From NCBI GenBank assembly GCA_027886885.1, contig JAPCJP010000007.1:1-64000 (forward strand): DNA of 64,000 nucleotides, in the 5' to 3' direction. The notes under the pieces are model-generated. The model did no database searches. It saw nothing but the letters and a program-made list of their open reading frames with translations, and was not told where the DNA came from. Within the stretch, counting starts at the first letter, position 1. Each line of letters begins with the position of its first letter. The translations under genes and the position numbers were made by a program. Positions 1 through 64,000 of this stretch are shown piece by piece. The DNA comes from Nitrososphaerota archaeon. GTDB taxonomy: Archaea; Thermoproteota; Nitrososphaeria; Nitrososphaerales; Gagatemarchaeaceae.

Positions 1-55
1 GCAGGGCTACTACAAGGACGGGGAGTCGGCCTACCTGATGGCGCAGCAGCTCTAG
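1..55 (+). CDS. 3' end of an unidentified gene (partial)
   Basis: The first 55 bases read as an open frame from base 2 that ends at TAG (53-55) and gives a C-terminus ending in YLMAQQL. Only 17 codons are visible, so no family can be named. It lies on the same strand as the DNA ligase that follows, about 70 bp upstream, so the two could share a transcript. That the frame is coding is an inference from strand and position. Confidence 0.4.
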   Translation, partial: QGYYKDGESAYLMAQQL

Positions 56-124
56 ACGGCCGCGCGGCCCGCAGAGCAATATAGGCCCGCGCCCAGCGCG
101 CGAAAGGCGAGATAGACGAAGGGC

Positions 125-1801
125 ACGGCGTTCCGAGACCTGGCAGAGACCTTAGAGAAGGTCCGCCTTACGAAGGGGAAGAACGAGAAGGTCTCGATCC
201 TGGCAGGGCTGCTCTCGCGCCTCAAGAGCGAGGACGAGGTGGAGTACGCCGCGCGCTTCGCGGCGGGCAGGACCACGAGGAAGGGGAGCGCGGAGGAGAC
301 CCAGGTCGGCTACTCGGCCTTGGTCGGCGTTCTCCGCGAGGTCACGGGCGTGACGCAGGAAGAGCTGAGCAAGAGCTACCTGAAGCACGGCGACCTGAGC
401 GAGTCGGTGGCCGAGTTCATCGGCCGAAGGAGGGAGGCCACGCTCTTCGACGGGGAGGAGGACCCGCTCACGATCCTCGACGTCGCATCCACCTTCGAGA
501 GGATGACCGAGGCCCAGGGCAAGGGGTCGACCGCGACGAAGAGGGAGCTGGTGAAGTCCCTCCTGCACAGGGGAGAGGGCGAGCTGGAAGCGAAGTACAT
601 CGTCAAGATACTCAGCAAGGAGATGCGGATCGGGCTCGTGGAGGGCCTGGTGGAGGAGGCCGTCGCGCAGGCCTTCGGCGGGGACGCGGGGCGCGAGACG
701 GTCAAGGAGGCCTACCTCATGCTCGGCGACATCGGGCTCCTCGCGCGCGAGGCGAAGTGCGGGAGGCTCGCCAACGTCAGGATAGAGCCGATGAGGCCGA
801 CCAACTTCATGCTCGCCGAGCCCATGGCCTCGGCAGAGGAGATATCCGCCTACTTCGAGGGGAGGGAGCTCTTCGCCGAGTACAAGTACGACGGGGTCCG
901 GGCGCAGGTCCACAAACTCGGCGGGGAGGTGAAGATCTTCTCGCGCCGCCTCGAGGAGATGACTAGGAGCTTCCCGGAGGTGGTGGATGCGGCGTCGCGC
1001 ATCCCGCACGACGTCGTCCTCGACGGCGAGATTGTCGCCTTCCGCGAGGGCGAGGGGCCGCTCTCGTTCCAGCTCATCCAGCGGAGGCTGAGGAGGGCGG
1101 ACGTCGAGGAGTCGAAGAGGATCGCCCCCATCCGCTACTTCTGCTTCGACATGCTCTACCTCGACGGCAGCCCGACCCACAGGGAGTCCTTCCGGGCGAG
1201 AAGGGCGCTCCTCTGGGGGGTGCTGAAGGGGACGAGCCTCCAGAGGGCAGACTCTAGGACGGTGCGCACCGCGGGCGAGATAGACGCGTTCTTCAGGGAG
1301 AGCAGGTCGCTCGGCTACGAGGGCCTCGTCCTCAAGGACCCCGAGAGCCCCTACACGCCCGGGAGGCGCGGGAGGTACTGGGCTAAGCTCAAGGAGGAGC
1401 TGGACACGCTCGACGTGGTCATGGTGGCGGCCGAGTTCGGGCACGGAAAGAGGGCGGGAAAGATAAGCGACTACACCTTCGCCGTGAGGGACGGCGACGG
1501 GCTCAAGGTGATTGGGAAGGCGTACTCTGGGCTAACCGACAAGGAGATCGACGAGATGATGGTTAGGATCAAGAGACTGACCGTCGGCGAGGCGGGGTTC
1601 AGGATGGCGGTCAGGCCCGAGATAGTCCTCGAGGTGGCATTCGACAGCATCCAGAAGAGCGAGAGACACGACAGCGGCTATGCACTCAGGTTCCCGAGGA
1701 TCAAGCGGGTGAGGGACGACAAGCAGGCGGGCGACATCGACACCCTCGAGAGGGTGAGGGAGATCTACGAGGGTCAGAAGGTCAAGGCGGACGCCGCGTA
1801 G
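125..1801 (+). CDS. lig: ATP-dependent DNA ligase, archaeal type
   Basis: Seals nicks in DNA in replication and repair using ATP, through a lysine-AMP intermediate. All nucleotidyltransferase motifs are visible: EYKYDG with the catalytic lysine codon at 884-886 (about residue 254), FSRRLEEMT, LDGEIVAF, FDMLYLDG, EGLVLKD and WAKLKEE, followed by an OB-fold tail. With the start at 125 the protein is about 558 residues, close to the usual archaeal length, and the conserved N-terminal helix (FRDLAETLEK) is included. The start is odd: the frame is open back to a TAG at 113-115 but has no ATG, GTG or TTG before the GTG at 239, which would remove about 38 conserved residues. ACG at 125 is the best-placed initiation codon; a sequence error is the alternative. 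The 3' end overlaps the convergent pilus ATPase gene by 28 bp. Identity is secure, start is not. Confidence 0.95.
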   Translation, partial: TAFRDLAETLEKVRLTKGKNEKVSILAGLLSRLKSEDEVEYAARFAAGRTTRKGSAEETQVGYSALVGVLREVTGVTQEELSKSYLKHGDLSESVAEFIGRRREATLFDGEEDPLTILDVASTFERMTEAQGKGSTATKRELVKSLLHRGEGELEAKYIVKILSKEMRIGLVEGLVEEAVAQAFGGDAGRETVKEAYLMLGDIGLLAREAKCGRLANVRIEPMRPTNFMLAEPMASAEEISAYFEGRELFAEYKYDGVRAQVHKLGGEVKIFSRRLEEMTRSFPEVVDAASRIPHDVVLDGEIVAFREGEGPLSFQLIQRRLRRADVEESKRIAPIRYFCFDMLYLDGSPTHRESFRARRALLWGVLKGTSLQRADSRTVRTAGEIDAFFRESRSLGYEGLVLKDPESPYTPGRRGRYWAKLKEELDTLDVVMVAAEFGHGKRAGKISDYTFAVRDGDGLKVIGKAYSGLTDKEIDEMMVRIKRLTVGEAGFRMAVRPEIVLEVAFDSIQKSERHDSGYALRFPRIKRVRDDKQAGDIDTLERVREIYEGQKVKADAA

Positions 1802-3345
1802 AACGCCCTCAGCTCCTTCGCCAACGACTCGTAGTCCGCGACTCCCCTCCCCACGAGCGCATCCAGGAAGACAGTCCTCCTCTCCAGCTCCCCAGAGATC
1901 TTCTTGGCCGAGTGGCCAAAGCCCTGTCCCCTCCTCCCGAGGCTCGCCGACCCTTCGCGCTGCGTCCCCTCCCCGTCGCGGAAGAAGACACCCGCCCAAG
2001 CGGCTCCCGGGCCCTCCGTCGAGGGCTCGACCACGCTCTGGACGAACCGGTGCCCTCCCTGGCCCCTCACCATGAACACGACCGCGTCTATCAGGCCGAG
2101 GGAGCTCTGCGCGACGGATAGGGGCGGCTGGGTCAGTCTGGTCGTCAGCCCCTCGGGGTTCGAGGCGTGGAACGTGGTGAGGCACCCGGTCCCGGTGGCG
2201 GCCGCCTGGAAGAGTGCCTGCACCTCCTCCCCCCTCGACTCGCCGAGGACCACAAAGTCTGGCCTCTCCCTCAGGCTCAGCTTGACGAGGTCGAAGAGCG
2301 TGACGTCTCCGCCGCTCGTGCCGTGGGAGTACCGCGTGTGCAAGGGCTTCCAGCCGCCCTGCGGAAGGGTAATCTCCCGCGTGTCCTCGATCGAGAGCAC
2401 CTTCCAGTTCGGGTTGAGGACCGTCGCGAGGGCGTTGAGAAGGGTGGTCTTGCCGGAGGCGGTTACGCCCGCTATTATCACGAAACCCTTCATCTCGAGG
2501 AGGAGCCAGAGGTGCGCGGCGAGCCCCGAGTCGAGCGTCCCCGAGCGGATAAGCTCCGACACTGTGTAGGGAGTCGCGCGTAGCTTCCTGATGCTGAAGG
2601 AGCTCCCAAGGGACGTGACCTCCTTCCCCCATGTGGCGGCGAGGCGGTAGCCCTCCGGGAGGACGCAGTCTACGACGGGAGAGTACACTGAGAGCGAGCG
2701 CCCCGAACGCTGGACGAGCCTCGCGACTATGCGGTTGAGCTCGTCCGAGTCGCGGAAGACGATGTTGCTCTCGAGCCACCCGTGGGAGTTGTACCGCTTG
2801 TGCCACACCTTTGCAGGCCTCCCCGGGCCTTCGCACGAGACATCCTCCAGCTCCGGGTCCCTCAGCAGAGGGTCGACGAGCGAGTAGCCGAGGATCTCGC
2901 GCATCAGGTAGTGAGTTACGGCCTTGGCCTCCTCCTGCTGTTCAGGCGAGCGACCCTCGAGGAAGCCCGCCCTCCTGAGCTCAGCGAAGAGGTACCCCAG
3001 CGGGTCGACGGAAATGACAGGCGAGGGAGCGAGCCACGTGGAGAGGGAGTCGATGGCCTCCGCGACGGTCCCCGCGATGTCCGGCCTCACATAGGGCTCC
3101 TTCACGAGGTATAGCCCCTTCCCGCGGTCGTCGTAGACGTAGACCGCGAAGCTAGACCTGTAGGGAGCTCCGCCCGCGGACCGGAGCTCATAGTCCACGA
3201 CGTAGTTCTCGACGAGGAGTCCTCCTCGCGGGGGCTCGAAGGGTATTCCTTGGAGCCCGGCCCCCGCTTCATAGCGAGCGCCCGCCCTCGCGCGAGCAAG
3301 GCGCGCCAACCCGCTAAACCGAGTAGTCCAGGCTCTTGGTTCCAA
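1774..3345 (-). CDS. Type IV pilus/archaellum-type secretion ATPase (FlaI/GspE/TadA family)
   Basis: Cytoplasmic hexameric ATPase that powers assembly of a type IV pilus-like filament. The 523-residue product carries Walker A GVTASGKTT (about 293-301), the Asp box IEDTRE (about 319-324), a Walker B region VVLGESRGEE (about 365-374) and the His box TTFHAS (about 390-395), in FlaI/GspE order. It is the last gene of a five-gene minus-strand run (membrane platform, three pilins, ATPase). The start is uncertain: TTG at 3345 overlaps the preceding pilin gene by 32 bp, and a second in-frame TTG lies at 3309. Its stop lies inside the convergent ligase gene. The absence of FlaH, FlaF and FlaG nearby favours a pilus over an archaellum. 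Confidence 0.92.
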   Translation of the reverse strand: MEPRAWTTRFSGLARLARARAGARYEAGAGLQGIPFEPPRGGLLVENYVVDYELRSAGGAPYRSSFAVYVYDDRGKGLYLVKEPYVRPDIAGTVAEAIDSLSTWLAPSPVISVDPLGYLFAELRRAGFLEGRSPEQQEEAKAVTHYLMREILGYSLVDPLLRDPELEDVSCEGPGRPAKVWHKRYNSHGWLESNIVFRDSDELNRIVARLVQRSGRSLSVYSPVVDCVLPEGYRLAATWGKEVTSLGSSFSIRKLRATPYTVSELIRSGTLDSGLAAHLWLLLEMKGFVIIAGVTASGKTTLLNALATVLNPNWKVLSIEDTREITLPQGGWKPLHTRYSHGTSGGDVTLFDLVKLSLRERPDFVVLGESRGEEVQALFQAAATGTGCLTTFHASNPEGLTTRLTQPPLSVAQSSLGLIDAVVFMVRGQGGHRFVQSVVEPSTEGPGAAWAGVFFRDGEGTQREGSASLGRRGQGFGHSAKKISGELERRTVFLDALVGRGVADYESLAKELRAFYAASALTF

Positions 3346-3720
3346 ATACTATGCTCACTTCGCCGTGGATGTCGGGAGGCACCGAAATCGCGCAAACCTT
3401 GCCGGGCTGAAGCACCCCTGAACAGGTCGAGGACCAGCTGACGAGCCCGCCGTCCAGGTACGCAGCCGAGAGTGTCCCCTGCACCCAGCCATAATCGTAC
3501 ACCCATGCGTACGACCCGGTCGAGTTCGACTGGACCGAGACGAGTGCGAGGAGGAGGCCTTCCTCCCTGGCCACCCCCTGCGAGCTCGAGGAGAGGAGGC
3601 TCCCTGAGCTCCTGATAGAGCCGAGGGCGACGGCCCCCACCGCTCCGAGGAGTGCGATCGTGACCATCAGGATCGCGAGCGACGAGACGACCTCGCTGAC
3701 GCCGGCCCTGCGTCGCTCAA
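3314..3720 (-). CDS. Pilin-like secreted/membrane protein, probable frameshift near its start
   Basis: The clean open frame starts at ATG 3667 and gives 117 residues, but that frame continues upstream without a stop and encodes RRRAGVSEV followed by a hydrophobic stretch, the layout of an archaeal class III pilin signal. No ATG, GTG or TTG lies in that frame upstream. A TTG at 3720-3718 overlaps the stop of the preceding pilin (TTGA, as the preceding pilin does with its own neighbour) but is out of frame by one base. One extra base around 3704-3710, for example in the GGG run, would join it to the signal (SDAG-AGVSEV). The gene is therefore either frameshifted or affected by a one-base sequencing deletion. 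The rest is a short, serine-rich extracellular-type domain with two cysteines. Probably a minor pilin of the locus. Confidence 0.7.
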
Positions 3721-4367
3721 ACCGAGACGTCGTCTAGCCCTCCACTCGATGTTATCAGAAGGCTGTGTGCGCCGCCGCCGCTCGGGACGTAGACGGTGAA
3801 CGCCGTGCCGGAGAGGCTCCCCTCAATCGGGATGGATGAGACAAGGGCCGACGCGGCGCTCCACTGCGTAGGGACGGTCTGCCCGCCCGGAAGCGTGACG
3901 ACGCAAGAGGTCCCGTCCTGGACCATCACCTCCTGCCAGCCCGAGTTGACGTTCACAGACTCACCCCATGTCCCCGAGACCCACGACCTTCCGTTGGTGG
4001 ACACCTCCAGCGTGCCCGCCTGGGGGGCGAGGACCGCGAAGAACGTGGTCACCCCTGCCCCGCACAGCGAAGACGTGGTGGAGTAAGCTGACCCGTTGAA
4101 CTCCAAGACGCCCGTCGTAGAGCTCGCGGCGTCCAGGCTCAGCGAGGAGAGCGTAGTCTCCGCTGAGGAGTTGACCTCCAGGAGCTCAATGGACGGGCTC
4201 CCGCCGATGTCGGTCTGTCCGTTGACGAAGAGAGAGGACGGCTCGACGTGGGATTCGCGCTTCAGCCCCGCGTAGACTACGGACGCCAGCGATAGCGAAA
4301 TCACCACGAGCACGATGGTGGCCTCGTACTGGGCTATCGCCCCGCGGCTCCTGATCAAGGCGCTCAA
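3717..4367 (-). CDS. Pilin-like protein with class III signal
   Basis: The 216-residue product begins with a short basic leader (LIRSRG), a likely prepilin-peptidase site after the glycine, and a hydrophobic stretch of about 20 residues (roughly 12-33) that would form the pilin core helix. The rest is a Ser/Thr/Gly-rich beta-type domain expected outside the cell, with two cysteines that could pair. The start is TTG at 4367, overlapping the upstream pilin stop as TTGA, which suggests translational coupling. It sits between two other pilin-like genes in the pilus operon. Whether it is a major or minor subunit cannot be told. Confidence 0.8.
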   Translation of the reverse strand: MSALIRSRGAIAQYEATIVLVVISLSLASVVYAGLKRESHVEPSSLFVNGQTDIGGSPSIELLEVNSSAETTLSSLSLDAASSTTGVLEFNGSAYSTTSSLCGAGVTTFFAVLAPQAGTLEVSTNGRSWVSGTWGESVNVNSGWQEVMVQDGTSCVVTLPGGQTVPTQWSAASALVSSIPIEGSLSGTAFTVYVPSGGGAHSLLITSSGGLDDVSV

Positions 4368-4822
4368 GCCTGTATGTTGAACGCCTTGGCGACCTGGTCC
4401 CCGACCACGGTCAGAGTGAACGTCGAGAATGTGGGGACCCGGAAGTTGGTCTTGACCTGGGCGGTCAGCGAGTCTCCTGGCTGCATGGTCGCGCCGCCTG
4501 ACGAGGTCGAGATGATGGTGACGTTGTCGCCCGCCTTGAAGACGTCCGTTCGTGTGCCGTAGTTAACGTCTATCGAGAGAAGGGTTACGGGGACGTTCCC
4601 GTCGTTCTTGATGTCTAGCGTCATCGTCTCGCCGTCCGGGGAGACGTTGGTGTCCAGCAAGGTGACCGAAGGGTCCTTCACCTCGGAGACGACCATCTGC
4701 CGGAACGTCGTGTAGAGAATCCCGCCTATCATCAGTGTAATCACTACCAATATCACCGTCGCCAGGAACGGGCTGATGCCCGCCCTGCCCCGAGCGCCGT
4801 AGCTGTTGAAGTTCATCCCCAT
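4364..4822 (-). CDS. Archaeal type IV pilin (likely major or first pilin)
   Basis: Filament subunit precursor of 152 residues. The leader holds RGRAGISP followed by a hydrophobic helix (LATVILVVITLMIGG), the standard archaeal pilin signal recognised by the class III peptidase encoded nearby at 6527. The mature part has a DUF1628-like beta-sandwich look (NDGNVPVTL, QPGDSLTAQV). Two start codons are possible, ATG 4822 and ATG 4816. A TATA-like box at 4836-4845 is about 25 nt upstream of 4816, which favours a leaderless message starting there. The gene begins 37 bp after the TadC/FlaJ-like gene and overlaps the next pilin gene by 4 bp. Confidence 0.85.
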   Translation of the reverse strand: MGMNFNSYGARGRAGISPFLATVILVVITLMIGGILYTTFRQMVVSEVKDPSVTLLDTNVSPDGETMTLDIKNDGNVPVTLLSIDVNYGTRTDVFKAGDNVTIISTSSGGATMQPGDSLTAQVKTNFRVPTFSTFTLTVVGDQVAKAFNIQA

Positions 4823-4835
4823 TGAAGACGCCTGA

Positions 4836-4845
4836 GATATTTAAT
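4836..4845 (-). promoter_or_regulatory. TATA-like box ahead of the pilin gene
   Basis: On the minus strand this reads ATTAAATATC, an A/T-rich archaeal TATA-like element in a very GC-rich region. It lies about 24-26 nt upstream of the ATG at 4816, as expected for a leaderless transcript. It would let the pilins be transcribed separately from, and more strongly than, the membrane platform gene upstream. Inferred from sequence and spacing only. Confidence 0.5.
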
Positions 4846-4858
4846 CGCCCACCGTGTC

Positions 4859-6475
4859 TCAGACGACGCCGAACGCCACGAGGGAGACCAGGGTCGAGGC
4901 CATCAAGATGGGGAGGGCAATTTCGTGCCTGACCGTCTGGGTGAGCATCTTTGAGAGGAGCACCCCCGACAGGACCGACACCGTCGAGACGGAGAGGATG
5001 AGGGAGGCCTGCGATGACTGGACGGCAAAGATGGGGAGGCCGACAGGCGCGCTCTGCTGCGCGAACCCAGCTAGGAACGTTATCGCGGCGACCGAGATGA
5101 CCGGGACGATGGCCCCGATGAGCATGAACGGGATCATCGACTGGGTCACGCTCTTCCTGGCGTCCGCAACGCGCCTGAAGAGTGTGGAGAGCTCCTCGAG
5201 GTGCTCGAAGCCCGCGCCGGTCTCGAAGGCGATTGATAGGATCCCAAAGCCCAACCTGACCAGCCACGACGGGTGGGTGACCCTGCGCTGAGCCTCCGTG
5301 GGCGTAAGGCCGAGCCTGGTCGACTGGTAGAAGGTGAGCACCGGCTCCTTTATCGAAGTGAACGACTCCGCTCCCGCGCTAAGCTTCGAGAGAGCCTCCG
5401 GGAGGCTCACCCCAGCCTTGCTCTCCTCGGCAAGGTCGTGGAGCATCGCACTGACCTCCTCCTCCCCTCTCCTGATCGTGGAGTAGTGTTTCCTTGTCTC
5501 GTAGAAGCCAAGGACGGAGATGCAGAGTGGGACCAGGATGTACTCGCGGGCGCCGAGGAACCCTGCCTCGAACGCGGCCGTCGAGGCTGCCCATCCAGCG
5601 AGGGAGACCGCAAGCCAAATGCCCGACGGCGGCCGGTCGTAGACCACCGGCTGTATCGCGTCCGTCAGGACGAGGAATACGACTGCCGCCACCGCGAGCA
5701 GGGCGAAAGAGGCGAGGAAGAGGTAGGAGGATGTGAAACCAGAGATGGTCGCCCCCACCATTTCCAGGCCCACTGGGAAGAGCGCGAGCAGGATGAATGT
5801 GACCTCCGCGAGGGAGCCGACCGAGACGCTGAACGCCGACCAAGACTGCTCGAGCTTCTGTATCTGGAACGAGGCCTCTTGGCGGACGAACTCGGAAACG
5901 TCCTTCCCGGTGGCGAGGGTCTTGAGGAACCCTTGGACGAAGGCCCGAACTCGGGGGCTCGGGTGCCCGGCGAAGGCCTTCTCCGCGACGCCCATCGGGG
6001 ACTCCGGGACGAATGCGTCGTCCCTCGCGAGAATCTCCCCTTCCTTCGCGAACGCAGGGAATACCCGGGAGCCGATGGCCGTGACCCGCTTGAACCCCTC
6101 CTGAAGAGTGGGGTTCGCCTCGTGGACGAAGACAGAGAGGGTCATGAGGAAGAAGGGGAGCTCGGCGTCGGCCGCTCTCCTCCTCGAGTTCGCGCGAGAG
6201 ACGAGGACGACAAAAGGCATCGCTTGCAAGACGCCGAGTGCCACAACGATCAGGCCCGCCTGGACGACCGGAAAGACGAGGAGCGCGAAAGCCTCGGCGG
6301 GCGCGGGGAGGACGAGCATCGAGACGACGAAGCGGGCGTAGGTCCTCGGCGAGACGAACATGCTCGCGGCCGACAGCATCGGGGCGAGCCTGGTCTGAAG
6401 CCTCGCGGCCACTCCCGGAAGCGGGCAGAGGGAAGCTAGGCGCTGCAGGAGCAGCTCAGGCGTGGGCCTCTCCAT
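4859..6475 (-). CDS. Type IV pilus inner-membrane platform protein (TadC/FlaJ/GspF family)
   Basis: Polytopic membrane protein of 538 residues that would anchor the assembly ATPase and pass pilin subunits into the filament. It has two halves typical of archaeal FlaJ/TadC proteins, each with a cytoplasmic helical T2SSF-type domain (around residues 105-230 and 330-460) followed by strongly hydrophobic helices; the N-terminal part adds further membrane segments (about 60-95). The start ATG at 6475 is about 25 nt from the A/T-rich element at 6496-6503, consistent with a leaderless message. It is the first gene of the pilus operon, followed by three pilins and the ATPase, and is divergent from the prepilin peptidase. 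Confidence 0.88.
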   Translation of the reverse strand: MERPTPELLLQRLASLCPLPGVAARLQTRLAPMLSAASMFVSPRTYARFVVSMLVLPAPAEAFALLVFPVVQAGLIVVALGVLQAMPFVVLVSRANSRRRAADAELPFFLMTLSVFVHEANPTLQEGFKRVTAIGSRVFPAFAKEGEILARDDAFVPESPMGVAEKAFAGHPSPRVRAFVQGFLKTLATGKDVSEFVRQEASFQIQKLEQSWSAFSVSVGSLAEVTFILLALFPVGLEMVGATISGFTSSYLFLASFALLAVAAVVFLVLTDAIQPVVYDRPPSGIWLAVSLAGWAASTAAFEAGFLGAREYILVPLCISVLGFYETRKHYSTIRRGEEEVSAMLHDLAEESKAGVSLPEALSKLSAGAESFTSIKEPVLTFYQSTRLGLTPTEAQRRVTHPSWLVRLGFGILSIAFETGAGFEHLEELSTLFRRVADARKSVTQSMIPFMLIGAIVPVISVAAITFLAGFAQQSAPVGLPIFAVQSSQASLILSVSTVSVLSGVLLSKMLTQTVRHEIALPILMASTLVSLVAFGVV

Positions 6476-6495
6476 CGCCCTTTAGGGTAGCGGTG

Positions 6496-6503
6496 CTTAA
6501 AAA
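6496..6503. promoter_or_regulatory. TATA-like element shared by two divergent genes
   Basis: The 51-bp gap between the divergent starts at 6475 and 6527 contains one A/T-rich block, CTTAAAAA on the plus strand and TTTTTAAG on the minus strand. Its centre is about 27 nt from the plus-strand GTG and about 25 nt from the minus-strand ATG, the archaeal TATA distance for leaderless transcripts in both directions. It may serve both promoters and keep peptidase and pilus genes co-regulated. Confidence 0.5.
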
Positions 6504-6526
6504 CGGCACCAGAGTCTCGGAGCGGC

Positions 6527-7147
6527 GTGTACTACCAGCTGCTAATGCTGGCGTCCTTCCTGCTCGCCGGGTACCAGGACGCGCGAGAGCGGCTGGTCTC
6601 GGACTACTATTGGATCCCAGGGATAATCGCCGCCGTCCTTGCCGTGGCCTTCCTTCCCTCGATGGACTTTGTGCTCATCGCGAGGATAACCCTGATCGGG
6701 GTGCTCGCGTTCGGCTTTGCATGGTTCGGCTTCATCGGGCAGGCGGACGCGATTGCGCTCACCCTGATCTCGTCCGACCCGACGCCGTACGCACCCATCC
6801 CAGTCCTTCTCGCGACCGGCGTGGTGGCGATCGTGCACATACTATACCTCTACGCGAAGGGAACGGCGAGGAAGTCGCACCTGATCACCCTCGAAGAGTT
6901 CAGGACGCAGGCCAAGTGGATACCGAAGGCGCTGGTCGTGGACGGGGTGCGGCGGGAGATCACGAACGACGTCAACGTCTCTAGGGAGCTGGCGGAGGAG
7001 CACGCAAAGTCTGGCCCGGAGGACGCCAAGACCATGGTCGAGGTGCAGTACGGGGTGCCCCAGGTCACCTACATCGCGGCGGGCTTCGTGGCATACGTGG
7101 TCTACCTTGCGATATTCCAGCCCGGGCTCCTGACGGCCCACCCTTGA
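6527..7147 (+). CDS. Archaeal prepilin/preflagellin peptidase (A24 aspartic protease, FlaK/PibD type)
   Basis: Membrane aspartic protease that removes the short basic leader from pilin precursors. The 206-residue product has the two expected catalytic aspartates: D18 in GYQDARERLVSD at the end of the first helix, and D74 in GQADA, a variant of the GxGD motif. Several hydrophobic segments are visible, including one at the C-terminus, with a cytoplasmic loop of about 60 residues between (roughly 110-175). Starts at GTG 6527, about 27 nt after the TATA-like block, so probably leaderless. Divergent from the pilus operon whose three pilins are its likely substrates. Confidence 0.9.
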   Translation: MYYQLLMLASFLLAGYQDARERLVSDYYWIPGIIAAVLAVAFLPSMDFVLIARITLIGVLAFGFAWFGFIGQADAIALTLISSDPTPYAPIPVLLATGVVAIVHILYLYAKGTARKSHLITLEEFRTQAKWIPKALVVDGVRREITNDVNVSRELAEEHAKSGPEDAKTMVEVQYGVPQVTYIAAGFVAYVVYLAIFQPGLLTAHP

Positions 7148-7205
7148 CTTGTGAGGCAAGAGTATTATGCCCACCACGGGGGGCCGGGCCTAACGATAGC
7201 GCACC

Positions 7206-8009
7206 ATGGTAAACTGGGAGTCGATACTCAAGGAGGCTGGCGAGCAGGTCCAGAGCGTCTCGGACAACCTCAAAGGTAGGCAGAGCGGCCTGGAGGCGCA
7301 GGGTCAGGGGGCGGGCGGCGACATCACGATGAAGGTCGACGCCGACGCGGAGAAGGGCATCATGGACCTCGTGCGTGGTCAGGTGGAGGACGTCAGGTTC
7401 GTGACTGAGGAAGCGGGGGTCGTCGGCCCGCCGGGCGCGACCTGGACGGTGATCATCGACCCGATAGACGGCTCAGCCAACTACGCGAGGGGGCTGCCCT
7501 TCTACTGCACGTCAATCGCGGTGCTAGACGGGCCCTCCCTGGAGGACGCCAAGTATGGCATGGTCCGCAACCTCATCAGCGAGGAGACGTACTTCGCCGA
7601 GAGGGGGAAAGGGGCGGAGAGGGACGGGACGCCCGTAAGGACATCCAAGGCCAGGAATCTCAAGGACTCGTGCGTGGGGATAGACATGTCGAAGGCGCCG
7701 CGAGCCACGGTCGAGAGGCTCGTCCCCCTCATCGCGGCTGTGAGGAAGCCGGCGCACTTCGGGGCGAACGCGCTTGAGCAGGCCTTCCTCGCCGACGGCA
7801 AGGTGGACGCCTTCGTCGACATCCGGGACAGGATGAGGGTGGTCGACTTCGCCGCGGGCTACCTCATCGCGAAGGAGGCGGGAGCGGTGATGTCCGACCC
7901 CTCGGGGAAGCCGGTGAACACGAAGGTCTCGCTCGAGGAGAAGTTCAACGTGGTCGCGTCGTGCAACGCCACGCTGCAGGAGAAGATCCTGAAGCTGCTC
8001 AACCCTTGA
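7206..8009 (+). CDS. Inositol monophosphatase/fructose-1,6-bisphosphatase family phosphatase
   Basis: Mg-dependent sugar- or inositol-phosphate phosphatase of 267 residues. Metal-site motifs are present: TEEAG (about 67-71), DPIDGSANYARG (about 85-96) and the C-terminal RVVDFAAG, equivalent to WDxAAG. In archaea the family can act as inositol monophosphatase, fructose bisphosphatase or both; the sequence alone does not decide. It starts at ATG 7206, 59 bp after the peptidase gene. Its end overlaps by 11 bp with a convergent HAD-phosphatase gene. Confidence 0.9.
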   Translation: MVNWESILKEAGEQVQSVSDNLKGRQSGLEAQGQGAGGDITMKVDADAEKGIMDLVRGQVEDVRFVTEEAGVVGPPGATWTVIIDPIDGSANYARGLPFYCTSIAVLDGPSLEDAKYGMVRNLISEETYFAERGKGAERDGTPVRTSKARNLKDSCVGIDMSKAPRATVERLVPLIAAVRKPAHFGANALEQAFLADGKVDAFVDIRDRMRVVDFAAGYLIAKEAGAVMSDPSGKPVNTKVSLEEKFNVVASCNATLQEKILKLLNP

Positions 8010-8601
8010 CCCACGGGGAAGCCGCGAACTCGGCCATGCTCCGGTAGATCGCGTCGGCGGGCGGGCTGTCCTGCCTCTTCCGGATCATCACGAAGCGGAC
8101 CCCGGCTGCACGCGCCGCGTTTAGGTCGTTTATCCTGTCTCCGACGAAGAAGGCCTCGGCCACGTTCGCCTCCAGGCTCTCGAGGGCAGTCCTCAGCTGC
8201 GTCGTCCGGTCCATGGAGTCTTCGCGCGTGAACCTCGAGGCGAAGGACCCCCCGATGCCGAGCGCCTCGAGTATCCTGTCGCAGGCCTCCCTCCCCTGCA
8301 TCGTCACCAGCGAGAGCTTGGCCTTGCGTGAGAGCGCGTCGAGGACGTCCGTCGCGCCCTCCTCGAGCCTCGCTTGAGGGACCGCCTTCGCCTCGTACTC
8401 GTCGATGGTCCTCATCATCGGCCCCAGGAGGAGAGGGTCCTTTGCGACGATGGTCTGGAAGTCGAGGAAGAAGGGGTTGAACGTGAGCGAGGTACCGGTG
8501 AGCCGCTGAAGCTCAGCCCTCACCTTGTCCCACTCGACGGGGAGTGAGATGAGAGTGCCGTCCATGTCGAAGACGACGTATCTGGCGCCCGCACCACCCA
8601 A
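7999..8601 (-). CDS. HAD-superfamily phosphatase
   Basis: Soluble HAD hydrolase of 200 residues. The nucleophile motif is FDMDGTLI (about 10-17); motif II is near LVTMQGRE; the acidic motif is FVGDRINDLNAARAAG near the C-terminus, with a helical cap insert between motif I and motif II as in phosphoglycolate-phosphatase-like members. It is the last gene of a packed minus operon (thymidylate-kinase-like, deacetylase, ATP-grasp, HAD), 4 bp after the ATP-grasp gene, and starts with TTG 8601. The substrate is unknown; the context suggests a phosphorylated sugar or carrier intermediate. Confidence 0.88.
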   Translation of the reverse strand: MGGAGARYVVFDMDGTLISLPVEWDKVRAELQRLTGTSLTFNPFFLDFQTIVAKDPLLLGPMMRTIDEYEAKAVPQARLEEGATDVLDALSRKAKLSLVTMQGREACDRILEALGIGGSFASRFTREDSMDRTTQLRTALESLEANVAEAFFVGDRINDLNAARAAGVRFVMIRKRQDSPPADAIYRSMAEFAASPWVKG

Positions 8602-8605
8602 AGGG

Positions 8606-9691
8606 CTACAGCACCTTCTGCTTTGACCCGTCGTCCTCTCTCCAGAGGTAGGCGCCCACGTCCATGTCCCTGAGGAGGTAGTATCCGTCTGGGAGTAGGT
8701 CGGTCTTCGGGGGCGCGTCGCGCAAGTCCTCGCCCATCCCGAGCCTGACGTAGAGGTCCGCCAAGTTCGCGTACTCGGGCATGCCGAGGTGCTTCACCGC
8801 GATGTATCCCCAGAGCGGCATCGTCGAGTGGAACTTGCCGGAGTCGACCTCCGTGATGCAGGGAGTCCCGTCAGCAGACTCCTTGACGTCCACCGAGTAG
8901 GCGCCGTTTGGGTTCGGGTCGATGGCCCTCACGCCTCGCTGCCCGACCTCGTTGAGGCGCGGGTCGTGGATCGTCCGCGAGACGGATGGCGTCCCCGTGA
9001 TCCCGGACGGCGAGATGTGCCTGAAGGGGTATTCCAGCCTCTCGCGGGAATAGGACGTGACCAGCTTTCCGTCCTTCCATATGCTGTCCCAGGCGACGTT
9101 CCTCCCGGGGAGGTACTCCTGGATGATGAACTCGTCGTAGCCGACCCCGCCCCTCTTTACCCAGAGCTCGATCCAGAGCCTCGCCTCCTCTGGGTCTGCA
9201 CACAGGAGGCTCAGCCTCCCGCCCGCCCCGTGCCTCGCCCTCGCCCACAGCGGCTTGCCCAGCTTGGAGAAGGCTGCGCGGATGTCCGCTTTGCCCGCGA
9301 TGGGCACTGTCTTCGCGACGGGGATGCCGTCCGCCTTAAGCCTCTTCTCTGAGAGGAGCTTGTCCTGCCCGACGCGCATCACCGACGCGGGGGGGAGGAA
9401 AACCCTGCAGGGGACCTTCTCCCTTTTCGCGGAGACGACATAGGCCTCGCTCGAGGGCTGCGGGTGGAGGAAGTCCACCCTCTCCTTCCTAGCTATCTCG
9501 GCGACGCGCGTTATGAACGTCCTGTCGCTGTGCCTCGGCGTCAGATACCTCGCGTCGACGTCCGGGTAGAGGATGTGGTACTTGTTGTAGTCCGTCCCGG
9601 CTATGTAGTATTCCTTCGAGGACGCGCGGAGCGCGCGGACGAAGTTGACGCCGGCGAGCCCGCCCGCGCCGGTGACGAGGACCCTTGTCAA
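8606..9691 (-). CDS. ATP-grasp domain protein (carbamoyl-phosphate-synthase-like fold)
   Basis: Predicted ATP-dependent ligase of 361 residues joining a carboxylate to an amine or other nucleophile; the substrate is unknown. The N-terminus VLVTGAGGLAG is the Rossmann-like pre-ATP-grasp domain. The ATP-binding half includes GKPLWARARHGAGG, FIIQEYLPGRN and a C-terminal ITEVDSGKF segment where metal ligands normally sit. It lies between the polysaccharide deacetylase (6 bp gap) and the HAD phosphatase (4 bp gap), so the three are very likely co-translated. Starts at TTG 9691. A second, divergent ATP-grasp protein occurs at 27814. Confidence 0.85.
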   Translation of the reverse strand: MTRVLVTGAGGLAGVNFVRALRASSKEYYIAGTDYNKYHILYPDVDARYLTPRHSDRTFITRVAEIARKERVDFLHPQPSSEAYVVSAKREKVPCRVFLPPASVMRVGQDKLLSEKRLKADGIPVAKTVPIAGKADIRAAFSKLGKPLWARARHGAGGRLSLLCADPEEARLWIELWVKRGGVGYDEFIIQEYLPGRNVAWDSIWKDGKLVTSYSRERLEYPFRHISPSGITGTPSVSRTIHDPRLNEVGQRGVRAIDPNPNGAYSVDVKESADGTPCITEVDSGKFHSTMPLWGYIAVKHLGMPEYANLADLYVRLGMGEDLRDAPPKTDLLPDGYYLLRDMDVGAYLWREDDGSKQKVL

Positions 9692-9697
9692 CTTCCT

Positions 9698-10942
9698 TCA
9701 GCGCGCTCCAGGGACCTGCAGCTTGAAAGACCTACCCGACGGCGATACCAGGACTTCGCCTCTCCTCCTGATCACCGCGCCAGACGTCACCCGCGGCTCG
9801 GTCCCATCCCTCGTCTTTAGTACGAGCGTCAGCCCCTTCGGCGGGCTCCCTCCAAAGGTGACCACCCCGCCGCCCTCCGCCGGCCTCAGCGGGACCCCCC
9901 GGGCCCGCCACCACCGAGCCACTTGCTCGCCGCTGCCCACGAAGAGGCCCTTGCGCCGGGCGAGGCCTCTCAGCACCTTCCAGTAGAGCCTCCCTCCTTT
10001 CATCCTCACGGCCTCCTGGTGCCAGAGGAGGGTGAAGAGTCCTTCGACCTCCTCCACCATTCGCATGGACTCCTTCACGTCCCGCATCCCCTCCTCCTCG
10101 GTCCTCTTGAGGTATCCCCAGAGCGTCGTGTCCATCAGGGAGAGCGGGAGCTCGAGTAGGTTGAGTGGCCTCCATTCTTCGTCCGGGGGGTGGAAGGGCG
10201 CGGCGAGCCCGAGCTTGAACCCGAGCCTGTCGTTGGTCCCGACCGTGGTGTCGTAGTCGAACCCGGCATCCTCCATGACTCGCCAGGACTTTCCAAAGTC
10301 GAACCTGAGGTAGTGCTCCCTCAGGCCGCGGGGGCGGACGCCTATCCCCTCGGAGAGGCGCTTGACGGCCTTCGCCATCTCCTCCTCGGAGTCGTGGGTC
10401 CCAAAGTCGCCGTGGAGCCCGACCTCCCACCCCTTCGCGCGGAGCCTTTGCGCCGATGCCCTCACCTTCTCGAGGGGATATTCCTTGGACATCAGGTAGA
10501 AGCTGGAGCGGAAGCCCTCCGCCGCCTCCCGCTCGCGGATGAGGTCGATGTTGTCGTAGAGCGATATAAGCCCCCTCTGGGCCTTTGAAAAGTCCGAGGG
10601 GCTGAACCGGTCCTTCACCTTGAGGATGTGTTCAGGGGGGCGCTCGATGTTGTCGACGTCGTGGGTGAGGCAGACCGCCATGGGCGCCGCGCCGGGCCAC
10701 CTCGCCTTGCGCACGAAGAACCCCTTCTCATCGACTGCCGAGCGCTCCAGCTCCTTGAGGAACCTCGTCACTCTCGCCTCGAGAGACGGGGTGGTCGAGT
10801 CCCCCGGGGGAGAGCCCCGCATGACAGACGAGAGCTCGTCGACCAGGTCCCCGGGGACGTCCCCTGGGCGGAGGGAGCCGGAGGCCAGACCGAGGCTGTC
10901 CTGCAGAAAGCCCGCCGCGTACGCGGCCGCCGGGCCCGTCAA
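9698..10942 (-). CDS. Polysaccharide deacetylase-like protein (NodB fold)
   Basis: Predicted carbohydrate esterase-4-type enzyme of 414 residues. The N-terminal ~85 residues are unassigned; then comes CLTHDVDN, the Asp-Asp motif of the family, followed by VGLHGDFGTHDS with candidate metal histidines, and further on RPRGLREHYLRFD and LLWHQEA. No signal peptide is seen, so it may act on a cytoplasmic, lipid-linked or nucleotide-bound sugar. A C-terminal ~90-residue part after ARRKGLFVGSG looks like a separate beta-rich module. It overlaps the upstream thymidylate-kinase-like gene by 4 bp and is followed after 6 bp by the ATP-grasp gene. Confidence 0.85.
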   Translation of the reverse strand: MTGPAAAYAAGFLQDSLGLASGSLRPGDVPGDLVDELSSVMRGSPPGDSTTPSLEARVTRFLKELERSAVDEKGFFVRKARWPGAAPMAVCLTHDVDNIERPPEHILKVKDRFSPSDFSKAQRGLISLYDNIDLIREREAAEGFRSSFYLMSKEYPLEKVRASAQRLRAKGWEVGLHGDFGTHDSEEEMAKAVKRLSEGIGVRPRGLREHYLRFDFGKSWRVMEDAGFDYDTTVGTNDRLGFKLGLAAPFHPPDEEWRPLNLLELPLSLMDTTLWGYLKRTEEEGMRDVKESMRMVEEVEGLFTLLWHQEAVRMKGGRLYWKVLRGLARRKGLFVGSGEQVARWWRARGVPLRPAEGGGVVTFGGSPPKGLTLVLKTRDGTEPRVTSGAVIRRRGEVLVSPSGRSFKLQVPGAR

Positions 10943-11904
10943 CCCGCTCTCGCTCCGCCCGTGCGGGGGAAAAGGCGTCCCAGGTGCGACTCTATCTCCT
11001 CTTGGACTTGCGCGAATGGGGCGGTCGCGTCGATGACCGGGTAGCCTCCCCTCTTGGCGATCCTGAGGTACTCCTGCCTCTCGGATTCAAGGATCTCCTT
11101 TGGGTAGTGGATGTGGGAGACGCGCTCGTCTATGACCTGCAGGGACTTTTCCACGGGGACATTGAGCACCAGCGCGGACGTGGGCCTGGGGGAGAGATAT
11201 AGGCCGGATATCGCCTTCACAGGGTACCCCAGCGCCTTGTACTTGATGTAGGTACTCCAGATGAACCTGTCGTAGATGATGACCCTCCCCTCTAGCCTGC
11301 ATCCAATGGAGCTGGAGATCTGGAGGACGAGGTTGTCCAGCAACGACGCCACGGGCCTGAGAGGATTGCCGCCCCGCTTGAACCTGAAACTATTGCCGTC
11401 CCCTGCCTTGCTCCCTCCCGCGGAAGAGATGGCCGCGATCCGCTCGACGAAGAGGTACCTGTGGAACGGCATCACGGTGCACATGTAGCCCCTCCCCTCG
11501 AGCCACCTCGCGACGAAAATCGAGTGCGAGGACTTGCCGCTCCCGTCGATCCCAAGGAGGGCTATCGTGCCCCCCTTCTTCCCCGCCCTGAGTGAGCTCA
11601 GCGCCCTTCTTTGGTACTCGTCGTTGAGGTAGAGGGCGCCGATCAGGAGGAGGACCCCCGCCGAGGGGAGGAGGAATGTCCGCGTCAGCGTCACGAAGTA
11701 GCCGCCCAAAGACGCCAGGAAGACTCGGAAGCCATTTGGGACGTCGTTGAGGGGGTCGAGGCGATTCACCACGCTCCTCGCGACGCCGTACGCGCCGAAC
11801 GCCGCTCCGAAGAAGACCGGGAAGAGCAGGCCAGCCACCGGGATTCGAAGCGACAGCAAGAGCGTCGCCGCAAAGAAGACCACAGAGACGAGTTTCATCT
11901 TCAA
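10939..11904 (-). CDS. Membrane-tethered thymidylate-kinase-like P-loop kinase
   Basis: The 321-residue product has two parts. Residues 1-95 are hydrophobic with about three predicted membrane segments (near 5-25, 26-42 and 60-95). The rest is a thymidylate-kinase-like P-loop domain: Walker A GIDGSGKSS (about 118-126) and YDRFIWSTYIKYKA resembling the DR(Y/F)xxSxxAY motif. True thymidylate kinases are soluble and about 200 residues long, so this is more likely a kinase acting on a membrane or lipid-linked substrate. First gene of the operon with deacetylase, ATP-grasp and HAD phosphatase. Substrate not known. Confidence 0.82.
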   Translation of the reverse strand: MKMKLVSVVFFAATLLLSLRIPVAGLLFPVFFGAAFGAYGVARSVVNRLDPLNDVPNGFRVFLASLGGYFVTLTRTFLLPSAGVLLLIGALYLNDEYQRRALSSLRAGKKGGTIALLGIDGSGKSSHSIFVARWLEGRGYMCTVMPFHRYLFVERIAAISSAGGSKAGDGNSFRFKRGGNPLRPVASLLDNLVLQISSSIGCRLEGRVIIYDRFIWSTYIKYKALGYPVKAISGLYLSPRPTSALVLNVPVEKSLQVIDERVSHIHYPKEILESERQEYLRIAKRGGYPVIDATAPFAQVQEEIESHLGRLFPRTGGARAG

Positions 11905-12058
11905 GTGGATCGCGCTCTCCTTGCCGGCTCCCCGCCATGCCCCTAATTATCTCGCTCGCGGGCCGACAATCCGCGCCTCTTTGCGACGACGCCTGCCCCC
12001 TTGTCTCCCGCGCCAAGGCAAGACTGAAAGACTCGGGTGAGCAAGCCCCGAAGACTCG

Positions 12059-13561
12059 GTGAAAAGCTCGGGCTCATCAATCTCGCTTCGGAGGACGGGG
12101 CTGGTCGTCTTCGGCGCCAGGATAGCGAGCATCTTCACGGGGCTCGTCTTCTTGGTCATGATGACGCGCTCCCTCTCCGCCCAGCAATTCGGGCTTTACG
12201 AGGTCATCACCGACCTCGTAACGTTCTCCGCATACCCCGCCGGCCTCGTCGCGTTCTGGGCGACGAGGGACATCGCGCGCGGGAAGATGTTCGGGAAGAC
12301 CGCGCTGTCGCTCAACATAGCCCTGAGCGCCCTAGGCGTGGTGATCTACCTCGCCCTGTCTTACTTCAGCGCGTCGAGGATACCTTCGGCGAGTCTGGTG
12401 AACCTGCTCTTCGCCGTCCTCCTCGTGCCCGTCTCCTACCTGAGTCAGGCCGCGAACGCGGTGGTCGCAGGCCACAAGCCTGTCGTGCTGGGGTATGCCG
12501 TCATCTTCTCCGAGGTCTCGAAGCTCATCGTCGCGTACCCCCTCCTCATCGTCTTCAAGGTCGGAATCGACGGGGTGATAGTCGCGGTCCTCGTCGCCAA
12601 CCTCGCCCAGGCGGTTGCCTCCGCCGTTCTGGCGGGCGACGCGACCTCCAGCCCCGTCAGCTTCGAGCAGGGGAAGAAGTGGCTGACCCACTCGTGGCTC
12701 CCCATGCTCACCACCCTCCCGTACATGCTCGGGGTGGCGGACACCTTCGTCGCGTCGCTCGCGGACGGGAACACCGTCCTCGTGGGGCACTACCAGGCGG
12801 CATTCTCCGTGGCGGCTTTGGCGGGCTACTCGCTCTACCTCGCCTCCGCGATGTACCCGCTCCTGCTCAAGGGCGGGACCGACGAGGTCACCACGATGAC
12901 CCTCGACCTCGCGCTCGCGTTCGGCATCCCGATGGCGGTCGGGGCCGCCGTCCTCGCGAGGCCGATACTGCACCTCCTGAACTCTTCCCTCTACCTCGAC
13001 GCGAGCACGGCCCTGGGAATCCTCGCTATGGCGGCGCTCGCCAACACCGTCACCTCCTTCTTTGACCAGGTACTCCTCGGCAAGGACAGGGTCGACGTCG
13101 ACGAGTCCGCGAAGTTCAGCGACTACCTCCGGAGCAGCATCGTCTTCGTCGCGAAGGTGAACCTGGGGCTCGTGGTGGTGTACCTCGCCTCCGTCTACCT
13201 CTCGGTCGCGGCGGGGCTCGCCTACGGCCTCTCCACGGCGAGCACGATCGAGCTCTGGGCGGTCGCCCAGCTGGGGATATTCGTGATGGGCATCCTCATC
13301 AAGGCCAGGCGCATCCGCAAGGTCGGCAAGCTGGTCGTCCCGCCTTCGATCGGCTACTACGTGGTGGGGGCGGGCCTGATGGCCGTGGCGATCTACCTGC
13401 TCGAGCCCGTCATCATCTACGGCAGGGGGACGTTCTTCCTAGCGCTCGAGCTGGTGCTTGTGGGCGGCGTCGGCCTCGTCGTCTACGGCGCGTTCGTGCT
13501 CGCCTTCGACAAAGCGCTCAGGGACTTTGCCCGCAGGGCGCTGAAGGAGGCGTTCGCGTGA
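12059..13561 (+). CDS. Polysaccharide flippase (Wzx/MATE-like, MVF superfamily)
   Basis: Polytopic membrane protein of 500 residues with about 12-14 hydrophobic helices, starting GLVVFGARIASIFTGLVFLV, the usual opening of archaeal Wzx-like oligosaccharide flippases. It would move a lipid-linked oligosaccharide across the membrane. Start is GTG 12059. It is divergent from the kinase/deacetylase operon across 154 bp and convergent with the glycosyltransferase at 13580, 18 bp away. One of three such flippases in the window (others at 23820 and 59190), suggesting more than one glycan is exported. Confidence 0.88.
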   Translation: MKSSGSSISLRRTGLVVFGARIASIFTGLVFLVMMTRSLSAQQFGLYEVITDLVTFSAYPAGLVAFWATRDIARGKMFGKTALSLNIALSALGVVIYLALSYFSASRIPSASLVNLLFAVLLVPVSYLSQAANAVVAGHKPVVLGYAVIFSEVSKLIVAYPLLIVFKVGIDGVIVAVLVANLAQAVASAVLAGDATSSPVSFEQGKKWLTHSWLPMLTTLPYMLGVADTFVASLADGNTVLVGHYQAAFSVAALAGYSLYLASAMYPLLLKGGTDEVTTMTLDLALAFGIPMAVGAAVLARPILHLLNSSLYLDASTALGILAMAALANTVTSFFDQVLLGKDRVDVDESAKFSDYLRSSIVFVAKVNLGLVVVYLASVYLSVAAGLAYGLSTASTIELWAVAQLGIFVMGILIKARRIRKVGKLVVPPSIGYYVVGAGLMAVAIYLLEPVIIYGRGTFFLALELVLVGGVGLVVYGAFVLAFDKALRDFARRALKEAFA

Positions 13562-13579
13562 GAGTCCTGGCCGGGTCCC

Positions 13580-14594
13580 TCAGCCATTGACCAGCCGCCG
13601 TAACGATGCGACCTCCTTCTCGTGCATCGCCGTGAGCTCTTCCTGCTTGCGCGCGGCCCTCGCCGCCCACTCGGCCCTGGTCGGCCCCGAGCAGAGCGTC
13701 CTCACCTTCTCCGCGACGTCGTCCACCGTCGAGTCCGCGTAGAGGAGGGAGTCCCCGAAGAGCTCTTCCACCACAGGCTCCCTCGAGGAGATGACGGGGA
13801 GCGAGCTCGCGGCGAACTCGAAGAGGACGTGCGAGAGGGTGTATGGCTCGTCGGTGATGTTGATCGCAAAGTCCGCGGACGCCTTCAGCGACTCGTAGAC
13901 CTCCCTCTCGAGGAAGCCCGCGTACCTCACATTCGGCGGCAGGCTCATCGCCGCGAACCTCCTCTCCAGCTTCTCCGTAGGGCCGCTTATCACCAGCGAG
14001 ACCCCGTCGCCCCTGTCCATCCCGACCGCCGAGGCCTCGACCTCGAGCCTCTCGAGTGGGTGCCCGCCGTGCGACGAGATGGCGAGCGTCTGCCCCTCCC
14101 CCATGCGCCTTCTCAGGGCCTCGTCCCGCCGGCGGGTGTTCTTGGGGACGTAATCGTGATAGACCAGGACGTCCCTCGCGCCCAGCTTCTCCAGCATCCT
14201 CGCCCACATGCCGTGGGGAGCCGTGTTGGCGTCGGCCGCGCGCGAGACCACGCGCTCTAGGAACCCGATCGCGCGCGAGAGAGGGCTGCGCCCACCCAGT
14301 GTCTTGACGCTCCATATCGAGTGGTGGTCGATGACCAGCCTAGCCCCCGCCACGCGGCAGTAGAGGAGGCAGGTCAGCGGGCAGAATATGGGTGGGTTCT
14401 GAGCGTAGACCACGTCGGGGCGCTTCTGCGCGAGCAGGAAGAGCGTCCGGAAGAAGAGGGCAAGGTAGCGGACGGGGGCAAAGTACCGCGGGCCGTAGAG
14501 GAGGGTGATGCTCGCACGCTCGGCGCCGACGACCTCGGCGAGCTCATCCGCGCGGAATCCGAAAGGGGCCCCAAAGGAGGACGAGTGTTTTCAC
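13580..14594 (-). CDS. Glycosyltransferase, GT4-like, with a frameshift near the N-terminus
   Basis: Cytoplasmic or membrane-associated glycosyltransferase. The clean frame starts at GTG 14413 (277 residues, KRPDVVYAQNPPIF region), which is too short. The same frame is open upstream and encodes GFRADELAEVVGAER and GPRYFAPVRYL, the expected N-terminal half of this family, but lacks a start codon. A GTG at 14594-14592 begins MKTLVLLWGPF in another frame; deleting one T in the TTT run at 14562-14564 joins the two as WGPFGFRADELA. The gene is therefore either truly frameshifted or carries a one-base insertion error. The C-terminal half has SSLPVISSREPVVEELFGDS typical of the sugar-nucleotide site. 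Convergent with the flippase at 12059. Confidence 0.8.
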
Positions 14595-14714
14595 TCACTC
14601 ACCCCCGAGGTGGAGCCTAACAAAGTCCAATTTCTCTCCAACGGTGGCACCGCATCAGTGCTCATTAAAGCATGAAGCTTCGTCGCCGCACGGCCGCTTG
14701 CTCAGCCCTTCCCG

Positions 14715-16088
14715 CTAAGACCTTCGCAGCGCTTCCACGGCGTTCATCCTCGACGCCCTCCACGCCGGGATGAGGCCGCCGAAGGTCCCCACGGCCACCG
14801 CGAGGGCGATCGCGAGGAGTATCAGCTCTGGCGTCACAGCCGGCGTGATAGCGAGGGTGGACGACGAGGAAGAGGCCGCCGACGCTCCTGCTCCGGCGAA
14901 CGAGAACCCGCCCCCGGCTGCTCCCGCGCCGGGCCCGCTCGTCACCCTCGCACCCCCTCCCCCGCCGAACCCAGGCACCCTGAGCGTCCCGCTCAGCGCG
15001 CCGATTACCAGGAAGGACAGCAAGTAGCCAGCTCCCGCCCCGATGAACCCGCCGATGAGGCCCGTCACCACCGCCTCCGCGATGAAGACCGCCATTATCC
15101 CCCCGCTGGTGGAGCCGAGGGCCTTCAGGATTCCGATCTCCCTCGTCCGCTCGATGACGGAGGTGAGCATGGTCGTCATGATGCCGATGAACGCGACGAG
15201 GACTGAGGTGCCCGCGACCGCCTCGAGGAGGGTCGAGGTCCCGGAGGTGACCGACTGGATTGAGGAGAGGAGCGAGCTGACCGAGGTTATCCTGATATTC
15301 GTGCTGTATTGCGCAGTGAGCTCGTTGGTCACCTCCGTCACCGCGCCGGGGCTCCTCGCGACCACCATTATCCCCGTGAAGGTCGAGCTCTTGAGGACCT
15401 GCTCGCCCGAGGCGAGCGGGATGAATATCGTGCTGTCGGGGGTTATCCCGAACCCCTGGCCGAACTCGTCGTAGACCCCTCGGATTACGAACGACTTCTT
15501 CGAGGAAGCGGAGGAGGACGCTGCGGCGAAGTTGCCGAACCCTATCGCGTTTCCGTTGAAGGAGAACGACGCCGACCTCCCGAGCCCCGAGACCGTGATG
15601 ACTTGGTTGACAGAATAGTTGCTGGCCCCCTGCAGGTCGGGATAGGCTATGGAGTACCCCACCGCCGCCCCCACGGTGTCCGACGCGGCCGGGACAGCCC
15701 CCTGGCCCAGGGTCAGGGTGGGAAACGCGGCGGAAAGCTGGGAAAAGTCTATGGCGACCACTGAGGCGCTTATCGTGTAGCTCCCGTCGGTCACCTCGCC
15801 GTTGGCCTGTTGGTAGCCGAGGGCGGCAGACACCCCCGTGAAGTTCTGGATGAGCGAGACGTCTGCCGCGGTCAGTGTGGTGCTCCGCCCGACGGGCGCG
15901 ACGAAGAGGGTCGTGGCGCCTAGGCTCGAGAACTGCGCGGTGCTCGCGTTGCTGTACCCCTGGGTCGCGCTCACGAGGGAGACGATGGTCGCGGGCCCTA
16001 TCACTATCCCGAGTATCGTCAGGACGGCGCGGAGCTTGCGCTCGGTCAGCGCGCGCATCGCGTACCTGAAGAGGCCGAGCGGGCGCAT
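14715..16088 (-). CDS. ABC transporter permease, MacB/FtsX type
   Basis: Membrane subunit of a MacB/LolE-like ABC system, 457 residues. Layout: one N-terminal membrane helix after RALTERKLRAVLTILG (residues ~10-45), a large extracytoplasmic domain (~45-280), then three membrane helices, the last ending in GGLIPAWRASRMNAVEALR, a typical family signature. A Gly/Ser/Ala-rich insert lies between the second and last helix (about 375-415). Such transporters act by mechanotransmission on outside proteins more than by classical import. Its neighbours, the ATPase at 18783 and the surface protein at 16124, form the rest of the unit. Confidence 0.9.
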   Translation of the reverse strand: MRPLGLFRYAMRALTERKLRAVLTILGIVIGPATIVSLVSATQGYSNASTAQFSSLGATTLFVAPVGRSTTLTAADVSLIQNFTGVSAALGYQQANGEVTDGSYTISASVVAIDFSQLSAAFPTLTLGQGAVPAASDTVGAAVGYSIAYPDLQGASNYSVNQVITVSGLGRSASFSFNGNAIGFGNFAAASSSASSKKSFVIRGVYDEFGQGFGITPDSTIFIPLASGEQVLKSSTFTGIMVVARSPGAVTEVTNELTAQYSTNIRITSVSSLLSSIQSVTSGTSTLLEAVAGTSVLVAFIGIMTTMLTSVIERTREIGILKALGSTSGGIMAVFIAEAVVTGLIGGFIGAGAGYLLSFLVIGALSGTLRVPGFGGGGGARVTSGPGAGAAGGGFSFAGAGASAASSSSSTLAITPAVTPELILLAIALAVAVGTFGGLIPAWRASRMNAVEALRRS

Positions 16089-16123
16089 CTACCCTGACAC
16101 GCCCCCGCGCGCCGGGCCGGAGC

Positions 16124-18778
16124 TCAAATCACTGACTGCTCTCCTCTCTGATCCGGAGGCAGACTGGCGAGCCTCTTCGCCCGGTACCTTCTCGCCATGA
16201 AGCCGCCCACCACAAGGGTCGCGGCCACCACCGCGACGACCCCGTAGGCGATGTCCTTCAGCTGGGTGTCGCTCGAGGAGGAGGAGACGGTCGTGGCGAC
16301 GCCGCCAGAAAGCTGGCTCGCCGTCTTGACGGTGGTGGGGACGGTGAATGCCTGCACCTTGCCGTTCCCGAAGTTGTCTTTGAAGCTCAGGCTTATCGCG
16401 ATGTCCACCGACGCTCCCGCCCCCGCCGAGCTCCGGTTCCCGAACCCCCCGAACCCACCGGGGATGGTGAAGTTGCCCGGGAAGGTGAAGTTGCCAGATA
16501 TGGTGCGGCTGGAGTTGAAGGAACGGCTGAACGACCGGCTCGAGGTGTTCGCCGACCCGCTTACGGTGCTCGTGGCAACGGTCGCCGGGGCCGTGAAGGG
16601 TATCGTGACGCTGAAGGGCAAGGGCGTGTTGGGGTCTATCTCCCCGAGGTAGACCGGCGTCGCCGAACTCACTCCCAGCAGCCCCGAGATCGAGGCGTAG
16701 TAGGCGGAGGCGCTTCCCTCGTCGAGGATGGTGCCAGTCACCGTGAATCCCGTGGCCGTCTGGGAGACTGCGGTGTTCTGGAGTATCAGGATGATGGTCC
16801 CCTCCAGGGTGAAGCTGACCGGAAAGGTCTGCGAGTGAGAGGTCCCGCTGGAGTCGGTGAAACTGACGGTCAGGGTCCCGCTGTAGATGCCCGAGGCCGC
16901 GCTAGGGCCGCTCGTAATCTGCGCCGTAAAGGTCGTGTTGCCCCCGAGGCCGACTTGCGCCACTGGGACGGGCGAGCCTATCGAGGCCAGCACCACGGGC
17001 GAACCGACCGTCAGGGAGAAAGTCGGCGCGTAGATGGTCGCGGTCCCGTCGTTCGCGAGGGTGAAGCTCGTCGCCTTCTGCGACCCCGCTGTCAGGGTCG
17101 AGTTGGCCTGGGTCACAGAGAGAGGGAAGCTGGTCGTGGTGCCCGAGACGACGGGAGGCGGCGAGATGACAGCCGTCTGATCTAGTCCCACCGAATTGGA
17201 CGTCGTCCACGAGAGCGCGAGCGTGAAGTTGTAGCTCCCGGGCGCTAGGGTGCTCGCGAAGTCGAGGTCGAAGGTCAGCGTGACCAACTGGTCGGTGCTC
17301 GCGGTCGCAGCGAACGCCGTGGCGGTGGAGTGGCCGTTGACGTCTGTCACCCCCGAGGGCAGCGAGAGCACGCCCTTCAGACTCGCTACCGAGGTAGTCC
17401 CCAGGTACTGGAGGCTGACCACGAGCGGGACTCCCTGGGCTCCCGGCTCAGGGGAGGTGGACGTGGTCGTGCTAGAGACGGTGCTGCTGTTGGACGCGCG
17501 CTCCCACGTCGTGCCCTCGACCTGGAACGAGGATTGGATCTGCGCGATAGGCGGGGGCGTCAATACCGAGGTCTGGGTGAGGCCGGAGGACTGGGACGTC
17601 ATCCAGACGAGCGAGAGGGTGAAGTTGTAGCTCCCGGGCCCGACGGTGCTCGCGATGTCTATGTAGAAGGTGAGCGTCACTGCTCCGTACTGGTTCGTCG
17701 TCGCGGCCGAGTAGGCGACCGCCGTGCCGCCGCCGTTGAGGTTTGTCATCCCCGATGGTAGCTGGACAGTGCCCTGTAGGCTGGTCTCCGGGGCGGAGCC
17801 GAGATACTGCAGGCTGACCGCGAGCGGCGTGTCCTGGGCCCCCGGCAGCGGCGAGGTCGTCGAGCCGCTGCTCCCCCAAGTCGCCCCCTCCACAACGAAC
17901 GACGAGGTTTCGACCGAGGCCGTGGCGGTGAACCCGATGGTCTGGGTCGCGGTCTGGCTGTTGGAGTAGGCGTCGAGGTACTTGGCCGTGAACGTTAGGA
18001 CGAAGGCGCCCCCGCTCATGGAGGCGGGGACAAAGACCTGCAGCGCTTGCTGTACGCTACTCCCCGGGTCTACCGCGGTCGTCGTGGCCAACTGGTTGAA
18101 GAGGGTGACGCCGGTGGGGGCCGTCACTGCGGTCGAGACGGGGCCAGAGACGGCCGAACCGGTGTTGGTGATGGTTATCGTGACGTTGTTGACCTCCCCT
18201 GGGACCAGATTGGTCGGGGTGGCGCCGAAGCTCAGCTGGACGGGGCCGTAGAGCGGGATGGGCGCGGTCAGCGGGCCTCCGCTGGCCTGTGTCGTCTGTG
18301 TGACGATGTCGGTGCTCGTGTTGTTTGAGTAGTCGATTATCAGCGGGATGTAGTAGGTCAGCCCTGTCAAGGCGTTCTGGTCGACGTTGAGGTAGTAGGT
18401 CTCTGTCACGAGCGTGTTGGGGGAGATGTTGAGCGAGACGTCCTCGGGCTCCTGCACCCCGTTGAGCCCGACGAACGGGATGGTGTTGGGGCCTTGCGTC
18501 AAGCCGAGGTAGAAGGTCGTCTGGGGGGAGGTGCACGGGCCCGAGAAGAGGAGGGTGACTGTGAGGGGGACGTCCTGGTCGCCCGGGTAGACGCTGATGG
18601 GGGACCCCGGGGTGCCCCAGTTCGCGCCGGTCACGCTGAACGGGTCCGTCTGCTGGGTGCAGGCGGCGTTGGCCGCAGCCGAGGCCGCGGTCGGAGGGGA
18701 GGCCAGGAAGCCGAACCCCGCGACGAGTAGAGCGAGCACGAAGGTGGAGGCGGCGAGCGAGTTCTTGTTCATCTTCAT
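16124..18778 (-). CDS. Large secreted, membrane-anchored surface protein (COG1361-like)
   Basis: Protein of 884 residues with a signal peptide (about 1-35), a long Ser/Thr-rich extracellular region of beta-sandwich repeats, and one C-terminal membrane helix (about 845-865) followed by a basic cytoplasmic tail (RRYRAKRLAS). At least three repeats share the pattern (V)EG(A/T)TW, then PGAQ(D/G)(T/V)PL, then LQYLG, then PGSYNFTL, showing internal duplication. Archaeal proteins of this kind regularly sit between the ATPase and permease of MacB-like transporters and may be their outer partner. It begins 4 bp after the ATPase gene. Function is inferred from context. Confidence 0.85.
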   Translation of the reverse strand: MKMNKNSLAASTFVLALLVAGFGFLASPPTAASAAANAACTQQTDPFSVTGANWGTPGSPISVYPGDQDVPLTVTLLFSGPCTSPQTTFYLGLTQGPNTIPFVGLNGVQEPEDVSLNISPNTLVTETYYLNVDQNALTGLTYYIPLIIDYSNNTSTDIVTQTTQASGGPLTAPIPLYGPVQLSFGATPTNLVPGEVNNVTITITNTGSAVSGPVSTAVTAPTGVTLFNQLATTTAVDPGSSVQQALQVFVPASMSGGAFVLTFTAKYLDAYSNSQTATQTIGFTATASVETSSFVVEGATWGSSGSTTSPLPGAQDTPLAVSLQYLGSAPETSLQGTVQLPSGMTNLNGGGTAVAYSAATTNQYGAVTLTFYIDIASTVGPGSYNFTLSLVWMTSQSSGLTQTSVLTPPPIAQIQSSFQVEGTTWERASNSSTVSSTTTSTSPEPGAQGVPLVVSLQYLGTTSVASLKGVLSLPSGVTDVNGHSTATAFAATASTDQLVTLTFDLDFASTLAPGSYNFTLALSWTTSNSVGLDQTAVISPPPVVSGTTTSFPLSVTQANSTLTAGSQKATSFTLANDGTATIYAPTFSLTVGSPVVLASIGSPVPVAQVGLGGNTTFTAQITSGPSAASGIYSGTLTVSFTDSSGTSHSQTFPVSFTLEGTIILILQNTAVSQTATGFTVTGTILDEGSASAYYASISGLLGVSSATPVYLGEIDPNTPLPFSVTIPFTAPATVATSTVSGSANTSSRSFSRSFNSSRTISGNFTFPGNFTIPGGFGGFGNRSSAGAGASVDIAISLSFKDNFGNGKVQAFTVPTTVKTASQLSGGVATTVSSSSSDTQLKDIAYGVVAVVAATLVVGGFMARRYRAKRLASLPPDQRGEQSVI

Positions 18779-18782
18779 CCCC

Positions 18783-19517
18783 TCAGTTGGTCTTGATCTC
18801 CGTTATCGACCCGTCCCGGATCGAGATCACCCGCTGCGCGTGCGCCGCGACCTCCGGGTTGTGCGTGATTATGACCAGGGTCTTCCCAAAGTCCTTGTTC
18901 AGCTGCTTCATCAGTCCCATCATCATCTCGGTGTTCCTGGTGTCGAGGTTGCCCGTGGGCTCGTCCGCGAGCACTATCTTCGGGTCGTTCGCGAGGGCCC
19001 GGGCGACCGCGACGCGCTGCCGCTCCCCCCCGCTGATGTGGTTGACGTTCTTGTGCGCCTTGTGGGCGATCCCCAACCTCCCGAGGAGCGCTAGCGCGCG
19101 CCGCCTGCTGAAGACGGGGTCGGCCCCCGCGATGAACAGCGGTAGCTCCACGTTCTCGACCACTGACATCCGCGAGAGGAGGTTGAAGTCCTGGAAGACG
19201 AAACCGAGCTTCCGGCTCCTGACCAGAGCCAGCTCCCTGTTGGGGAGCTGAGAGATGTCCACCCCGTCGATGAAGACCTTGCCCGAGGTGGGCCTGTCGA
19301 GTGCACCAAGGATGTTTAGGAGGGTGGTCTTGCCGCACCCCGACGGGCCGATTATGGCCATGAACTCCCCCTTCTCGATGTGAAACGTCATCCCACGCAG
19401 CGCCAGCACGGCGTCTTCTCCCACCCCATACCTCTTCTTCACGTCGACGACCTGTATCGCGTACTCGTCGTACGGCGTCTTGGCCGGAGCCTGGAGGACT
19501 GCCTCGAAACCGCTCAT
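18783..19517 (-). CDS. ABC transporter ATP-binding protein (LolD/MacB type)
   Basis: Cytoplasmic ATPase of 244 residues that powers the permease at 14715. Motifs: Walker A IGPSGCGKTTLL (about 56-67), Q-loop FVFQDFNLL, signature ISGGERQRVAVARAL, Walker B IVLADEPTGNLD and switch histidine IITHNPE. PTGNLDTRNTE is typical of the LolD/MacB branch. The first ~20 residues are an extension not seen in the core family. Overlaps the upstream small membrane protein gene by 4 bp, so they are co-translated. Confidence 0.95.
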   Translation of the reverse strand: MSGFEAVLQAPAKTPYDEYAIQVVDVKKRYGVGEDAVLALRGMTFHIEKGEFMAIIGPSGCGKTTLLNILGALDRPTSGKVFIDGVDISQLPNRELALVRSRKLGFVFQDFNLLSRMSVVENVELPLFIAGADPVFSRRRALALLGRLGIAHKAHKNVNHISGGERQRVAVARALANDPKIVLADEPTGNLDTRNTEMMMGLMKQLNKDFGKTLVIITHNPEVAAHAQRVISIRDGSITEIKTN

Positions 19518-19891
19518 GCCTTCTCTCCCGACTTTGTTGCAGCGGGGGCGGCGGTTGAGGCCGGGGCGGGAGTTTCGGGACCCGGAGGCACGACCTCCAC
19601 TTGCGAGCCCGTCCGTGTCGGCGTGGCGACGCCGACGTCAGTGACCAACGAGAGGAGCTCGAGCACAGCCGCCACGCCGATCAGCCCGAAGCCGACCAGC
19701 GACTCGATCGTGGTAGTGTTGTCAGAGGAGCTCGACGAGGCCACTGCGCCGAAGCGCACGGCCGCGGAGGTCGCGGTCGAGGTCGTTCCTTTGGTGAGGA
19801 GGCTATAGAGCGCGCTTGATGGCAGGAGAAGCGCCAGGCCGGCGAGGATCAGAAGGATGCTGAGGACGACGAGGCGGCGCAAACCAATCAA
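19514..19891 (-). CDS. Small two-helix membrane protein, first gene of the ABC operon
   Basis: The 125-residue product has two hydrophobic helices (about 7-30 and 63-85) separated by a Ser/Thr-rich loop, and a Pro/Ala-rich tail (PAPASTAAPAATKSGEKA). No family recognised. It starts at TTG 19891 about 23 nt after a TATA-like box, and its stop overlaps the ABC ATPase start, so it belongs to the surface-protein/ABC operon. It may be an accessory subunit of that transporter; this is inference from position. Confidence 0.65.
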   Translation of the reverse strand: MIGLRRLVVLSILLILAGLALLLPSSALYSLLTKGTTSTATSAAVRFGAVASSSSSDNTTTIESLVGFGLIGVAAVLELLSLVTDVGVATPTRTGSQVEVVPPGPETPAPASTAAPAATKSGEKA

Positions 19892-19910
19892 GCCTCAGAA
19901 CTTCCGACAG

Positions 19911-19918
19911 GTTATAGC
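19911..19918 (-). promoter_or_regulatory. TATA-like box of the ABC/surface-protein operon
   Basis: Minus strand GCTATAAC, centred about 23 nt upstream of the TTG at 19891, which fits an archaeal TATA box for a leaderless or near-leaderless transcript of the four-gene operon. Judged from spacing and composition. Confidence 0.45.
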
Positions 19919-20016
19919 GGTTTTCCTGAATGGTTCCCAAATCCATAGAGAATCTCTCCCACGCGCCCCGGGTACGCATGGTGGCGGGTTCGGTTCTCGA
20001 GTGGCGAGCCTGAGAT

Positions 20017-20026
20017 AGCTTAAGAA
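20017..20026 (+). promoter_or_regulatory. TATA-like box ahead of the glycosyltransferase at 20054
   Basis: AGCTTAAGAA, centred about 32 nt upstream of ATG 20054, would give a leader of only a few bases. No Shine-Dalgarno sequence is seen between the box and the ATG, in keeping with a very short leader. Confidence 0.4.
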
Positions 20027-20053
20027 CCGACGGGTCTGGTTTCCCCTCCAGCA

Positions 20054-21070
20054 ATGAAGGTGGCGATACTCACTCGCGACTACCCGCCCGCGATAGGCGG
20101 GATCGCCACCCACGTGGAGGGGCTGGTGAGAGCGCTTGGGCGGATGGGCGTCGAGGCGGACCTCTACGTGGGGTCGCACGATGTGAGGACGCTGCTGCTC
20201 CCGTTCAACGTGCCGCTCAAGGCGTACGACGTCGTCCACGTCCAGAGCCTCCCCTACGGCGCGTTCGTATTCGGTGTCCCCATGGTCGTCACGGTTCACT
20301 CTCCCGTCCTCGAGGAGTTCGCGTACTACCGGAATGCGCTGAAGCTCGCCTCCCTGCCCGCGATCGCTCTTGAGAAGCTCACGCTGTCGAGGGCCAGCGC
20401 CGTGCTCGCGGTCAGCGGCCAGAGCCGCTCCGAGCTTCTGAGCATGTACGGGTTGGAGCCCGAGAGGGTCGACGTGATAGGGAACGGCGTGGACTATCAG
20501 AAGTTCTCGGGGCAGATGGGAGCGGGGAACCCCTCCTCGACGAAGAGGGTCCTCGTGGTCTCCAGGCTGGAGCCCCGGAAGAACGTCAGGGAGGCTATAG
20601 AGGCGGTCGCGGAGCTGCCGCGAGGGACTTGTCGCCTGGAGATAGCGGGCGACGGCTCCGAGAAAGCCGCCCTGGTCGAGCTGGTAAAGCACCTCGACGC
20701 TGAGGGCATCGTCCACTTTCTTGGGCGCGTGGGCAAGGCCTCCCTCCCGGAGGTCTACGGGAGGTCTGAGGTCTTCCTGACCACGAGCAACTCTGAGGGG
20801 TTCGGGCTGTCTCTCCTCGAGGCAATGTCCTCAGGCTGCGCTTGCGTCGCCTCAGACCTCCCTACGCACAGGGCGCTCATCGAGCACGGGGTCAGCGGCC
20901 TGATCTACAGGAACAGGCCGGAGCTTGTCTCGTTCCTGCGGGACTTGCTCTCCTCCCCCGAGAAGGCCGAGCGCCTCGGGGCGGCCGCCCGCGAGGTGGC
21001 GAGCGGGCACTCGTGGGAGAAGGTCGCGGAGAGGGTGGCGGGGGCCTACGAGAGCGCCATCGGGGAATAG
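20054..21070 (+). CDS. Glycosyltransferase family 4
   Basis: Retaining GT-B glycosyltransferase of 338 residues. The N-terminus (TRDYPPAIGGIATHVEGL) is the acceptor-side Rossmann fold; the C-terminal half has VVSRLEPRKNV and the sugar-nucleotide site EGFGLSLLEAMSSGCACVASD with its EX7E glutamates. No membrane segment. It is the last gene of the GC-rich left part. Donor and acceptor sugars cannot be read from the sequence. Confidence 0.93.
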   Translation: MKVAILTRDYPPAIGGIATHVEGLVRALGRMGVEADLYVGSHDVRTLLLPFNVPLKAYDVVHVQSLPYGAFVFGVPMVVTVHSPVLEEFAYYRNALKLASLPAIALEKLTLSRASAVLAVSGQSRSELLSMYGLEPERVDVIGNGVDYQKFSGQMGAGNPSSTKRVLVVSRLEPRKNVREAIEAVAELPRGTCRLEIAGDGSEKAALVELVKHLDAEGIVHFLGRVGKASLPEVYGRSEVFLTTSNSEGFGLSLLEAMSSGCACVASDLPTHRALIEHGVSGLIYRNRPELVSFLRDLLSSPEKAERLGAAAREVASGHSWEKVAERVAGAYESAIGE

Positions 21071-21253
21071 GAGAGCACAGCCTAGCCGGCGTAGACGAAC
21101 CTTTGGGCCTGCTCTGACGTGAGCCTAGCGCCCTTCTCCGCAAACCTCATCACACTTCCGCCTCGCCCTTGACCTCCGCCCGCATTCTGGAGTCGACGGC
21201 CTCGGTCAGGATTGTCTCGCCCATGACGGGGGAGTGCTTCCAGGCTAACCCGC
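21071..21253 (-). other. Intergenic stretch with short open frames, possible gene remnant
   Basis: Between two certain genes the minus strand shows a short frame with an ordinary protein look (WKHSPVMGETILTEAVDSR) ending in two stops, and just after it a 22-codon frame starting MRFAEKGARL. Neither is a complete gene and no family is recognised. They could be the decayed end of a third gene of the E1 operon or chance frames. Confidence 0.25.
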
Positions 21254-22168
21254 CTAGGCCTCCATCCAGGGCATCTTCGGGATTGGTGACGCCCTCGCGT
21301 ACTCCACGGCCTCAGCGACCTCCTTCCCAATCGACTCGGTCAGCTTAGACTTCTCGGCCCCGTCGATTCCGAGCCTCCTCTCCTCGTAGAGTAGCGGGTC
21401 CCTCTCGGCCAGCAAATCCAGCTCAGCCTGAGATCTTATGTCCCTCTGCCCCTGCTTGTGCCAAGAAAGGCGGGTTGTATCCAAAATAAGAGCCACCGGC
21501 GAACCCTTTTCCCTGACCTCTTCTATGCACGTCCGGGCGGCCTCCATCACCCCGTCGACCTTGTTTCCGTCGGCCTTGGTCGCGCATATTCCGTACGATT
21601 CGAACCGCTTCTCGATAGGCGCGGGAAGATAGAACTCTGGCCTGATGTTTCCCGCAAGATGGTTGTCCTCCACAACCACCAGGAGGGGGACTTTCCGGAC
21701 AGCGGCCAGGTTCATGCCCTCGTGGAACTGGGCGTTGCTAGTCGCCGCGTCGCCAAGGAAGACTGCCACGATGTCGTCCTCCTTCTTGTAGTATCTGACA
21801 GCCCAAGCCAGACCTGCCGCTACGGAGGCACAGGTTCCTACGAGCTGGAACGCGAACATGAAACGAAGCTCAGGGCTTCGGATGTGCATCTCTCCGGCTA
21901 GGCCCTTGTTGATGCCCGTGGCCTTTCCGAGTATCTCTGCCATGAGCGAGTTCATCGGAAGACCTCGTGCGATGGCAGGGGAAATCGTCCTGTGGTGGAC
22001 GACGAGGTAGTCCGTGGGCCTGAGTTCGGAGCACACCCCGACGGATATCGCCTCCTGCCCCTTTGAGAAGTGAAGGTCAGATGCCTCCCCGGTCAGGCAC
22101 AGCCTCTGGAGCTCGTCCTCGACCAGCCGAATCGTGAGCATCCTTCGGTACTGGTCTAGTTGAGTCGT
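21254..22168 (-). CDS. TPP-dependent 2-oxo-acid dehydrogenase E1 alpha subunit
   Basis: Thiamine-diphosphate enzyme subunit that with E1 beta decarboxylates a 2-oxo acid and transfers the aldehyde unit. The cofactor motif runs from GDAATSNAQFHEG to VVVEDN; SKGQEA, HHRT and EMHI are conserved E1 alpha positions. The first ATG (22141) would cut off the conserved N-terminal helix: the same frame upstream gives TQLDQYRRMLTIRLVEDE. That segment is preceded by ACG at 22168-22166 with a purine-rich GAGGGAG 8 nt upstream, so ACG is the likely initiation codon, overlapping the E1 beta stop. No E2 or E3 gene is in the window, so a role in sugar chemistry rather than a pyruvate dehydrogenase complex is plausible. 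The family is sure, the substrate is not. Confidence 0.9.
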   Translation of the reverse strand, partial: TTQLDQYRRMLTIRLVEDELQRLCLTGEASDLHFSKGQEAISVGVCSELRPTDYLVVHHRTISPAIARGLPMNSLMAEILGKATGINKGLAGEMHIRSPELRFMFAFQLVGTCASVAAGLAWAVRYYKKEDDIVAVFLGDAATSNAQFHEGMNLAAVRKVPLLVVVEDNHLAGNIRPEFYLPAPIEKRFESYGICATKADGNKVDGVMEAARTCIEEVREKGSPVALILDTTRLSWHKQGQRDIRSQAELDLLAERDPLLYEERRLGIDGAEKSKLTESIGKEVAEAVEYARASPIPKMPWMEA

Positions 22169-23154
22169 TCTTGTATCTCCCTCTTGATTCTTTCTTCAGT
22201 AGGGATCAGGTCCTTGTGGAGGAACTGGCTCGCAGGTATCATCGTCATGGGAGCGCCCACGCGCGATGGGTTCGTGCTCATCTTAGCATCTGACGACTCC
22301 GCAATCTCAGCCAGAATCTCTGCCCCCACTCCGGAGTGCGTGATGTCGGGCTCGATTATCAACAACCGCCCGGTCTTGCGGACCGATTTGCGGATAGTAT
22401 CCATGTCGAGCGGGTAGAGTGACCTTAGGTCGATTAGCTCACAGCGGTCAAGAGCGTCGTCGGCCTCTATGACCTTTCTGGTCCTTCGCAAGGTCAGTGC
22501 GTAGGAAACCACCGTCAGTCTGTCGCCTTTGTGGACTAGAGATGCTTCGCCGAATGGGATGTCCTTTCCAGGGTCTTCGATGTCCTCAGGGCGTGTGTCC
22601 GAGTCGGCGATCATCCTGTCCTCGAAGAAGAGCGTGATTCCGGGACGCCTGAGCGCTGTCCTCATCAGCCCCCTGGCGTCTTTCGGGTTCGACGGGTATA
22701 TCACGTTCAGGCCCGGGATGTGCGTGAAGAGAGATTCCAGGCGCTGTCCGGTGGTCAGCCCAAAGGTGATGTTCTCCGACCGGATTACCATGGTCCTCTC
22801 CTCCTCGACGGTCTCCGTGACGAAGTTGACCTTTGGCGCCGTGTTGCAAATCCCATCCATAGTCCTGAAGAGGAAGTCGCTCGTGATCACGTCGACGACA
22901 GGCTTGACGCCCACCAGGGACGCGCCCACGGCAAAGTCCGTGTTGCCGTCCTCGGAGATCGGGAGGGTGATGATTCGCTCCGGGAATTCCTTCTCGATCG
23001 CCGGGCAGTCAAAGTGCATCTTCATGGATGCCCCCTCCCCGAAGAGGTAGATTGACGGGTCGGCCTTCATGCAGTCGTAGATGCCCAGCCCGATCGCGTC
23101 CCTGATCAAGTGGTTCCTGTTAATCGTGGGATTCCAGGCTTTCGACTCCGTCAC
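22156..23154 (-). CDS. TPP-dependent 2-oxo-acid dehydrogenase E1 beta subunit
   Basis: Partner of the E1 alpha protein; 332 residues with the transketolase pyrimidine-binding domain (DAIGLGIYDCMKADPSIYLFGEG) and the C-terminal transketolase domain (LRRTRKVIEADDALDRCELIDLRSLYPLD). PISEDGNTDFAVGASLVG is the conserved stretch around the TPP-contacting glutamate region. Starts with GTG 23154, overlapping the cupin stop as GTGA; its own stop overlaps the proposed E1 alpha start. The cupin-E1beta-E1alpha order with overlaps points to one operon. Confidence 0.93.
   Translation of the reverse strand: MTESKAWNPTINRNHLIRDAIGLGIYDCMKADPSIYLFGEGASMKMHFDCPAIEKEFPERIITLPISEDGNTDFAVGASLVGVKPVVDVITSDFLFRTMDGICNTAPKVNFVTETVEEERTMVIRSENITFGLTTGQRLESLFTHIPGLNVIYPSNPKDARGLMRTALRRPGITLFFEDRMIADSDTRPEDIEDPGKDIPFGEASLVHKGDRLTVVSYALTLRRTRKVIEADDALDRCELIDLRSLYPLDMDTIRKSVRKTGRLLIIEPDITHSGVGAEILAEIAESSDAKMSTNPSRVGAPMTMIPASQFLHKDLIPTEERIKREIQERLN
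22177..22183 (-). promoter_or_regulatory. Shine-Dalgarno supporting an ACG start for E1 alpha
   Basis: Minus-strand GAGGGAG lies inside the end of the E1 beta gene, 8 nt before the ACG at 22168 and about 35 nt before the first in-frame ATG at 22141. The spacing suits the ACG and not the ATG. Confidence 0.45.
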
Positions 23155-23543
23155 TTCTTCACGTCCTCCATCGAAGCACGGACCTTTGCCCTATAGGGCT
23201 CGTAGTTCGTGGTCACACACTCGCCCACCTTCGTCCCAACCTTCCAGTCCATCAGCCAGCCGTCCTCCATCGCGAGCGCCATGTGAACCTCGCCGGGCTC
23301 GTTGTGGAGTGTCTCGCCGGGGCCGTGTTCGAACTCGATCTCCTTCCCATCAGCCAGCTTCTTCCAGTACTTCATCCGTCCGCTGAGTACCATGCTCGTT
23401 TCAGGGCGGTCGTGCGAATGGCCTCCCCTCATGGCACCTTTTCGCGTATAGATCAATATCATCTCGGTGTTGTCTGGGAAGAGGACTCGGTAACTGGACC
23501 CGCGTGAGTCCTCAAAGATGGGTTCCAACTTCAGTTCCAGCGT
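23151..23543 (-). CDS. Cupin-domain protein
   Basis: Small beta-barrel protein; metal-ligand histidines are visible in RGGHSHDRPE and the second cupin motif in PGETLHNEPGEVHMAL. In sugar operons cupins act as epimerases or isomerases, or bind small molecules; which applies here is not known. TTG 23528 is a possible start, but the frame continues upstream (TLELKLEPIF) to ACG 23543, which has a strong AGGAGG 6 nt before it, while TTG 23528 is 21 nt away from it. First gene of the E1 operon, overlapping E1 beta. A second cupin with only general similarity lies at 56652. Confidence 0.82.
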   Translation of the reverse strand, partial: TLELKLEPIFEDSRGSSYRVLFPDNTEMILIYTRKGAMRGGHSHDRPETSMVLSGRMKYWKKLADGKEIEFEHGPGETLHNEPGEVHMALAMEDGWLMDWKVGTKVGECVTTNYEPYRAKVRASMEDVKK

Positions 23544-23740
23544 GTGTCTCCTCCTCTCAGCAGCTTCTTCATGATGTGGCCGTCTGCTGCATGGGACAGG
23601 CCCTTCGTGCCTAGCCGCGCCGGGGGGGAGCAGTCTTGACGGTCCGTGTCCGAGAGCTCCTTCGAGAGAGACTTCCCCGCGAGTTTACTTCCTATCGACT
23701 CCGTACCGACATTGACGACGAGCCTGGCGAATCGAAGCAA
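23531..23740 (-). CDS. Uncertain 69-codon open frame upstream of the cupin
   Basis: Open frame beginning TTG 23740 (LRFARLVVNVGTESIGS) about 21 nt after a TATA-like box, which would fit a leaderless message, and ending within the leader of the cupin gene. No family recognised; the second half has an unordered composition. It may be a small protein, a remnant or a chance frame. Confidence 0.25.
   Translation of the reverse strand: MLRFARLVVNVGTESIGSKLAGKSLSKELSDTDRQDCSPPARLGTKGLSHAADGHIMKKLLRGGDTRWN
23550..23555 (-). promoter_or_regulatory. Strong Shine-Dalgarno ahead of the cupin gene
   Basis: Minus strand AGGAGG, the most complete ribosome-binding site noticed in the window. It is 6 nt before ACG 23543, 9 nt before CTG 23540 and 21 nt before TTG 23528, so it argues for initiation at ACG or CTG. 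Confidence 0.55.
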
Positions 23741-23756
23741 GGGCGAAGGTGTGAGT

Positions 23757-23766
23757 TCATTTAACC
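23757..23766 (-). promoter_or_regulatory. TATA-like box of the cupin-E1 operon
   Basis: Minus strand GGTTAAATGA in an A/T-rich spot of the gap between the flippase gene and the cupin operon. It would place a transcript start near 23735-23740. Confidence 0.35.
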
Positions 23767-23819
23767 TTCAATTTATCTTCTCGCAATTCATGTGGGCATA
23801 CGCCGCCGGATGTTCAAGG

Positions 23820-25334
23820 TTACCCAGGTTGGGGTAATCGCATCAATTTCCATATTGACCTTCCAAGAGGTCTTAGACTTAATGGAACCGCGTCCAAGAT
23901 GACATCGTAATCTTCAGCTCGCAGTACTCCGAATAACCTCGCCGAGACGACAAGGATCACGCCCCCGAAGACGAGGTAACCGGGCAGGAGATATGATGAA
24001 AAGCCAGTCAAAGTCTCGGCGATGATTGTCGCTGCCGCGGTGACGACCGTGGAGGCAATGATCTTTCCATATTCCTCCCATTCCACGTTGAAGTACCCAA
24101 ACCTGTACAGGAACGGAAGGATGAACGCAAAACCGGCAACCCTAGCAAGGACATATGCCAAAGCGGCTCCCGTCAGAAAGAATGGAGGTATCAATAGAAT
24201 TGCAAAACCAGCAAGGCACCCGCCGCTCACTATCTGCTGAATGCCTATTATTCGGGTTGCTTTTTTTGCAGCAAGAACTTGCCCTAGGGGAATATCAGGG
24301 CACATCGCCGCGTTCCCCAAAGTGAGCACGGCGAACGAAACCCAAGCGAATGAAATGTTGGATCCGAGAAGAACCTGGATGAAGGGCTTGCCAAGAGAGG
24401 CAACTAACCCTAAAAGCGGAATCGTTATGATGGAGATGTACCTGATGGCTTTAGTTACAAATTCTTTCGGCAGGTTCTCCAAGTGCTCGGCCTTCATCAT
24501 CGCGGGGAATAATGCGTTCCCAACCGCTGTGGGAAGAAGCTGGGGTATGCCTGATGCAATCAGAATCGTGCCGTAGACACCTAGCGCTGCTAAACCCAGA
24601 TACTTTAACACGAATAGCCGGTCGACGTTTTGGAGCGCCAGAACTATCCCTGAAGAGATGAACAATGGGAGGGAATAGGGCAGGATATCCCTCAAGCTGG
24701 TCCTCCTCTCCGACCCCTTGAAGAACGGAATGGAGAGATAGGCGTAGGCTCCCAGATAAAAAATATCCGAAACTATCCAGCCGTAAATGAGTGCTGGAAG
24801 CCCCACGCCCAAAAGGACAAGGGCTATCGCAAACCCAAATCTAATCGCGCCGTATAGGACCTGGAGGATTCCAAGAGATGCGAAGCGCCGCGTCGCACTC
24901 AATGGGAGGACGAGGAAGCTGTTCAAAACGAATATCGCGAAATCAATCGTCACGAGGTATAGGAGGGACGTAAAACCGGTCGAGCTGAACAGCCACACCG
25001 ACAGCATTGGCGACAGCAGAATGAGGATCGGAGTTGTGACTATCATGATTCCCCCCGCCGCGAGAATTCCTCTCCTGAAGAGGTAGCGCGCCTCCTCGAT
25101 TTTGTCCGTCTGTGCGGCGGCAGTCATGAACCGTCCGAACCCGGCCGGAAGGCTCAGTAGGGCGAAAGTCGTAGCGAACGTCAAGACTATCGTCAGAGAG
25201 TAGAACACGCCGAGCGTGTCGGGAGGAAGGAGGCGCACTATGGTTATGTAGAACGCCAAAGAAAAGAGATTGAAGACCAGACTGGATGAAAGCATGTAGG
25301 CAGCGCCGTGCGCTATTATCCGGCTTTCGCTCAT
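23820..25334 (-). CDS. Polysaccharide flippase (Wzx-like)
   Basis: Polytopic membrane protein of 504 residues with 12-14 hydrophobic helices, opening with IIAHGAAYMLSSSLVFNLFSLAFY. LNSFLVLPLSATRRF, LRDILPYSLPLFISSGIVLALQNVDRLF and AALGVYG are typical of Wzx/MVF-type oligosaccharide flippases. It would translocate a lipid-linked oligosaccharide. Clearly lower in GC than the flippase at 12059, so they are unlikely to be recent duplicates. Divergent from the SDR gene at 25573. Confidence 0.88.
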   Translation of the reverse strand: MSESRIIAHGAAYMLSSSLVFNLFSLAFYITIVRLLPPDTLGVFYSLTIVLTFATTFALLSLPAGFGRFMTAAAQTDKIEEARYLFRRGILAAGGIMIVTTPILILLSPMLSVWLFSSTGFTSLLYLVTIDFAIFVLNSFLVLPLSATRRFASLGILQVLYGAIRFGFAIALVLLGVGLPALIYGWIVSDIFYLGAYAYLSIPFFKGSERRTSLRDILPYSLPLFISSGIVLALQNVDRLFVLKYLGLAALGVYGTILIASGIPQLLPTAVGNALFPAMMKAEHLENLPKEFVTKAIRYISIITIPLLGLVASLGKPFIQVLLGSNISFAWVSFAVLTLGNAAMCPDIPLGQVLAAKKATRIIGIQQIVSGGCLAGFAILLIPPFFLTGAALAYVLARVAGFAFILPFLYRFGYFNVEWEEYGKIIASTVVTAAATIIAETLTGFSSYLLPGYLVFGGVILVVSARLFGVLRAEDYDVILDAVPLSLRPLGRSIWKLMRLPQPG

Positions 25335-25572
25335 CTTGTTCCCCCAGAATGCTCGGTCAGTTAGGACTTAACGCTTCCTTGAGTGATTCGGAAATCTAGG
25401 GCGCATCTGCACCGAATTCGCGATTCTCCAAATGTGTCATCGGGACAGTACGAGCAATACTTCTCCCGGTAGCGGCGGCAGCCGTGTCGGAAGCGTCTGT
25501 CGCAAAAGAATCATTATAACCCTCGTCGACGTAGCTGTAAATCAACGGATGCCCGGAAAGTCACAAGTCACG

Positions 25573-26508
25573 ATGAATCGGATTCTCATCACCGGCGCAG
25601 CAGGGTTCATGGCTTCCTACTTGATTCCAACCCTCGTTGAGAAGGGGTACGACGTGATAGGTTTGGACATGAAAGGCGCCTTCGAGAATGGTAACGTGAA
25701 GGGGATAATCAATCGCATCAAGGTCATTGAAGCCGACATCACGAACTACAGCGAACTGGAGAAGCTTGACTTCAAAGTGGATTTCATACACCACCTCGCT
25801 GCGATTGCCGCTCCCAGCGTGTGTACCGCCCAACCAAAGCTGGCGTATGATGTTAATGTCCTGGGGACTCACAATGTCCTCAGGTTTGCCAAGTCCAACG
25901 ACGTAAAGCGGTTCTTGCTGACGAGCTCGGCCCACGTATACGGAATTTCACCCAGATACGTCCCGACGCCGGAAATACAGCCAGTCTGGCTCCAAGACGA
26001 CGTTTACACCGCGACCAAGATCATGGACGAATACCTTGTTAGGCTGTTCTACGAGAACTATAGCATTCCTTACACCACCATTCGGCTTTTCAACAGCTAC
26101 GGTCCTCGACAGACCACTGACTACTTCATTCCAGCAAAAATTCACGAGGGATTGGAAACGGGTAAGATACTTCTGAAGGGAAGGTACGTGAAAAAGGATT
26201 TCATTTACATCACCGACGTCATAGACGCTTACGTGAAGATACTCGAATCTGACTTCGTTGGTGAAATTAATGTAGGGAGCGGGGTATCTACTTCTCTCGA
26301 AACCCTGGCTCGATTCATCGCGAAGTCTTTGAACGTGGAACTAACGTTTGCGGACGAGGATTCGGCGACCTCTATGCAGTCGGACATTTCTAGAGCCAAG
26401 AAGATCCTCGGATGGCAGACCAAAATCGGCCTGGAGGAAGGGCTAAAGAGAACGATTGAGTCAATTGCGAAGAAACCCGAAATTGCAAAGAAGGTCAAGG
26501 CTCGTTAA
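25573..26508 (+). CDS. NAD-dependent sugar epimerase/dehydratase (extended SDR)
   Basis: Acts on a nucleotide sugar, 311 residues. NAD site ITGAAGFMASYL at the N-terminus, catalytic YTATK (Tyr and Lys) in the middle, RLFNSYGPRQ downstream, and a C-terminal INVGSGVSTS motif before the substrate-binding end. ATG 25573 puts the glycine-rich loop about five residues from the start, as usual; earlier in-frame codons would add an unrelated extension. Same strand as the next SDR and ATP-grasp genes, with 122 bp before the next gene. Substrate not determinable. Confidence 0.9.
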   Translation: MNRILITGAAGFMASYLIPTLVEKGYDVIGLDMKGAFENGNVKGIINRIKVIEADITNYSELEKLDFKVDFIHHLAAIAAPSVCTAQPKLAYDVNVLGTHNVLRFAKSNDVKRFLLTSSAHVYGISPRYVPTPEIQPVWLQDDVYTATKIMDEYLVRLFYENYSIPYTTIRLFNSYGPRQTTDYFIPAKIHEGLETGKILLKGRYVKKDFIYITDVIDAYVKILESDFVGEINVGSGVSTSLETLARFIAKSLNVELTFADEDSATSMQSDISRAKKILGWQTKIGLEEGLKRTIESIAKKPEIAKKVKAR

Positions 26509-26630
26509 GGAACTTTCATTGCAACGGTGTCAGGTGAGACCTCAGCTCGGGACAGCCTCCGACGAGGGTTGCAAATCGAGCACGATGAAAGGGCTATCAA
26601 AGCACATCCCTTAAGGGACTGGGTAGTTTC

Positions 26631-27593
26631 GTGATCGACTTCTATAGAGGCAAGCGGGTAGTCGTGACCGGCGCCAGCGGACTAATCGGCTCGTACGCCG
26701 TAAAGTCGCTGAAAGAGTCCGGAGCGTTCGTCAGGGCGGCGTACCACAATAGAGGAGGCAACGAGTTCTCAGAGTTGGCTGACGAGCAGGTTTCCGTGAA
26801 CCTCTTCAATCCCTCCGACGCCATGACCGCCGTCCACAACTTCGACGTTGTGATCAACTGCGCCGGTTTGACTGGCGGAATCGGATATGAGAAGAACGAT
26901 CCCGTCTCTTATGTTGGTCCTGCTACCTCCCTCGCGATTAACGTGATTCACGCCTGCTACTTGGAGAAAGTGGAACGCACCTGCTTCCTCAGTAGCACGA
27001 CGGTCTATCCAGCGAGCGACCGGCCGATAGCCGAGAGTGACCTGAATATGGGGACAGATCCATATCCCCTCTACCATGGAATAGGCTGGAGTAAGCGGTT
27101 CGTAGAGATCTTGTGCAGATACTATTACGACAAGGTAGGGCTCAAGTCAGGGATTGTCAGACCCACCGGGGCCTACGGCCGTTTCGATAATTTTGCCGAG
27201 AACAGTTCGCACGTCGTCCCCGGCATGATTCACAGGGCGTTACTCGCAAAGGACAGGTTCGCGATATGGGGGGATGGCGGAGATGTGAGGGACTTGATTC
27301 ATGCGGAGGACGTCGCCCGAGGACTCTTACTTGCTACGGCGATCGCCCCAAATGACCCGTTCAACCTGGGAACCGGTGTAGGAACCTCGACAATGGACCT
27401 GGCCCAGCTAATCCTCAAGATGGTTGGCTCAGATGCAGAGATTGTTACCGACCCTAGCAGACCGGTCGCCCTGCGGACGAGACTCGTCGACATAGGAAAG
27501 GCTCGCAGACTTTTGGGGTTCATTCCCAAAATTAGCCTCGAAGAGGGAATCAGGGACACGCTAGAGTGGTACCGGTCCGCGTCGAAGTCATAG
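26631..27593 (+). CDS. NAD(P)-dependent SDR, GDP-fucose-synthase-like
   Basis: Nucleotide-sugar SDR of 320 residues. VVVTGASGLIGS is the cofactor loop; CFLSSTTVYP and YHGIGWSKRFVE resemble the catalytic region of GDP-4-keto-6-deoxymannose epimerase/reductase (GDP-fucose synthase); FNLGTGVGTST is near the C-terminus. It shares that last motif with the SDRs at 25573 and 28845, suggesting a related set. No GDP-mannose dehydratase was recognised in the window, so the fucose reading is tentative. A T-rich tract follows its stop by 20 nt. Confidence 0.87.
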   Translation: MIDFYRGKRVVVTGASGLIGSYAVKSLKESGAFVRAAYHNRGGNEFSELADEQVSVNLFNPSDAMTAVHNFDVVINCAGLTGGIGYEKNDPVSYVGPATSLAINVIHACYLEKVERTCFLSSTTVYPASDRPIAESDLNMGTDPYPLYHGIGWSKRFVEILCRYYYDKVGLKSGIVRPTGAYGRFDNFAENSSHVVPGMIHRALLAKDRFAIWGDGGDVRDLIHAEDVARGLLLATAIAPNDPFNLGTGVGTSTMDLAQLILKMVGSDAEIVTDPSRPVALRTRLVDIGKARRLLGFIPKISLEEGIRDTLEWYRSASKS

Positions 27594-27612
27594 ACCGCTA
27601 CAGACTGCCCGA

Positions 27613-27618
27613 TTTTTT
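27613..27618 (+). terminator. Possible T-tract terminator after the SDR gene
   Basis: Six T residues on the plus strand about 20 nt after the stop at 27593. Archaeal transcription often ends at such tracts, and the ATP-grasp gene starts only after another ~195 bp. No stem-loop was seen. Confidence 0.3.
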
Positions 27619-27813
27619 GCAAACGGGGCATCCCCAATTTCATCATGGTGCCACCTGAAGAAATTAGGCCTGCGAGCACGGCTTATCCCGGCAGTGTTCG
27701 AAACCAATGAAATTCTGCAGCTCTTGCGTTCTAGGCGGTCCCGCAGAAAACACGTCGTCGGGGCAAATGATATTATTGTCTACGACTAGGGTTGGTTGCT
27801 CGAAGGCCGCTGA

Positions 27814-28848
27814 ATGCCCAAAGGATCTATCCCCGTGTTGGTAGCTGGTATCGGAGGCGCTTCGCTCGGCACAGAAGTCATCAAATCTCTCATGCAAGCG
27901 GGCATATATTCTGTGTTCGGTTGCGACATTTCTCCGTATGCATTTGGCCATTACCAAGGGGGCATCGCCGGCTCCCTTGTCGTAAAGCGGGAAAATTATG
28001 CCGAGTCGCTCCTCGACCTGTGCACATCGCACGAAATCAGAGTTGTGATTCCAGGCGGCGAGGAGCCAGCATCATTGCTGAGCGAATCGGCCTCCCTCTT
28101 CCGTGAAGCGGGCATCCACCTGGCAATGAACTCGCAAGACGTCGTTGCGGTATCCTCAGACAAGAAACGGCTGTTTGAACGCCTGAAAGAGTTAGGTATT
28201 CCGATTCCCTTGACGGTTGCAGTCAGCGATATGGCCGAATACAGTGTCGCCCCTTCCTACCCGGTCGTGATCAAACCAACCACAGGGAGCGGAGGGAGCA
28301 GCCTTGTGTTCATAGCGTCAAACCCCGATGAGGAGAGATGGTTTGTGAAGTATCTCCTCAATAACGGTAGAACTGCCTTGGTGCAGGAGTACATTGCCCC
28401 GGACGAAGGAGAATTCACCGTGGGGGTGCTGTCATTGCCGGACCGGCGCGTCGTTGGATCGGTGGCGATGCGCAGGCTATTCAACGCGAAACTATCCGTT
28501 CTGATCAAGACCGAGGCCGGCGTAATCTCAAGTGGCTACAGTCAGGGTCTGATAGACGATTTCCCGGAGGTACAGGCTCGAGCCGAGGAAATCGCCAAAA
28601 AGAGCGGCAGCGTCGGACCTATGAATATCCAAGGCCGCGTCCGCGACGGAGTTCTTATTCCCTTTGAGATTAACGCGAGATTTTCTGCATCCACATATTT
28701 GCGCGCCATGGCGGGCTTCAACGAAGTCGATCTGTATCTTCGTCACGTATTGCTCGGTGAACATCCTGCAGCTCCGCGCATACGGCCGGGGTATTACCTA
28801 CGCAGCCTGTCTGAGGTTGCCGTCGGGAAAGAGGAGATCAAGCAATAA
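27814..28848 (+). CDS. ATP-grasp domain protein (carbamoyl-phosphate-synthase-like)
   Basis: ATP-dependent carboxylate ligase-like protein of 344 residues. N-terminal Rossmann-like part (VLVAGIGGASLGTE), then YPVVIKPTTGSGGSS (ATP-binding lysine and glycine loop), LVQEYIAPDEGEFTVGVL and the metal-ligand region PFEINARFSASTY near the end, so the active site looks complete. It heads a compact run: its stop overlaps the likely start of the phosphatase/epimerase fusion, followed by the CmcI-like and TylF-like genes. It may attach an amino acid or other acid to a sugar or nucleotide intermediate; this is inference. Confidence 0.87.
   Translation: MPKGSIPVLVAGIGGASLGTEVIKSLMQAGIYSVFGCDISPYAFGHYQGGIAGSLVVKRENYAESLLDLCTSHEIRVVIPGGEEPASLLSESASLFREAGIHLAMNSQDVVAVSSDKKRLFERLKELGIPIPLTVAVSDMAEYSVAPSYPVVIKPTTGSGGSSLVFIASNPDEERWFVKYLLNNGRTALVQEYIAPDEGEFTVGVLSLPDRRVVGSVAMRRLFNAKLSVLIKTEAGVISSGYSQGLIDDFPEVQARAEEIAKKSGSVGPMNIQGRVRDGVLIPFEINARFSASTYLRAMAGFNEVDLYLRHVLLGEHPAAPRIRPGYYLRSLSEVAVGKEEIKQ
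28831..28836 (+). promoter_or_regulatory. Shine-Dalgarno-like site for the phosphatase/epimerase fusion
   Basis: GAGGAG near the end of the ATP-grasp gene, 8 nt before ATA 28845 and 11 nt before ATA 28848. The first GTG in frame is almost 190 nt away, inside the conserved phosphatase domain. Confidence 0.4.
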
Positions 28849-30104
28849 TACGCTGGATCACTGAACGACTGGGTGTCGCCGCCTGCGAGGAATTAGAGCA
28901 GTCACCAGACACTTCGAGCATAGACCTCCGGGACTTTGTCGACAAGGGCGGTAATCAATCCCGTGTCGTCAAGTCGAAAATTGATGAGGCCCTCGAACAG
29001 CTGAGGCGTGGAAGAAAGGTCGTGGTCTGTTGCGATTTGGGCATCTCTCGAAGTGGAGCGGTGGCTGCAGGCATTCTAGCGGTCTCCGAAGGCGTTAGTC
29101 TGGAAGAGGCGATTCGGCGTGTCGTTGCGGCGACCGGACAGACAGCGGTAAAGATTGAAGTGTTGTCATCTGTGCGAAAGGCGATAGGCATGGAGGCACT
29201 TGAGGCTAGCCCGGTGCCAACGGCGGGACACAGGTTGTTAGTGACAGGGGCTTCTGGATTCATCGGTTCGTCATTGATGACCGTCTTGGGACAAAAATAC
29301 GAGACCTTGGCGCCGACAAGCCTGGAAATAGACCTGGTTCGGAACGCCATCGGCTTGGACCTGCTGGTAAAGGACCACGCACCAGATACGGTGATACATC
29401 TCGCTAATCCTAGACTCTATCAATCGACCGAGTCTATTGGAACCGCGCTGGGCATGCTCAAGAATGTATTGGACGTTTGCGTGGAGAACGAGCTGCACTT
29501 GATCTTCCCTAGCAGCTGGGCGATATATTCAGGATACAAGGCGAGGGGGCTGCGGGCAGACGAGTCATTGCCCCCGTATGCCAATGAAACCTATGGCTAC
29601 ACAAAACTCTACTGTGAAGACCTGATCAGGCGATACCATGATCAGCACGGACTTTCTTACACCATACTGAGGTTGAGCCCCGTTTACGGACTTCAGAGCG
29701 ACAGACCTAGGTTCATCTGGACGTTCTTGCAAAAGGCCTTGCGAAGCGAGGAGATAGTTACGCACAAGTACGCCAATGGATTTCCGATATTGGATTTGTT
29801 AAACGTGGGCGACGTCCCTCAGGCCATAGCTGCTGTCGTCGAGCGCCGTGTTGAAGGTTCGGTAAACATCGGGACGGGCGTGGGAACGTCCACCGCTGAG
29901 ATCGCACGTCTGATAGTCGAGCACGTCGGCTCCAAGAGCGACATCAGCCACGTCGAAATCGAAGGATATGCGAGCAACGTAATCATGGATATCAGCAAGG
30001 CGGAAAGAGTCCTTGATTGGACGCCGAAGGTCGGCCTGAAGCAAGGACTAGAGAGCATCGTAAGGGGGCAAGCTGCAAGTCGAGTCAACTGGCGGAAAGA
30101 GTAG
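28845..30104 (+). CDS. Fusion of a dual-specificity-phosphatase domain and an SDR sugar epimerase/dehydratase
   Basis: About 419 residues. The N-terminal ~110 residues look like a DSP-type cysteine phosphatase: IRWITERLGVAACEEL opens the fold and CDLGISRSG is the CX5R active site (Cys codon 29031-29033, about residue 63). After a short linker, an extended SDR starts at LLVTGASGFIGSS (about residue 130) with YGYTK as the catalytic Tyr/Lys, LRLSPVYG and VNIGTGVGTST. Both active sites look intact. GTG 29022 is the first ATG/GTG/TTG codon but lies in the middle of the phosphatase fold, so initiation at ATA 28845 or 28848, supported by GAGGAG upstream, or an undetected sequence error is more likely. 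The fusion suggests removing a phosphate and altering the same sugar intermediate, which is inference. Followed after 4 bp by the CmcI-like gene. Confidence 0.85.
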   Translation: MIRWITERLGVAACEELEQSPDTSSIDLRDFVDKGGNQSRVVKSKIDEALEQLRRGRKVVVCCDLGISRSGAVAAGILAVSEGVSLEEAIRRVVAATGQTAVKIEVLSSVRKAIGMEALEASPVPTAGHRLLVTGASGFIGSSLMTVLGQKYETLAPTSLEIDLVRNAIGLDLLVKDHAPDTVIHLANPRLYQSTESIGTALGMLKNVLDVCVENELHLIFPSSWAIYSGYKARGLRADESLPPYANETYGYTKLYCEDLIRRYHDQHGLSYTILRLSPVYGLQSDRPRFIWTFLQKALRSEEIVTHKYANGFPILDLLNVGDVPQAIAAVVERRVEGSVNIGTGVGTSTAEIARLIVEHVGSKSDISHVEIEGYASNVIMDISKAERVLDWTPKVGLKQGLESIVRGQAASRVNWRKE

Positions 30105-30108
30105 CAAG

Positions 30109-30897
30109 ATGGGAAACAAACCGGACGATTCGAATGCCCGTCGCACCCATCGGGCCACTCATGCTCCGTCGGATTTCTTGGCGGAGGGTCAAAGGGAGAT
30201 CGTAGATCAAGGCGCAGACCAAGACCTCCGCCGACTATCGATGGCTTGGGTCAAGAATACTGCGAAGTACAAGTATAGTTATCACTTCACATGGCTCGGC
30301 AGACCGTTCATCCAGTTCCCCCAGGACATGGTAGTGTTACAAGAGATCATATGGAAGGTAAAACCCGATTTGATCATCGAGACAGGCATCGCCCATGGAG
30401 GGGGACTCATCTTTTACGCCTCGATGCTCGACTTGCTTGGGCTGGATGGGAAGGTCTTGGGTATCGATATCGAAATCAGGCCGCACAACAAAGATGCGAT
30501 TTTGAAGCACCCGATGTTCAAGCACATCATGATGATCGAAGGCTCCTCCGTGGACAAGACAGTTATCTCCCGAGTCCATGAATTAGCCAAGAACAAGGGT
30601 CGGGTGATGGTTATCTTGGATTCTTCCCACACCAGCAATCATGTCCTCGCGGAATTGCGAGCATACTCTCCGCTCGTGAGGAGCGGCAGCTATGTCGTCG
30701 TTCTTGACACTCTGGTCGAGGAGTTGCCGGATGACTTCTTCCCAGACCGCCCTTGGAGAAAGGGCAATAGTCCAAAGACCGCCGTCTCGAAGTTTCTAAA
30801 GAACAACAAGAGATTCGTAGTCGATAAATCAATCGAGGACAAACTTCTCATCACTGTGGCGCCTGGGGGATTCTTGAAGTGCGTGAAAGACCCTTGA
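30109..30897 (+). CDS. CmcI-like protein (cephalosporin hydroxylase/SAM methyltransferase family)
   Basis: 262 residues. LGRPFIQFPQDMVVLQEIIWKV, LIIETGIAHGGGLIFYASML and VMVILDSSHTSNHVLAELRAY match the CmcI family, which has a class I methyltransferase fold and a metal site (DSSH). Family members occur in antibiotic and sugar clusters and often act as, or are predicted to be, O-methyltransferases. Here it follows the phosphatase/epimerase fusion by 4 bp and overlaps the TylF-like gene. The first ~45 residues are polar and probably disordered. Confidence 0.85.
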   Translation: MGNKPDDSNARRTHRATHAPSDFLAEGQREIVDQGADQDLRRLSMAWVKNTAKYKYSYHFTWLGRPFIQFPQDMVVLQEIIWKVKPDLIIETGIAHGGGLIFYASMLDLLGLDGKVLGIDIEIRPHNKDAILKHPMFKHIMMIEGSSVDKTVISRVHELAKNKGRVMVILDSSHTSNHVLAELRAYSPLVRSGSYVVVLDTLVEELPDDFFPDRPWRKGNSPKTAVSKFLKNNKRFVVDKSIEDKLLITVAPGGFLKCVKDP

Positions 30898-31688
30898 AGA
30901 AAAAACCACGCGGCACCAGCGGGACAGAAGAAGAGTTTTCGATGCTAGACCCACGCAACCAGACTGAAAAGGACCGTGAATATGCTGGGCGACTGGCGAC
31001 CTACTACAAGAACAGTCAAGGCGGCAGCATTGACAAGCTCAGGAACTTCACGAAGTATGTCCCGAGACAGACCCTCAGTATCTTCCTAGCCAAGAATGCT
31101 CTTTTCCAGCGGATTCTTGGGATCCATGGACACATCGTGGAATGCGGCGTGTATCTCGGAGCAGGACTGATGACTTGGGGGCAGCTGAGCGCCATTCACG
31201 AGCCGTATAATCACGTCAGGAGGGTCGTGGGTTTTGATACCTTTACGGGATTCGCCAAGGTACATTCCAAGGACAAAGGCAACAAGAACCTCGTATATTT
31301 GGATGAAGGCGGGTTGGCCGCGGATGCGTACAAGGACCTCAGAGAATGCATCGAGCTATACGACCTCAACCGACCAATCGGCCACATTCCGCGAGTGGAA
31401 ATGGTGGTCGGTGACTCCACAAGAACGATCCCTGAATACGTCAAGAGAAAGCCGAGCATGGTCGTTGCTCTTCTCTACCTGGACTTCGACCTCTATGAGC
31501 CGACCAAATCTGCCATCGAGACGCTGTTGCCGCGGATGCCCAAGGGAGCAATCATAGCTTTTGATGAATTGGACCAAGAAGCTTGGCCAGGCGAAACTCA
31601 GGCTCTCTTAGAGACAGTCCCCCTTCGCAAACTGCGAATTGAAAGGTTTCCATTCACCCCTCAACTGTCCTTCGCAGTAATTGAATGA
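30879..31688 (+). CDS. TylF/MycF-like sugar O-methyltransferase
   Basis: SAM-dependent, metal-dependent O-methyltransferase family of 269 residues. IVECGVYLGAGLMTW is the SAM site, VVGFDTFTGF the second SAM motif, and LLYLDFDLYEPTKSAIE with IIAFDELDQEAWPGE carries the metal and catalytic acids of TylF-type enzymes that methylate deoxysugar hydroxyls. GTG 30879 overlaps the previous gene by 19 nt; TTG 30894, overlapping the previous stop as TTGA, is an equally good start. Last gene of the ATP-grasp/fusion/CmcI/TylF run. Confidence 0.85.
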   Translation: MRERPLKKKPRGTSGTEEEFSMLDPRNQTEKDREYAGRLATYYKNSQGGSIDKLRNFTKYVPRQTLSIFLAKNALFQRILGIHGHIVECGVYLGAGLMTWGQLSAIHEPYNHVRRVVGFDTFTGFAKVHSKDKGNKNLVYLDEGGLAADAYKDLRECIELYDLNRPIGHIPRVEMVVGDSTRTIPEYVKRKPSMVVALLYLDFDLYEPTKSAIETLLPRMPKGAIIAFDELDQEAWPGETQALLETVPLRKLRIERFPFTPQLSFAVIE

Positions 31689-31758
31689 AGGAAATTTCCT
31701 TATGCTGTAATGGGTGGGTGCCCGAAGTTCGGGGACGCTTCATTATGAAACGGCCCAC

Positions 31759-32967
31759 TTACCCCCACCTCAGTTGGGTCGTGGGCAAGACCCTCTTTAG
31801 GGTCCGGCATACTGTGCGAACCTGTCCTTCGCTCAAATTGAGTGCAGAGGGTAGGTTTACGCCGTATTGAGATATTTCGTATGCATTCTTGTTCCTTGTT
31901 CGGGAAACTGTAGCTTGCTTATTATCGTAGTAGGCAGGAAGAGAACTCAGAGGATCGAAGTAGGGACGACAATCGATGCGACCCAATTCCCAAAGCAATG
32001 AAATGAGTTGTTCCTTTTTCATGCCGAGCCTTTTGTCAAGAATGATGGTCACCATCCAGTAAGTATTCTTGACGTGCTGATCTTCGTGATTTAGGGTAAC
32101 TGCCTTCAAATCCTCTAGTTCTGCCCTGTACCACTCGAATATCAGGCGCTTCTTTTCTATCAGTTCATCAATGCGCTCAAGCTGCGCAAGGCCCATCGCT
32201 GCCTGCAAATTTGACATCTTGTACTTGTACCCTATCTGCACATTTCGAAACATCTTATCGCCTGGTCTTCTTCCGTGGTCCCTCGACACCATGCATTTCC
32301 TGTAGACTTCGTCGTCGGAAGTGACGAGCATCCCGCCTTCGCCCGTAGTCAGGGTCTTCGATCCGTGAAAGCTGAACACCCCTGTGACTCCAAATGTGCC
32401 GGATTTACGTCCCTTGTACTCTGAACCGATAGCTTCAGCAGCGTCTTCTATCATCGCAATCCCGTGTTTCCGGGCGATTCTTGCGATTCTTCCCATGTTT
32501 GGCATCCCTCCGTAAAGATCGACAGGGATCACCGCCTTTGTCCTAGGCGTTATCAATTGCTCGAAGGAATCAGGCGACAGGCACCAACCCCTTCGGTCTA
32601 TGTCTGCGAAGACCGGAGTGGCACCGACATAGCTGATAGGCGCTGCAGTCGCTATCCAGGTGATCTCGGGCACAATGACCTCGTCTCCGGGCCCGATGCC
32701 CAGTGAGAGAAGCGACAGGTGTATCGCTGATGTACACGAAGGAAGAGAGATTGCGTGTTTGACGCTCAGATATTCCGCGAACGCCGCTTCGAACCTTTCG
32801 ATATAGGAGTGCGCATTATCATACCAACCCTTGCTTACTGCGTCTTGGACATAGGCAATTTCTTTCTCCGTGATCCAAGGTCCCGCAACCGGGATGCGCT
32901 CCAAGTGTTCACCCACCTTCTGCGTATGACCCGAAGGGGTCGGATCTCCTTGTGCAGCGTGGCGCAT
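31759..32967 (-). CDS. DegT/DnrJ/EryC1 family PLP sugar aminotransferase
   Basis: Transfers an amino group to a keto-sugar nucleotide; 402 residues. Fold type I features: PSCTSAIHLSLLSLG at the PLP phosphate site, MIEDAAEAIGS with the pyridine-contacting Asp, and FSFHGSKTLTTGEGG with the Schiff-base lysine (about K204). The lysine excludes an RfbH-type dehydratase, which has histidine there. It lies downstream of the rfbF-rfbG-methyltransferase-epimerase run on the same strand, 36 bp after the epimerase, so it may act on the same CDP-sugar. The first ~25 residues look like an extension. Confidence 0.92.
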   Translation of the reverse strand: MRHAAQGDPTPSGHTQKVGEHLERIPVAGPWITEKEIAYVQDAVSKGWYDNAHSYIERFEAAFAEYLSVKHAISLPSCTSAIHLSLLSLGIGPGDEVIVPEITWIATAAPISYVGATPVFADIDRRGWCLSPDSFEQLITPRTKAVIPVDLYGGMPNMGRIARIARKHGIAMIEDAAEAIGSEYKGRKSGTFGVTGVFSFHGSKTLTTGEGGMLVTSDDEVYRKCMVSRDHGRRPGDKMFRNVQIGYKYKMSNLQAAMGLAQLERIDELIEKKRLIFEWYRAELEDLKAVTLNHEDQHVKNTYWMVTIILDKRLGMKKEQLISLLWELGRIDCRPYFDPLSSLPAYYDNKQATVSRTRNKNAYEISQYGVNLPSALNLSEGQVRTVCRTLKRVLPTTQLRWG

Positions 32968-33003
32968 CTCTATGGCCTCGGTTTCTCAGTCAATTATCTG
33001 GAT

Positions 33004-33558
33004 TCACCTATCACGAACTCCCGAATCCCTCAGAGGCGGCCAACTGGCGTCCTTTTGCGAGATGATGGGAGAATCGACCGGCCACTTGATTCCGATACGG
33101 GGGTCGTTCCAAGCAATCCCTCTATCCAGGCTAGGATCATACTCTTCGCTTAGTTTGTACATTATCGTTGCGCCACGGCTGAGCACGCAATAACCGTGAG
33201 CGAACCCCTTTGGGATATAAATTAGCGTTTGATTTTCTGAGGACAGTGTGACACCCGCCCATTGTCCGTAGTTTTTGGACCTCTTTCGGATGTCGACGGC
33301 TACGTCGAAGATCTTGCCCTGCAAGACGGCGACTAGTTTGGACTGGGCCTTTGGTGGCTCTTGGTAATGTAGGCCCCTCAGAACGTTTCTTACCGAGTAC
33401 GACAGAAGGTCTTCGACAAACTCTTCCCCTATGCCCGCCGACTTGTACTCCGAACGGTCGTAGATTCGAGTGGTATAACCTCTCTTGTCGCGATGCCCAT
33501 TTCTCTTGATCAAGATGATGTCGGGAATTTTCAGCCTACGGGATTCGAAGCTGGTCAT
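33004..33558 (-). CDS. NDP-sugar 3,5-epimerase (RfbC/RmlC family)
   Basis: Cupin-type epimerase of nucleotide 4-keto-6-deoxyhexoses, about 184 residues. RGLHYQ, KLVAVLQGKIFDVAVDIRK and YIPKGFAHGYCVLS are family signatures including the catalytic histidine region. ATG 33558 overlaps the methyltransferase stop as ATGA; an earlier in-frame start at 33651 would add 31 residues lying inside the previous gene with no family look. Given the CDP-glucose genes upstream, its substrate is probably a CDP-sugar, possibly C-methylated. Confidence 0.9.
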   Translation of the reverse strand: MTSFESRRLKIPDIILIKRNGHRDKRGYTTRIYDRSEYKSAGIGEEFVEDLLSYSVRNVLRGLHYQEPPKAQSKLVAVLQGKIFDVAVDIRKRSKNYGQWAGVTLSSENQTLIYIPKGFAHGYCVLSRGATIMYKLSEEYDPSLDRGIAWNDPRIGIKWPVDSPIISQKDASWPPLRDSGVRDR

Positions 33559-34796
33559 ACGATCACTGGCTCCGGAATTGGAATGATGAACTTCCCTCCC
33601 GCTCGTCTGTAGTCTTCGGATTGCTTGATCACCTCGTCGGCATAATTCCATGCGAGAATCAGAGTATAATCGGGCTTCTCCTCAAGCAGCTTGGAAGTAT
33701 CATAGATCGGTATGTGGTTTCCGGGCATGAAGAGGCCCTGCTTGTGGGGATTCCTATCAACCACGAAGCTGATAGTCTCGCTCCCGACGCCGACGTAGTG
33801 CAGAAGCGTCGTAGCCTTGGCAGCCGCCCCATAGGCGGCAATCTTGGCGTTTTTAGCCTTCAGAGCATTTAGGAGGGCGAGAAGATTTTTCCGCAGTTCT
33901 TGGGCCTTCTCTGGAAGGATCGAATAATACTCGAGCGAATGCATGCCTTCGCTTTCTTCCTTTTCAAGCAGCGCATCGACCGACCCGTCCGATGGGGCTT
34001 CGTAATTGCGGCCAGCGTACACCCTGAGGGAGCCACCCTGAACCGGAATGTGCTCGACCCGCTTGACGTGCAATCCATTTCGGGTGAACAATTCCCGCAA
34101 CGCCTTGAAGGTATAGTAGAACAGGTGTTCGTGATAGACTATGTCAAACTCGCATCTCTCTACAATGTCTTTGACATACGGAATCTCGACAACTGCTATG
34201 CCATTGCTCTTCAGTATCTTCCTGACGCCTCTCATCAAATCGTTCGGGTCAGGCACATGAGCGAACACGTTGTTGGCCACGACCACATCCGCCATGCTTC
34301 CCTGCGCGACAAGCGAATCCGAGAGACTTTCGTTGAAGTAATTGCGTATGGTACGTATCCCGCGTTCGTTGGCAACCCGCGCTATGTTTCCGGCAGGCTC
34401 TATCCCTAACACCGGCGTCCCTTTCTTCGCGAAATACTGCAATAGGTAGCCGTCGTTGCTCGCGACCTCCACGACCAGACTATCCTTGTCGAGCCGGGAC
34501 TCTCGGATGAGCGTATCCGCTAGGCCTTGAGCATGTTGTAACGTCGTTTGAGAGTAAGAGGAGAAGTACAGGTACTCGTCAAACATGACTTCAGGTGAAA
34601 CCGTTTCCAGAAGCTGAAGCACCGTGCACTCAGGGCAAAAGACCAGGATCAATGGATAAGTCGCCTCTGGCCTGTTCAAGTCCTCCCGACGAAGATAGGA
34701 ATTAGCAAGTGGCGTGAAGCCCAAATCCATCACCGGCGAAAGACGAGGATTTCCGCAGATTCTACATCTGTCTATTACTCTTGCCGGTTTGCTCAC
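33555..34796 (-). CDS. SAM-dependent sugar C-methyltransferase (zinc-binding + methyltransferase + C-terminal domain)
   Basis: 413 residues with the three-part layout of NDP-hexose C-methyltransferases (as in TylC3/EvaC-type enzymes): N-terminal zinc cysteines CRICG and CPEC, a SAM domain with VVEVASNDGYLLQYF, and a C-terminal domain with YGAAAKATTLLHYVG and FIIPIPEPVIV. YHEHLFYYT carries the conserved active-site Tyr/His region. Such enzymes methylate C3 of 4-keto-deoxy sugars. It overlaps the CDP-glucose dehydratase gene by 35 bp and the epimerase by 4 bp. A paralogue is at 55415. Confidence 0.92.
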   Translation of the reverse strand: MSKPARVIDRCRICGNPRLSPVMDLGFTPLANSYLRREDLNRPEATYPLILVFCPECTVLQLLETVSPEVMFDEYLYFSSYSQTTLQHAQGLADTLIRESRLDKDSLVVEVASNDGYLLQYFAKKGTPVLGIEPAGNIARVANERGIRTIRNYFNESLSDSLVAQGSMADVVVANNVFAHVPDPNDLMRGVRKILKSNGIAVVEIPYVKDIVERCEFDIVYHEHLFYYTFKALRELFTRNGLHVKRVEHIPVQGGSLRVYAGRNYEAPSDGSVDALLEKEESEGMHSLEYYSILPEKAQELRKNLLALLNALKAKNAKIAAYGAAAKATTLLHYVGVGSETISFVVDRNPHKQGLFMPGNHIPIYDTSKLLEEKPDYTLILAWNYADEVIKQSEDYRRAGGKFIIPIPEPVIV

Positions 34797-35784
34797 CCAA
34801 GAACTCCTCGTAGAACCTTATTGTACGCTCAACCCCCTCATCCATGCTGAATCTTGCTTCCCAACCTAAACTTCGCTTGGCTTTCGCGGGACTGATGCTC
34901 AAGCACCGGATTTCGTTGGAAGCCTCATTGAGAATTGTCGGCTTTGCGTAAGATCCCATCAGGCGCGATACTTTGTTTACTACGTCGATGACCTTCAACG
35001 GATGCCCGTTCGAGAAGTTGAAGGCTTCCCCCGAGAGATCGGAATCGGCTGCCAGCTTCTCGGCGAGCGTAAGATACGCTGACACCGCGTCCTCAACGTA
35101 AATGTAATCCCGTACGAATTCTCCGTCCGACCTTATCACAGGTATACGGCCCTCCAGGATGGCTCGAATCGTGCCAGGAACCACCCGACTCCAGTTAAGG
35201 TCCCCTTCACCGTATATGTTCGCGCATCTGGTTATGGCTGCCCTCATGCCATACGTAACGCTATACGATCTTGTGATCATGTCCGCGCAAGACTTGCTCA
35301 CGTCGTAGGGATAGAGGCTCCTGAACTCTCTATCTTCCGTCGCCGGACCATCTGAGCACTCCCCATAAACATGGTCTGAAGACGACTGAACCAGCTCAAC
35401 AGAGGGGCTGTTCCTACACGCCTCGAGGACTGCTAATGTCCCGCGCACATTGACGTCAAAGGCACCTGAAGGGTTCTCGTTGGCTCTTTCAACTATGCTT
35501 TGAGCCGCCAAGTGAAATACTGTTTCAATCGAATGCTTTCGAAGCGTCTTTGCAAGCAATCGTCCGTCGAGCACGTCGCCCTTTGTCCTCAAGATCTTCG
35601 GCGCTGTCGCAAGCCTGTCGAAGGAGAACTCTTCGGGTTCTCTGACGTCTATGCCAACTACCTTGGCCCCCATCCGAGAGAGCGTCTTGCTTAGCCGTTG
35701 ACCTAGGAAGCCCGACGACCCGGTGACAAGCACTGTCCTGTCCCTCCAAAAGCGGTTTGAAGCTAGGCGTCCCATATTTTCCAC
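34762..35784 (-). CDS. rfbG: CDP-glucose 4,6-dehydratase-like SDR
   Basis: Converts CDP-glucose to CDP-4-keto-6-deoxyglucose; 340 residues. FWRDRTVLVTGSSGFLGQRL (cofactor site), FHLAAQSIVERANENP and YPYDVSKSCADMI (catalytic Tyr and Lys) follow the RfbG pattern; ANIYGEGDLNWSRVVPGTI is also typical. It overlaps the cytidylyltransferase gene by 22 bp, which fixes its substrate well. ATG 35784 and ATG 35775 are both possible starts. Confidence 0.9.
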   Translation of the reverse strand: MENMGRLASNRFWRDRTVLVTGSSGFLGQRLSKTLSRMGAKVVGIDVREPEEFSFDRLATAPKILRTKGDVLDGRLLAKTLRKHSIETVFHLAAQSIVERANENPSGAFDVNVRGTLAVLEACRNSPSVELVQSSSDHVYGECSDGPATEDREFRSLYPYDVSKSCADMITRSYSVTYGMRAAITRCANIYGEGDLNWSRVVPGTIRAILEGRIPVIRSDGEFVRDYIYVEDAVSAYLTLAEKLAADSDLSGEAFNFSNGHPLKVIDVVNKVSRLMGSYAKPTILNEASNEIRCLSISPAKAKRSLGWEARFSMDEGVERTIRFYEEFLGEQTGKSNRQM

Positions 35785-36536
35785 GGTGCGTTTCCTTGCT
35801 GCCAGAGACTCTCTAACAGACGTAGGTCTCGAGGCGTATCCATGCTCTGCCAGAACCCGTCGTGCTTGTACGCCCCAAGCTTTCCCTCTTTCGACAACCT
35901 TTCCAATACGTCTCTTTCCAAACTGCTATTGTCGTCGGTGACATAATCGAGCACTTCGGGTTCCAACACCATGAATCCTCCGTTTATCCATCCTTCCGAT
36001 GTCTGTGACTTTTCGGTGAAAACGGAGATTTTGTCCCCACTGAACTCTACACCTCCAAACCTAGCAGGAGGGCGAACAGCCGTAATCGTCGCTGTCACTC
36101 TGTGTGATTGATGGAATTTGAGCAGATCCCGAAGACTTACCGTGGACACGCCGTCCCCGTAAGTCAGCATGAATGTTTCAGAGCCCACCCAGCGACCTAA
36201 GCGCCTCACTCTTCCCCCGGTCAGAGTGTTGTAGCCTGTGTCAACCAGATGGACTATCCAGTCCTCCGCGCGCTCGTTCCGAATCTTGATGTCCCCGGTC
36301 GCAAGGTTGACTGTTAGGTCGCTGTTCCCATTACGGTAGTCTAAGAAGTACTTCTTGATTTCTGCGCCCTTGTTTCCTAGAGCAATCACGAACTCTTTGA
36401 AACCAAAGTGCGAGTAGTGCTTCATGATGTGCCACAAGATGGGTCGCTCTCCTATCTCTACAAGGGGCTTGGGTTTGACGTCGGTTTCGGGAGCCAAGCG
36501 CGTGCCTAGCCCCCCAGCGAGGATGACAACTTTCAT
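35763..36536 (-). CDS. rfbF: Glucose-1-phosphate cytidylyltransferase
   Basis: Makes CDP-glucose from glucose-1-phosphate and CTP, the first step of the CDP-deoxysugar route. The 257-residue length is standard. The nucleotide loop LAGGLGTRLAPET, KPKPLVEIGERPILWHIMKHY, LTYGDGVSTV with the metal Asp, and INGGFMVLEPEVLDY are clear RfbF signatures. First gene of a minus-strand run rfbF-rfbG-methyltransferase-rfbC-aminotransferase. About 190 bp of apparently non-coding sequence lie upstream. Confidence 0.95.
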   Translation of the reverse strand: MKVVILAGGLGTRLAPETDVKPKPLVEIGERPILWHIMKHYSHFGFKEFVIALGNKGAEIKKYFLDYRNGNSDLTVNLATGDIKIRNERAEDWIVHLVDTGYNTLTGGRVRRLGRWVGSETFMLTYGDGVSTVSLRDLLKFHQSHRVTATITAVRPPARFGGVEFSGDKISVFTEKSQTSEGWINGGFMVLEPEVLDYVTDDNSSLERDVLERLSKEGKLGAYKHDGFWQSMDTPRDLRLLESLWQQGNAPWKIWDA

Positions 36537-36728
36537 GGATATTTCACGGCGATGCGGACCTTCTACCTGCCTTCACGTCATACCGTCGCAACGGATATAG
36601 CTTATGAAAGTTCTATAGCCCAATGCTCACGGAAGCGCCTTGCCACGACTCCACAAAACCATCAATGTGCCGGTAGCCCGAAGACAAAGTTCGCCCTAAG
36701 GAATAATGGAGTTGCAGCTGTTTTAGTC

Positions 36729-37703
36729 TCACGAAGTCCCCGCCCCGGCAATCCTGTTCACGAGCCGTGTGCTCCGAAGCCTTTGAGCAGCAATCTCAAT
36801 AACTTTCTCGAGCCTGTTGGCAACTTTCGCGTCGAAGAGCATGTAGATGACATCATACACCGTATTAGATGGCAATTGTTTGATATCCATGAGCCAAACG
36901 TCCAAGATCAAGGATATCCTTGCTGAAAGGTCCAGTCTCGAGTGCCACACCGCGTCGGTCAAAGCGAGGTACCTGGACGCGTTCGGTGGAACGGTTTTGG
37001 AGGGCAACCCTAGCCTCGCGAAGGCGCTGTAATAAGAGTCAACCCACGACATTTTCGGATGGTTCAACATGGAGAAAAGCGTCGTGCCTTGTGCTTGCAG
37101 AAACGCTCCCTCTAGGCTCAGCTCAGCAATCAGGATTACGTCTGAACACAAGACATCTCTCCGCCATTTTTGCTTCCGGAGAGCATCTGACCTGACCAGC
37201 CCGTAGGCCAAGAAGTGATAAGGAGCACCCCAACGCATAGCCTGCGAGAAGCGTTCTTTGGGAGGTGTGTTCCTTGTGTCGAGATTCCCATTTATTCGGG
37301 TCAGTGTTCTACCGGTCTTGTCAACTATTACGACCCCTGGGGCGCTTAAGATGACTTCCTGATTCTCTTCCAAGACATCCACTGCCCTCGATATGAAGTT
37401 GGGTTGCCACAGGTCGTGGCCCGAAGCGAACATGAAGTATTTTCCTCTCGATAGGCGGAGAACCTTTTCGAAATTCGCCAATGATCCAAGATTTCTATCG
37501 CTCACATGCAGCGCTATTCGTCTATCTTTGGCTGCAAGCTGACTGATGATTTGCGGCGTTCTGTCCGTCGAGGCATTGTCCGCGACTATCAGTTCGAAAT
37601 TTCTGTAATCTTGCTCGAGCAAGGATCCGATAGATTGAGCCACGTAGGGTTCTTCGTTGTAGACGGGCATGCCGATGCTAACTAGCGGTTCTCCTTGTAA
37701 CAT
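36729..37703 (-). CDS. Glycosyltransferase family 2
   Basis: Inverting GT-A glycosyltransferase of 324 residues. VSIGMPVYNEEPYVAQSIGSLLEQDY and LIVADNASTDRT are the donor-binding start of the fold; the usual metal motif appears as a divergent SGHDLW. No clear membrane helices. It lies between the CDP-sugar operon and the divergent gene at 37911. Donor and acceptor are unknown. Confidence 0.9.
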   Translation of the reverse strand: MLQGEPLVSIGMPVYNEEPYVAQSIGSLLEQDYRNFELIVADNASTDRTPQIISQLAAKDRRIALHVSDRNLGSLANFEKVLRLSRGKYFMFASGHDLWQPNFISRAVDVLEENQEVILSAPGVVIVDKTGRTLTRINGNLDTRNTPPKERFSQAMRWGAPYHFLAYGLVRSDALRKQKWRRDVLCSDVILIAELSLEGAFLQAQGTTLFSMLNHPKMSWVDSYYSAFARLGLPSKTVPPNASRYLALTDAVWHSRLDLSARISLILDVWLMDIKQLPSNTVYDVIYMLFDAKVANRLEKVIEIAAQRLRSTRLVNRIAGAGTS

Positions 37704-37910
37704 GCTTTCGTCAGTCCTTCGTGGTGCAAAAAGCTTCCAATTATGTCCTGTTTTGCCTGTTGAAGGAACGAGGTTTAGAACTTTTTCCGACTGTCACGAC
37801 GTCCTTAGTCGGTTCTGCGCCACAAGAATGAGTTGTTGCCCGGGACACCTAGGAGGAGTCTTGAAGACCTCAGGAATCTAGAGAATACCTTTTACATTCT
37901 TTTGTATAAG

Positions 37911-38768
37911 GTGTTCCCGACCTGCGTGCCGCCAACCATCAGTTTCGTCACCTTCTATCGGCATTACCCTGACACTCCCACCTCGCTTGAGAGAATCAAA
38001 TTCTTCGCCAACAATGTAAGAGAACAGTCGGAACGCTATGGTCTCGATTCGGAAGTGGTCATAGTTGAATCGCAACCGGGTGTCCTCTCCAACGTGTTCG
38101 AATCGCCCAAGATCAAGGTGGTACAATTCCCTACGGCGCAATTCTTGTGGAATCTGGCGTTCAACATCGGCATTCGGCATGCGACTGGCGAATACATATT
38201 GGCTGGCACGCGTGATTCTACATACAACTCTGAGCTGATGCAATTCTTGGCAAGCGGGAAGCTCAGGCCTCATACCATCTACAGGATAGATCGAAGAGAT
38301 GTGAAGCAGTTGGAGCGATACCCTGATTCCGTTTCAGAATTGCTTCGCTACTGTAAGGAGAATACCTATAGGGTTAATGGAAAATGGGATGCCTACCTAC
38401 CCGACAAGAAGTGGGCCCGTCCCGCCGTCGCGCTGCTTATGGGCGCTCTATTTTTTCCCTATTCGGTGCCCCATACGAACGCTGCCGGCGATTTCACGTT
38501 GATGCACAGAGACGATTGGTATAGAATAAGGGGGTACCCTCAGGTGATCTCTTCCGGCTTGCATCTGGATAGTTTTGTGATTTATTCAGCGATCTTCCTA
38601 GGCCTCAAGCAAGTGATTTTGAAAGACCCAATGAGGTTGTATCACGTGGAGCACCCTCGCACTGACCCCGTTCCCTCCACAAACATCCTAGATTGCCTGA
38701 AAATCATGCGGTTCGCGAAGAAGCCGATAATCCTGAATGATGAAGATTGGGGAGAGGGCTTGGGTTAG
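37911..38768 (+). CDS. Glycosyltransferase-like protein, GT-A type (uncertain)
   Basis: About 285 residues from GTG 37911; the frame is open further upstream but that part is unconvincing. TISFVTFYRH resembles a GT-A beta strand, FLWNLAFNIGIRHATGEYILAGTRDS looks like the donor region with a possible acidic metal motif, and NAAGDFTLMHRDDWYRIRGYP is typical of GT2-like acceptor domains. Family 2 or a relative is likely. It opens a plus-strand stretch leading to the methyltransferase and GT4 genes. Confidence 0.7.
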   Translation: MFPTCVPPTISFVTFYRHYPDTPTSLERIKFFANNVREQSERYGLDSEVVIVESQPGVLSNVFESPKIKVVQFPTAQFLWNLAFNIGIRHATGEYILAGTRDSTYNSELMQFLASGKLRPHTIYRIDRRDVKQLERYPDSVSELLRYCKENTYRVNGKWDAYLPDKKWARPAVALLMGALFFPYSVPHTNAAGDFTLMHRDDWYRIRGYPQVISSGLHLDSFVIYSAIFLGLKQVILKDPMRLYHVEHPRTDPVPSTNILDCLKIMRFAKKPIILNDEDWGEGLG

Positions 38769-38924
38769 GGCCGCCGTCCCCCGCCAATGGGAAGCGAACG
38801 CCAGCCCGAATCGTGGCTGTCAAGCTATCAACCACGGACTCTACCTGACCGAAGACTTTAGTGTCAACGACTCGGCAGATTCGGTGTTGGCCGCGAGATA
38901 CGCTCGAATGACCGGACCTGAGAA

Positions 38925-39752
38925 ATGAAGCTCTCCTCCGATGGGCGCGTCTCCGAATCCCAAAAGGAGATGGAATTGAAGATGCTGCCCTCGTTTTCGG
39001 ACTGGCACGACGTCAACGCGTTCTACTACGACTGGTGGAGGAGAGGTGAGACCCTTTCTCAGGTGGTGGGGATGGTCAAAGGCGGAGCCCGCGTCCTGGA
39101 CGCTGGGAGCGCACCTGGATTCACGTCGATAGGCCTCAGCATGCTCGGCTACGAGGTTGTTTCGCTCGACATCAACCCCGAACCATACAGGAAAATCTTG
39201 GAAGAGCAGAAAATCGAGGTCGTCAAAGCAAACCTGGAGGACGAGAAGATACCCCTGCCGGACCAAAGCTTCGCGTGCGTGGTCTTTACTGAAGTGATAG
39301 AGCACCTCCACCCCTACAGAACCAACTTCTTCATGTCAGAGATCAACAGAGTCTTGTCGAAAGGCGGGTTGCTCTATCTGACGACCCCGAACTTGGCTTC
39401 GCTGAGCCGACGATTTCGGCTCCTCTTCGGAAAGGAGCCCACCCCCGTATTTCACACCAAGGAACACACCCTCAAGTGGGTCTGTAGCATCCTCAGCGAG
39501 AACGGCTTCGAGGTATTGACGCGCGGCTATTCAACGGCTTACAACGTCCTAACGTTTGGCGCAAGGAACGCCGACCTGAAGCTCGGACTAATCAGAGGGT
39601 TCTACAAGTATCCCAACGTTGCGAACGCCTTCAGGATTGCCACCTACCCGATAGTCTACGCGGTTCCGCAGCTAAGAGGGACCTTGACGGTCGCCGCAAG
39701 GAAGGCGGAGTACGTCAGTCCAGACAACCGGCCGGAAGAGGAAGAAACATGA
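38925..39752 (+). CDS. Class I SAM-dependent methyltransferase
   Basis: 275 residues. VLDAGSAPGFTSIGLSMLGY is the SAM-binding loop, VVSLDINPEP the acidic second motif, VVFTEVIEHL and LSKGGLLYLTTPN the later motifs. A C-terminal hydrophobic stretch (RIATYPIVYAVPQLRGTLTV) may associate with the membrane. It overlaps the GT4 gene start by 4 bp, so the pair is co-translated. It could methylate a glycan end or lipid-linked sugar; the substrate is unknown. Confidence 0.88.
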   Translation: MKLSSDGRVSESQKEMELKMLPSFSDWHDVNAFYYDWWRRGETLSQVVGMVKGGARVLDAGSAPGFTSIGLSMLGYEVVSLDINPEPYRKILEEQKIEVVKANLEDEKIPLPDQSFACVVFTEVIEHLHPYRTNFFMSEINRVLSKGGLLYLTTPNLASLSRRFRLLFGKEPTPVFHTKEHTLKWVCSILSENGFEVLTRGYSTAYNVLTFGARNADLKLGLIRGFYKYPNVANAFRIATYPIVYAVPQLRGTLTVAARKAEYVSPDNRPEEEET

Positions 39753-40948
39753 GTTCGAAGATGCTGCTGCTCATCTCCAACGACTTCTCGCACCCGGCGT
39801 TTTCAAAGCAGCAAATCGAATTTTCATACAGGATAAACCGTCTCCGCCCTCTGGCAAAGGCCGGATACAACATCGTGGTCGTATCGGCAGGAGGGAAGGT
39901 GGGGACGAACGGGAGGGTTTCCTTTTCGAGCTTGATCCCCCGCATCACAAAGGATGGAGACCTGACCATCATCTCGCCCCCGATTCTCAGGATACCCATG
40001 TTGTGGCTGTTCCAGTCTCTTCTGATGACGCCCCTGGTGGCTCTCCTCTATTGCTTCTCGACGAAGACGAAGCCCGAGGCGATACTCGCGGGGACGGTCG
40101 TCTACGGCGCCGTCGCGCGGGTTCTCAACAGGTTTCTGCGCGTGCCGCTCATCGTCGACTATGGTGACCCGGACTATGTGAGAGAGCGCTCTCTGAGCCT
40201 TAGCATTCTCAGACTCCTCGAGCGGCTCGTCTTCCAAAGGCCAGGGGTCAGCGCTGTGACATACATCGACCCCAACATCTCAGACTATCTTCGGCGCTAC
40301 AGAATCGCGAGGAAGACATTCTTGCCTCCGGGGGGATACTGGAAGGATCAGCCGCTCGTCGCATCGGACGCCTACAGGATGGCCGACGAGAGCGCGACAA
40401 TCGTATACGCTGGGCATGTGGCCCCCCCACCGGTGTATCGGCTCGACCTGCTGGTCGAAGCGGCGAGGTTGCTTCTCCAAAAGTCGCCAAAGACGAGGTT
40501 CTTGATAGTCGGCACGGGTGAGTACTTGCCAACGATGGTGGACACCGCGAGAAGATTCGGCATTCTGCAGAGCTTCGTATTCACAGGCGCTGTGCCATAT
40601 TCGCACGCGAAGAAACTGATCACCGAAAGCGATGTCGCCGTTCAACTCCTGGCGGACATGTGCATGGGAACGAAGGTGATGGATTACTTCGCACTCGGAA
40701 AGCCAGCGCTCTGCACTGGGAGCTTCTACAACTCATATCACGATTTCTTGAAGCCGATGGAAAACTGTGTACTTGTTCCGCCCGACGCAAAGCAGATTTC
40801 CGACGCATTGCAACTGCTAATCAGCAATCCTGGGCTCCGCCAACGCCTGGGCGAGAGCGCGCTGAAGTCAGTCGAGGATTTCGATTGGGAGTCACAATCA
40901 GTTGAGATCCTAAAACTCATCGATGACTGCAAGACTCGGTCAACTTGA
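39749..40948 (+). CDS. Glycosyltransferase family 4-like
   Basis: GT-B glycosyltransferase of 399 residues. LISNDFSHPAFSKQQIEFSYRI starts the first Rossmann domain, with a hydrophobic stretch near 90-110 that may touch the membrane; AVQLLADMCMGTKVMDYFALGKPAL is the C-terminal sugar-nucleotide region. It overlaps the methyltransferase by ATGA. Convergent with the GT4 gene at 40970, 21 bp away. Confidence 0.88.
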   Translation: MSSKMLLLISNDFSHPAFSKQQIEFSYRINRLRPLAKAGYNIVVVSAGGKVGTNGRVSFSSLIPRITKDGDLTIISPPILRIPMLWLFQSLLMTPLVALLYCFSTKTKPEAILAGTVVYGAVARVLNRFLRVPLIVDYGDPDYVRERSLSLSILRLLERLVFQRPGVSAVTYIDPNISDYLRRYRIARKTFLPPGGYWKDQPLVASDAYRMADESATIVYAGHVAPPPVYRLDLLVEAARLLLQKSPKTRFLIVGTGEYLPTMVDTARRFGILQSFVFTGAVPYSHAKKLITESDVAVQLLADMCMGTKVMDYFALGKPALCTGSFYNSYHDFLKPMENCVLVPPDAKQISDALQLLISNPGLRQRLGESALKSVEDFDWESQSVEILKLIDDCKTRST

Positions 40949-40969
40949 ATGGCCTGGGGAGGATTGCCC

Positions 40970-42238
40970 TCAGGAGCCCGCGACGTCGGATAGGATATTC
41001 TCCAATTGCGAAATCACTTTGTCCTTCAGGTAGCCTTCCACTACCACCCTGCCTTCCTCTGCCTTCATCTTCAGATATTCCGAATTGGACAGTCGTTCGG
41101 CCAACGCCCTGGCAGAGAGGTTAGAATTAGGATCCATGATGAAGCCTCCCATCGCGTCGAACGACCCGGCTCCACCCAAGCTGAATGCGCAAACCGGTCG
41201 ATTGCAGGCGAATGATTCCAGAATCGCAGTGCCGCCATAGAAGTCGAAGACGCCAATGGGCACAGCAACAAGATCGGCCGCCGACAGATAGGCGGGCACC
41301 GAGTCATGGGGCACTACACCGTGAATATGGACTCTCGCAGTCAGGTCCATATCCTTCACTAATTGCCTCAGTCGGTTTATCGCGGTCCCACCTCCCACGA
41401 TATGGAGTTCCGCGGCAGGCAGAATCCTGGATAGCAAGCTGAAGATTCGAATAAGCGCAAACTGATTCTTGTTCATGTTACTTCCATCCGGCGTCTCGTC
41501 GACGATTCCTCCCACCGAGACCATGACCAGCGCATCATTCTTGATTGCGAGAATAGTCCTGCTCGGTTCCTTTCCTTCGTCTCTGAATTTTTTCGGGTCG
41601 ATCGCAACCCCGGCAAAAGGCAAGAACTTGGTGTCGGGCACCCCTTCATTTCGCTTGAGGAAGGCAATTTGGCCTCTGGTGAGAGCATTGGGCTCGTTGA
41701 CCAGAACGCCGTGGCAACTTCCGATTGAGCTTCGGAGGACGCGCGAAACGGCGGCGCCTCTGATGCTCCCTACGTAGCCCGGGAATGCGCCCCCTGAATA
41801 TTGGACTGTTCGCTTTATCGACTTTGGCAGACACGCTGAAGCCAAGAAAAAAGACGAATAGATCGAATGATAGTGAAGTACGTCGCAGTTCTTGACGAAG
41901 TTTTCCTTCATCAGACGTTGCGTGAACCTGACCGCCCCCAGTCTCCAATCCAGTCGTTTCAACAAATCAAATACCGAATCCCCGCACGGAATCACGACCA
42001 CTTTGTGGCCCAGGTCGTGCTGGTAGACCGTCTCGCGTTTGGTTTCGAACGAGGGGACGAACTTCGCGCAAGCGTGCCCCCGTCTTGTCAACTCGGCTGC
42101 ATATGTGTCGATGAACGATTCCCACTGTGTAAGTAAGAACTCTTTCGTCACATTCGAACGCCTGAAGGCGTCTCCCAATTCCCACCTCAGAAAGTTATCT
42201 TCTACGAACGCGATTTGCAAGGAGAGTTTCTCCGCCAC
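40970..42238 (-). CDS. Glycosyltransferase family 4-like
   Basis: GT-B glycosyltransferase of 422 residues. CDVLHYHSIYSSFFLASACLP and VQYSGGAFPGYVG lie in the acceptor half; VMVSVGGIVDETPDG, LHIVGGGTAINRLRQL, VHIHGVVPHDSVPAYLSAADL and FDFYGGTAILESFACNRPVCAF form the donor half with the glutamate pair. It precedes nothing on its strand within 20 bp and follows the CapD-like gene by about 70 bp on the same strand. Confidence 0.88.
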   Translation of the reverse strand: MAEKLSLQIAFVEDNFLRWELGDAFRRSNVTKEFLLTQWESFIDTYAAELTRRGHACAKFVPSFETKRETVYQHDLGHKVVVIPCGDSVFDLLKRLDWRLGAVRFTQRLMKENFVKNCDVLHYHSIYSSFFLASACLPKSIKRTVQYSGGAFPGYVGSIRGAAVSRVLRSSIGSCHGVLVNEPNALTRGQIAFLKRNEGVPDTKFLPFAGVAIDPKKFRDEGKEPSRTILAIKNDALVMVSVGGIVDETPDGSNMNKNQFALIRIFSLLSRILPAAELHIVGGGTAINRLRQLVKDMDLTARVHIHGVVPHDSVPAYLSAADLVAVPIGVFDFYGGTAILESFACNRPVCAFSLGGAGSFDAMGGFIMDPNSNLSARALAERLSNSEYLKMKAEEGRVVVEGYLKDKVISQLENILSDVAGS

Positions 42239-42306
42239 GCGAACAGATTATCAGCCACAAGCCGGATTATCATGATAGTTGAGAGAATAGAACTCGCTCA
42301 AGGCCG

Positions 42307-43320
42307 TTAGTTCGCAGTTGGGGCTCCGGCGGCTTCAGAATCTAGCTCTTTGAGCAGCTCCAAAATCTCCTCCTTCGACAAGAGGCTAGTCATGTCTGAT
42401 GAGTACGATTTCCTAGCCACCTTCTTGCCGACTTTTCCGGAGTTGTCGCGTGGGATGACGAAGAACTCGCCGCTTTCGGTGGCTCGTTCACTTTCCGAGA
42501 AAGTCATAAGCTCTTCGTGCATCTTCTCACCAGGTTTCGAACCAACGACGTTGACCTTGATTTGTGACGGGCTTATTCCCGCTTTCTCAGCAAAGTAGTC
42601 TCTGCAGACCTCGGCAAGGTCTCCGATTCGAAGTGCTCTCATCTTCAAGACCACAATTTCGGCTTGGCCCGCTGAGCCGGCCGCGTGAAGAAGTACCTTG
42701 TGAGCTTCACTTGGAAGCATTACGAATCTAGTCATTTCTGAATTCGTTACGGTGAGAGGCTTCTTCGCAAGGACGCTTCGCTCGAAGATTCTGAGAACCG
42801 ATCCTCTGCTGCCAAGAATGTTTCCAAATCTGACGCAAGCGAGGACTCCGCCCCTTGCTCTAGTCCCGGCGTCAATCGTGAGCTTCTCCCCTAGCAGCTT
42901 GGTCGCGCCCATAGTGCTGGAAGGATTGACCGCCTTGTCGGTGCTGACGTAGATGAACTTCCTTGCGCCGAATTTTTTGCAGCTATTGATGACATTCTGA
43001 GTTCCGATCACGTTCGTTGAGATTGCTTCGTAGGGGTTCTCTTCGCAGAAATTGAGGTGCTTCAGGGCGGCGCCGTGAAAGACGATGTCCGCATCTTCGA
43101 TCGCCGATTCTACGCTGGAGACGTCACGTACGTCTCCGAAGGCGTACTTCAATCGGGGGTTCTCCCCAAACATGCTCTTTGCCTCAAACAAGCCGTTCTC
43201 GTCATTGCCAAAGAGGCATATTTCCTTGGCTTTGGTGGAAAGAAGGGCATGCGCCAGAACCAAGCCCACAGAGCCGGTTCCGCCGGTAATCAAAACTCGC
43301 GAGTTATCGAAATGGTCCAA
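42307..43320 (-). CDS. UDP-sugar 4,6-dehydratase-type SDR (FlaA1/CapD/PseB family)
   Basis: 337-residue member of the short FlaA1-type branch: ITGGTGSVGLVLAHALL (cofactor site), DVRDVSSVESAIEDADIVFHGAALKH and YVSTDKAVNPSSTMGATKLLGE with the catalytic Lys and the Met replacing Tyr that marks this family. Members such as PseB, FlaA1 and WbjB dehydrate UDP-GlcNAc to a 4-keto-6-deoxy sugar, often with C5 inversion. KPGEKMHEELMT is the conserved later motif. TTG 43320 is the start. The DegT aminotransferases nearby could use its product. Confidence 0.92.
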   Translation of the reverse strand: MDHFDNSRVLITGGTGSVGLVLAHALLSTKAKEICLFGNDENGLFEAKSMFGENPRLKYAFGDVRDVSSVESAIEDADIVFHGAALKHLNFCEENPYEAISTNVIGTQNVINSCKKFGARKFIYVSTDKAVNPSSTMGATKLLGEKLTIDAGTRARGGVLACVRFGNILGSRGSVLRIFERSVLAKKPLTVTNSEMTRFVMLPSEAHKVLLHAAGSAGQAEIVVLKMRALRIGDLAEVCRDYFAEKAGISPSQIKVNVVGSKPGEKMHEELMTFSESERATESGEFFVIPRDNSGKVGKKVARKSYSSDMTSLLSKEEILELLKELDSEAAGAPTAN

Positions 43321-43449
43321 ACGGTTGATGCGACCTCTGATTCTGATGTGCTAATCTAAAAGCATATTGAGTCTGCCACTGCCACTCTCTCAACGTCGTC
43401 GTTCTTGCTTCCCGCAATCGTGAAGTGATGGCTAAAGAAACCATTTTGA

Positions 43450-44127
43450 ATGCGTAGCAACGCACGTCAGACGATGCAACCTAGGTCTCCTGTCATCGTT
43501 TTCGGCACGGGGGAATTCGCGGAAGTTGCGGCATACTATCTCGCCAAAGACGGTAATTATGACGTCAGTGCTTTCACCGTTGACCGGAACCACATGGACT
43601 CCCAATCAATGCAAGGAAAGCCCATTGTCGCATTCGAGGACATAGAGAAACACTTTCCGCCAACCAAGTACAAGATGTTCATAGCCGTGGGCTTCTCGCA
43701 GCAGAATGCAACGAGGGCGCTAAAGTATGACCAGGCCAAGTCAAAGGGCTACGAGCTCATAACCTATGTTTGCTCGAAGGCGATAGTCTGGGACAATGTG
43801 GAACTTGGCGACAATTGTTTCGTCTTCGAAGCGAATGTGATACAGCCCTTCGTCAAGATTGGTAATGACGTCATAATTTGGAGTGGGAATCACATCGGTC
43901 ACCATACCACGATAGCGGATCATTGCTTCATAGCTTCCCACGCGGTGATTTCCGGCAAGGTCAAGATTCAACAATCCTGTTTCATAGGAGTGAACGCGAC
44001 AATTAGGGACGGCATCACAATTGCAAAGGGTTGCGTCATCGGCGCCGGAGCCCTTATCATCAAAGATACCGAGCCGAATTGTGTGTACGGCGGCACTCCG
44101 GCAAACCTCCTAAGAAGGCTAGCCTGA
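43450..44127 (+). CDS. NeuD-family sugar acyltransferase (left-handed beta-helix)
   Basis: 225 residues. N-terminal Rossmann-like part (VIVFGTGEFAEVAAYYLAKDG) binds an amino- or hydroxy-sugar; the C-terminal hexapeptide repeats (VWDNVELGDNCFVFEANVIQ, IGHHTTIADHCFIASHAVISG) form a left-handed beta-helix that binds the acyl-CoA, with catalytic HH. Usually acetylates an amino sugar such as a 4-amino-6-deoxyhexose. First of three tightly packed plus-strand genes with the beta-propeller and WbqC-like proteins. Confidence 0.92.
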   Translation: MRSNARQTMQPRSPVIVFGTGEFAEVAAYYLAKDGNYDVSAFTVDRNHMDSQSMQGKPIVAFEDIEKHFPPTKYKMFIAVGFSQQNATRALKYDQAKSKGYELITYVCSKAIVWDNVELGDNCFVFEANVIQPFVKIGNDVIIWSGNHIGHHTTIADHCFIASHAVISGKVKIQQSCFIGVNATIRDGITIAKGCVIGAGALIIKDTEPNCVYGGTPANLLRRLA

Positions 44128-44129
44128 CA

Positions 44130-45038
44130 ATGAGATGGGAGAAGCATGGGCGCATATTCGAACCAACCGCGCAATACGATTGGTTGCAAACTCACGCATC
44201 AGTTCCATTTGCGTTGCACCTTTCTGGAGAGAGATACCGCATCTATTTTGCTGGAAGGAATCGGGCAAACAAGTCGCAAGTCGGATTCTTCGAAATCGAG
44301 ATGAGCGACCCGACCAAGATCGAGATGCTCACGCCTGACCCCGTGCTGAAACTCGGGAAGATAGGACTCTTCGACGACAGCGCCGTCTTCCCGAGCTGGC
44401 TCGTGAGGAGAGGTAAGGCAATCTACATGTACTATGTCGGTTGGGTTCAGGGGGTCAGTGCACCCTATTACGCGAGCGGCGGACTTGCAATAAGCAGGGA
44501 CGGCGGCAGGACGTTCAAGAGGTATTCAGAGGCCCCAATAATGGGGCGCAGCGAAAAGGACCCCTACATCAATGCGTCGAACTGCGTGATTCGCGACCGC
44601 GGGCTCTGGGCGATGTGGTATCTTTCTGCGATAGACTTTCGAATTGAGGGAAGCAAATCTATGTATTACTACGTGATAAAGTACGCTGAATCGGATGACG
44701 GGTTGAACTGGCGGAGGACGGGGAATGTGAGCATCGGTTTGAAGGAGAAGGGCGAGACAAGGATTTCAAGGCCTTGCGTTATAAGGGATAGGGATTGCTA
44801 CAAGATGTGGTATAGCTACGCCCGCGACTCCTATCGCATTGGTTATGCAGAGTCCATAGACGGGAAAAAGTGGGTCCGCATGGACGAAAAACTCGGACTT
44901 ACCGTCTCGCGCAGCGGCTGGGACGACGAAATGGTTTGCTATCCCCACGTTTTCGATCATGGGGGGAGAAGATTCATGCTGTATAACGGAAACTCATACG
45001 GCAAGACAGGCATAGGTCTTGCGACCCTTGAAGAATGA
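44130..45038 (+). CDS. GH43/GH32-like five-bladed beta-propeller protein
   Basis: 302 residues from ATG 44130, 2 bp after the NeuD-like stop; an earlier in-frame start would lie inside the previous gene. Repeats such as GERYRIYFAGRNRANKSQVGF, KAIYMYYVGWVQG, GLWAMWYLSAIDF, DCYKMWYSYARDSYRIGYAES and RRFMLYNGNSYGKTGIGLA fit the blades of glycoside-hydrolase clan F/J or related propellers. No signal peptide, so it is cytoplasmic. Proteins like this are common in sugar clusters with NeuD and WbqC but their role is unknown. It overlaps the WbqC-like gene by 4 bp. Confidence 0.85.
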   Translation: MRWEKHGRIFEPTAQYDWLQTHASVPFALHLSGERYRIYFAGRNRANKSQVGFFEIEMSDPTKIEMLTPDPVLKLGKIGLFDDSAVFPSWLVRRGKAIYMYYVGWVQGVSAPYYASGGLAISRDGGRTFKRYSEAPIMGRSEKDPYINASNCVIRDRGLWAMWYLSAIDFRIEGSKSMYYYVIKYAESDDGLNWRRTGNVSIGLKEKGETRISRPCVIRDRDCYKMWYSYARDSYRIGYAESIDGKKWVRMDEKLGLTVSRSGWDDEMVCYPHVFDHGGRRFMLYNGNSYGKTGIGLATLEE

Positions 45039-45781
45039 AATGTGTCATAATTCGGACTGATTTTGAAGTGAAGACCTCCTCGATACGCGTTGCCAGCACT
45101 CAACCCACCTACATCCCATGGATGGGTTTCTTTGGCCTAATGGACTGCGTCGATAGGTTCGTCCTGATGGATGACGTCCAATTCTCAAGGAGAAGTTGGC
45201 ACCAAAGAAACAGGGTTTTCAATCCCGCAAGTGGTTGGATTTGGCTTACGATACCCACGAAGGGGGAGTTTCCGACGCCGATGAACAAGGTCAAAGTGGA
45301 CGGCAGGAGCTGGATAAGGTCCCATCTCGATAGGCTCAAGGCGCTTTACAGTGCGGCACCCTATTTTGACGACGTGAGACTGCTCTTCGACAATCTTCGC
45401 TCGATTGAGAGCGAATTTCTAACAGACTACACGATTGGGATGATTCAGCAGATAAGATCCCTCCTCGGGATTGAGACTCCTCTATACTATTCGTCAAAGA
45501 TATCACATGAATTCAAGCACAAGACGGAACTTCTCATTTGCCTCACGCAATCAGTTGGGGGTGGTACCTACGTTGCACAGCCGACTTCGGTGGAGGAATA
45601 CATCGAGAAGGATCTTTTTCCATCAAGTGGAATTCGGCTCGAATTGTTCGAGTATAACCACCCTCAGTATCGAGACGAGAACTTTGTGTCTCATCAGAGC
45701 ATCTTAGATATGATAAGCTACGTCCCCCCTTCCAATCGACTCGCGATGATAAGGAGCGGCGTTCAGATCAAGCCTCTCTAA
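45035..45781 (+). CDS. WbqC-like family protein
   Basis: 248 residues. QPTYIPWMGFFGLMDCVDRFVLMDDVQFSRRSWHQRN (a segment spanning about 20-56) is the hallmark of the WbqC-like family, found in polysaccharide loci and often beside DegT and NeuD-type genes. Its biochemical role is not established; aminosugar N-acylation or transfer has been suggested from context. The family usually begins near QPTY, so the first ~15 residues may be an artefact; GTG near 45068 is an alternative start. Last of the NeuD/propeller/WbqC trio. Confidence 0.87.
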   Translation: MKCVIIRTDFEVKTSSIRVASTQPTYIPWMGFFGLMDCVDRFVLMDDVQFSRRSWHQRNRVFNPASGWIWLTIPTKGEFPTPMNKVKVDGRSWIRSHLDRLKALYSAAPYFDDVRLLFDNLRSIESEFLTDYTIGMIQQIRSLLGIETPLYYSSKISHEFKHKTELLICLTQSVGGGTYVAQPTSVEEYIEKDLFPSSGIRLELFEYNHPQYRDENFVSHQSILDMISYVPPSNRLAMIRSGVQIKPL

Positions 45782-45819
45782 TCTTCTCCATGCTCAAGAA
45801 GGATGACGCCATGAGAAGG

Positions 45820-46527
45820 TCAACGCTTGAGCGACTCTTCATACCTTGACCGATATGTCCCGCCCCTCCTCCCTGGGAACGTGATGGTCTCGTCTACCTT
45901 TGGCTCCCCCTCTCCGACCCTGAATTCGATGAGATAATAGACTGAGTTCATGATGTAGTGCACTTTGACGTCCCTCGCCTCCTTCGGTACGGCATCAAGG
46001 GGGACTGTTGCTTTGAATCTCGGGTTCGCGGCCATCAGCATCTTCCCAAACTCAGTTTCTCTCAGCCACTCTGGGACGGACTCGTCTCCGACTACGATCT
46101 TGCCGCCGACTTTCGCAACTCTTACCATTTCAGACATTGCGAACTTCTTGTCTTTGAATTCGTTAAGAGCTCCAAAGTGGAAGACAACATCAAACGTCCT
46201 CTGGTCGAACGGGAGGGGGGCGGAGGCATCGTGAATCAGCATCTCAAAAGGGACAGAACAGCCGAAAATCTTCTCTTCGCAGATTTTGAGCATGTTAGGT
46301 GAGATGTCCGTAAGCCGGAGAAGGCCCTCTTTGCCCAGACGCTTGACCATCTTCTCTGTGTCCCTTCCCGTGCCACAGCCAATCTCTAGGACTTTGGAAT
46401 CGCTCCTTAGTTGCAAAAGGCTAATGATATTCTCTCGTTCTGCATCCTCGTCTACGAAGAGAGTCTTCAGAAGGAACGCCATGTCGAAGTCATAGGTCTC
46501 AGCGGCAGAATTCCAGTATTCAGCCAT
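45820..46527 (-). CDS. Class I SAM-dependent methyltransferase
   Basis: 235 residues. VLEIGCGTGRDTEKMVKRLG is the SAM loop, LRLTDISPNMLKICEEK the acidic motif, FDVVFHFGALNEF the later motif and VGGKIVVGDESVPEWL the strand before the active site. No accessory domain. It lies after the WbqC-like gene (convergent, 38 bp) and may be independent of it. Small-molecule or sugar methylation cannot be distinguished. Confidence 0.85.
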   Translation of the reverse strand: MAEYWNSAAETYDFDMAFLLKTLFVDEDAERENIISLLQLRSDSKVLEIGCGTGRDTEKMVKRLGKEGLLRLTDISPNMLKICEEKIFGCSVPFEMLIHDASAPLPFDQRTFDVVFHFGALNEFKDKKFAMSEMVRVAKVGGKIVVGDESVPEWLRETEFGKMLMAANPRFKATVPLDAVPKEARDVKVHYIMNSVYYLIEFRVGEGEPKVDETITFPGRRGGTYRSRYEESLKR

Positions 46528-46633
46528 TCAGATCTGCCCCTGCCATTTCTGAGCTATCTCCACTAGTTGCACTCCTTTGAAAAAGGTTCTATGTGCTTGA
46601 GGGGTCGGAAAAGTTCCTCCCGAACGGGCCGCC

Positions 46634-48319
46634 TCAGACGTAGCCCATACGCCTCAGCTTGTCCACGATTTCCGACTCTTCAGCTTCGTTAAAGGCTGAG
46701 CTATTACCTTGCGTTGCTTCTGGCTCGACGAATGCTGGCTCCCTTCTTGAGGCCTCACTGTCCGACTTGAAGATTGTCTTGATTAACCTGCCATCTACAT
46801 CTCGTGGGATTCCCAACCCGAAATAGTGCAAGATTGTGGGGAAAACATCGGTAATGTCAGACTCTAGGATACCCCCGGCGTTAGCTATCTCTGGTCCGCA
46901 CACGGCGATGATCCCATTCCTATCGTGGTTAGCTTCGCTCTTGTTCGCGTACTTCTTGGTTACAGGGTGGTTGGATGTGAAGAAGGTTGGATTCGCCAGC
47001 GCAACGTATTCCGATTCCTCGTCATACGCCATGATATCAGGAATATCGTGCTGCGCGCCTCTTTGCCCGGTCATTACGTAGACGTCTTGCGCCAGAAGCA
47101 CCTTGTCGAATACAAGCTCGCCGTGATAGGTCAGGCCGCGCAATTTCGACACGACCTCGGCGGTCATTGCATTCTTCTTTGCGTCGTCTTCGACTCTGAG
47201 GTAGACGTTGAATACTCCATAGCCGCCGAAGGAGTAGGCTGTGCTGTTGTCCCAGTCGATGTCAGTTTGCTTACTGAGCAGGAGCTTGTAGAGAACCTTG
47301 CTCACCCTTCCGGCAAAGTTCTCCTTGCTGGGCTTCTCTACCTCCCAGTATTCGCCCATGAAAGTCTCCAAGAGGGCGCCCGATGCTCTCCCGGGTAGCA
47401 ACTTGAATGCGAGTTCAGGCGTGATTCCGACCTTAAACAAAAGATACCGCGCTTGACTGGCCACCCTTCGTTTGACCTTCATGTAACCTTCGTTCAAGAG
47501 CCACGTATCAGCCAGAAACACGTGACTTCCCGGCGAAAGACCGTGGTCTGACACAACGAAGATATTTGCAGACGGCGGGAGGACACTTACTACTCTCTCG
47601 AGTTCGGAGTCAAGGTACGCGAAGAACTCCTGGACATGACCGCCGTATCGCTCGAAGTGTTTCGCGTCGGTCTGTGTCGGATATCTGAAGTTGAGGTAGT
47701 CATGGAGCACCTTGTCAGTCTCGAAGTAGTGAACCATGAAAAAGTCCATGCTTTGCCTCCCCAGAAGGTGCAACACCGCATCGGTCTTCTGCCTGACCCT
47801 CACTTTCAACTCAGCATAAAATGAGTCGAGCTGCGCCTCCGAGTAGGCCTGCGTCGGGACATCGGCGAAATTCCAACCCCTTTCCTTGAGCTCTGCTTGC
47901 AACCCCGGAGGCTGAGTGTAATCTTCTGCGTGCCTCGGAAGGGGAAAACCCGATATCAAGAAGCCGTTCACCGGTTCGGGCTTGTAGGTCATGGGGACGC
48001 CGAACACCCCAACCTTGAAGCCAGCCTTGGAGAGCACACCCCATAGTGTGGGATCCTTTATGGAGAAGCCAGCGACCAGAGAGCCGACGTCGGACGGGCT
48101 GTTACTGGCCCGAGAGAAGAAACCGAAGACCCCATGTCGTCCGGGGTTCTTTCCGGTCATGAAGGAGGTCCAAGCAGTGGCCGTAACGTAAGGGATCGTG
48201 CTCACCAATTTACCCCAGGTCCCGTTGTCGAGAATCTTCGATAACGTGGGCATCGCAGGTGCCACCTCCTTGAGAAGGCGGTAAGGGAACCCGTCGAGCG
48301 CCAATACTGCAACGCGCAT
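46634..48319 (-). CDS. Type I phosphodiesterase/nucleotide pyrophosphatase family protein (alkaline-phosphatase fold)
   Basis: 561 residues. The metal motif VAVLALDGFPYRLL is N-terminal; TAWTSFMTGKNPGRHGVFGF carries the catalytic Thr/Ser; VVSDHGLSPGSHVFL and NHDRNGIIAVCGPEI give the other metal ligands. The family cleaves or transfers phosphate esters, including nucleotide sugars, glycolipid phosphates and carrier lipids. No signal peptide or membrane helix, so it is probably cytoplasmic. Divergent from the acyltransferase at 48505 across 185 bp with no clear gene. Confidence 0.9.
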   Translation of the reverse strand: MRVAVLALDGFPYRLLKEVAPAMPTLSKILDNGTWGKLVSTIPYVTATAWTSFMTGKNPGRHGVFGFFSRASNSPSDVGSLVAGFSIKDPTLWGVLSKAGFKVGVFGVPMTYKPEPVNGFLISGFPLPRHAEDYTQPPGLQAELKERGWNFADVPTQAYSEAQLDSFYAELKVRVRQKTDAVLHLLGRQSMDFFMVHYFETDKVLHDYLNFRYPTQTDAKHFERYGGHVQEFFAYLDSELERVVSVLPPSANIFVVSDHGLSPGSHVFLADTWLLNEGYMKVKRRVASQARYLLFKVGITPELAFKLLPGRASGALLETFMGEYWEVEKPSKENFAGRVSKVLYKLLLSKQTDIDWDNSTAYSFGGYGVFNVYLRVEDDAKKNAMTAEVVSKLRGLTYHGELVFDKVLLAQDVYVMTGQRGAQHDIPDIMAYDEESEYVALANPTFFTSNHPVTKKYANKSEANHDRNGIIAVCGPEIANAGGILESDITDVFPTILHYFGLGIPRDVDGRLIKTIFKSDSEASRREPAFVEPEATQGNSSAFNEAEESEIVDKLRRMGYV

Positions 48320-48504
48320 TTTGCGTTCTTGCCTTCGACGGAATCAGACTATTTTAGCGATATCGTTTCCCGCATCGCCGAACTACGTAGCGGGAACCTG
48401 CCTCCGGAACGCCTCTTACGACTATCAAAGGCAACGCAAGACGGCACCCCACGGGAGACCGATTCTTATACGACCGTGGAAAGCACGACAAGAGGGCGTC
48501 AAAG

Positions 48505-49563
48505 ATGGCCGAGAACAAGCCTCACGGCGAAGTCCCCGGTCTAACTGGTATGAGGGGACTGGCCGCGCTCTACGTCATGCTCGGGCATTACCTCTTTTCC
48601 CCGACGCTCCACGCGGTCCCCTGGTACGTCAGCATGTTCACCCAGCTTGGGTGGAGCGGAGTCGACTTCTTCTTCGTACTTTCCGGCTATCTCCTAGCCT
48701 CGATATATGTCAAACCCACGCGGCAGTACTTCGTCCGGAGGGTGTTCAGGACATTTCCGCTCTACTACGCGACGTTGCCGTTGTACTACCTAATCGGTCT
48801 CAAGCTATCCCCCCTCGACCTGATCTACGCAGAGGACTACTTTCTAAACAACGGTCCGTACTTCCCGCAATGGACGCTGATGGTGGAGGAGCTATTCTAC
48901 TTCGTCATCTTCCCCCTAATCCTCGTATTCAGACCCAAGCCGACGTACCTTGTCGCGGTCGGACTCGCGGCATTGGCGCTGTGGTACCTTCTACCGGTCG
49001 GTGGGGTTCTTGCTGACCCAAACGGCCAGATGCCGCCTCACTTCATTTGTTACGCGGTCGGAATCTACCTCGCCAAGAACAGGGCGAAGATTCTCGCAAG
49101 AGTACGCGCGACTCGGTTGCTCGCCCTTGGATGCGCGGGAGCCTTTCTGCTCTCCGACGCAGCGTTGTACTTCTCCGGCCTGTCGGTCCAAGGCGTGTCT
49201 CCGGTCCAGCAGATTCTATTCTCTTCGGTCTACGGCTCGGTAATCCTCTTCATGCAGAACAACAGGCTCTTCACAAACAGGGTTGCGCACTTTTTGGGGA
49301 AAATCTCCTATGGAGTCTACCTTTTCCAGGTCCCCTTCCTAGTGATTTTGGGATACCCGCAGCAACTCTTGTACTTCGGGCCGCAACTCGAAGCTCTACA
49401 CTTGACGATTTTCGAGGCCGCCCCCCTAGCTGCTGCCGCCACCTTTGTTGCAGCCGTCGCGAGCTTCTACCTCTTCGAGGGCCCCTTGATATCGCTAGGG
49501 AGGAGACTTACGCAGACCTCTACGCACCCACATTCGGGTTCCGCCTTTGCAAGAAGTGATTAA
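48505..49563 (+). CDS. Membrane acyltransferase, OafA/acyltransferase 3 family
   Basis: Polytopic membrane enzyme of 352 residues with about ten hydrophobic helices. LTGMRGLAALYVMLGHYLF has the conserved Arg and catalytic His, GWSGVDFFFVLSGYLLA is the second signature, and FPQWTLMVEELFYFVIFPLIL the third. Family members O-acetylate or O-acylate surface sugars at the membrane. It starts at ATG 48505 and stands alone between two divergent or convergent genes. Likely decorates the surface glycan. Confidence 0.93.
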   Translation: MAENKPHGEVPGLTGMRGLAALYVMLGHYLFSPTLHAVPWYVSMFTQLGWSGVDFFFVLSGYLLASIYVKPTRQYFVRRVFRTFPLYYATLPLYYLIGLKLSPLDLIYAEDYFLNNGPYFPQWTLMVEELFYFVIFPLILVFRPKPTYLVAVGLAALALWYLLPVGGVLADPNGQMPPHFICYAVGIYLAKNRAKILARVRATRLLALGCAGAFLLSDAALYFSGLSVQGVSPVQQILFSSVYGSVILFMQNNRLFTNRVAHFLGKISYGVYLFQVPFLVILGYPQQLLYFGPQLEALHLTIFEAAPLAAAATFVAAVASFYLFEGPLISLGRRLTQTSTHPHSGSAFARSD

Positions 49564-49628
49564 CGCCTGACGAAGGCCGTCAAGAAACAACCCGCTTGCC
49601 TTCGGGCAATTACTTTTCGGCTCGATTT

Positions 49629-50312
49629 TCACTTGACTGAGTTCTTGTATACGTAGACGGTATACTCCCACAGCGGATAGTCATGTCGTAGAAGAAACCA
49701 TCGACTACAATTCTCCACGAGGAATTTGGTGATTTCATCTATAGGAGCGTAATAGAGGTCGCTTGCCTTCCAGTCGACGTGCTCACTCATCAGGTTGAAA
49801 CCTAGGCCTTCTTTGCATAGCGGCCATAGCTTCGACAAAGCCGCCTCAATCCATTCCAGATGCGCTGCTTCGCCGGAAGAGAACCGCACATGAAAGACTC
49901 CTGACACAAGGACGTAATCGAAAAACCCTTGAAACTTCTTCAAATCGTCTTCCAGTATATCCACCACCTTGAAGTCAGCCAACGGATGGCGCTTCCTAGC
50001 GGTTTCGACCATTCTTCTTGAGATATCCCATCCATGATAGTGACATTTGACCCCTTTCTCCTCGATGTAGTCTAGCAGCAAGCCATTACCGCAGCCAAAG
50101 TCGAGGATTCGCCGCCCCTCAAGGGCACCGACATCGAGAAGCACCTTGAACCGTAACCAGACCTTGTCCTTACCCACCCAATGCGCGAACTCCACCGTGT
50201 TACCATCTTTCCCACTTGCGTGCTCTTGGTATCCTAGCTTGATTGCCTGGTTCTGAGCCTTGACGTGTTTCGAACTTATTCTGGCCTCCCTCTTTCCCTT
50301 CGGCACGACCAT
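49629..50312 (-). CDS. Class I SAM-dependent methyltransferase
   Basis: 227 residues. RRILDFGCGNGLLLDYIEEKG is the SAM loop, HGWDISRRMVETARKRHP the acidic motif and FDYVLVSGVFHV the later motif. The region AHLEWIEAALSKLWPLCKEGLGFNLMS is typical for small-molecule methyltransferases. It is divergent from the DegT gene at 50433. Confidence 0.85.
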   Translation of the reverse strand: MVVPKGKREARISSKHVKAQNQAIKLGYQEHASGKDGNTVEFAHWVGKDKVWLRFKVLLDVGALEGRRILDFGCGNGLLLDYIEEKGVKCHYHGWDISRRMVETARKRHPLADFKVVDILEDDLKKFQGFFDYVLVSGVFHVRFSSGEAAHLEWIEAALSKLWPLCKEGLGFNLMSEHVDWKASDLYYAPIDEITKFLVENCSRWFLLRHDYPLWEYTVYVYKNSVK

Positions 50313-50400
50313 CAGAACCTCGAAGGCGCATCGCTGTTGGCCGCGAACTCAGAGAGGTCGTAAGACGAACGGGCCAACCCAAGGTGAGAGGGAGGAGAGA

Positions 50401-50409
50401 TATTAAAAA
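50401..50409 (+). promoter_or_regulatory. TATA-like box of the DegT gene at 50433
   Basis: TATTAAAAA, centred about 28 nt upstream of the GTG at 50433, with no Shine-Dalgarno between. Fits a leaderless transcript. Confidence 0.55.
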
Positions 50410-50432
50410 CCATCACGTGCCAAAGAGCGATC

Positions 50433-51557
50433 GTGACACGGCATGTGAAGCTGGCCCGACCAATATTCAAGAAGAAAGACTTTGAGTTCATCGAGGAGAA
50501 GATGCATAAGATTCTCGAATCGGGATGGCTTACTTCTGGTCGATACGTCGAAGAGCTCGAGAAGGGATTCACCAAGTTAGTGGGCACTAGACATGCTATC
50601 GCCACAACCAATGCAACATCTGCTCTTCACGCGATGATGGCAAGCCTAGACCCAAGCAGAGAAGATGAAGTCGTTGTTCCGGCGAACACCTTCGCTTCCA
50701 CCGCAAACGCAGCTCTTTACGTTGGAGCAAGACCAGTATTAGCGGACTGCGATGCTGAAAGCTTCAATGTCAGCGCCGAAACAATTGCGCCGCAAATTAC
50801 AGAGAAGACAAGGGCGGTCATAGTCACTCACATCGGAGGCAACCCCTGCGAGATGGACCCTATCGTGTCCCTTTGCAAGAGCCGAGGCCTTGTCTTGATC
50901 GAAGATTCAGCGCATGCCACTGGCTCAAGATACAGGGGAAAGCCGTGCGGGTCATTTTCTTTGGGGAGCGCTTTCAGCATGTACCCCAACAAGATAATCA
51001 CATCAGCAGAGGGAGGAGTCATTTGCACGGATTCAGACCAACTCGACAGGTTCTCTAGAACCTTCAGAAATGTCGGTCGAGTCAACTTCGGAGATGGCCC
51101 GATTGTGATGCTAGGGTACAACTATAGAATGAGTGACGTCCATGCCGCGATCGGGCTCAGTCAGCTCAGGCACGTTGAAGGGTTTGTGAATTCAAGGAAC
51201 CGTCTAGCCGAGAAATATACTCGTATGTTAGAAGAAACTGAATGGTTGGAGCCTCAGAAGGTCTCAACGCACTCGTACAGCTCATATTACGCATACATCG
51301 TGAAGCTATCTGCAAAGGCGCCGATCTCGCGAGACAAGCTTGCGGTTGCCCTAAAGGCGAAGGGAATCGGCACGACTGTCATCTATACGCCACTCAACCA
51401 ACAACCGTATTTCGCAAGATTCTCACGGCGCACGATTTCAATGCCAAATGCTGAGGCGATAGGGTCAAGGTCTCTTGCACTACCGCTTCATCCCGGCATG
51501 ACGGCAGACGACGTGTCGTACGTGGTGAAGGCGATAAGAAGTGTTGCACCGAAGTAA
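50433..51557 (+). CDS. DegT/DnrJ/EryC1 family PLP sugar aminotransferase
   Basis: 374 residues, the standard length for PseC/ArnB-type aminotransferases. ATTNATSALHAMM is the phosphate-binding region, LIEDSAHATGS has the pyridine Asp, and FSMYPNKIITSAEGG the Schiff-base lysine (about K187). It may amine a UDP-4-keto-6-deoxy sugar such as the product of the dehydratase at 42307; this is inference. GTG start, likely leaderless. Convergent with the next DegT gene at 51596, 38 bp away. Confidence 0.93.
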   Translation: MTRHVKLARPIFKKKDFEFIEEKMHKILESGWLTSGRYVEELEKGFTKLVGTRHAIATTNATSALHAMMASLDPSREDEVVVPANTFASTANAALYVGARPVLADCDAESFNVSAETIAPQITEKTRAVIVTHIGGNPCEMDPIVSLCKSRGLVLIEDSAHATGSRYRGKPCGSFSLGSAFSMYPNKIITSAEGGVICTDSDQLDRFSRTFRNVGRVNFGDGPIVMLGYNYRMSDVHAAIGLSQLRHVEGFVNSRNRLAEKYTRMLEETEWLEPQKVSTHSYSSYYAYIVKLSAKAPISRDKLAVALKAKGIGTTVIYTPLNQQPYFARFSRRTISMPNAEAIGSRSLALPLHPGMTADDVSYVVKAIRSVAPK

Positions 51558-51595
51558 CCAACCCAGCACCAATATGTCTGAAGTCCGACGCATCC

Positions 51596-52702
51596 TTATT
51601 GGTAGAACTTCTTCACTTCCTTGCAGATTTCAAGGATTTGCTCATCTGTGAGGAAGGACGACGATGGCAGCCACAGTCCCTTCCTGGAGACTTCTTCGGA
51701 GACTGGGAAAGATCCCTGAGGTTCTAGGGCATATGGCATCTGCGTGTGAATAGGTGGATGGAAGGTCCTGCTTCCTATGCCATTCCTCGAAAGAAAGGAA
51801 ATCAGGCTCTCTCGCTTCTCGCAAATGATGTCGATAGCCCACGGCGGCGTCTGTTTCGTGTCCGTATCTATGAATTTGACTTGTTCGACTCTTGAAAGAC
51901 TTTCTCGGTAGAGATCGAACATCTTCTTCTTCCGCTCCACACGCCATGGGAGTTTCTTCATCTGCTCTATTCCGACTACGGCCTGAAGGTCTGTGAATTT
52001 GAAATTGTAACCTAGAGTGACATGTTTGTCGACGCCACTCGCAATTCGCCCGAAATCCTTTATTCTCCTGAAGTTCTCGTCGAGCTTGAGGTCGTCAGTA
52101 ACCAGCGCTCCTCCTTGGCCCGTGGAGATTATTTTTGGGGTGCTGAACGAAAACGACCCAACATCACCAAACGTTCCTAATTGCTTTCCGTCGACCTGGC
52201 TACCAAGCGATTGTGCCGCATCCTCCACCAAACGGAGAGAGTTCGACCTAGCGAACTCTACATATTCTCTTATGCGTGGACAGCGACCGTTCAAGCTCAC
52301 CAAGACGATTGCTTTGGTCTTGTCCGTGAGTTTTCTTTTTACATCTGCCAAGTCCAGGGAGAGATCGTCTGGACTAATGTCGGCGAGAACGGGTCTTGCT
52401 CCTGCGAGTATGGCGCTGTTTGCGGACGCGATTTGCGTCAAGTCTGGAACTATGACCTCGTCCCCCGGCTTGACGCCCAACCCCAATAGGGCAACGAAGA
52501 GACTGACCGTTCCGTTGCTTACCACCACGCAGCGCTGCGATTTCGCGAAGTTTGCGAGCGCATCCTCAAATTCTCTGGTTCTCGCGTATTCAGTAATCCA
52601 AGCGCCGGACCTCATGTACTCGGCTACTGCGTCAGCCTCCTCCCGCCCGAACCAGGGGGCCATCTGTTCAATCTTCACGAGGTTCTCTCCTTCTAGCACC
52701 AA
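51596..52702 (-). CDS. DegT/DnrJ/EryC1 family PLP aminotransferase
   Basis: 368 residues. VVVSNGTVSLFVALLGLG at the phosphate site, VEDAAQSLGS with the pyridine Asp, and FSFSTPKIISTGQGG with the Schiff-base lysine (about K190), followed by a Gly-Gly signature. It resembles perosamine-synthetase-type enzymes more than the other two DegT proteins of the window, but the substrate cannot be fixed. The start is uncertain: ATG 52702 or a later in-frame codon before KIEQMAPWFG. Confidence 0.92.
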   Translation of the reverse strand: MVLEGENLVKIEQMAPWFGREEADAVAEYMRSGAWITEYARTREFEDALANFAKSQRCVVVSNGTVSLFVALLGLGVKPGDEVIVPDLTQIASANSAILAGARPVLADISPDDLSLDLADVKRKLTDKTKAIVLVSLNGRCPRIREYVEFARSNSLRLVEDAAQSLGSQVDGKQLGTFGDVGSFSFSTPKIISTGQGGALVTDDLKLDENFRRIKDFGRIASGVDKHVTLGYNFKFTDLQAVVGIEQMKKLPWRVERKKKMFDLYRESLSRVEQVKFIDTDTKQTPPWAIDIICEKRESLISFLSRNGIGSRTFHPPIHTQMPYALEPQGSFPVSEEVSRKGLWLPSSSFLTDEQILEICKEVKKFYQ

Positions 52703-53014
52703 TGGCTCTCAACCGCTTGGCCTACCTCGTAACAAAGGAGCAATCGCGATTGGAAGGGTATCAGTTTGACAATGCTAGCTGAGTGAGCGCCCCTCTCCAA
52801 ATCCATCGGCGTAACCCACCAACTACGGTCGTTGATTTAAGCTGATTGAGCCGTCCAGTAGGTTCACACCGGCGTTTGAAAAGAAAAGTGTTCTGATGAC
52901 AATCGCACGCAGCCTTGCTGTGTCGAGGCGCGCATGATCCACCCAATCGAGTTCGTCTTGCCAGATCTGGATAAGACTAATTCTTAAAAGAGGCATTAGG
53001 CGGAAGCCTACAAA
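52703..53014. promoter_or_regulatory. 312-bp intergenic stretch with promoter of the UDP-sugar dehydrogenase
   Basis: No convincing gene. Near the right end TCTTAAAAG (about 52982-52990) is a TATA-like box about 29 nt before TTG 53015. Between them TAGGC-GGAA-GCCTA (52997-53010) is a perfect 5-bp inverted repeat with a four-base loop, in the short leader or at the transcript start. Nothing else was seen in the stretch. Confidence 0.4.
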
Positions 53015-54406
53015 TTGGGCGAAAACTATAGGCGCGAGCCCGTCGAATATATCAGTGAATCCGGTGCCGCATCGCGGGGAAAACCAATTGATACCGTGGG
53101 TGTATGCGGTCTCGGGTACATCGGCCTCCCCTTGGTCGCCGCGTTGGCAAAGGTCGGCTTCAAGGTAATAGGCTGCGACACCGACGGGAAGAAGGTCAAG
53201 ACACTTTCAAGCACGTATAGGGCTGATGACATGTACGAGCCAGGACTTAACGAGGCCCTGTCGGTATATCGGGACTCTATTGCGTTCACGTCTGACTACA
53301 GCCACATGATGCAGCGAAGCCAGGCAATCGTCGTCTGCGTAGGCACGCCCGTCCATGGGAACGCCCCCATTTTGGACCAGATTGACTCATGCTTAGGCTC
53401 TATCGCGGGAACCCTGAAAAAAGGGCAGCTCGTGGTGCTGAGGTCGACTGTCCCCCCAGGATTTACGCTAAACCACGCGAGGCCGCTCCTCGAGAAGAAA
53501 TCCGGGAAGAAAATTGGGAAGGATTTCTTTTTGGCATACTGCCCTGAGCGAACCATAGAGGGGGTTTCGCTGCACGAGCTCCTTGAGCTACCCAAGATTG
53601 TGGCGGGAGTCGACGAAAGGAGCTACGAGCTAGCTTCCGAGGTGTTTGGACGCCTCGGGCGTGTTGTAAAGACTCCCTCCGTCACGGTAGCAGAACTCTG
53701 CAAGATCGCTGACAACACATACCGAACGCTCAACATAGCATTCGCTAATGAGTTCGCCTCGCTTTGCGAAGCATTAGGAGTCGACTCCTACGACGTCGTC
53801 TACTCCGTCAACACGGCCTATGAGAGAACCAAGATTTTCCGTCCAGGACTAGGAGCTGCCGGACCTTGCCTCCCAAAGGATTCGAAAATCGCAGCGTATC
53901 TGAGCAGAGAAAACCATCTGGACGTGTTCAGCTCGCTACTAAACAGCTGCGAGATGAGTAACGACCGGGTCGACCGGCAGCTCAAAGAGATAACCAAAGA
54001 ATTCATGACAAAAAATAGCCTTCGCACACCGAAAGTCGGCATACTGGGAGTCGCATTCAAGGGTTGGCCTGAGACGGACGACGTTCGCGGCTCCGAAGGG
54101 GTGGAACTTTTGGAATACATAGAGAAGAACTATCCGAAGGCAAGAATCCAGATCTTCGACCCATATGTGAAGCAAGTCAAAGGCAAGAAAGTTTTCAGGT
54201 CAGTAAGGACCACCGTCGAAGGCGCAAACCTGATCTTGATGATGACCGATCACCCCTCAATCATGAATATTGACATTAAGGAATTGGTAAAATCCGCGGG
54301 ATCGCCTGTGCTGGTCGTCGATTGTTGGCACAACCTTTCCAGGCCCGGATTGCCAAACCGGGATGACGTGCAGGTATACTCCGTGGGCAAGGGATGGAGT
54401 AACTGA
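53015..54406 (+). CDS. UDP-sugar dehydrogenase (UDP-GlcNAc/ManNAc 6-dehydrogenase-like)
   Basis: Oxidises C6 of a UDP-hexose to a uronic acid with NAD; 463 residues. VGVCGLGYIGLPLVAALA is the NAD loop; VCVGTPVHG, LRSTVPPGFT and YCPERTIEG follow; catalytic Cys is C285 in GAAGPCLPKDS. The YCPER signature points to the WecC/UDP-N-acetylhexosamine branch rather than UDP-glucose dehydrogenase. The N-terminal ~25 residues are an extension before the NAD domain. TTG 53015 start with TATA-like box upstream. It overlaps the SDR gene at 54403 by 4 bp. Confidence 0.93.
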   Translation: MGENYRREPVEYISESGAASRGKPIDTVGVCGLGYIGLPLVAALAKVGFKVIGCDTDGKKVKTLSSTYRADDMYEPGLNEALSVYRDSIAFTSDYSHMMQRSQAIVVCVGTPVHGNAPILDQIDSCLGSIAGTLKKGQLVVLRSTVPPGFTLNHARPLLEKKSGKKIGKDFFLAYCPERTIEGVSLHELLELPKIVAGVDERSYELASEVFGRLGRVVKTPSVTVAELCKIADNTYRTLNIAFANEFASLCEALGVDSYDVVYSVNTAYERTKIFRPGLGAAGPCLPKDSKIAAYLSRENHLDVFSSLLNSCEMSNDRVDRQLKEITKEFMTKNSLRTPKVGILGVAFKGWPETDDVRGSEGVELLEYIEKNYPKARIQIFDPYVKQVKGKKVFRSVRTTVEGANLILMMTDHPSIMNIDIKELVKSAGSPVLVVDCWHNLSRPGLPNRDDVQVYSVGKGWSN

Positions 54407-55389
54407 AGGTATTAGTTACCGGCGGAGCGGGTTTCATAGGATATCATCTTGCTCTAAGGCTTAGCGCGAAGGGGTTTGACGTGCAAATTGCCGAAGACTT
54501 TTCTCGAGGAAAAACCGACAGATTGTTCAAAGAATTCGCGAAGCGAAAGAATGTTAAGGTTGTTAGGATTGATTTGACGGAGAAGTCCGAGTTCTCCAAG
54601 CTTGAAAAGGACGTGGATGTAGTGGCGCATCTAGCCGCAATCAACGGGACCAAATTCTTCTACGAAATGCCGGATCAGGTCATTAGAGTCAACTTGGAAA
54701 GCTTGCTCAACGTGATCGAGTGGACGGTGAAATCTCGAGCTAAGAAGATTCTCTTTGCGTCGTCCTCCGAGACATACGCAGGCACGATGGATCGAGGTGA
54801 ATGTCCCATTCCAACGCCTGAGGATGTCCCATTGACAATCGGAGATATGAAGAATCCGCGGTTCTCGTACAGCATCTCAAAGATCGCAGGGGAGGCGATT
54901 TGTCGCTACTACAGCGAGGCGCGAGGAATCAAGACGGTAATCCCAAGATACCACAATGTGTATGGCCCCAGAATGGGTTTCGAACACGTGATTCCAGAGT
55001 TGATAATGAGAATGCTGAGACGGGAAGACCCATTTCTTATCAAGGGCTACAGTCAGACCCGCTCTTTCTGTTACGTCGACGATGCAGCCGGTGCAACCGT
55101 GGAGTTATTGTCGAAAAAATCGTGTGACGGAGAGGTCGTCAATGTTGGCACACAGGAGGAAATCGCGATTGAGGCATTAGCCAAGAAGCTGTTCGCAATT
55201 GGCGGATATCACCCAACACTGAAGCTCGAGGAGCCCCCTAAAGGGAGTGTGGCAAGGCGGTGTCCTGACACTACGAAGATATCGAAGAGACTTGGATGGC
55301 GACCATCGGTTTCCCTTGACGATGGGCTCAAGCTCACATTCGACTGGTACCGGGATAATGCGAACGTTGCCGCGAAGGGGCCTACTTGA
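54403..55389 (+). CDS. NAD-dependent sugar epimerase/dehydratase (extended SDR), CTG start likely
   Basis: About 328 residues. The cofactor loop KVLVTGGAGFIGYHLALRL lies immediately after CTG 54403, itself right after an in-frame stop (54400-54402), so the conserved N-terminus leaves no room for another start; the first ATG/GTG/TTG would be GTG 54481, which cuts off the NAD loop. CTG overlaps the TGA of the dehydrogenase gene (CTGA), resembling the TTGA and ATGA couplings elsewhere in the window. YSISKIAGEAICRYY has the catalytic Tyr/Lys and RYHNVYGPRMGFEHVIP the substrate region, as in UDP-glucose 4-epimerase and UDP-glucuronate decarboxylase-like SDRs. With the dehydrogenase it may epimerise or decarboxylate the uronic product. 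Confidence 0.88.
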   Translation: MKVLVTGGAGFIGYHLALRLSAKGFDVQIAEDFSRGKTDRLFKEFAKRKNVKVVRIDLTEKSEFSKLEKDVDVVAHLAAINGTKFFYEMPDQVIRVNLESLLNVIEWTVKSRAKKILFASSSETYAGTMDRGECPIPTPEDVPLTIGDMKNPRFSYSISKIAGEAICRYYSEARGIKTVIPRYHNVYGPRMGFEHVIPELIMRMLRREDPFLIKGYSQTRSFCYVDDAAGATVELLSKKSCDGEVVNVGTQEEIAIEALAKKLFAIGGYHPTLKLEEPPKGSVARRCPDTTKISKRLGWRPSVSLDDGLKLTFDWYRDNANVAAKGPT

Positions 55390-55402
55390 ATTCAGTCTTG
55401 CG

Positions 55403-55408
55403 AAGGAG
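55403..55408 (+). promoter_or_regulatory. Shine-Dalgarno fixing the start of the C-methyltransferase
   Basis: AAGGAG with 6 nt before GTG 55415. It supports that start and shows that Shine-Dalgarno-led translation is used inside operons here. Confidence 0.6.
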
Positions 55409-55414
55409 CCAACC

Positions 55415-56644
55415 GTGAACTCGACCTTGGCTTGTCAGGTCTGCGGCTACAAGAGGTTGCAAGAAGTAATCGATTTGGGCCATCACCCACCGAGCGATGC
55501 GTTCCTTCGTCCTTACGAGCTTGAGGAGAGCGAAATACTGTACCCACTGCGCGTTCTTCATTGCCCGCGATGCCATCTCGTTCAACTGAGCTACGCGGTC
55601 GACCCAAGGATACTCTTCGGAGACAAGTACGTGTATCTTACAGGAATGAATGCTAGCTTGACCAAGCACCTTCAGGAGATTCCCGCGGAGCTCGTAAAGC
55701 GGTTCTCTATCAAGAAAGGAAGTCTCGTAATAGACATTGGGTCGAACGACGGCACGCTGCTGGAAGGATACAAGTCGTTCGGGATGCGCTTGGTGGGGGT
55801 TGAACCCTCCGACGTCGGCAAGAATTCGGCAAAGCCGATCCAAGTGGTCAAAGATTTCTTCAGCGAAGAGACAGCAAGGATGATGCTCTCAAAGTACGGC
55901 TCAGCACAGGCGATAACGGCGACGAACGTCTTCCCCCACGTCAAAGACCTTGAAGGTTTCATGAAGGGGGTCAGGTTGCTCCTAGCGGAAGGAGGCGTGT
56001 TCTTGGCCGAGTCGCATTATCTCAGGGACATGATAGAGCAGCTCCAGTACGTCGAGATATATCATGAACACCTGAGGTACTACTCTCTGACTGCTCTGGT
56101 CTATCTGTTTTCACGATTCGGTATGGAGGTCATAGACGCGAAGCGTATCCCGACGCATGGCGGGTCCCTCCAATACATTGCCTGCAAGGAGGGCAACTAT
56201 GTTGCCTCTCCTTCGGTAGCCCGGATCCTCAAAGAGGAAATCGACTGCAAGCTGCACAACATGAGAACATTCCAAGCCTTCTCGAAGCAGGTCTATGCCA
56301 CGAGAACGGAACTCATGGGACTCCTATGGTCTCTGAAGAGGAACGGCGCCCGCATCGCTGGGATGCCTGCACCCGCGAAAGGCAACACGCTTCTCAACTT
56401 CTGCAGAATCGGACCAGAGCTGGTAGACTACCTCGGAGAGAAGAATCCATTCAAGATAGGAAGATACTCACCAGGGACGCACGTGCGGGTGGCGCCCGAG
56501 TCAGAGCTCCTCGATGACGAGCCGGACTACGTGCTTCTCTTGTCTTGGGACATCAAAGAGGTCCTCATCAGAAACCTGAGGAAGAACGGCTACTCAGGGA
56601 AGATAATCGTTCCCGTCCCCAAGCCGGTCATAGTTGACGCCTAG
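55415..56644 (+). CDS. SAM-dependent sugar C-methyltransferase (second paralogue)
   Basis: About 409 residues with the layout zinc site (CQVCG and CPRC), SAM domain (VIDIGSNDGTLLEGYKSFG) and C-terminal domain (GMPAPAKGNTLLNF, KIIVPVPKPVIVDA). YHEHLRYYS matches the active-site region of NDP-hexose C-methyltransferases. GTG 55415 with AAGGAG upstream is the start; the longer open frame would run inside the SDR gene. It follows the SDR at 54403 by 25 bp. The protein at 33555 has the same architecture but a different neighbourhood, so the two probably serve different sugars. Confidence 0.9.
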   Translation: MNSTLACQVCGYKRLQEVIDLGHHPPSDAFLRPYELEESEILYPLRVLHCPRCHLVQLSYAVDPRILFGDKYVYLTGMNASLTKHLQEIPAELVKRFSIKKGSLVIDIGSNDGTLLEGYKSFGMRLVGVEPSDVGKNSAKPIQVVKDFFSEETARMMLSKYGSAQAITATNVFPHVKDLEGFMKGVRLLLAEGGVFLAESHYLRDMIEQLQYVEIYHEHLRYYSLTALVYLFSRFGMEVIDAKRIPTHGGSLQYIACKEGNYVASPSVARILKEEIDCKLHNMRTFQAFSKQVYATRTELMGLLWSLKRNGARIAGMPAPAKGNTLLNFCRIGPELVDYLGEKNPFKIGRYSPGTHVRVAPESELLDDEPDYVLLLSWDIKEVLIRNLRKNGYSGKIIVPVPKPVIVDA

Positions 56645-56651
56645 AGGGGAT

Positions 56652-57044
56652 TCAGACTTGTACCCTGACGGTGTCGCCCTCATACCCATTGGCCCGTCTT
56701 GACTTGGTGGTTAAATCTATGAAAACGGTGTCTTCGAGGAAGCGCATAACATGCGCCTCCATAGGAGGAGTGACGACCAAATCGCCGGGCAAAAGAACCG
56801 CCGTTTCTCGGGGCCCGTCGCTTAGGTGTGCGTCCCTCGTCGTGAACTCCATCTTTCCGCTCAAGACGAATGTGTATTGTGTGGACTCTTTGTGATAGTG
56901 GTTGCCGCGAACGGAGCCCTTCTTCGACCTGATCATTCCAGTGTGCTCGACAGGCTCCTCTAATATGTCGAAGATTGCACCCCGCTCGTCTTCAAACGCC
57001 GGCTTGATCTTCCTTATTTCCACGGTATCTTTTCGCCCCCTCAA
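56652..57044 (-). CDS. Cupin-domain protein
   Basis: 130 residues. RGNHYHKESTQYTFVLSG gives the first cupin metal motif and PGDLVVTPPMEAHVMRFLED the second. FEDERGAIFDILEE near the start is like sugar-3,4-ketoisomerase and related RmlC-like cupins of sugar clusters, so an isomerase or epimerase role is possible but unproven. Convergent with the C-methyltransferase gene, 7 bp away. Confidence 0.82.
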   Translation of the reverse strand: MRGRKDTVEIRKIKPAFEDERGAIFDILEEPVEHTGMIRSKKGSVRGNHYHKESTQYTFVLSGKMEFTTRDAHLSDGPRETAVLLPGDLVVTPPMEAHVMRFLEDTVFIDLTTKSRRANGYEGDTVRVQV

Positions 57045-57177
57045 AGCGCTAATTTACCTTTCCATCGGACTTCCATGCTCGTTCGACTCCCTCCCTCCCA
57101 CTCGAAAACAGCCAGAGCTCCGCTCTTAAGCCGGGGAAGAGCGAGCTCGTCGTCGTGAGACAAGGCTTTAATGATTC

Positions 57178-58356
57178 GTGAGGATAATGATGTCCGTGAC
57201 CCGTCTTGTCCAGGTCAAGGTGCCAATTCCAACCCATGGCGCCTATAGAATCCTTGCCGACTACCCACCTGAAGGGTACGGATATGAGCTAGAAGGTCAC
57301 CGAGCCCTCGAAGTCTCCCCCAACCCCTTCTTCAAGGCCGCGTCTCGCATCCTCTTTAGCCACAGGGGGACGAGAGACGCGTTGCTTCTCGCGAGGGAGA
57401 GGCTTGCCGCCCCCGTCAGAGCCGAGGCACGGTACGACCTGATTTTCTCGCTCATGCCATTCTCCGGTTACACCTCTACCCCCACGGTCCTATACTCGGA
57501 GTACGCTTCAGCGAATGCCACTGCGCTTGGGGTCTTTCGATCCATGCTGCTGAAGAGCGGTTTGAAGAGGATACTAGTCTTCAGCCCAGCAGCCGCGAAG
57601 ACGTACCTGAGCGTACTTTCAGAGGGCGAGTTCGAGAGGCTGGTAGACGTGCTGAGGATAGGAGTGCCCGCAGGCGAGGAGATTCAAAGAGTGGCCAAAG
57701 GCCATGTTACGTTCCTGTTCATTGCATCAGGTCACACCTGGGAGGGGTCCGGCGAGCTCAGCTTCCTCATGAGGGGGGGCCCGGCCGTTCTCGGCGCGTT
57801 CAGAATGCTTTACAAACAATATGGAGAAAGAGTCAAGCTAATCGTTCGGTCACCCATTCCGACGTTCGTGAAGGAGCTCTATGCCGACGTTCTAAAGATT
57901 CCGAGCGTCTCTGTCTACGAAGAGCTAGTTCCTCGAGACGAACTCCTCCGCCTGTTTCAGGAGAGCGACGTACTGCTTCACCCAGGCTACCAGGCCTCGG
58001 CGATGACCATTCCGGAGGCGTTCGGTTACTCAATGCCCGTCGTTACCACCGACATTTATGACTCGGCTGACTTCGTTAGCGATGGGTTCACAGGCCTTGT
58101 AGTACACAGGGACGCGCCGAAAGTGTTCAAGACAATCAACCACATCCCTTCTTGGGATGCGAAATACTTGATTGCCAATCCTTCCGATACGGCCTTCGAA
58201 AGCGACCTCGCCGCATCAATATCCAGATTGGTTGAGGACGAAGCACTTCGGCTTAGGTTGTCAAAGAACGCGAGAGCCGCCGTCGAGTCAGGAGACTTCT
58301 CTCTATCAAGTATGAAGGAGAAGCTCGCTCAGGTATTCGCGGAAGCGATGAGCTGA
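57178..58356 (+). CDS. Glycosyltransferase family 4-like
   Basis: 392 residues. The N-terminal half includes GYGYELEGHRALEVSPNPFFK; the C-terminal half includes SGHTWEGSGELSFLMRGG and VLLHPGYQASAMTIPEAFGYSMPVVTTD, the sugar-nucleotide site with glutamate. No membrane segments. GTG 57178 is the start used here, with nearby in-frame ATG codons at 57187 and 57190 as alternatives. Convergent with the FkbM gene at 58382. Confidence 0.86.
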   Translation: MRIMMSVTRLVQVKVPIPTHGAYRILADYPPEGYGYELEGHRALEVSPNPFFKAASRILFSHRGTRDALLLARERLAAPVRAEARYDLIFSLMPFSGYTSTPTVLYSEYASANATALGVFRSMLLKSGLKRILVFSPAAAKTYLSVLSEGEFERLVDVLRIGVPAGEEIQRVAKGHVTFLFIASGHTWEGSGELSFLMRGGPAVLGAFRMLYKQYGERVKLIVRSPIPTFVKELYADVLKIPSVSVYEELVPRDELLRLFQESDVLLHPGYQASAMTIPEAFGYSMPVVTTDIYDSADFVSDGFTGLVVHRDAPKVFKTINHIPSWDAKYLIANPSDTAFESDLAASISRLVEDEALRLRLSKNARAAVESGDFSLSSMKEKLAQVFAEAMS

Positions 58357-58381
58357 ATCCCCTAGAAATTTCAGGCGGAGT

Positions 58382-59218
58382 TCAACTATCCCTTTCGCAA
58401 AACAACGTGACAATTCCTTTCTCCTCGTCCGGAAGCGCCGAAGTGAACGTCCCCATCCTATCGTCTATTGTGAAGATTCTGAAGCTTTCGTCCTTGAGCA
58501 TGCGTACGTAGTCTCCAGCGTCGAGTCCAAGTCGCCTCATACCATCAGGCCAGAATTCGGTTGTGAGCTTCAGGTGGGGATTTGACCGGATGAGGTTCCG
58601 CATGCCCTTGAACACGAGCGGGTCGGCGCCCTCCGTGTCTATCTTGACGAAGTCGATGCACGTCGAATCGCGTCCGCGGAAGTAGTCATCAAGCGACACT
58701 ACGCGGACTTCTTCTGCGCCGTCCTTGTCTATGTGGTTCGTTCCAGGGCTGTCAGTTTGGAATCTGAATCTCAGTCTCCCAGACGTGTCCGCAACCGCAT
58801 CTTGCTCCAAAGTGACATTGCCTCCAAAGCCATTCAGTTTCACGCTTTTCCGAATCTTCCCAAGATTCCTGGGATCGGGTTCAAATGCGTAGATGTGTCC
58901 GGTTCGACCAACAGCTTTCCGCATGAGGAGTGTGAAGTATCCTATGTTTGCCCCCACATCGACCGCCTGCATTCCTGCCCCAAGGGACGTCCTAACGATT
59001 CGAGTATGCATTGGTTCGTGAACGCCACTTTTCCAGATATCCGAATATCGATCAAGGTAAATCCAGAATCCTTGTGCCCTCCGGGGGACAAACGAAGTCA
59101 AGAAATCTCCCAGGATAGCTCTCATGTCGTGCCTTGGCGTCCTTCGCGCAGATTGGGCGGTTTGTGACTTCACGCTCGATTGGCTCTCCTCAACGAGGCT
59201 CCTTCGACTGCTCTGCAC
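58382..59218 (-). CDS. FkbM-family SAM methyltransferase
   Basis: 278 residues. VDVGANIGYFTLLMRKAVG is the SAM loop, YAFEPDPRNLGKIRKSVKLNG the acidic motif, VSLDDYFRGR and DFVKIDTEGADPLVFKGM the FkbM signature. Common in surface-sugar loci, probably O-methylating a sugar hydroxyl. Its start lies inside the end of the upstream flippase gene (29-bp overlap), so the two are likely co-translated; the first ~35 residues may therefore be shorter in reality. Confidence 0.9.
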   Translation of the reverse strand: MQSSRRSLVEESQSSVKSQTAQSARRTPRHDMRAILGDFLTSFVPRRAQGFWIYLDRYSDIWKSGVHEPMHTRIVRTSLGAGMQAVDVGANIGYFTLLMRKAVGRTGHIYAFEPDPRNLGKIRKSVKLNGFGGNVTLEQDAVADTSGRLRFRFQTDSPGTNHIDKDGAEEVRVVSLDDYFRGRDSTCIDFVKIDTEGADPLVFKGMRNLIRSNPHLKLTTEFWPDGMRRLGLDAGDYVRMLKDESFRIFTIDDRMGTFTSALPDEEKGIVTLFCERDS

Positions 59219-60818
59219 CCCGGAAAGGTCTTCTTGCTATGAGTTTGGATTCATACGCCAAGACTTTCTCTAGGATTTTGCTTACGCTCCCGAGGCCTGC
59301 GGTGGCCATTCGCAGGACCCTGATATCGTCAGATTGCAAGACGCCGACCAAAGGCATGGCCGTCAAATAAACGGCAGCGAAGGTTACGAAATCGATTAGA
59401 ATCAGATATTCGGATTGAATTGAGGGCAGCAACACCGCCTGTATTGGAAACATCAAACTTAGCGGAATCATGGACGCAACCAGAACCGCTAGAAGCATTC
59501 TGGGGTCCGCAGTAGCGCCCATGGCGCTCTTTGCCAGATAGAGGCTGAAGATTGACCCGGCAAGGTTGCTGAGCAGAATCGAATATATCAATCCCGGCAC
59601 GCCGAGACCGAGCCAGATTCCAAGCAGCGGGGCGAGCAGAAACTGGAGGCCAGAATTGAGGAGATTGAAGTAGAATGTTTGCCTCACCTTCCCGACTCCG
59701 CTGAAAACGTTTGAAACGATTCCATGCCCTAACAGTAACGGAATATTCGAAAGCGCCAGCAGAGCAAGATAGACAGCTGCCGGAGCGTATTGTTGCCCGT
59801 AGAGGAATCGAACTGTCGGGCCCGCAGCCCCGAAGAGGAAGAAGATGATCGGCGCGACAATCATCCCGTTGTATTTCAGAGCGAACCTGAAGGCCATCGA
59901 GGTGTCCGCCTTGACGCCCTCCAGCGCTGCAAACGCGGGAAAGAGAGACTGCGCGATGGCTGTCGATGCTACGCTGACGGCTGCGAGGACGTTGGAGCCC
60001 GACGTGTAGAACCCGATGACGGTATCGCTCGCAATGGACGCCATCACTATTGTGACGTATTGAAATGAAAAGCTTTGTAGCATCGTGCCCGCGAAATGAA
60101 CGACGCCGAACCTAAGCATTGTCTTAACGTCTGAGAGGAAGAAAGCGACATTTCCGCGTAGCGAGACTCCAAGGAAGTAAAGTGTTAGTGCACCTAGAAC
60201 GCCAGCTCCAACTTGACTGACCACGAGTCCTAGGATTGCCCCTTCGACTCCAAAGCCCAGCAAGACAAGGGCGCTGGCCAGAGCAAGCTTCAGGACGGCT
60301 TGTGCAAGATTCATCACACCTATCGAGCGCATTGCGTTCCAGCCCAGAAGAGCCGAAGTGATAGTTTGCACCAGCGTCTGAGAGACGATGGCGAGCGTCG
60401 CGATTTGACCCACGGACGCCAACTCAGGTCTTTGAAGGACGACTTCCGACAACCAAGGCATTGCGAAGTATGTCAGAATCGTCATGCCGCAGCCGAATCC
60501 TAGTACGAATACCAAGCCATTGAAGGCCATCCGACGCGCAGCGGATTCCTCCCCCGTCGCGATATTTCTCGCCGCGTATCTCGTGATTCCAGCTCCCACA
60601 CCGAGACCCACAAAGTTGAGCAACGTGTTTGGAAGGAGGAGAGCAAGCGCGTAGGCACCGTAGCCTGATGGTCCGAGCAGTCTTGCGATTACGATTCCGG
60701 AAACGGCTAACACTAATGTAGACGCGAAGTTCCCCACGAAGAGAGCTATCGATCCGCTAGTCGATTGCTTCGCTATGTCCAAGCCAGCTAATTTCCCGTC
60801 ACCTTTCCCCGAATGCAC
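59190..60818 (-). CDS. Polysaccharide flippase (Wzx-like)
   Basis: 542 residues, 12-14 hydrophobic helices. SGSIALFVGNFASTLVLAVSGIVIARLLGPSGYGAYALALLLPN is typical of Wzx/MVF-type oligosaccharide flippases, read here as motif positions 21-64. NTLLNFVGLGVGAGITRYAAR and GVVHFAGTMLQSFSFQYVTIVM also fit. Third flippase of the window. It is followed on the same strand by FkbM; the 189 bp before it, toward AsnB, hold no gene. Confidence 0.88.
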   Translation of the reverse strand: MHSGKGDGKLAGLDIAKQSTSGSIALFVGNFASTLVLAVSGIVIARLLGPSGYGAYALALLLPNTLLNFVGLGVGAGITRYAARNIATGEESAARRMAFNGLVFVLGFGCGMTILTYFAMPWLSEVVLQRPELASVGQIATLAIVSQTLVQTITSALLGWNAMRSIGVMNLAQAVLKLALASALVLLGFGVEGAILGLVVSQVGAGVLGALTLYFLGVSLRGNVAFFLSDVKTMLRFGVVHFAGTMLQSFSFQYVTIVMASIASDTVIGFYTSGSNVLAAVSVASTAIAQSLFPAFAALEGVKADTSMAFRFALKYNGMIVAPIIFFLFGAAGPTVRFLYGQQYAPAAVYLALLALSNIPLLLGHGIVSNVFSGVGKVRQTFYFNLLNSGLQFLLAPLLGIWLGLGVPGLIYSILLSNLAGSIFSLYLAKSAMGATADPRMLLAVLVASMIPLSLMFPIQAVLLPSIQSEYLILIDFVTFAAVYLTAMPLVGVLQSDDIRVLRMATAGLGSVSKILEKVLAYESKLIARRPFRGAEQSKEPR

Positions 60819-61007
60819 AGGATTCGGTTCTTTCCTTGGTCGGGGCGACTAGCAATTAGACGCGTGTCTCCAGACCCGTGGGCCGTATATCAACGCGAGG
60901 TCACCCCACGACCTTCCGCTCTACGTCTGAGAACCTGCGCCAGCCAGGCCTTCAAAATCAATCCTCGATAGCGAGGCCAGACGTAATCGCATCACTCCCA
61001 AACCTTC

Positions 61008-62906
61008 TCAGTTGATTGGCGCCGCGACTTTTTCCTCTTCGACATACATCTTGTACCACTGCAAGAAAACAATCAGCGAAAAGAGGCGATTTGAATTGAC
61101 ATAAGGGTCAGCCAGCAACTGTCTGACCTTCGAGGGGTCAAAAAGCCCTGTATAGCCACGCGACACGACGGGGTCCAGCGCGCTAGACGTGAGATCTCTC
61201 CAGTCCTTCCTCATCCAGGCTTCAAGGGGGGCGCCGAATCCCTGCTTCTTCCTGTAAGCAATCTCACGTGGAATCAACCCTTTCCTCACGGCCATCCTCT
61301 TGAAAATGTGTTTGGTCTCACCGTCCTTGAGCTTCATCCCTGACGGAATCCTTCTTACAAAGTCGAAGAGGTCTTGGTCAAGGAGTGGACATCTTGCCTC
61401 CAAAGACACCGCCATGCTCATCCTGTCGACCTTGACGAGTATCCCTTCGGAGAGGTAGCTTCGCATCGTGGCATAGTCTATTGCATCTATGGGATCTTTC
61501 GCTCCGGAATCATCAATTAGCTTGAGAACGTATTCGTAAGAGCCCCCGGGCGAGTGCTTTCCCCTAAGGTCCGACGAGTACAGATCAGTGAGCCCTTGGG
61601 TATCCATGGAAGTCACTCTCATCGCGTATCTCTGGAAGGCCGACTGTCCGCCGTAGTCTTTCTCATATGCATGGTCGGCCATCCTCCTGACTCTTGAGTC
61701 GCCGGGGAGTCCGCGTATCACCTTGAGGATCGGCCGCCTGATTCCTCTTGGTACCTTGGAATACAAGCCATACTGTGACGGATCGGTCATGAAAGGGTAA
61801 CCGAGGAACATCTCATCGCCCCCGTCTCCGCTCAGCGCCACCGTCACCTCCTGCCGGGTGACCTTCGAGAGGTAGTATGTGGGGATGAACGAGTGATCTG
61901 CAAACGGCTCGTCAAAGTGAGAGATGAGTTCAGGCAACAATTCCGATGCGGAAGCTTCTACGACGAACTCCTTGTGGTCGGTCCCCAAGAAATCCGCCAC
62001 CATCCGAGAATACTTCAGCTCGCTCAGGCCTCCTTCTTCGAATCCGATGGAAACGGTCTTGACCTTTCCTGAAGCCTTGCACATCAACGAAGCAACCACA
62101 CTGGAGTCGACTCCGCCGCTCAGAAAGGCGCCCAAGGGGACGTCGCTACGAAGTCTCACCTTCACTGCGTCTTCGACTTTGGCGTAGAGCAGGTCAGCGA
62201 CGTCGTCTTCGTCCACGAGGTTCCCATCGGGCTCGAAGCTGATGTCCCAGTACTTGGTAATCTTGAACTGACCCCCCTTCAAGGAGAATACGCCATAGCA
62301 CCCCGGAGGAAGTTTTCGGATTCCTTTGAAGATGGTCAGAGGAGAGGGGACGTACATGTAGTAGAAGAATAGGTCCAAGGCAACATAGTCGATACTCTGC
62401 GTGGCTGCAGATGGAAACTTCAGGATAGCTTTCAGCTCTGACCCGAACACAAAATCACCTTCACAGATTGCATAATAGAGCGGCTTCTTGCCGAATCTAT
62501 CCCTGGCAACACAGAGCTCTTGCGTCTTGGAGTTCCAGATCGCGAAAGCGAACATCCCTCGAAGATGCCTGACGCAATCCACCCCCCAAGCCTCATAACT
62601 GTGCACTATCGTTTCGGTGTCTGAATCGGTGTAGAATCTGTGACCGAGCGCCTCCAGTTCTGCGCGAAGCTCAACGTAGTTGTATATCTCGCCGTTCAGA
62701 ACCACCCAAAGAGATTGGTCTTCGTTGTGAATTGGCTGATTCCCCTTGACGAGGTCGATTATGCTGAGACGGTCTATGCCTAGCCCGATGCCGTCGTCAA
62801 CAAACGCGCCGGTGCTGTCCGGGCCCCTGTGTTTCATGGAGGCACACATCTCCATTAGGACTTGCTTGTCGGATGACCCGACATAACCGCAAATGCCGCA
62901 GCCCAT
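61008..62906 (-). CDS. Asparagine-synthetase-like amidotransferase (AsnB, glutamine-hydrolysing)
   Basis: 632 residues, the usual class B length. The N-terminal glutaminase domain has CGICGYVG, RGPDSTG, NGEIYNY and DTETIVHSYEAWG; the synthetase domain has LSGGVDSSVVASLM (PP-loop), VALSGDGGDEMFLGYP and KVDRMSMAVSLEARCPLLD. It amidates an aspartate or a sugar carboxylate such as a uronic acid; in glycan loci the latter is common. Odd point: the product begins Met-Gly-Cys, whereas the nucleophile cysteine normally follows Met directly. No closer start exists, so the Gly must be removed or the glutaminase is impaired. Confidence 0.92.
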   Translation of the reverse strand: MGCGICGYVGSSDKQVLMEMCASMKHRGPDSTGAFVDDGIGLGIDRLSIIDLVKGNQPIHNEDQSLWVVLNGEIYNYVELRAELEALGHRFYTDSDTETIVHSYEAWGVDCVRHLRGMFAFAIWNSKTQELCVARDRFGKKPLYYAICEGDFVFGSELKAILKFPSAATQSIDYVALDLFFYYMYVPSPLTIFKGIRKLPPGCYGVFSLKGGQFKITKYWDISFEPDGNLVDEDDVADLLYAKVEDAVKVRLRSDVPLGAFLSGGVDSSVVASLMCKASGKVKTVSIGFEEGGLSELKYSRMVADFLGTDHKEFVVEASASELLPELISHFDEPFADHSFIPTYYLSKVTRQEVTVALSGDGGDEMFLGYPFMTDPSQYGLYSKVPRGIRRPILKVIRGLPGDSRVRRMADHAYEKDYGGQSAFQRYAMRVTSMDTQGLTDLYSSDLRGKHSPGGSYEYVLKLIDDSGAKDPIDAIDYATMRSYLSEGILVKVDRMSMAVSLEARCPLLDQDLFDFVRRIPSGMKLKDGETKHIFKRMAVRKGLIPREIAYRKKQGFGAPLEAWMRKDWRDLTSSALDPVVSRGYTGLFDPSKVRQLLADPYVNSNRLFSLIVFLQWYKMYVEEEKVAAPIN

Positions 62907-62957
62907 GCGCTTACCTCTGCCGGCTCCTCATCCCGAACGCAAGTCCCTCACGGAGAA

Positions 62958-64000
62958 TCATGTCCAAACCAGACTCACCTTGAGCAACTCGAACGCACTG
63001 GTATCGTAGACCACGCTTCGACCAGTGACGGTGTAAGCCGACCCGGAGATGGAACCTGACTGAAGCGTCGAGTTGATGAAGGGAGCCAGCCATGGGGCAT
63101 CGCGGGCGATTGTGCTCGCGTCATAGATCAAGACGTAGAAAGTGGTCAACCGCATGGATGTGAAGTTTCCGGAATCGAGGTGGGGCAGTACAGGATCCCT
63201 TGTGTAGTCGTAGACGCTCAATTGGGAGAGATCCTGGACTCCGGGGGTGAAGATCCACCCATAGGGTACCCCGATGATGGTCAGTTTCTGACCTGAGAGA
63301 TTCTGTTCGACGTAGTTTCTGATAAGAACGGCGTCGGTATGGTACCCAAACGCAAAGGGATTCGCGCCGACATATCTGATGTTGGAGGCGGCGTAGTTTT
63401 GATAGACAGGGACCGCGGCTATGAGGAATATGATTATGACCGCGGCGTAGATCACAAGGCCCTTCTTTCTCTTGGCAATCACTCCTAAGGCAATAGGTGC
63501 TGTGAGGAAGAAGGCGGGAAGCGCGGTATCCGAAAAGCGAATGATTGTCGAGTAGTTGGTAAAACTGAAGTAGCTTTGGTCGTATCCAAATATGTAGGAC
63601 ACGATGAGATAGGATCCAAGGGCAATCAGAGTGATTAGCAGCAGGAACAAGTAGCTTAGGTCCCGTCCAAATACAGCCCGGCGAAGTACCAGGAGGAGGC
63701 CTGCCAATCCTATGCCGAACGCAAGAGGCCCCCAGCCCAGAAGTATTCCTCCGGCAAATATGACGAGGGTATTCGTGATCAAATGCGTCGCGTAGGAAGG
63801 CTGAGGCTGCTCTACGGTTGTGACAGAGGATACGACCGTCGTGGTCGTCACGGTCGTCGTGTGATTGAGGGTGACTGATATGTAGGTGGACGTGGAAGTC
63901 GAAGTCACCGTCTCGGTTGACGAAGTGCCCTGGTTGGCCGGGTTCGTCAAAACTGTTTGAATTATCTGGGGCCCCAGCGATGATACTTGCGCAGACGTCG
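62958..64000 (-). CDS. Large membrane protein, N-terminus beyond the window end
   Basis: At least 345 residues are visible; the frame is open through the right window edge (TTG 63950 is only an internal codon). A Thr/Ser-rich extracellular-type segment (VTSTSTSTYISVTLNHTTTV) precedes about five hydrophobic helices (roughly 60-180 of the visible part), then a soluble C-terminal domain of about 130 residues (NIRYVGANPFAFGYHTDAVLI, VIGRSVVYDTSAF-type ending). The shape resembles the membrane-plus-soluble C-terminal part of glycosyltransferase- or sulfatase-like membrane proteins, but no family is certain. It is 51 bp upstream of AsnB on the same strand. Confidence 0.65.
   Translation of the reverse strand, partial: TSAQVSSLGPQIIQTVLTNPANQGTSSTETVTSTSTSTYISVTLNHTTTVTTTTVVSSVTTVEQPQPSYATHLITNTLVIFAGGILLGWGPLAFGIGLAGLLLVLRRAVFGRDLSYLFLLLITLIALGSYLIVSYIFGYDQSYFSFTNYSTIIRFSDTALPAFFLTAPIALGVIAKRKKGLVIYAAVIIIFLIAAVPVYQNYAASNIRYVGANPFAFGYHTDAVLIRNYVEQNLSGQKLTIIGVPYGWIFTPGVQDLSQLSVYDYTRDPVLPHLDSGNFTSMRLTTFYVLIYDASTIARDAPWLAPFINSTLQSGSISGSAYTVTGRSVVYDTSAFELLKVSLVWT

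Follow-up and report, generated by a model that had tools for sequence, protein, structure and literature searches.

A compact dual-specificity-phosphatase (DSP) domain, fused in one archaeal gene to an extended SDR, probably works as a small-molecule phosphatase together with the ATP-grasp ligase encoded upstream of it. The gene lies in a 64,000-nucleotide stretch of a Nitrososphaerota contig (the window), and it directly follows the ATP-grasp gene, or overlaps its end, in all five genomes in which we find the fusion. The ATP-grasp partner had no place in the interpretation given in the initial annotation. That annotation described the two fused domains and offered two readings of them, either dephosphorylation and modification of a sugar intermediate by one polypeptide or phosphotyrosine control of the SDR.

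The fusion gene and its two domains

The fusion gene and its parts are as follows.

28833..28836, plus strand: GGAG, which could act as a Shine-Dalgarno-like sequence, 8 nt 5′ of the ATA at 28845
28845..30104, plus strand: DSP-SDR fusion gene, 419 codons and a stop; start set by alignment to four full-length fusions
28845..29195, plus strand: compact DSP domain, residues 1-117 (Pfam, alignment, model and fold match)
28932..28943, plus strand: codons 30-33 with Asp30 and Asp33, candidate general acids
29031..29051, plus strand: CDLGISR phosphate-binding loop, Cys63 to Arg69 (sequence and alignment)
29196..29228, plus strand: linker, residues 118-128, of low model confidence
29229..30101, plus strand: extended SDR (Epimerase) domain, PF01370, with TGASGFIG and with YGYTK at residues 250-254

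Translation of 28845-30101 gives one open frame of 419 residues, in which the DSP domain, the linker and the extended SDR follow each other. The frame annotated earlier at 28845-30104 on the plus strand is indeed open and translates as described, but its start is irregular. It opens with ATA at 28845, and ATG, GTG and TTG are all absent in frame upstream of this position. The same alignment column holds ATG, GTG, GTG and ATG in the four relatives; either an AUA start is in use, or the base was changed in the assembly or in the strain. The GGAG sits inside the 3′ end of the ATP-grasp gene. With a start at GTG 29022, as given in a mechanical ORF listing, the DSP domain would lose half of its residues.

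The N-terminal part had been described as a DSP-like domain of about 110 residues with an intact CX5R motif, and our analyses agree with both statements. Residues 1-117 match the Pfam DSPc family (PF00782) at 1.6e-6 and 28.4 bits, short of the 33.5 bits that Pfam sets as gathering score; a stand-alone relative (L019) clears this score with 38.7 bits. The Cys codon 29031-29033 of the motif CDLGISRSG encodes residue 63, and the loop has the CX5R(S/T) form (C63-DLGIS-R69-S70). In an alignment of seven DSP sequences, distant stand-alone relatives included, its residues C63, G66, S68, R69 and S70 do not vary. Asp30 and Asp33, which lie 33 and 30 residues ahead of Cys63, are both invariant in the same alignment. 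The general acid of ShufPTP, D63, stands 30 residues before its Cys, C93 (PMC12848742), and by this analogy Asp33 or Asp30 is the likely general acid of the fused domain.

The initial annotation had proposed structure prediction, and AlphaFold2 modeling of the DSP part alone with seven sequences gave a DSP/PTP fold with a pLDDT of 88.4. The top PDB fold matches of this model in Foldseek are ShufPTP, an engineered or putative ancestral protein, and Tk-PTP, with TM-scores on the query of 0.77 and 0.76, respectively. Both share with the fused domain the Cys-based fold, the CX5R loop and an Asp about 30 residues upstream. However, they are stand-alone proteins of about 150 residues that were studied as protein tyrosine phosphatases, and the identity in the fold match is 17-21%. 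The phosphatidylglycerophosphate phosphatase PTPMT1 is a DSP-fold enzyme with a small-molecule substrate; it matches the fused DSP weakly in sequence and differs in being a mitochondrial lipid phosphatase without an SDR fusion. Two stand-alone mini-DSPs of 128 residues, encoded in a Nitrososphaeraceae genome (G066; L019 1429-1815 and L039 1414-1800), are distant relatives of the fused domain and are sited outside sugar clusters.

The C-terminal part, residues 129-419, matches the Epimerase family PF01370 at 1.5e-29 (103.5 bits, gathering score 20.9). As annotated earlier, it is an extended SDR in the same frame, and its NAD loop (TGASGFIG) and YxxxK motif (YGYTK) are intact. The closest folds are the Thermotoga UDP-glucose 4-epimerase TM0509 and also MoeE5, which have the fold, the NAD loop and YxxxK in common with it. 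Unlike in these enzymes, the catalytic Ser is not conserved in the fused clade. The equivalent of GalE Ser124 (residue 224, 29514-29516) reads S/G/S/N/G across the five fusions, with Ser in the window's own copy. Thus, a standard 4-epimerase should not be assumed. The domain reached no equivalog cut-off for a sugar SDR with a name (GalE, RmlB, RmlD, Fcl and others), the best score being 75 bits against a cut-off of 365. A Gly at the catalytic Ser site is likewise seen in the TylF-linked SDR of another genome (G085, L007). In a full-length AlphaFold2 model from the five fused sequences (pLDDT 80.5), the joint at residues 118-125 is disordered, with a pLDDT below 50.

Distribution of the fusion and its sugar cassette

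The same fusion recurs in four other genomes at 43-49% identity, so that the five fusions fall in three phyla.

L004 1498-2733: fusion in G092, an archaeon of the same order, 45% identity
L044 8001-9245: fusion in a Sumerlaeota MAG
L045 8001-9251: fusion in a Desulfobacula MAG (Desulfobacterota)
L052, minus strand: fusion in the Desulfobacterota genome G757

An assembly artefact, the objection that the initial annotation had raised against itself, is ruled out since five genomes share the DSP-SDR architecture. The search it had suggested, for a DSP followed by an epimerase in archaea, does yield a second archaeon, but this scope was too narrow, as the fusion is found in bacteria too. The fusion is rare, with 2 cases among 398 genomes of the phylum of the window, 2 among 395 Desulfobacterota, 1 among 40 Sumerlaeota and 1 among the 180 genomes of G092's family. 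These counts are lower bounds, because the strict pattern of the first scan missed at least one fusion (that of G757). IMG/VR yielded no relative, the plasmid matches listed contained SDRs only and no DSP-SDR, and the ATP-grasp gene had no match among the INPHARED phages.

In the SDR tree, the fused SDRs form a single clade with a support of 100/100 but no supported sister group; the fusion event thus probably happened once. The ATP-grasp protein of the window is 59% identical to that of the Sumerlaeota genome versus 49% to that of G092, and the TylF-type gene of the window is likewise nearer to the Sumerlaeota copy than to G092's. Together with the scattered presence of the fusion, these cross-phylum identities suggest transfer between archaea and bacteria. 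The contig itself is unlikely to be a bacterial contaminant; an ATP-dependent DNA ligase gene lies in its left flank, as does a gene for a type II/IV secretion ATPase.

The genes around the fusion in the window are the following.

27814..28848, plus strand: ATP-grasp ligase of the PRK12767 family (NF009402), by profile match
30109..30897, plus strand: CmcI/rhamnosyl O-methyltransferase-like gene (PF04989, 4e-88), conserved beside fusions
30879..31688, plus strand: TylF-like O-methyltransferase gene (Pfam and locus comparison)
31759..32967, minus strand: DegT-type sugar aminotransferase (profile match)
33004..33651, minus strand: RmlC-type 3,5-epimerase (212.9 bits, cut-off 155.75)
33555..34796, minus strand: sugar C-methyltransferase (PF08421/PF08484)
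34762..35784, minus strand: CDP-glucose 4,6-dehydratase-like SDR, below the equivalog cut-off
35763..36536, minus strand: glucose-1-phosphate cytidylyltransferase, RfbF (349.3 bits, cut-off 300.25)

The upstream ATP-grasp protein scores 313 bits against NF009402, for which the curated cut-off is 218. The longer fusion loci share the genes for RfbF, the CDP-glucose 4,6-dehydratase-like SDR, the C-methyltransferase, RmlC and DegT, and genes of the TylF and/or CmcI type. Judged by these gene families, the cassette product would be an amino 6-deoxy sugar that is CDP-derived and C-methylated. In another genome (G522, L144; 19 kb examined), the CDP-sugar genes are present along with those for the C-methyltransferase, RmlC, DegT and CmcI, but both the ATP-grasp and the DSP-SDR gene are absent. 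Thus, the ATP-grasp and DSP-SDR genes appear to be a separable module. Beyond its first 8 kb or so (8000-64000), the window is mostly glycan-assembly-like, with glycosyltransferases, flippases, aminotransferases and an asparagine synthase-like gene.

Phosphatase folds beside related ATP-grasp genes

Seven ATP-grasp proteins group in one clade of their tree with a support of 100/98, which unites four fusion-linked ligases with those of G098, G077 and Deltaproteobacteria bacterium Smac51. In G098 and G077, a separate HAD gene comes after the ATP-grasp gene and an SDR gene comes next, and their cassette, like that of the window, has RfbF and C-methyltransferase genes. In Smac51, a metallophosphoesterase gene lies directly 5′ of the related ATP-grasp gene. 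The gene order in S. meliloti (L106) is PHP phosphatase, ATP-grasp and SDR, while Ruegeria and Roseibium have ATP-grasp and then HAD.

We scanned the immediate same-strand neighbors of 16 Desulfobacterota ATP-grasp loci with Pfam, fusions excluded; the loci are partly related and so represent fewer than 16 independent events. A phosphatase-fold neighbor was present in 14 of the 16 (seven metallophosphoesterases, five HAD and two PHP enzymes), and a fifteenth locus (L100) has a metallophosphoesterase one gene beyond the adjacent one. In comparison, DegT genes of Desulfobacterota, used as the control, had one phosphatase-fold protein (a HAD) among 45 neighbors. The 14 phosphatases among 27 ATP-grasp neighbors gave Fisher p values of 7e-8 with a control count of 0 and 5e-6 with a count of 2, for loci that are not fully independent. 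In four of the Desulfobacterota loci L087-L104 (L090, L091, L095 and L096), the ATP-grasp gene comes after a metallophosphoesterase gene and before NeuB.

Trios of ATP-grasp, phosphatase and SDR are seen for four folds, namely PHP (S. meliloti L106; L092), metallophosphoesterase (L089, L100), HAD (G098, G077) and DSP. The PRK12767 loci with HAD, metallophosphoesterase or PHP (G098, Smac51, S. meliloti and the Desulfobacterota) resemble the window in the gene slot and often in the presence of an SDR. They differ in that the phosphatase has another fold and is a separate gene, and their function is undescribed in the open literature searched. The SDRs in these loci need not be the closest relatives of the fused SDR, and the trio products may differ. 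The swapping of unrelated phosphatase folds beside the same ligase argues for a small-molecule chemical step rather than a specific protein regulator. A second ligase-phosphatase pair in the window fits the same view: on its minus strand, an ATP-grasp gene (8606-9691) is followed by a HAD phosphatase gene (7999-8601). Against this reading counts the result that the Nitrososphaerales ATP-grasp paralogues (L060-L085) have no adjacent phosphatase of these kinds.

Proposed function and its alternatives

The direct fusion of the DSP to an SDR of the NDP-sugar type in 5/5 genomes would fit a phosphatase that needs no ligase and works on sugar phosphates of the pathway, such as a sugar 1-phosphate or hexose phosphate, with the fusion channeling the intermediate to the SDR. 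This was the first idea of the initial annotation, and we consider it rather unlikely, since phosphatases accompany the ATP-grasp gene even where the neighboring SDR is absent or different. Moreover, SDRs of this type mostly act on nucleotide sugars, and these should not be substrates for a monoester phosphatase. More broadly, the earlier idea of dephosphorylating and modifying a sugar intermediate gains from the ATP-grasp and nucleotide-sugar context in 5/5 genomes and from the HAD, metallophosphoesterase and PHP genes of related loci.

For the alternative of phosphotyrosine control of the SDR, we find no support in the gene context. The DSP domain might act in a Wzb-type manner and dephosphorylate Tyr (or Ser/Thr) residues, either of the SDR or of a protein for polysaccharide assembly, as protein tyrosine phosphatases are its top PDB fold matches, and enzymes of this kind are known to regulate the export of polysaccharides. 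However, three unrelated folds, those of HAD, metallophosphoesterase and PHP enzymes, occupy the same slot, and no tyrosine kinase gene was noticed on inspection of the long ORFs near the fusion. We therefore regard a regulatory role as improbable. We are equally doubtful that the domain is catalytically weak or structural, binding a phosphorylated intermediate or holding the ATP-grasp enzyme beside the SDR. It is short (about 117 residues) and stays under the Pfam DSPc cut-off, but every aligned relative, even the distant stand-alone ones, has Cys63, Arg69, Ser70, Asp30 and Asp33.

A small-molecule phosphatase partnered with the ligase has a characterized parallel in C. jejuni. There, serinol-P or ethanolamine-P becomes linked to glucuronate as an amide through the ATP-grasp domain Cj1438C, after which Cj1435, a HAD phosphatase, hydrolyses the phosphate off the amidated product (PMC11800379, PMC11800397). 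Both systems have an ATP-grasp ligase and a dedicated phosphatase in a surface-polysaccharide cluster, and the genes are side by side here too. The C. jejuni phosphatase is a HAD enzyme without an SDR fusion, whereas that of the window is a DSP fused to an SDR. The ligase of C. jejuni is TupA-like, is fused to a glycosyltransferase and may lie outside the PRK12767 family. Its acceptor is a uronic acid, the glucuronate of the growing polymer, and no sugar dehydrogenase was identified within the cassette of the window; these points count against our proposal. The phosphate comes with a phosphorylated building block in C. jejuni, and we propose the same origin for the fusion cassette by analogy.

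From the gene content, we infer that the DSP-SDR protein is a bifunctional biosynthetic enzyme of the nucleotide-sugar cassette. The cassette would make a CDP-activated, C-methylated, amino 6-deoxy sugar, to which the ATP-grasp enzyme would join a phosphorylated small building block by an amide bond, with either a phospho-acid attached to the amino group or a phospho-amine attached to a carboxylate. Next, the phosphate would be stripped by the DSP domain through attack by Cys63 and phosphate binding by Arg69, with Asp30 or Asp33 as the general acid. Acting on the same substrate series, the SDR domain would oxidise, reduce or epimerise the sugar or the building block, and the CmcI/TylF-type enzymes would then O-methylate. 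The specific phospho-amide chemistry, modeled on C. jejuni, is plausible but tentative. With similar reserve, we suggest that an ATP-grasp sugar-amidation module took over a tyrosine-phosphatase fold as its dedicated phosphatase, which was fused to the SDR acting on the same intermediate. DSP, HAD, metallophosphoesterase and PHP enzymes, which are unrelated in fold, might then be interchangeable in a ligate-then-dephosphorylate route by which archaea and bacteria make decorated surface sugars, a route both widespread and so far undescribed.

The component families are known, and the open-licence literature searched yielded neither the DSP-SDR fusion, nor a DSP in the ATP-grasp slot, nor the trio of ATP-grasp and phosphatase genes with an SDR. 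If our proposal is true, the many ATP-grasp genes of polysaccharide clusters that are still unassigned would gain a function class, each with a phosphatase partner of any fold, and a signaling role should not be the default reading of prokaryotic DSP-type genes. The trio would also give a concrete, testable pathway for an uncultured archaeon, with bacterial relatives that could be used for enzymology.
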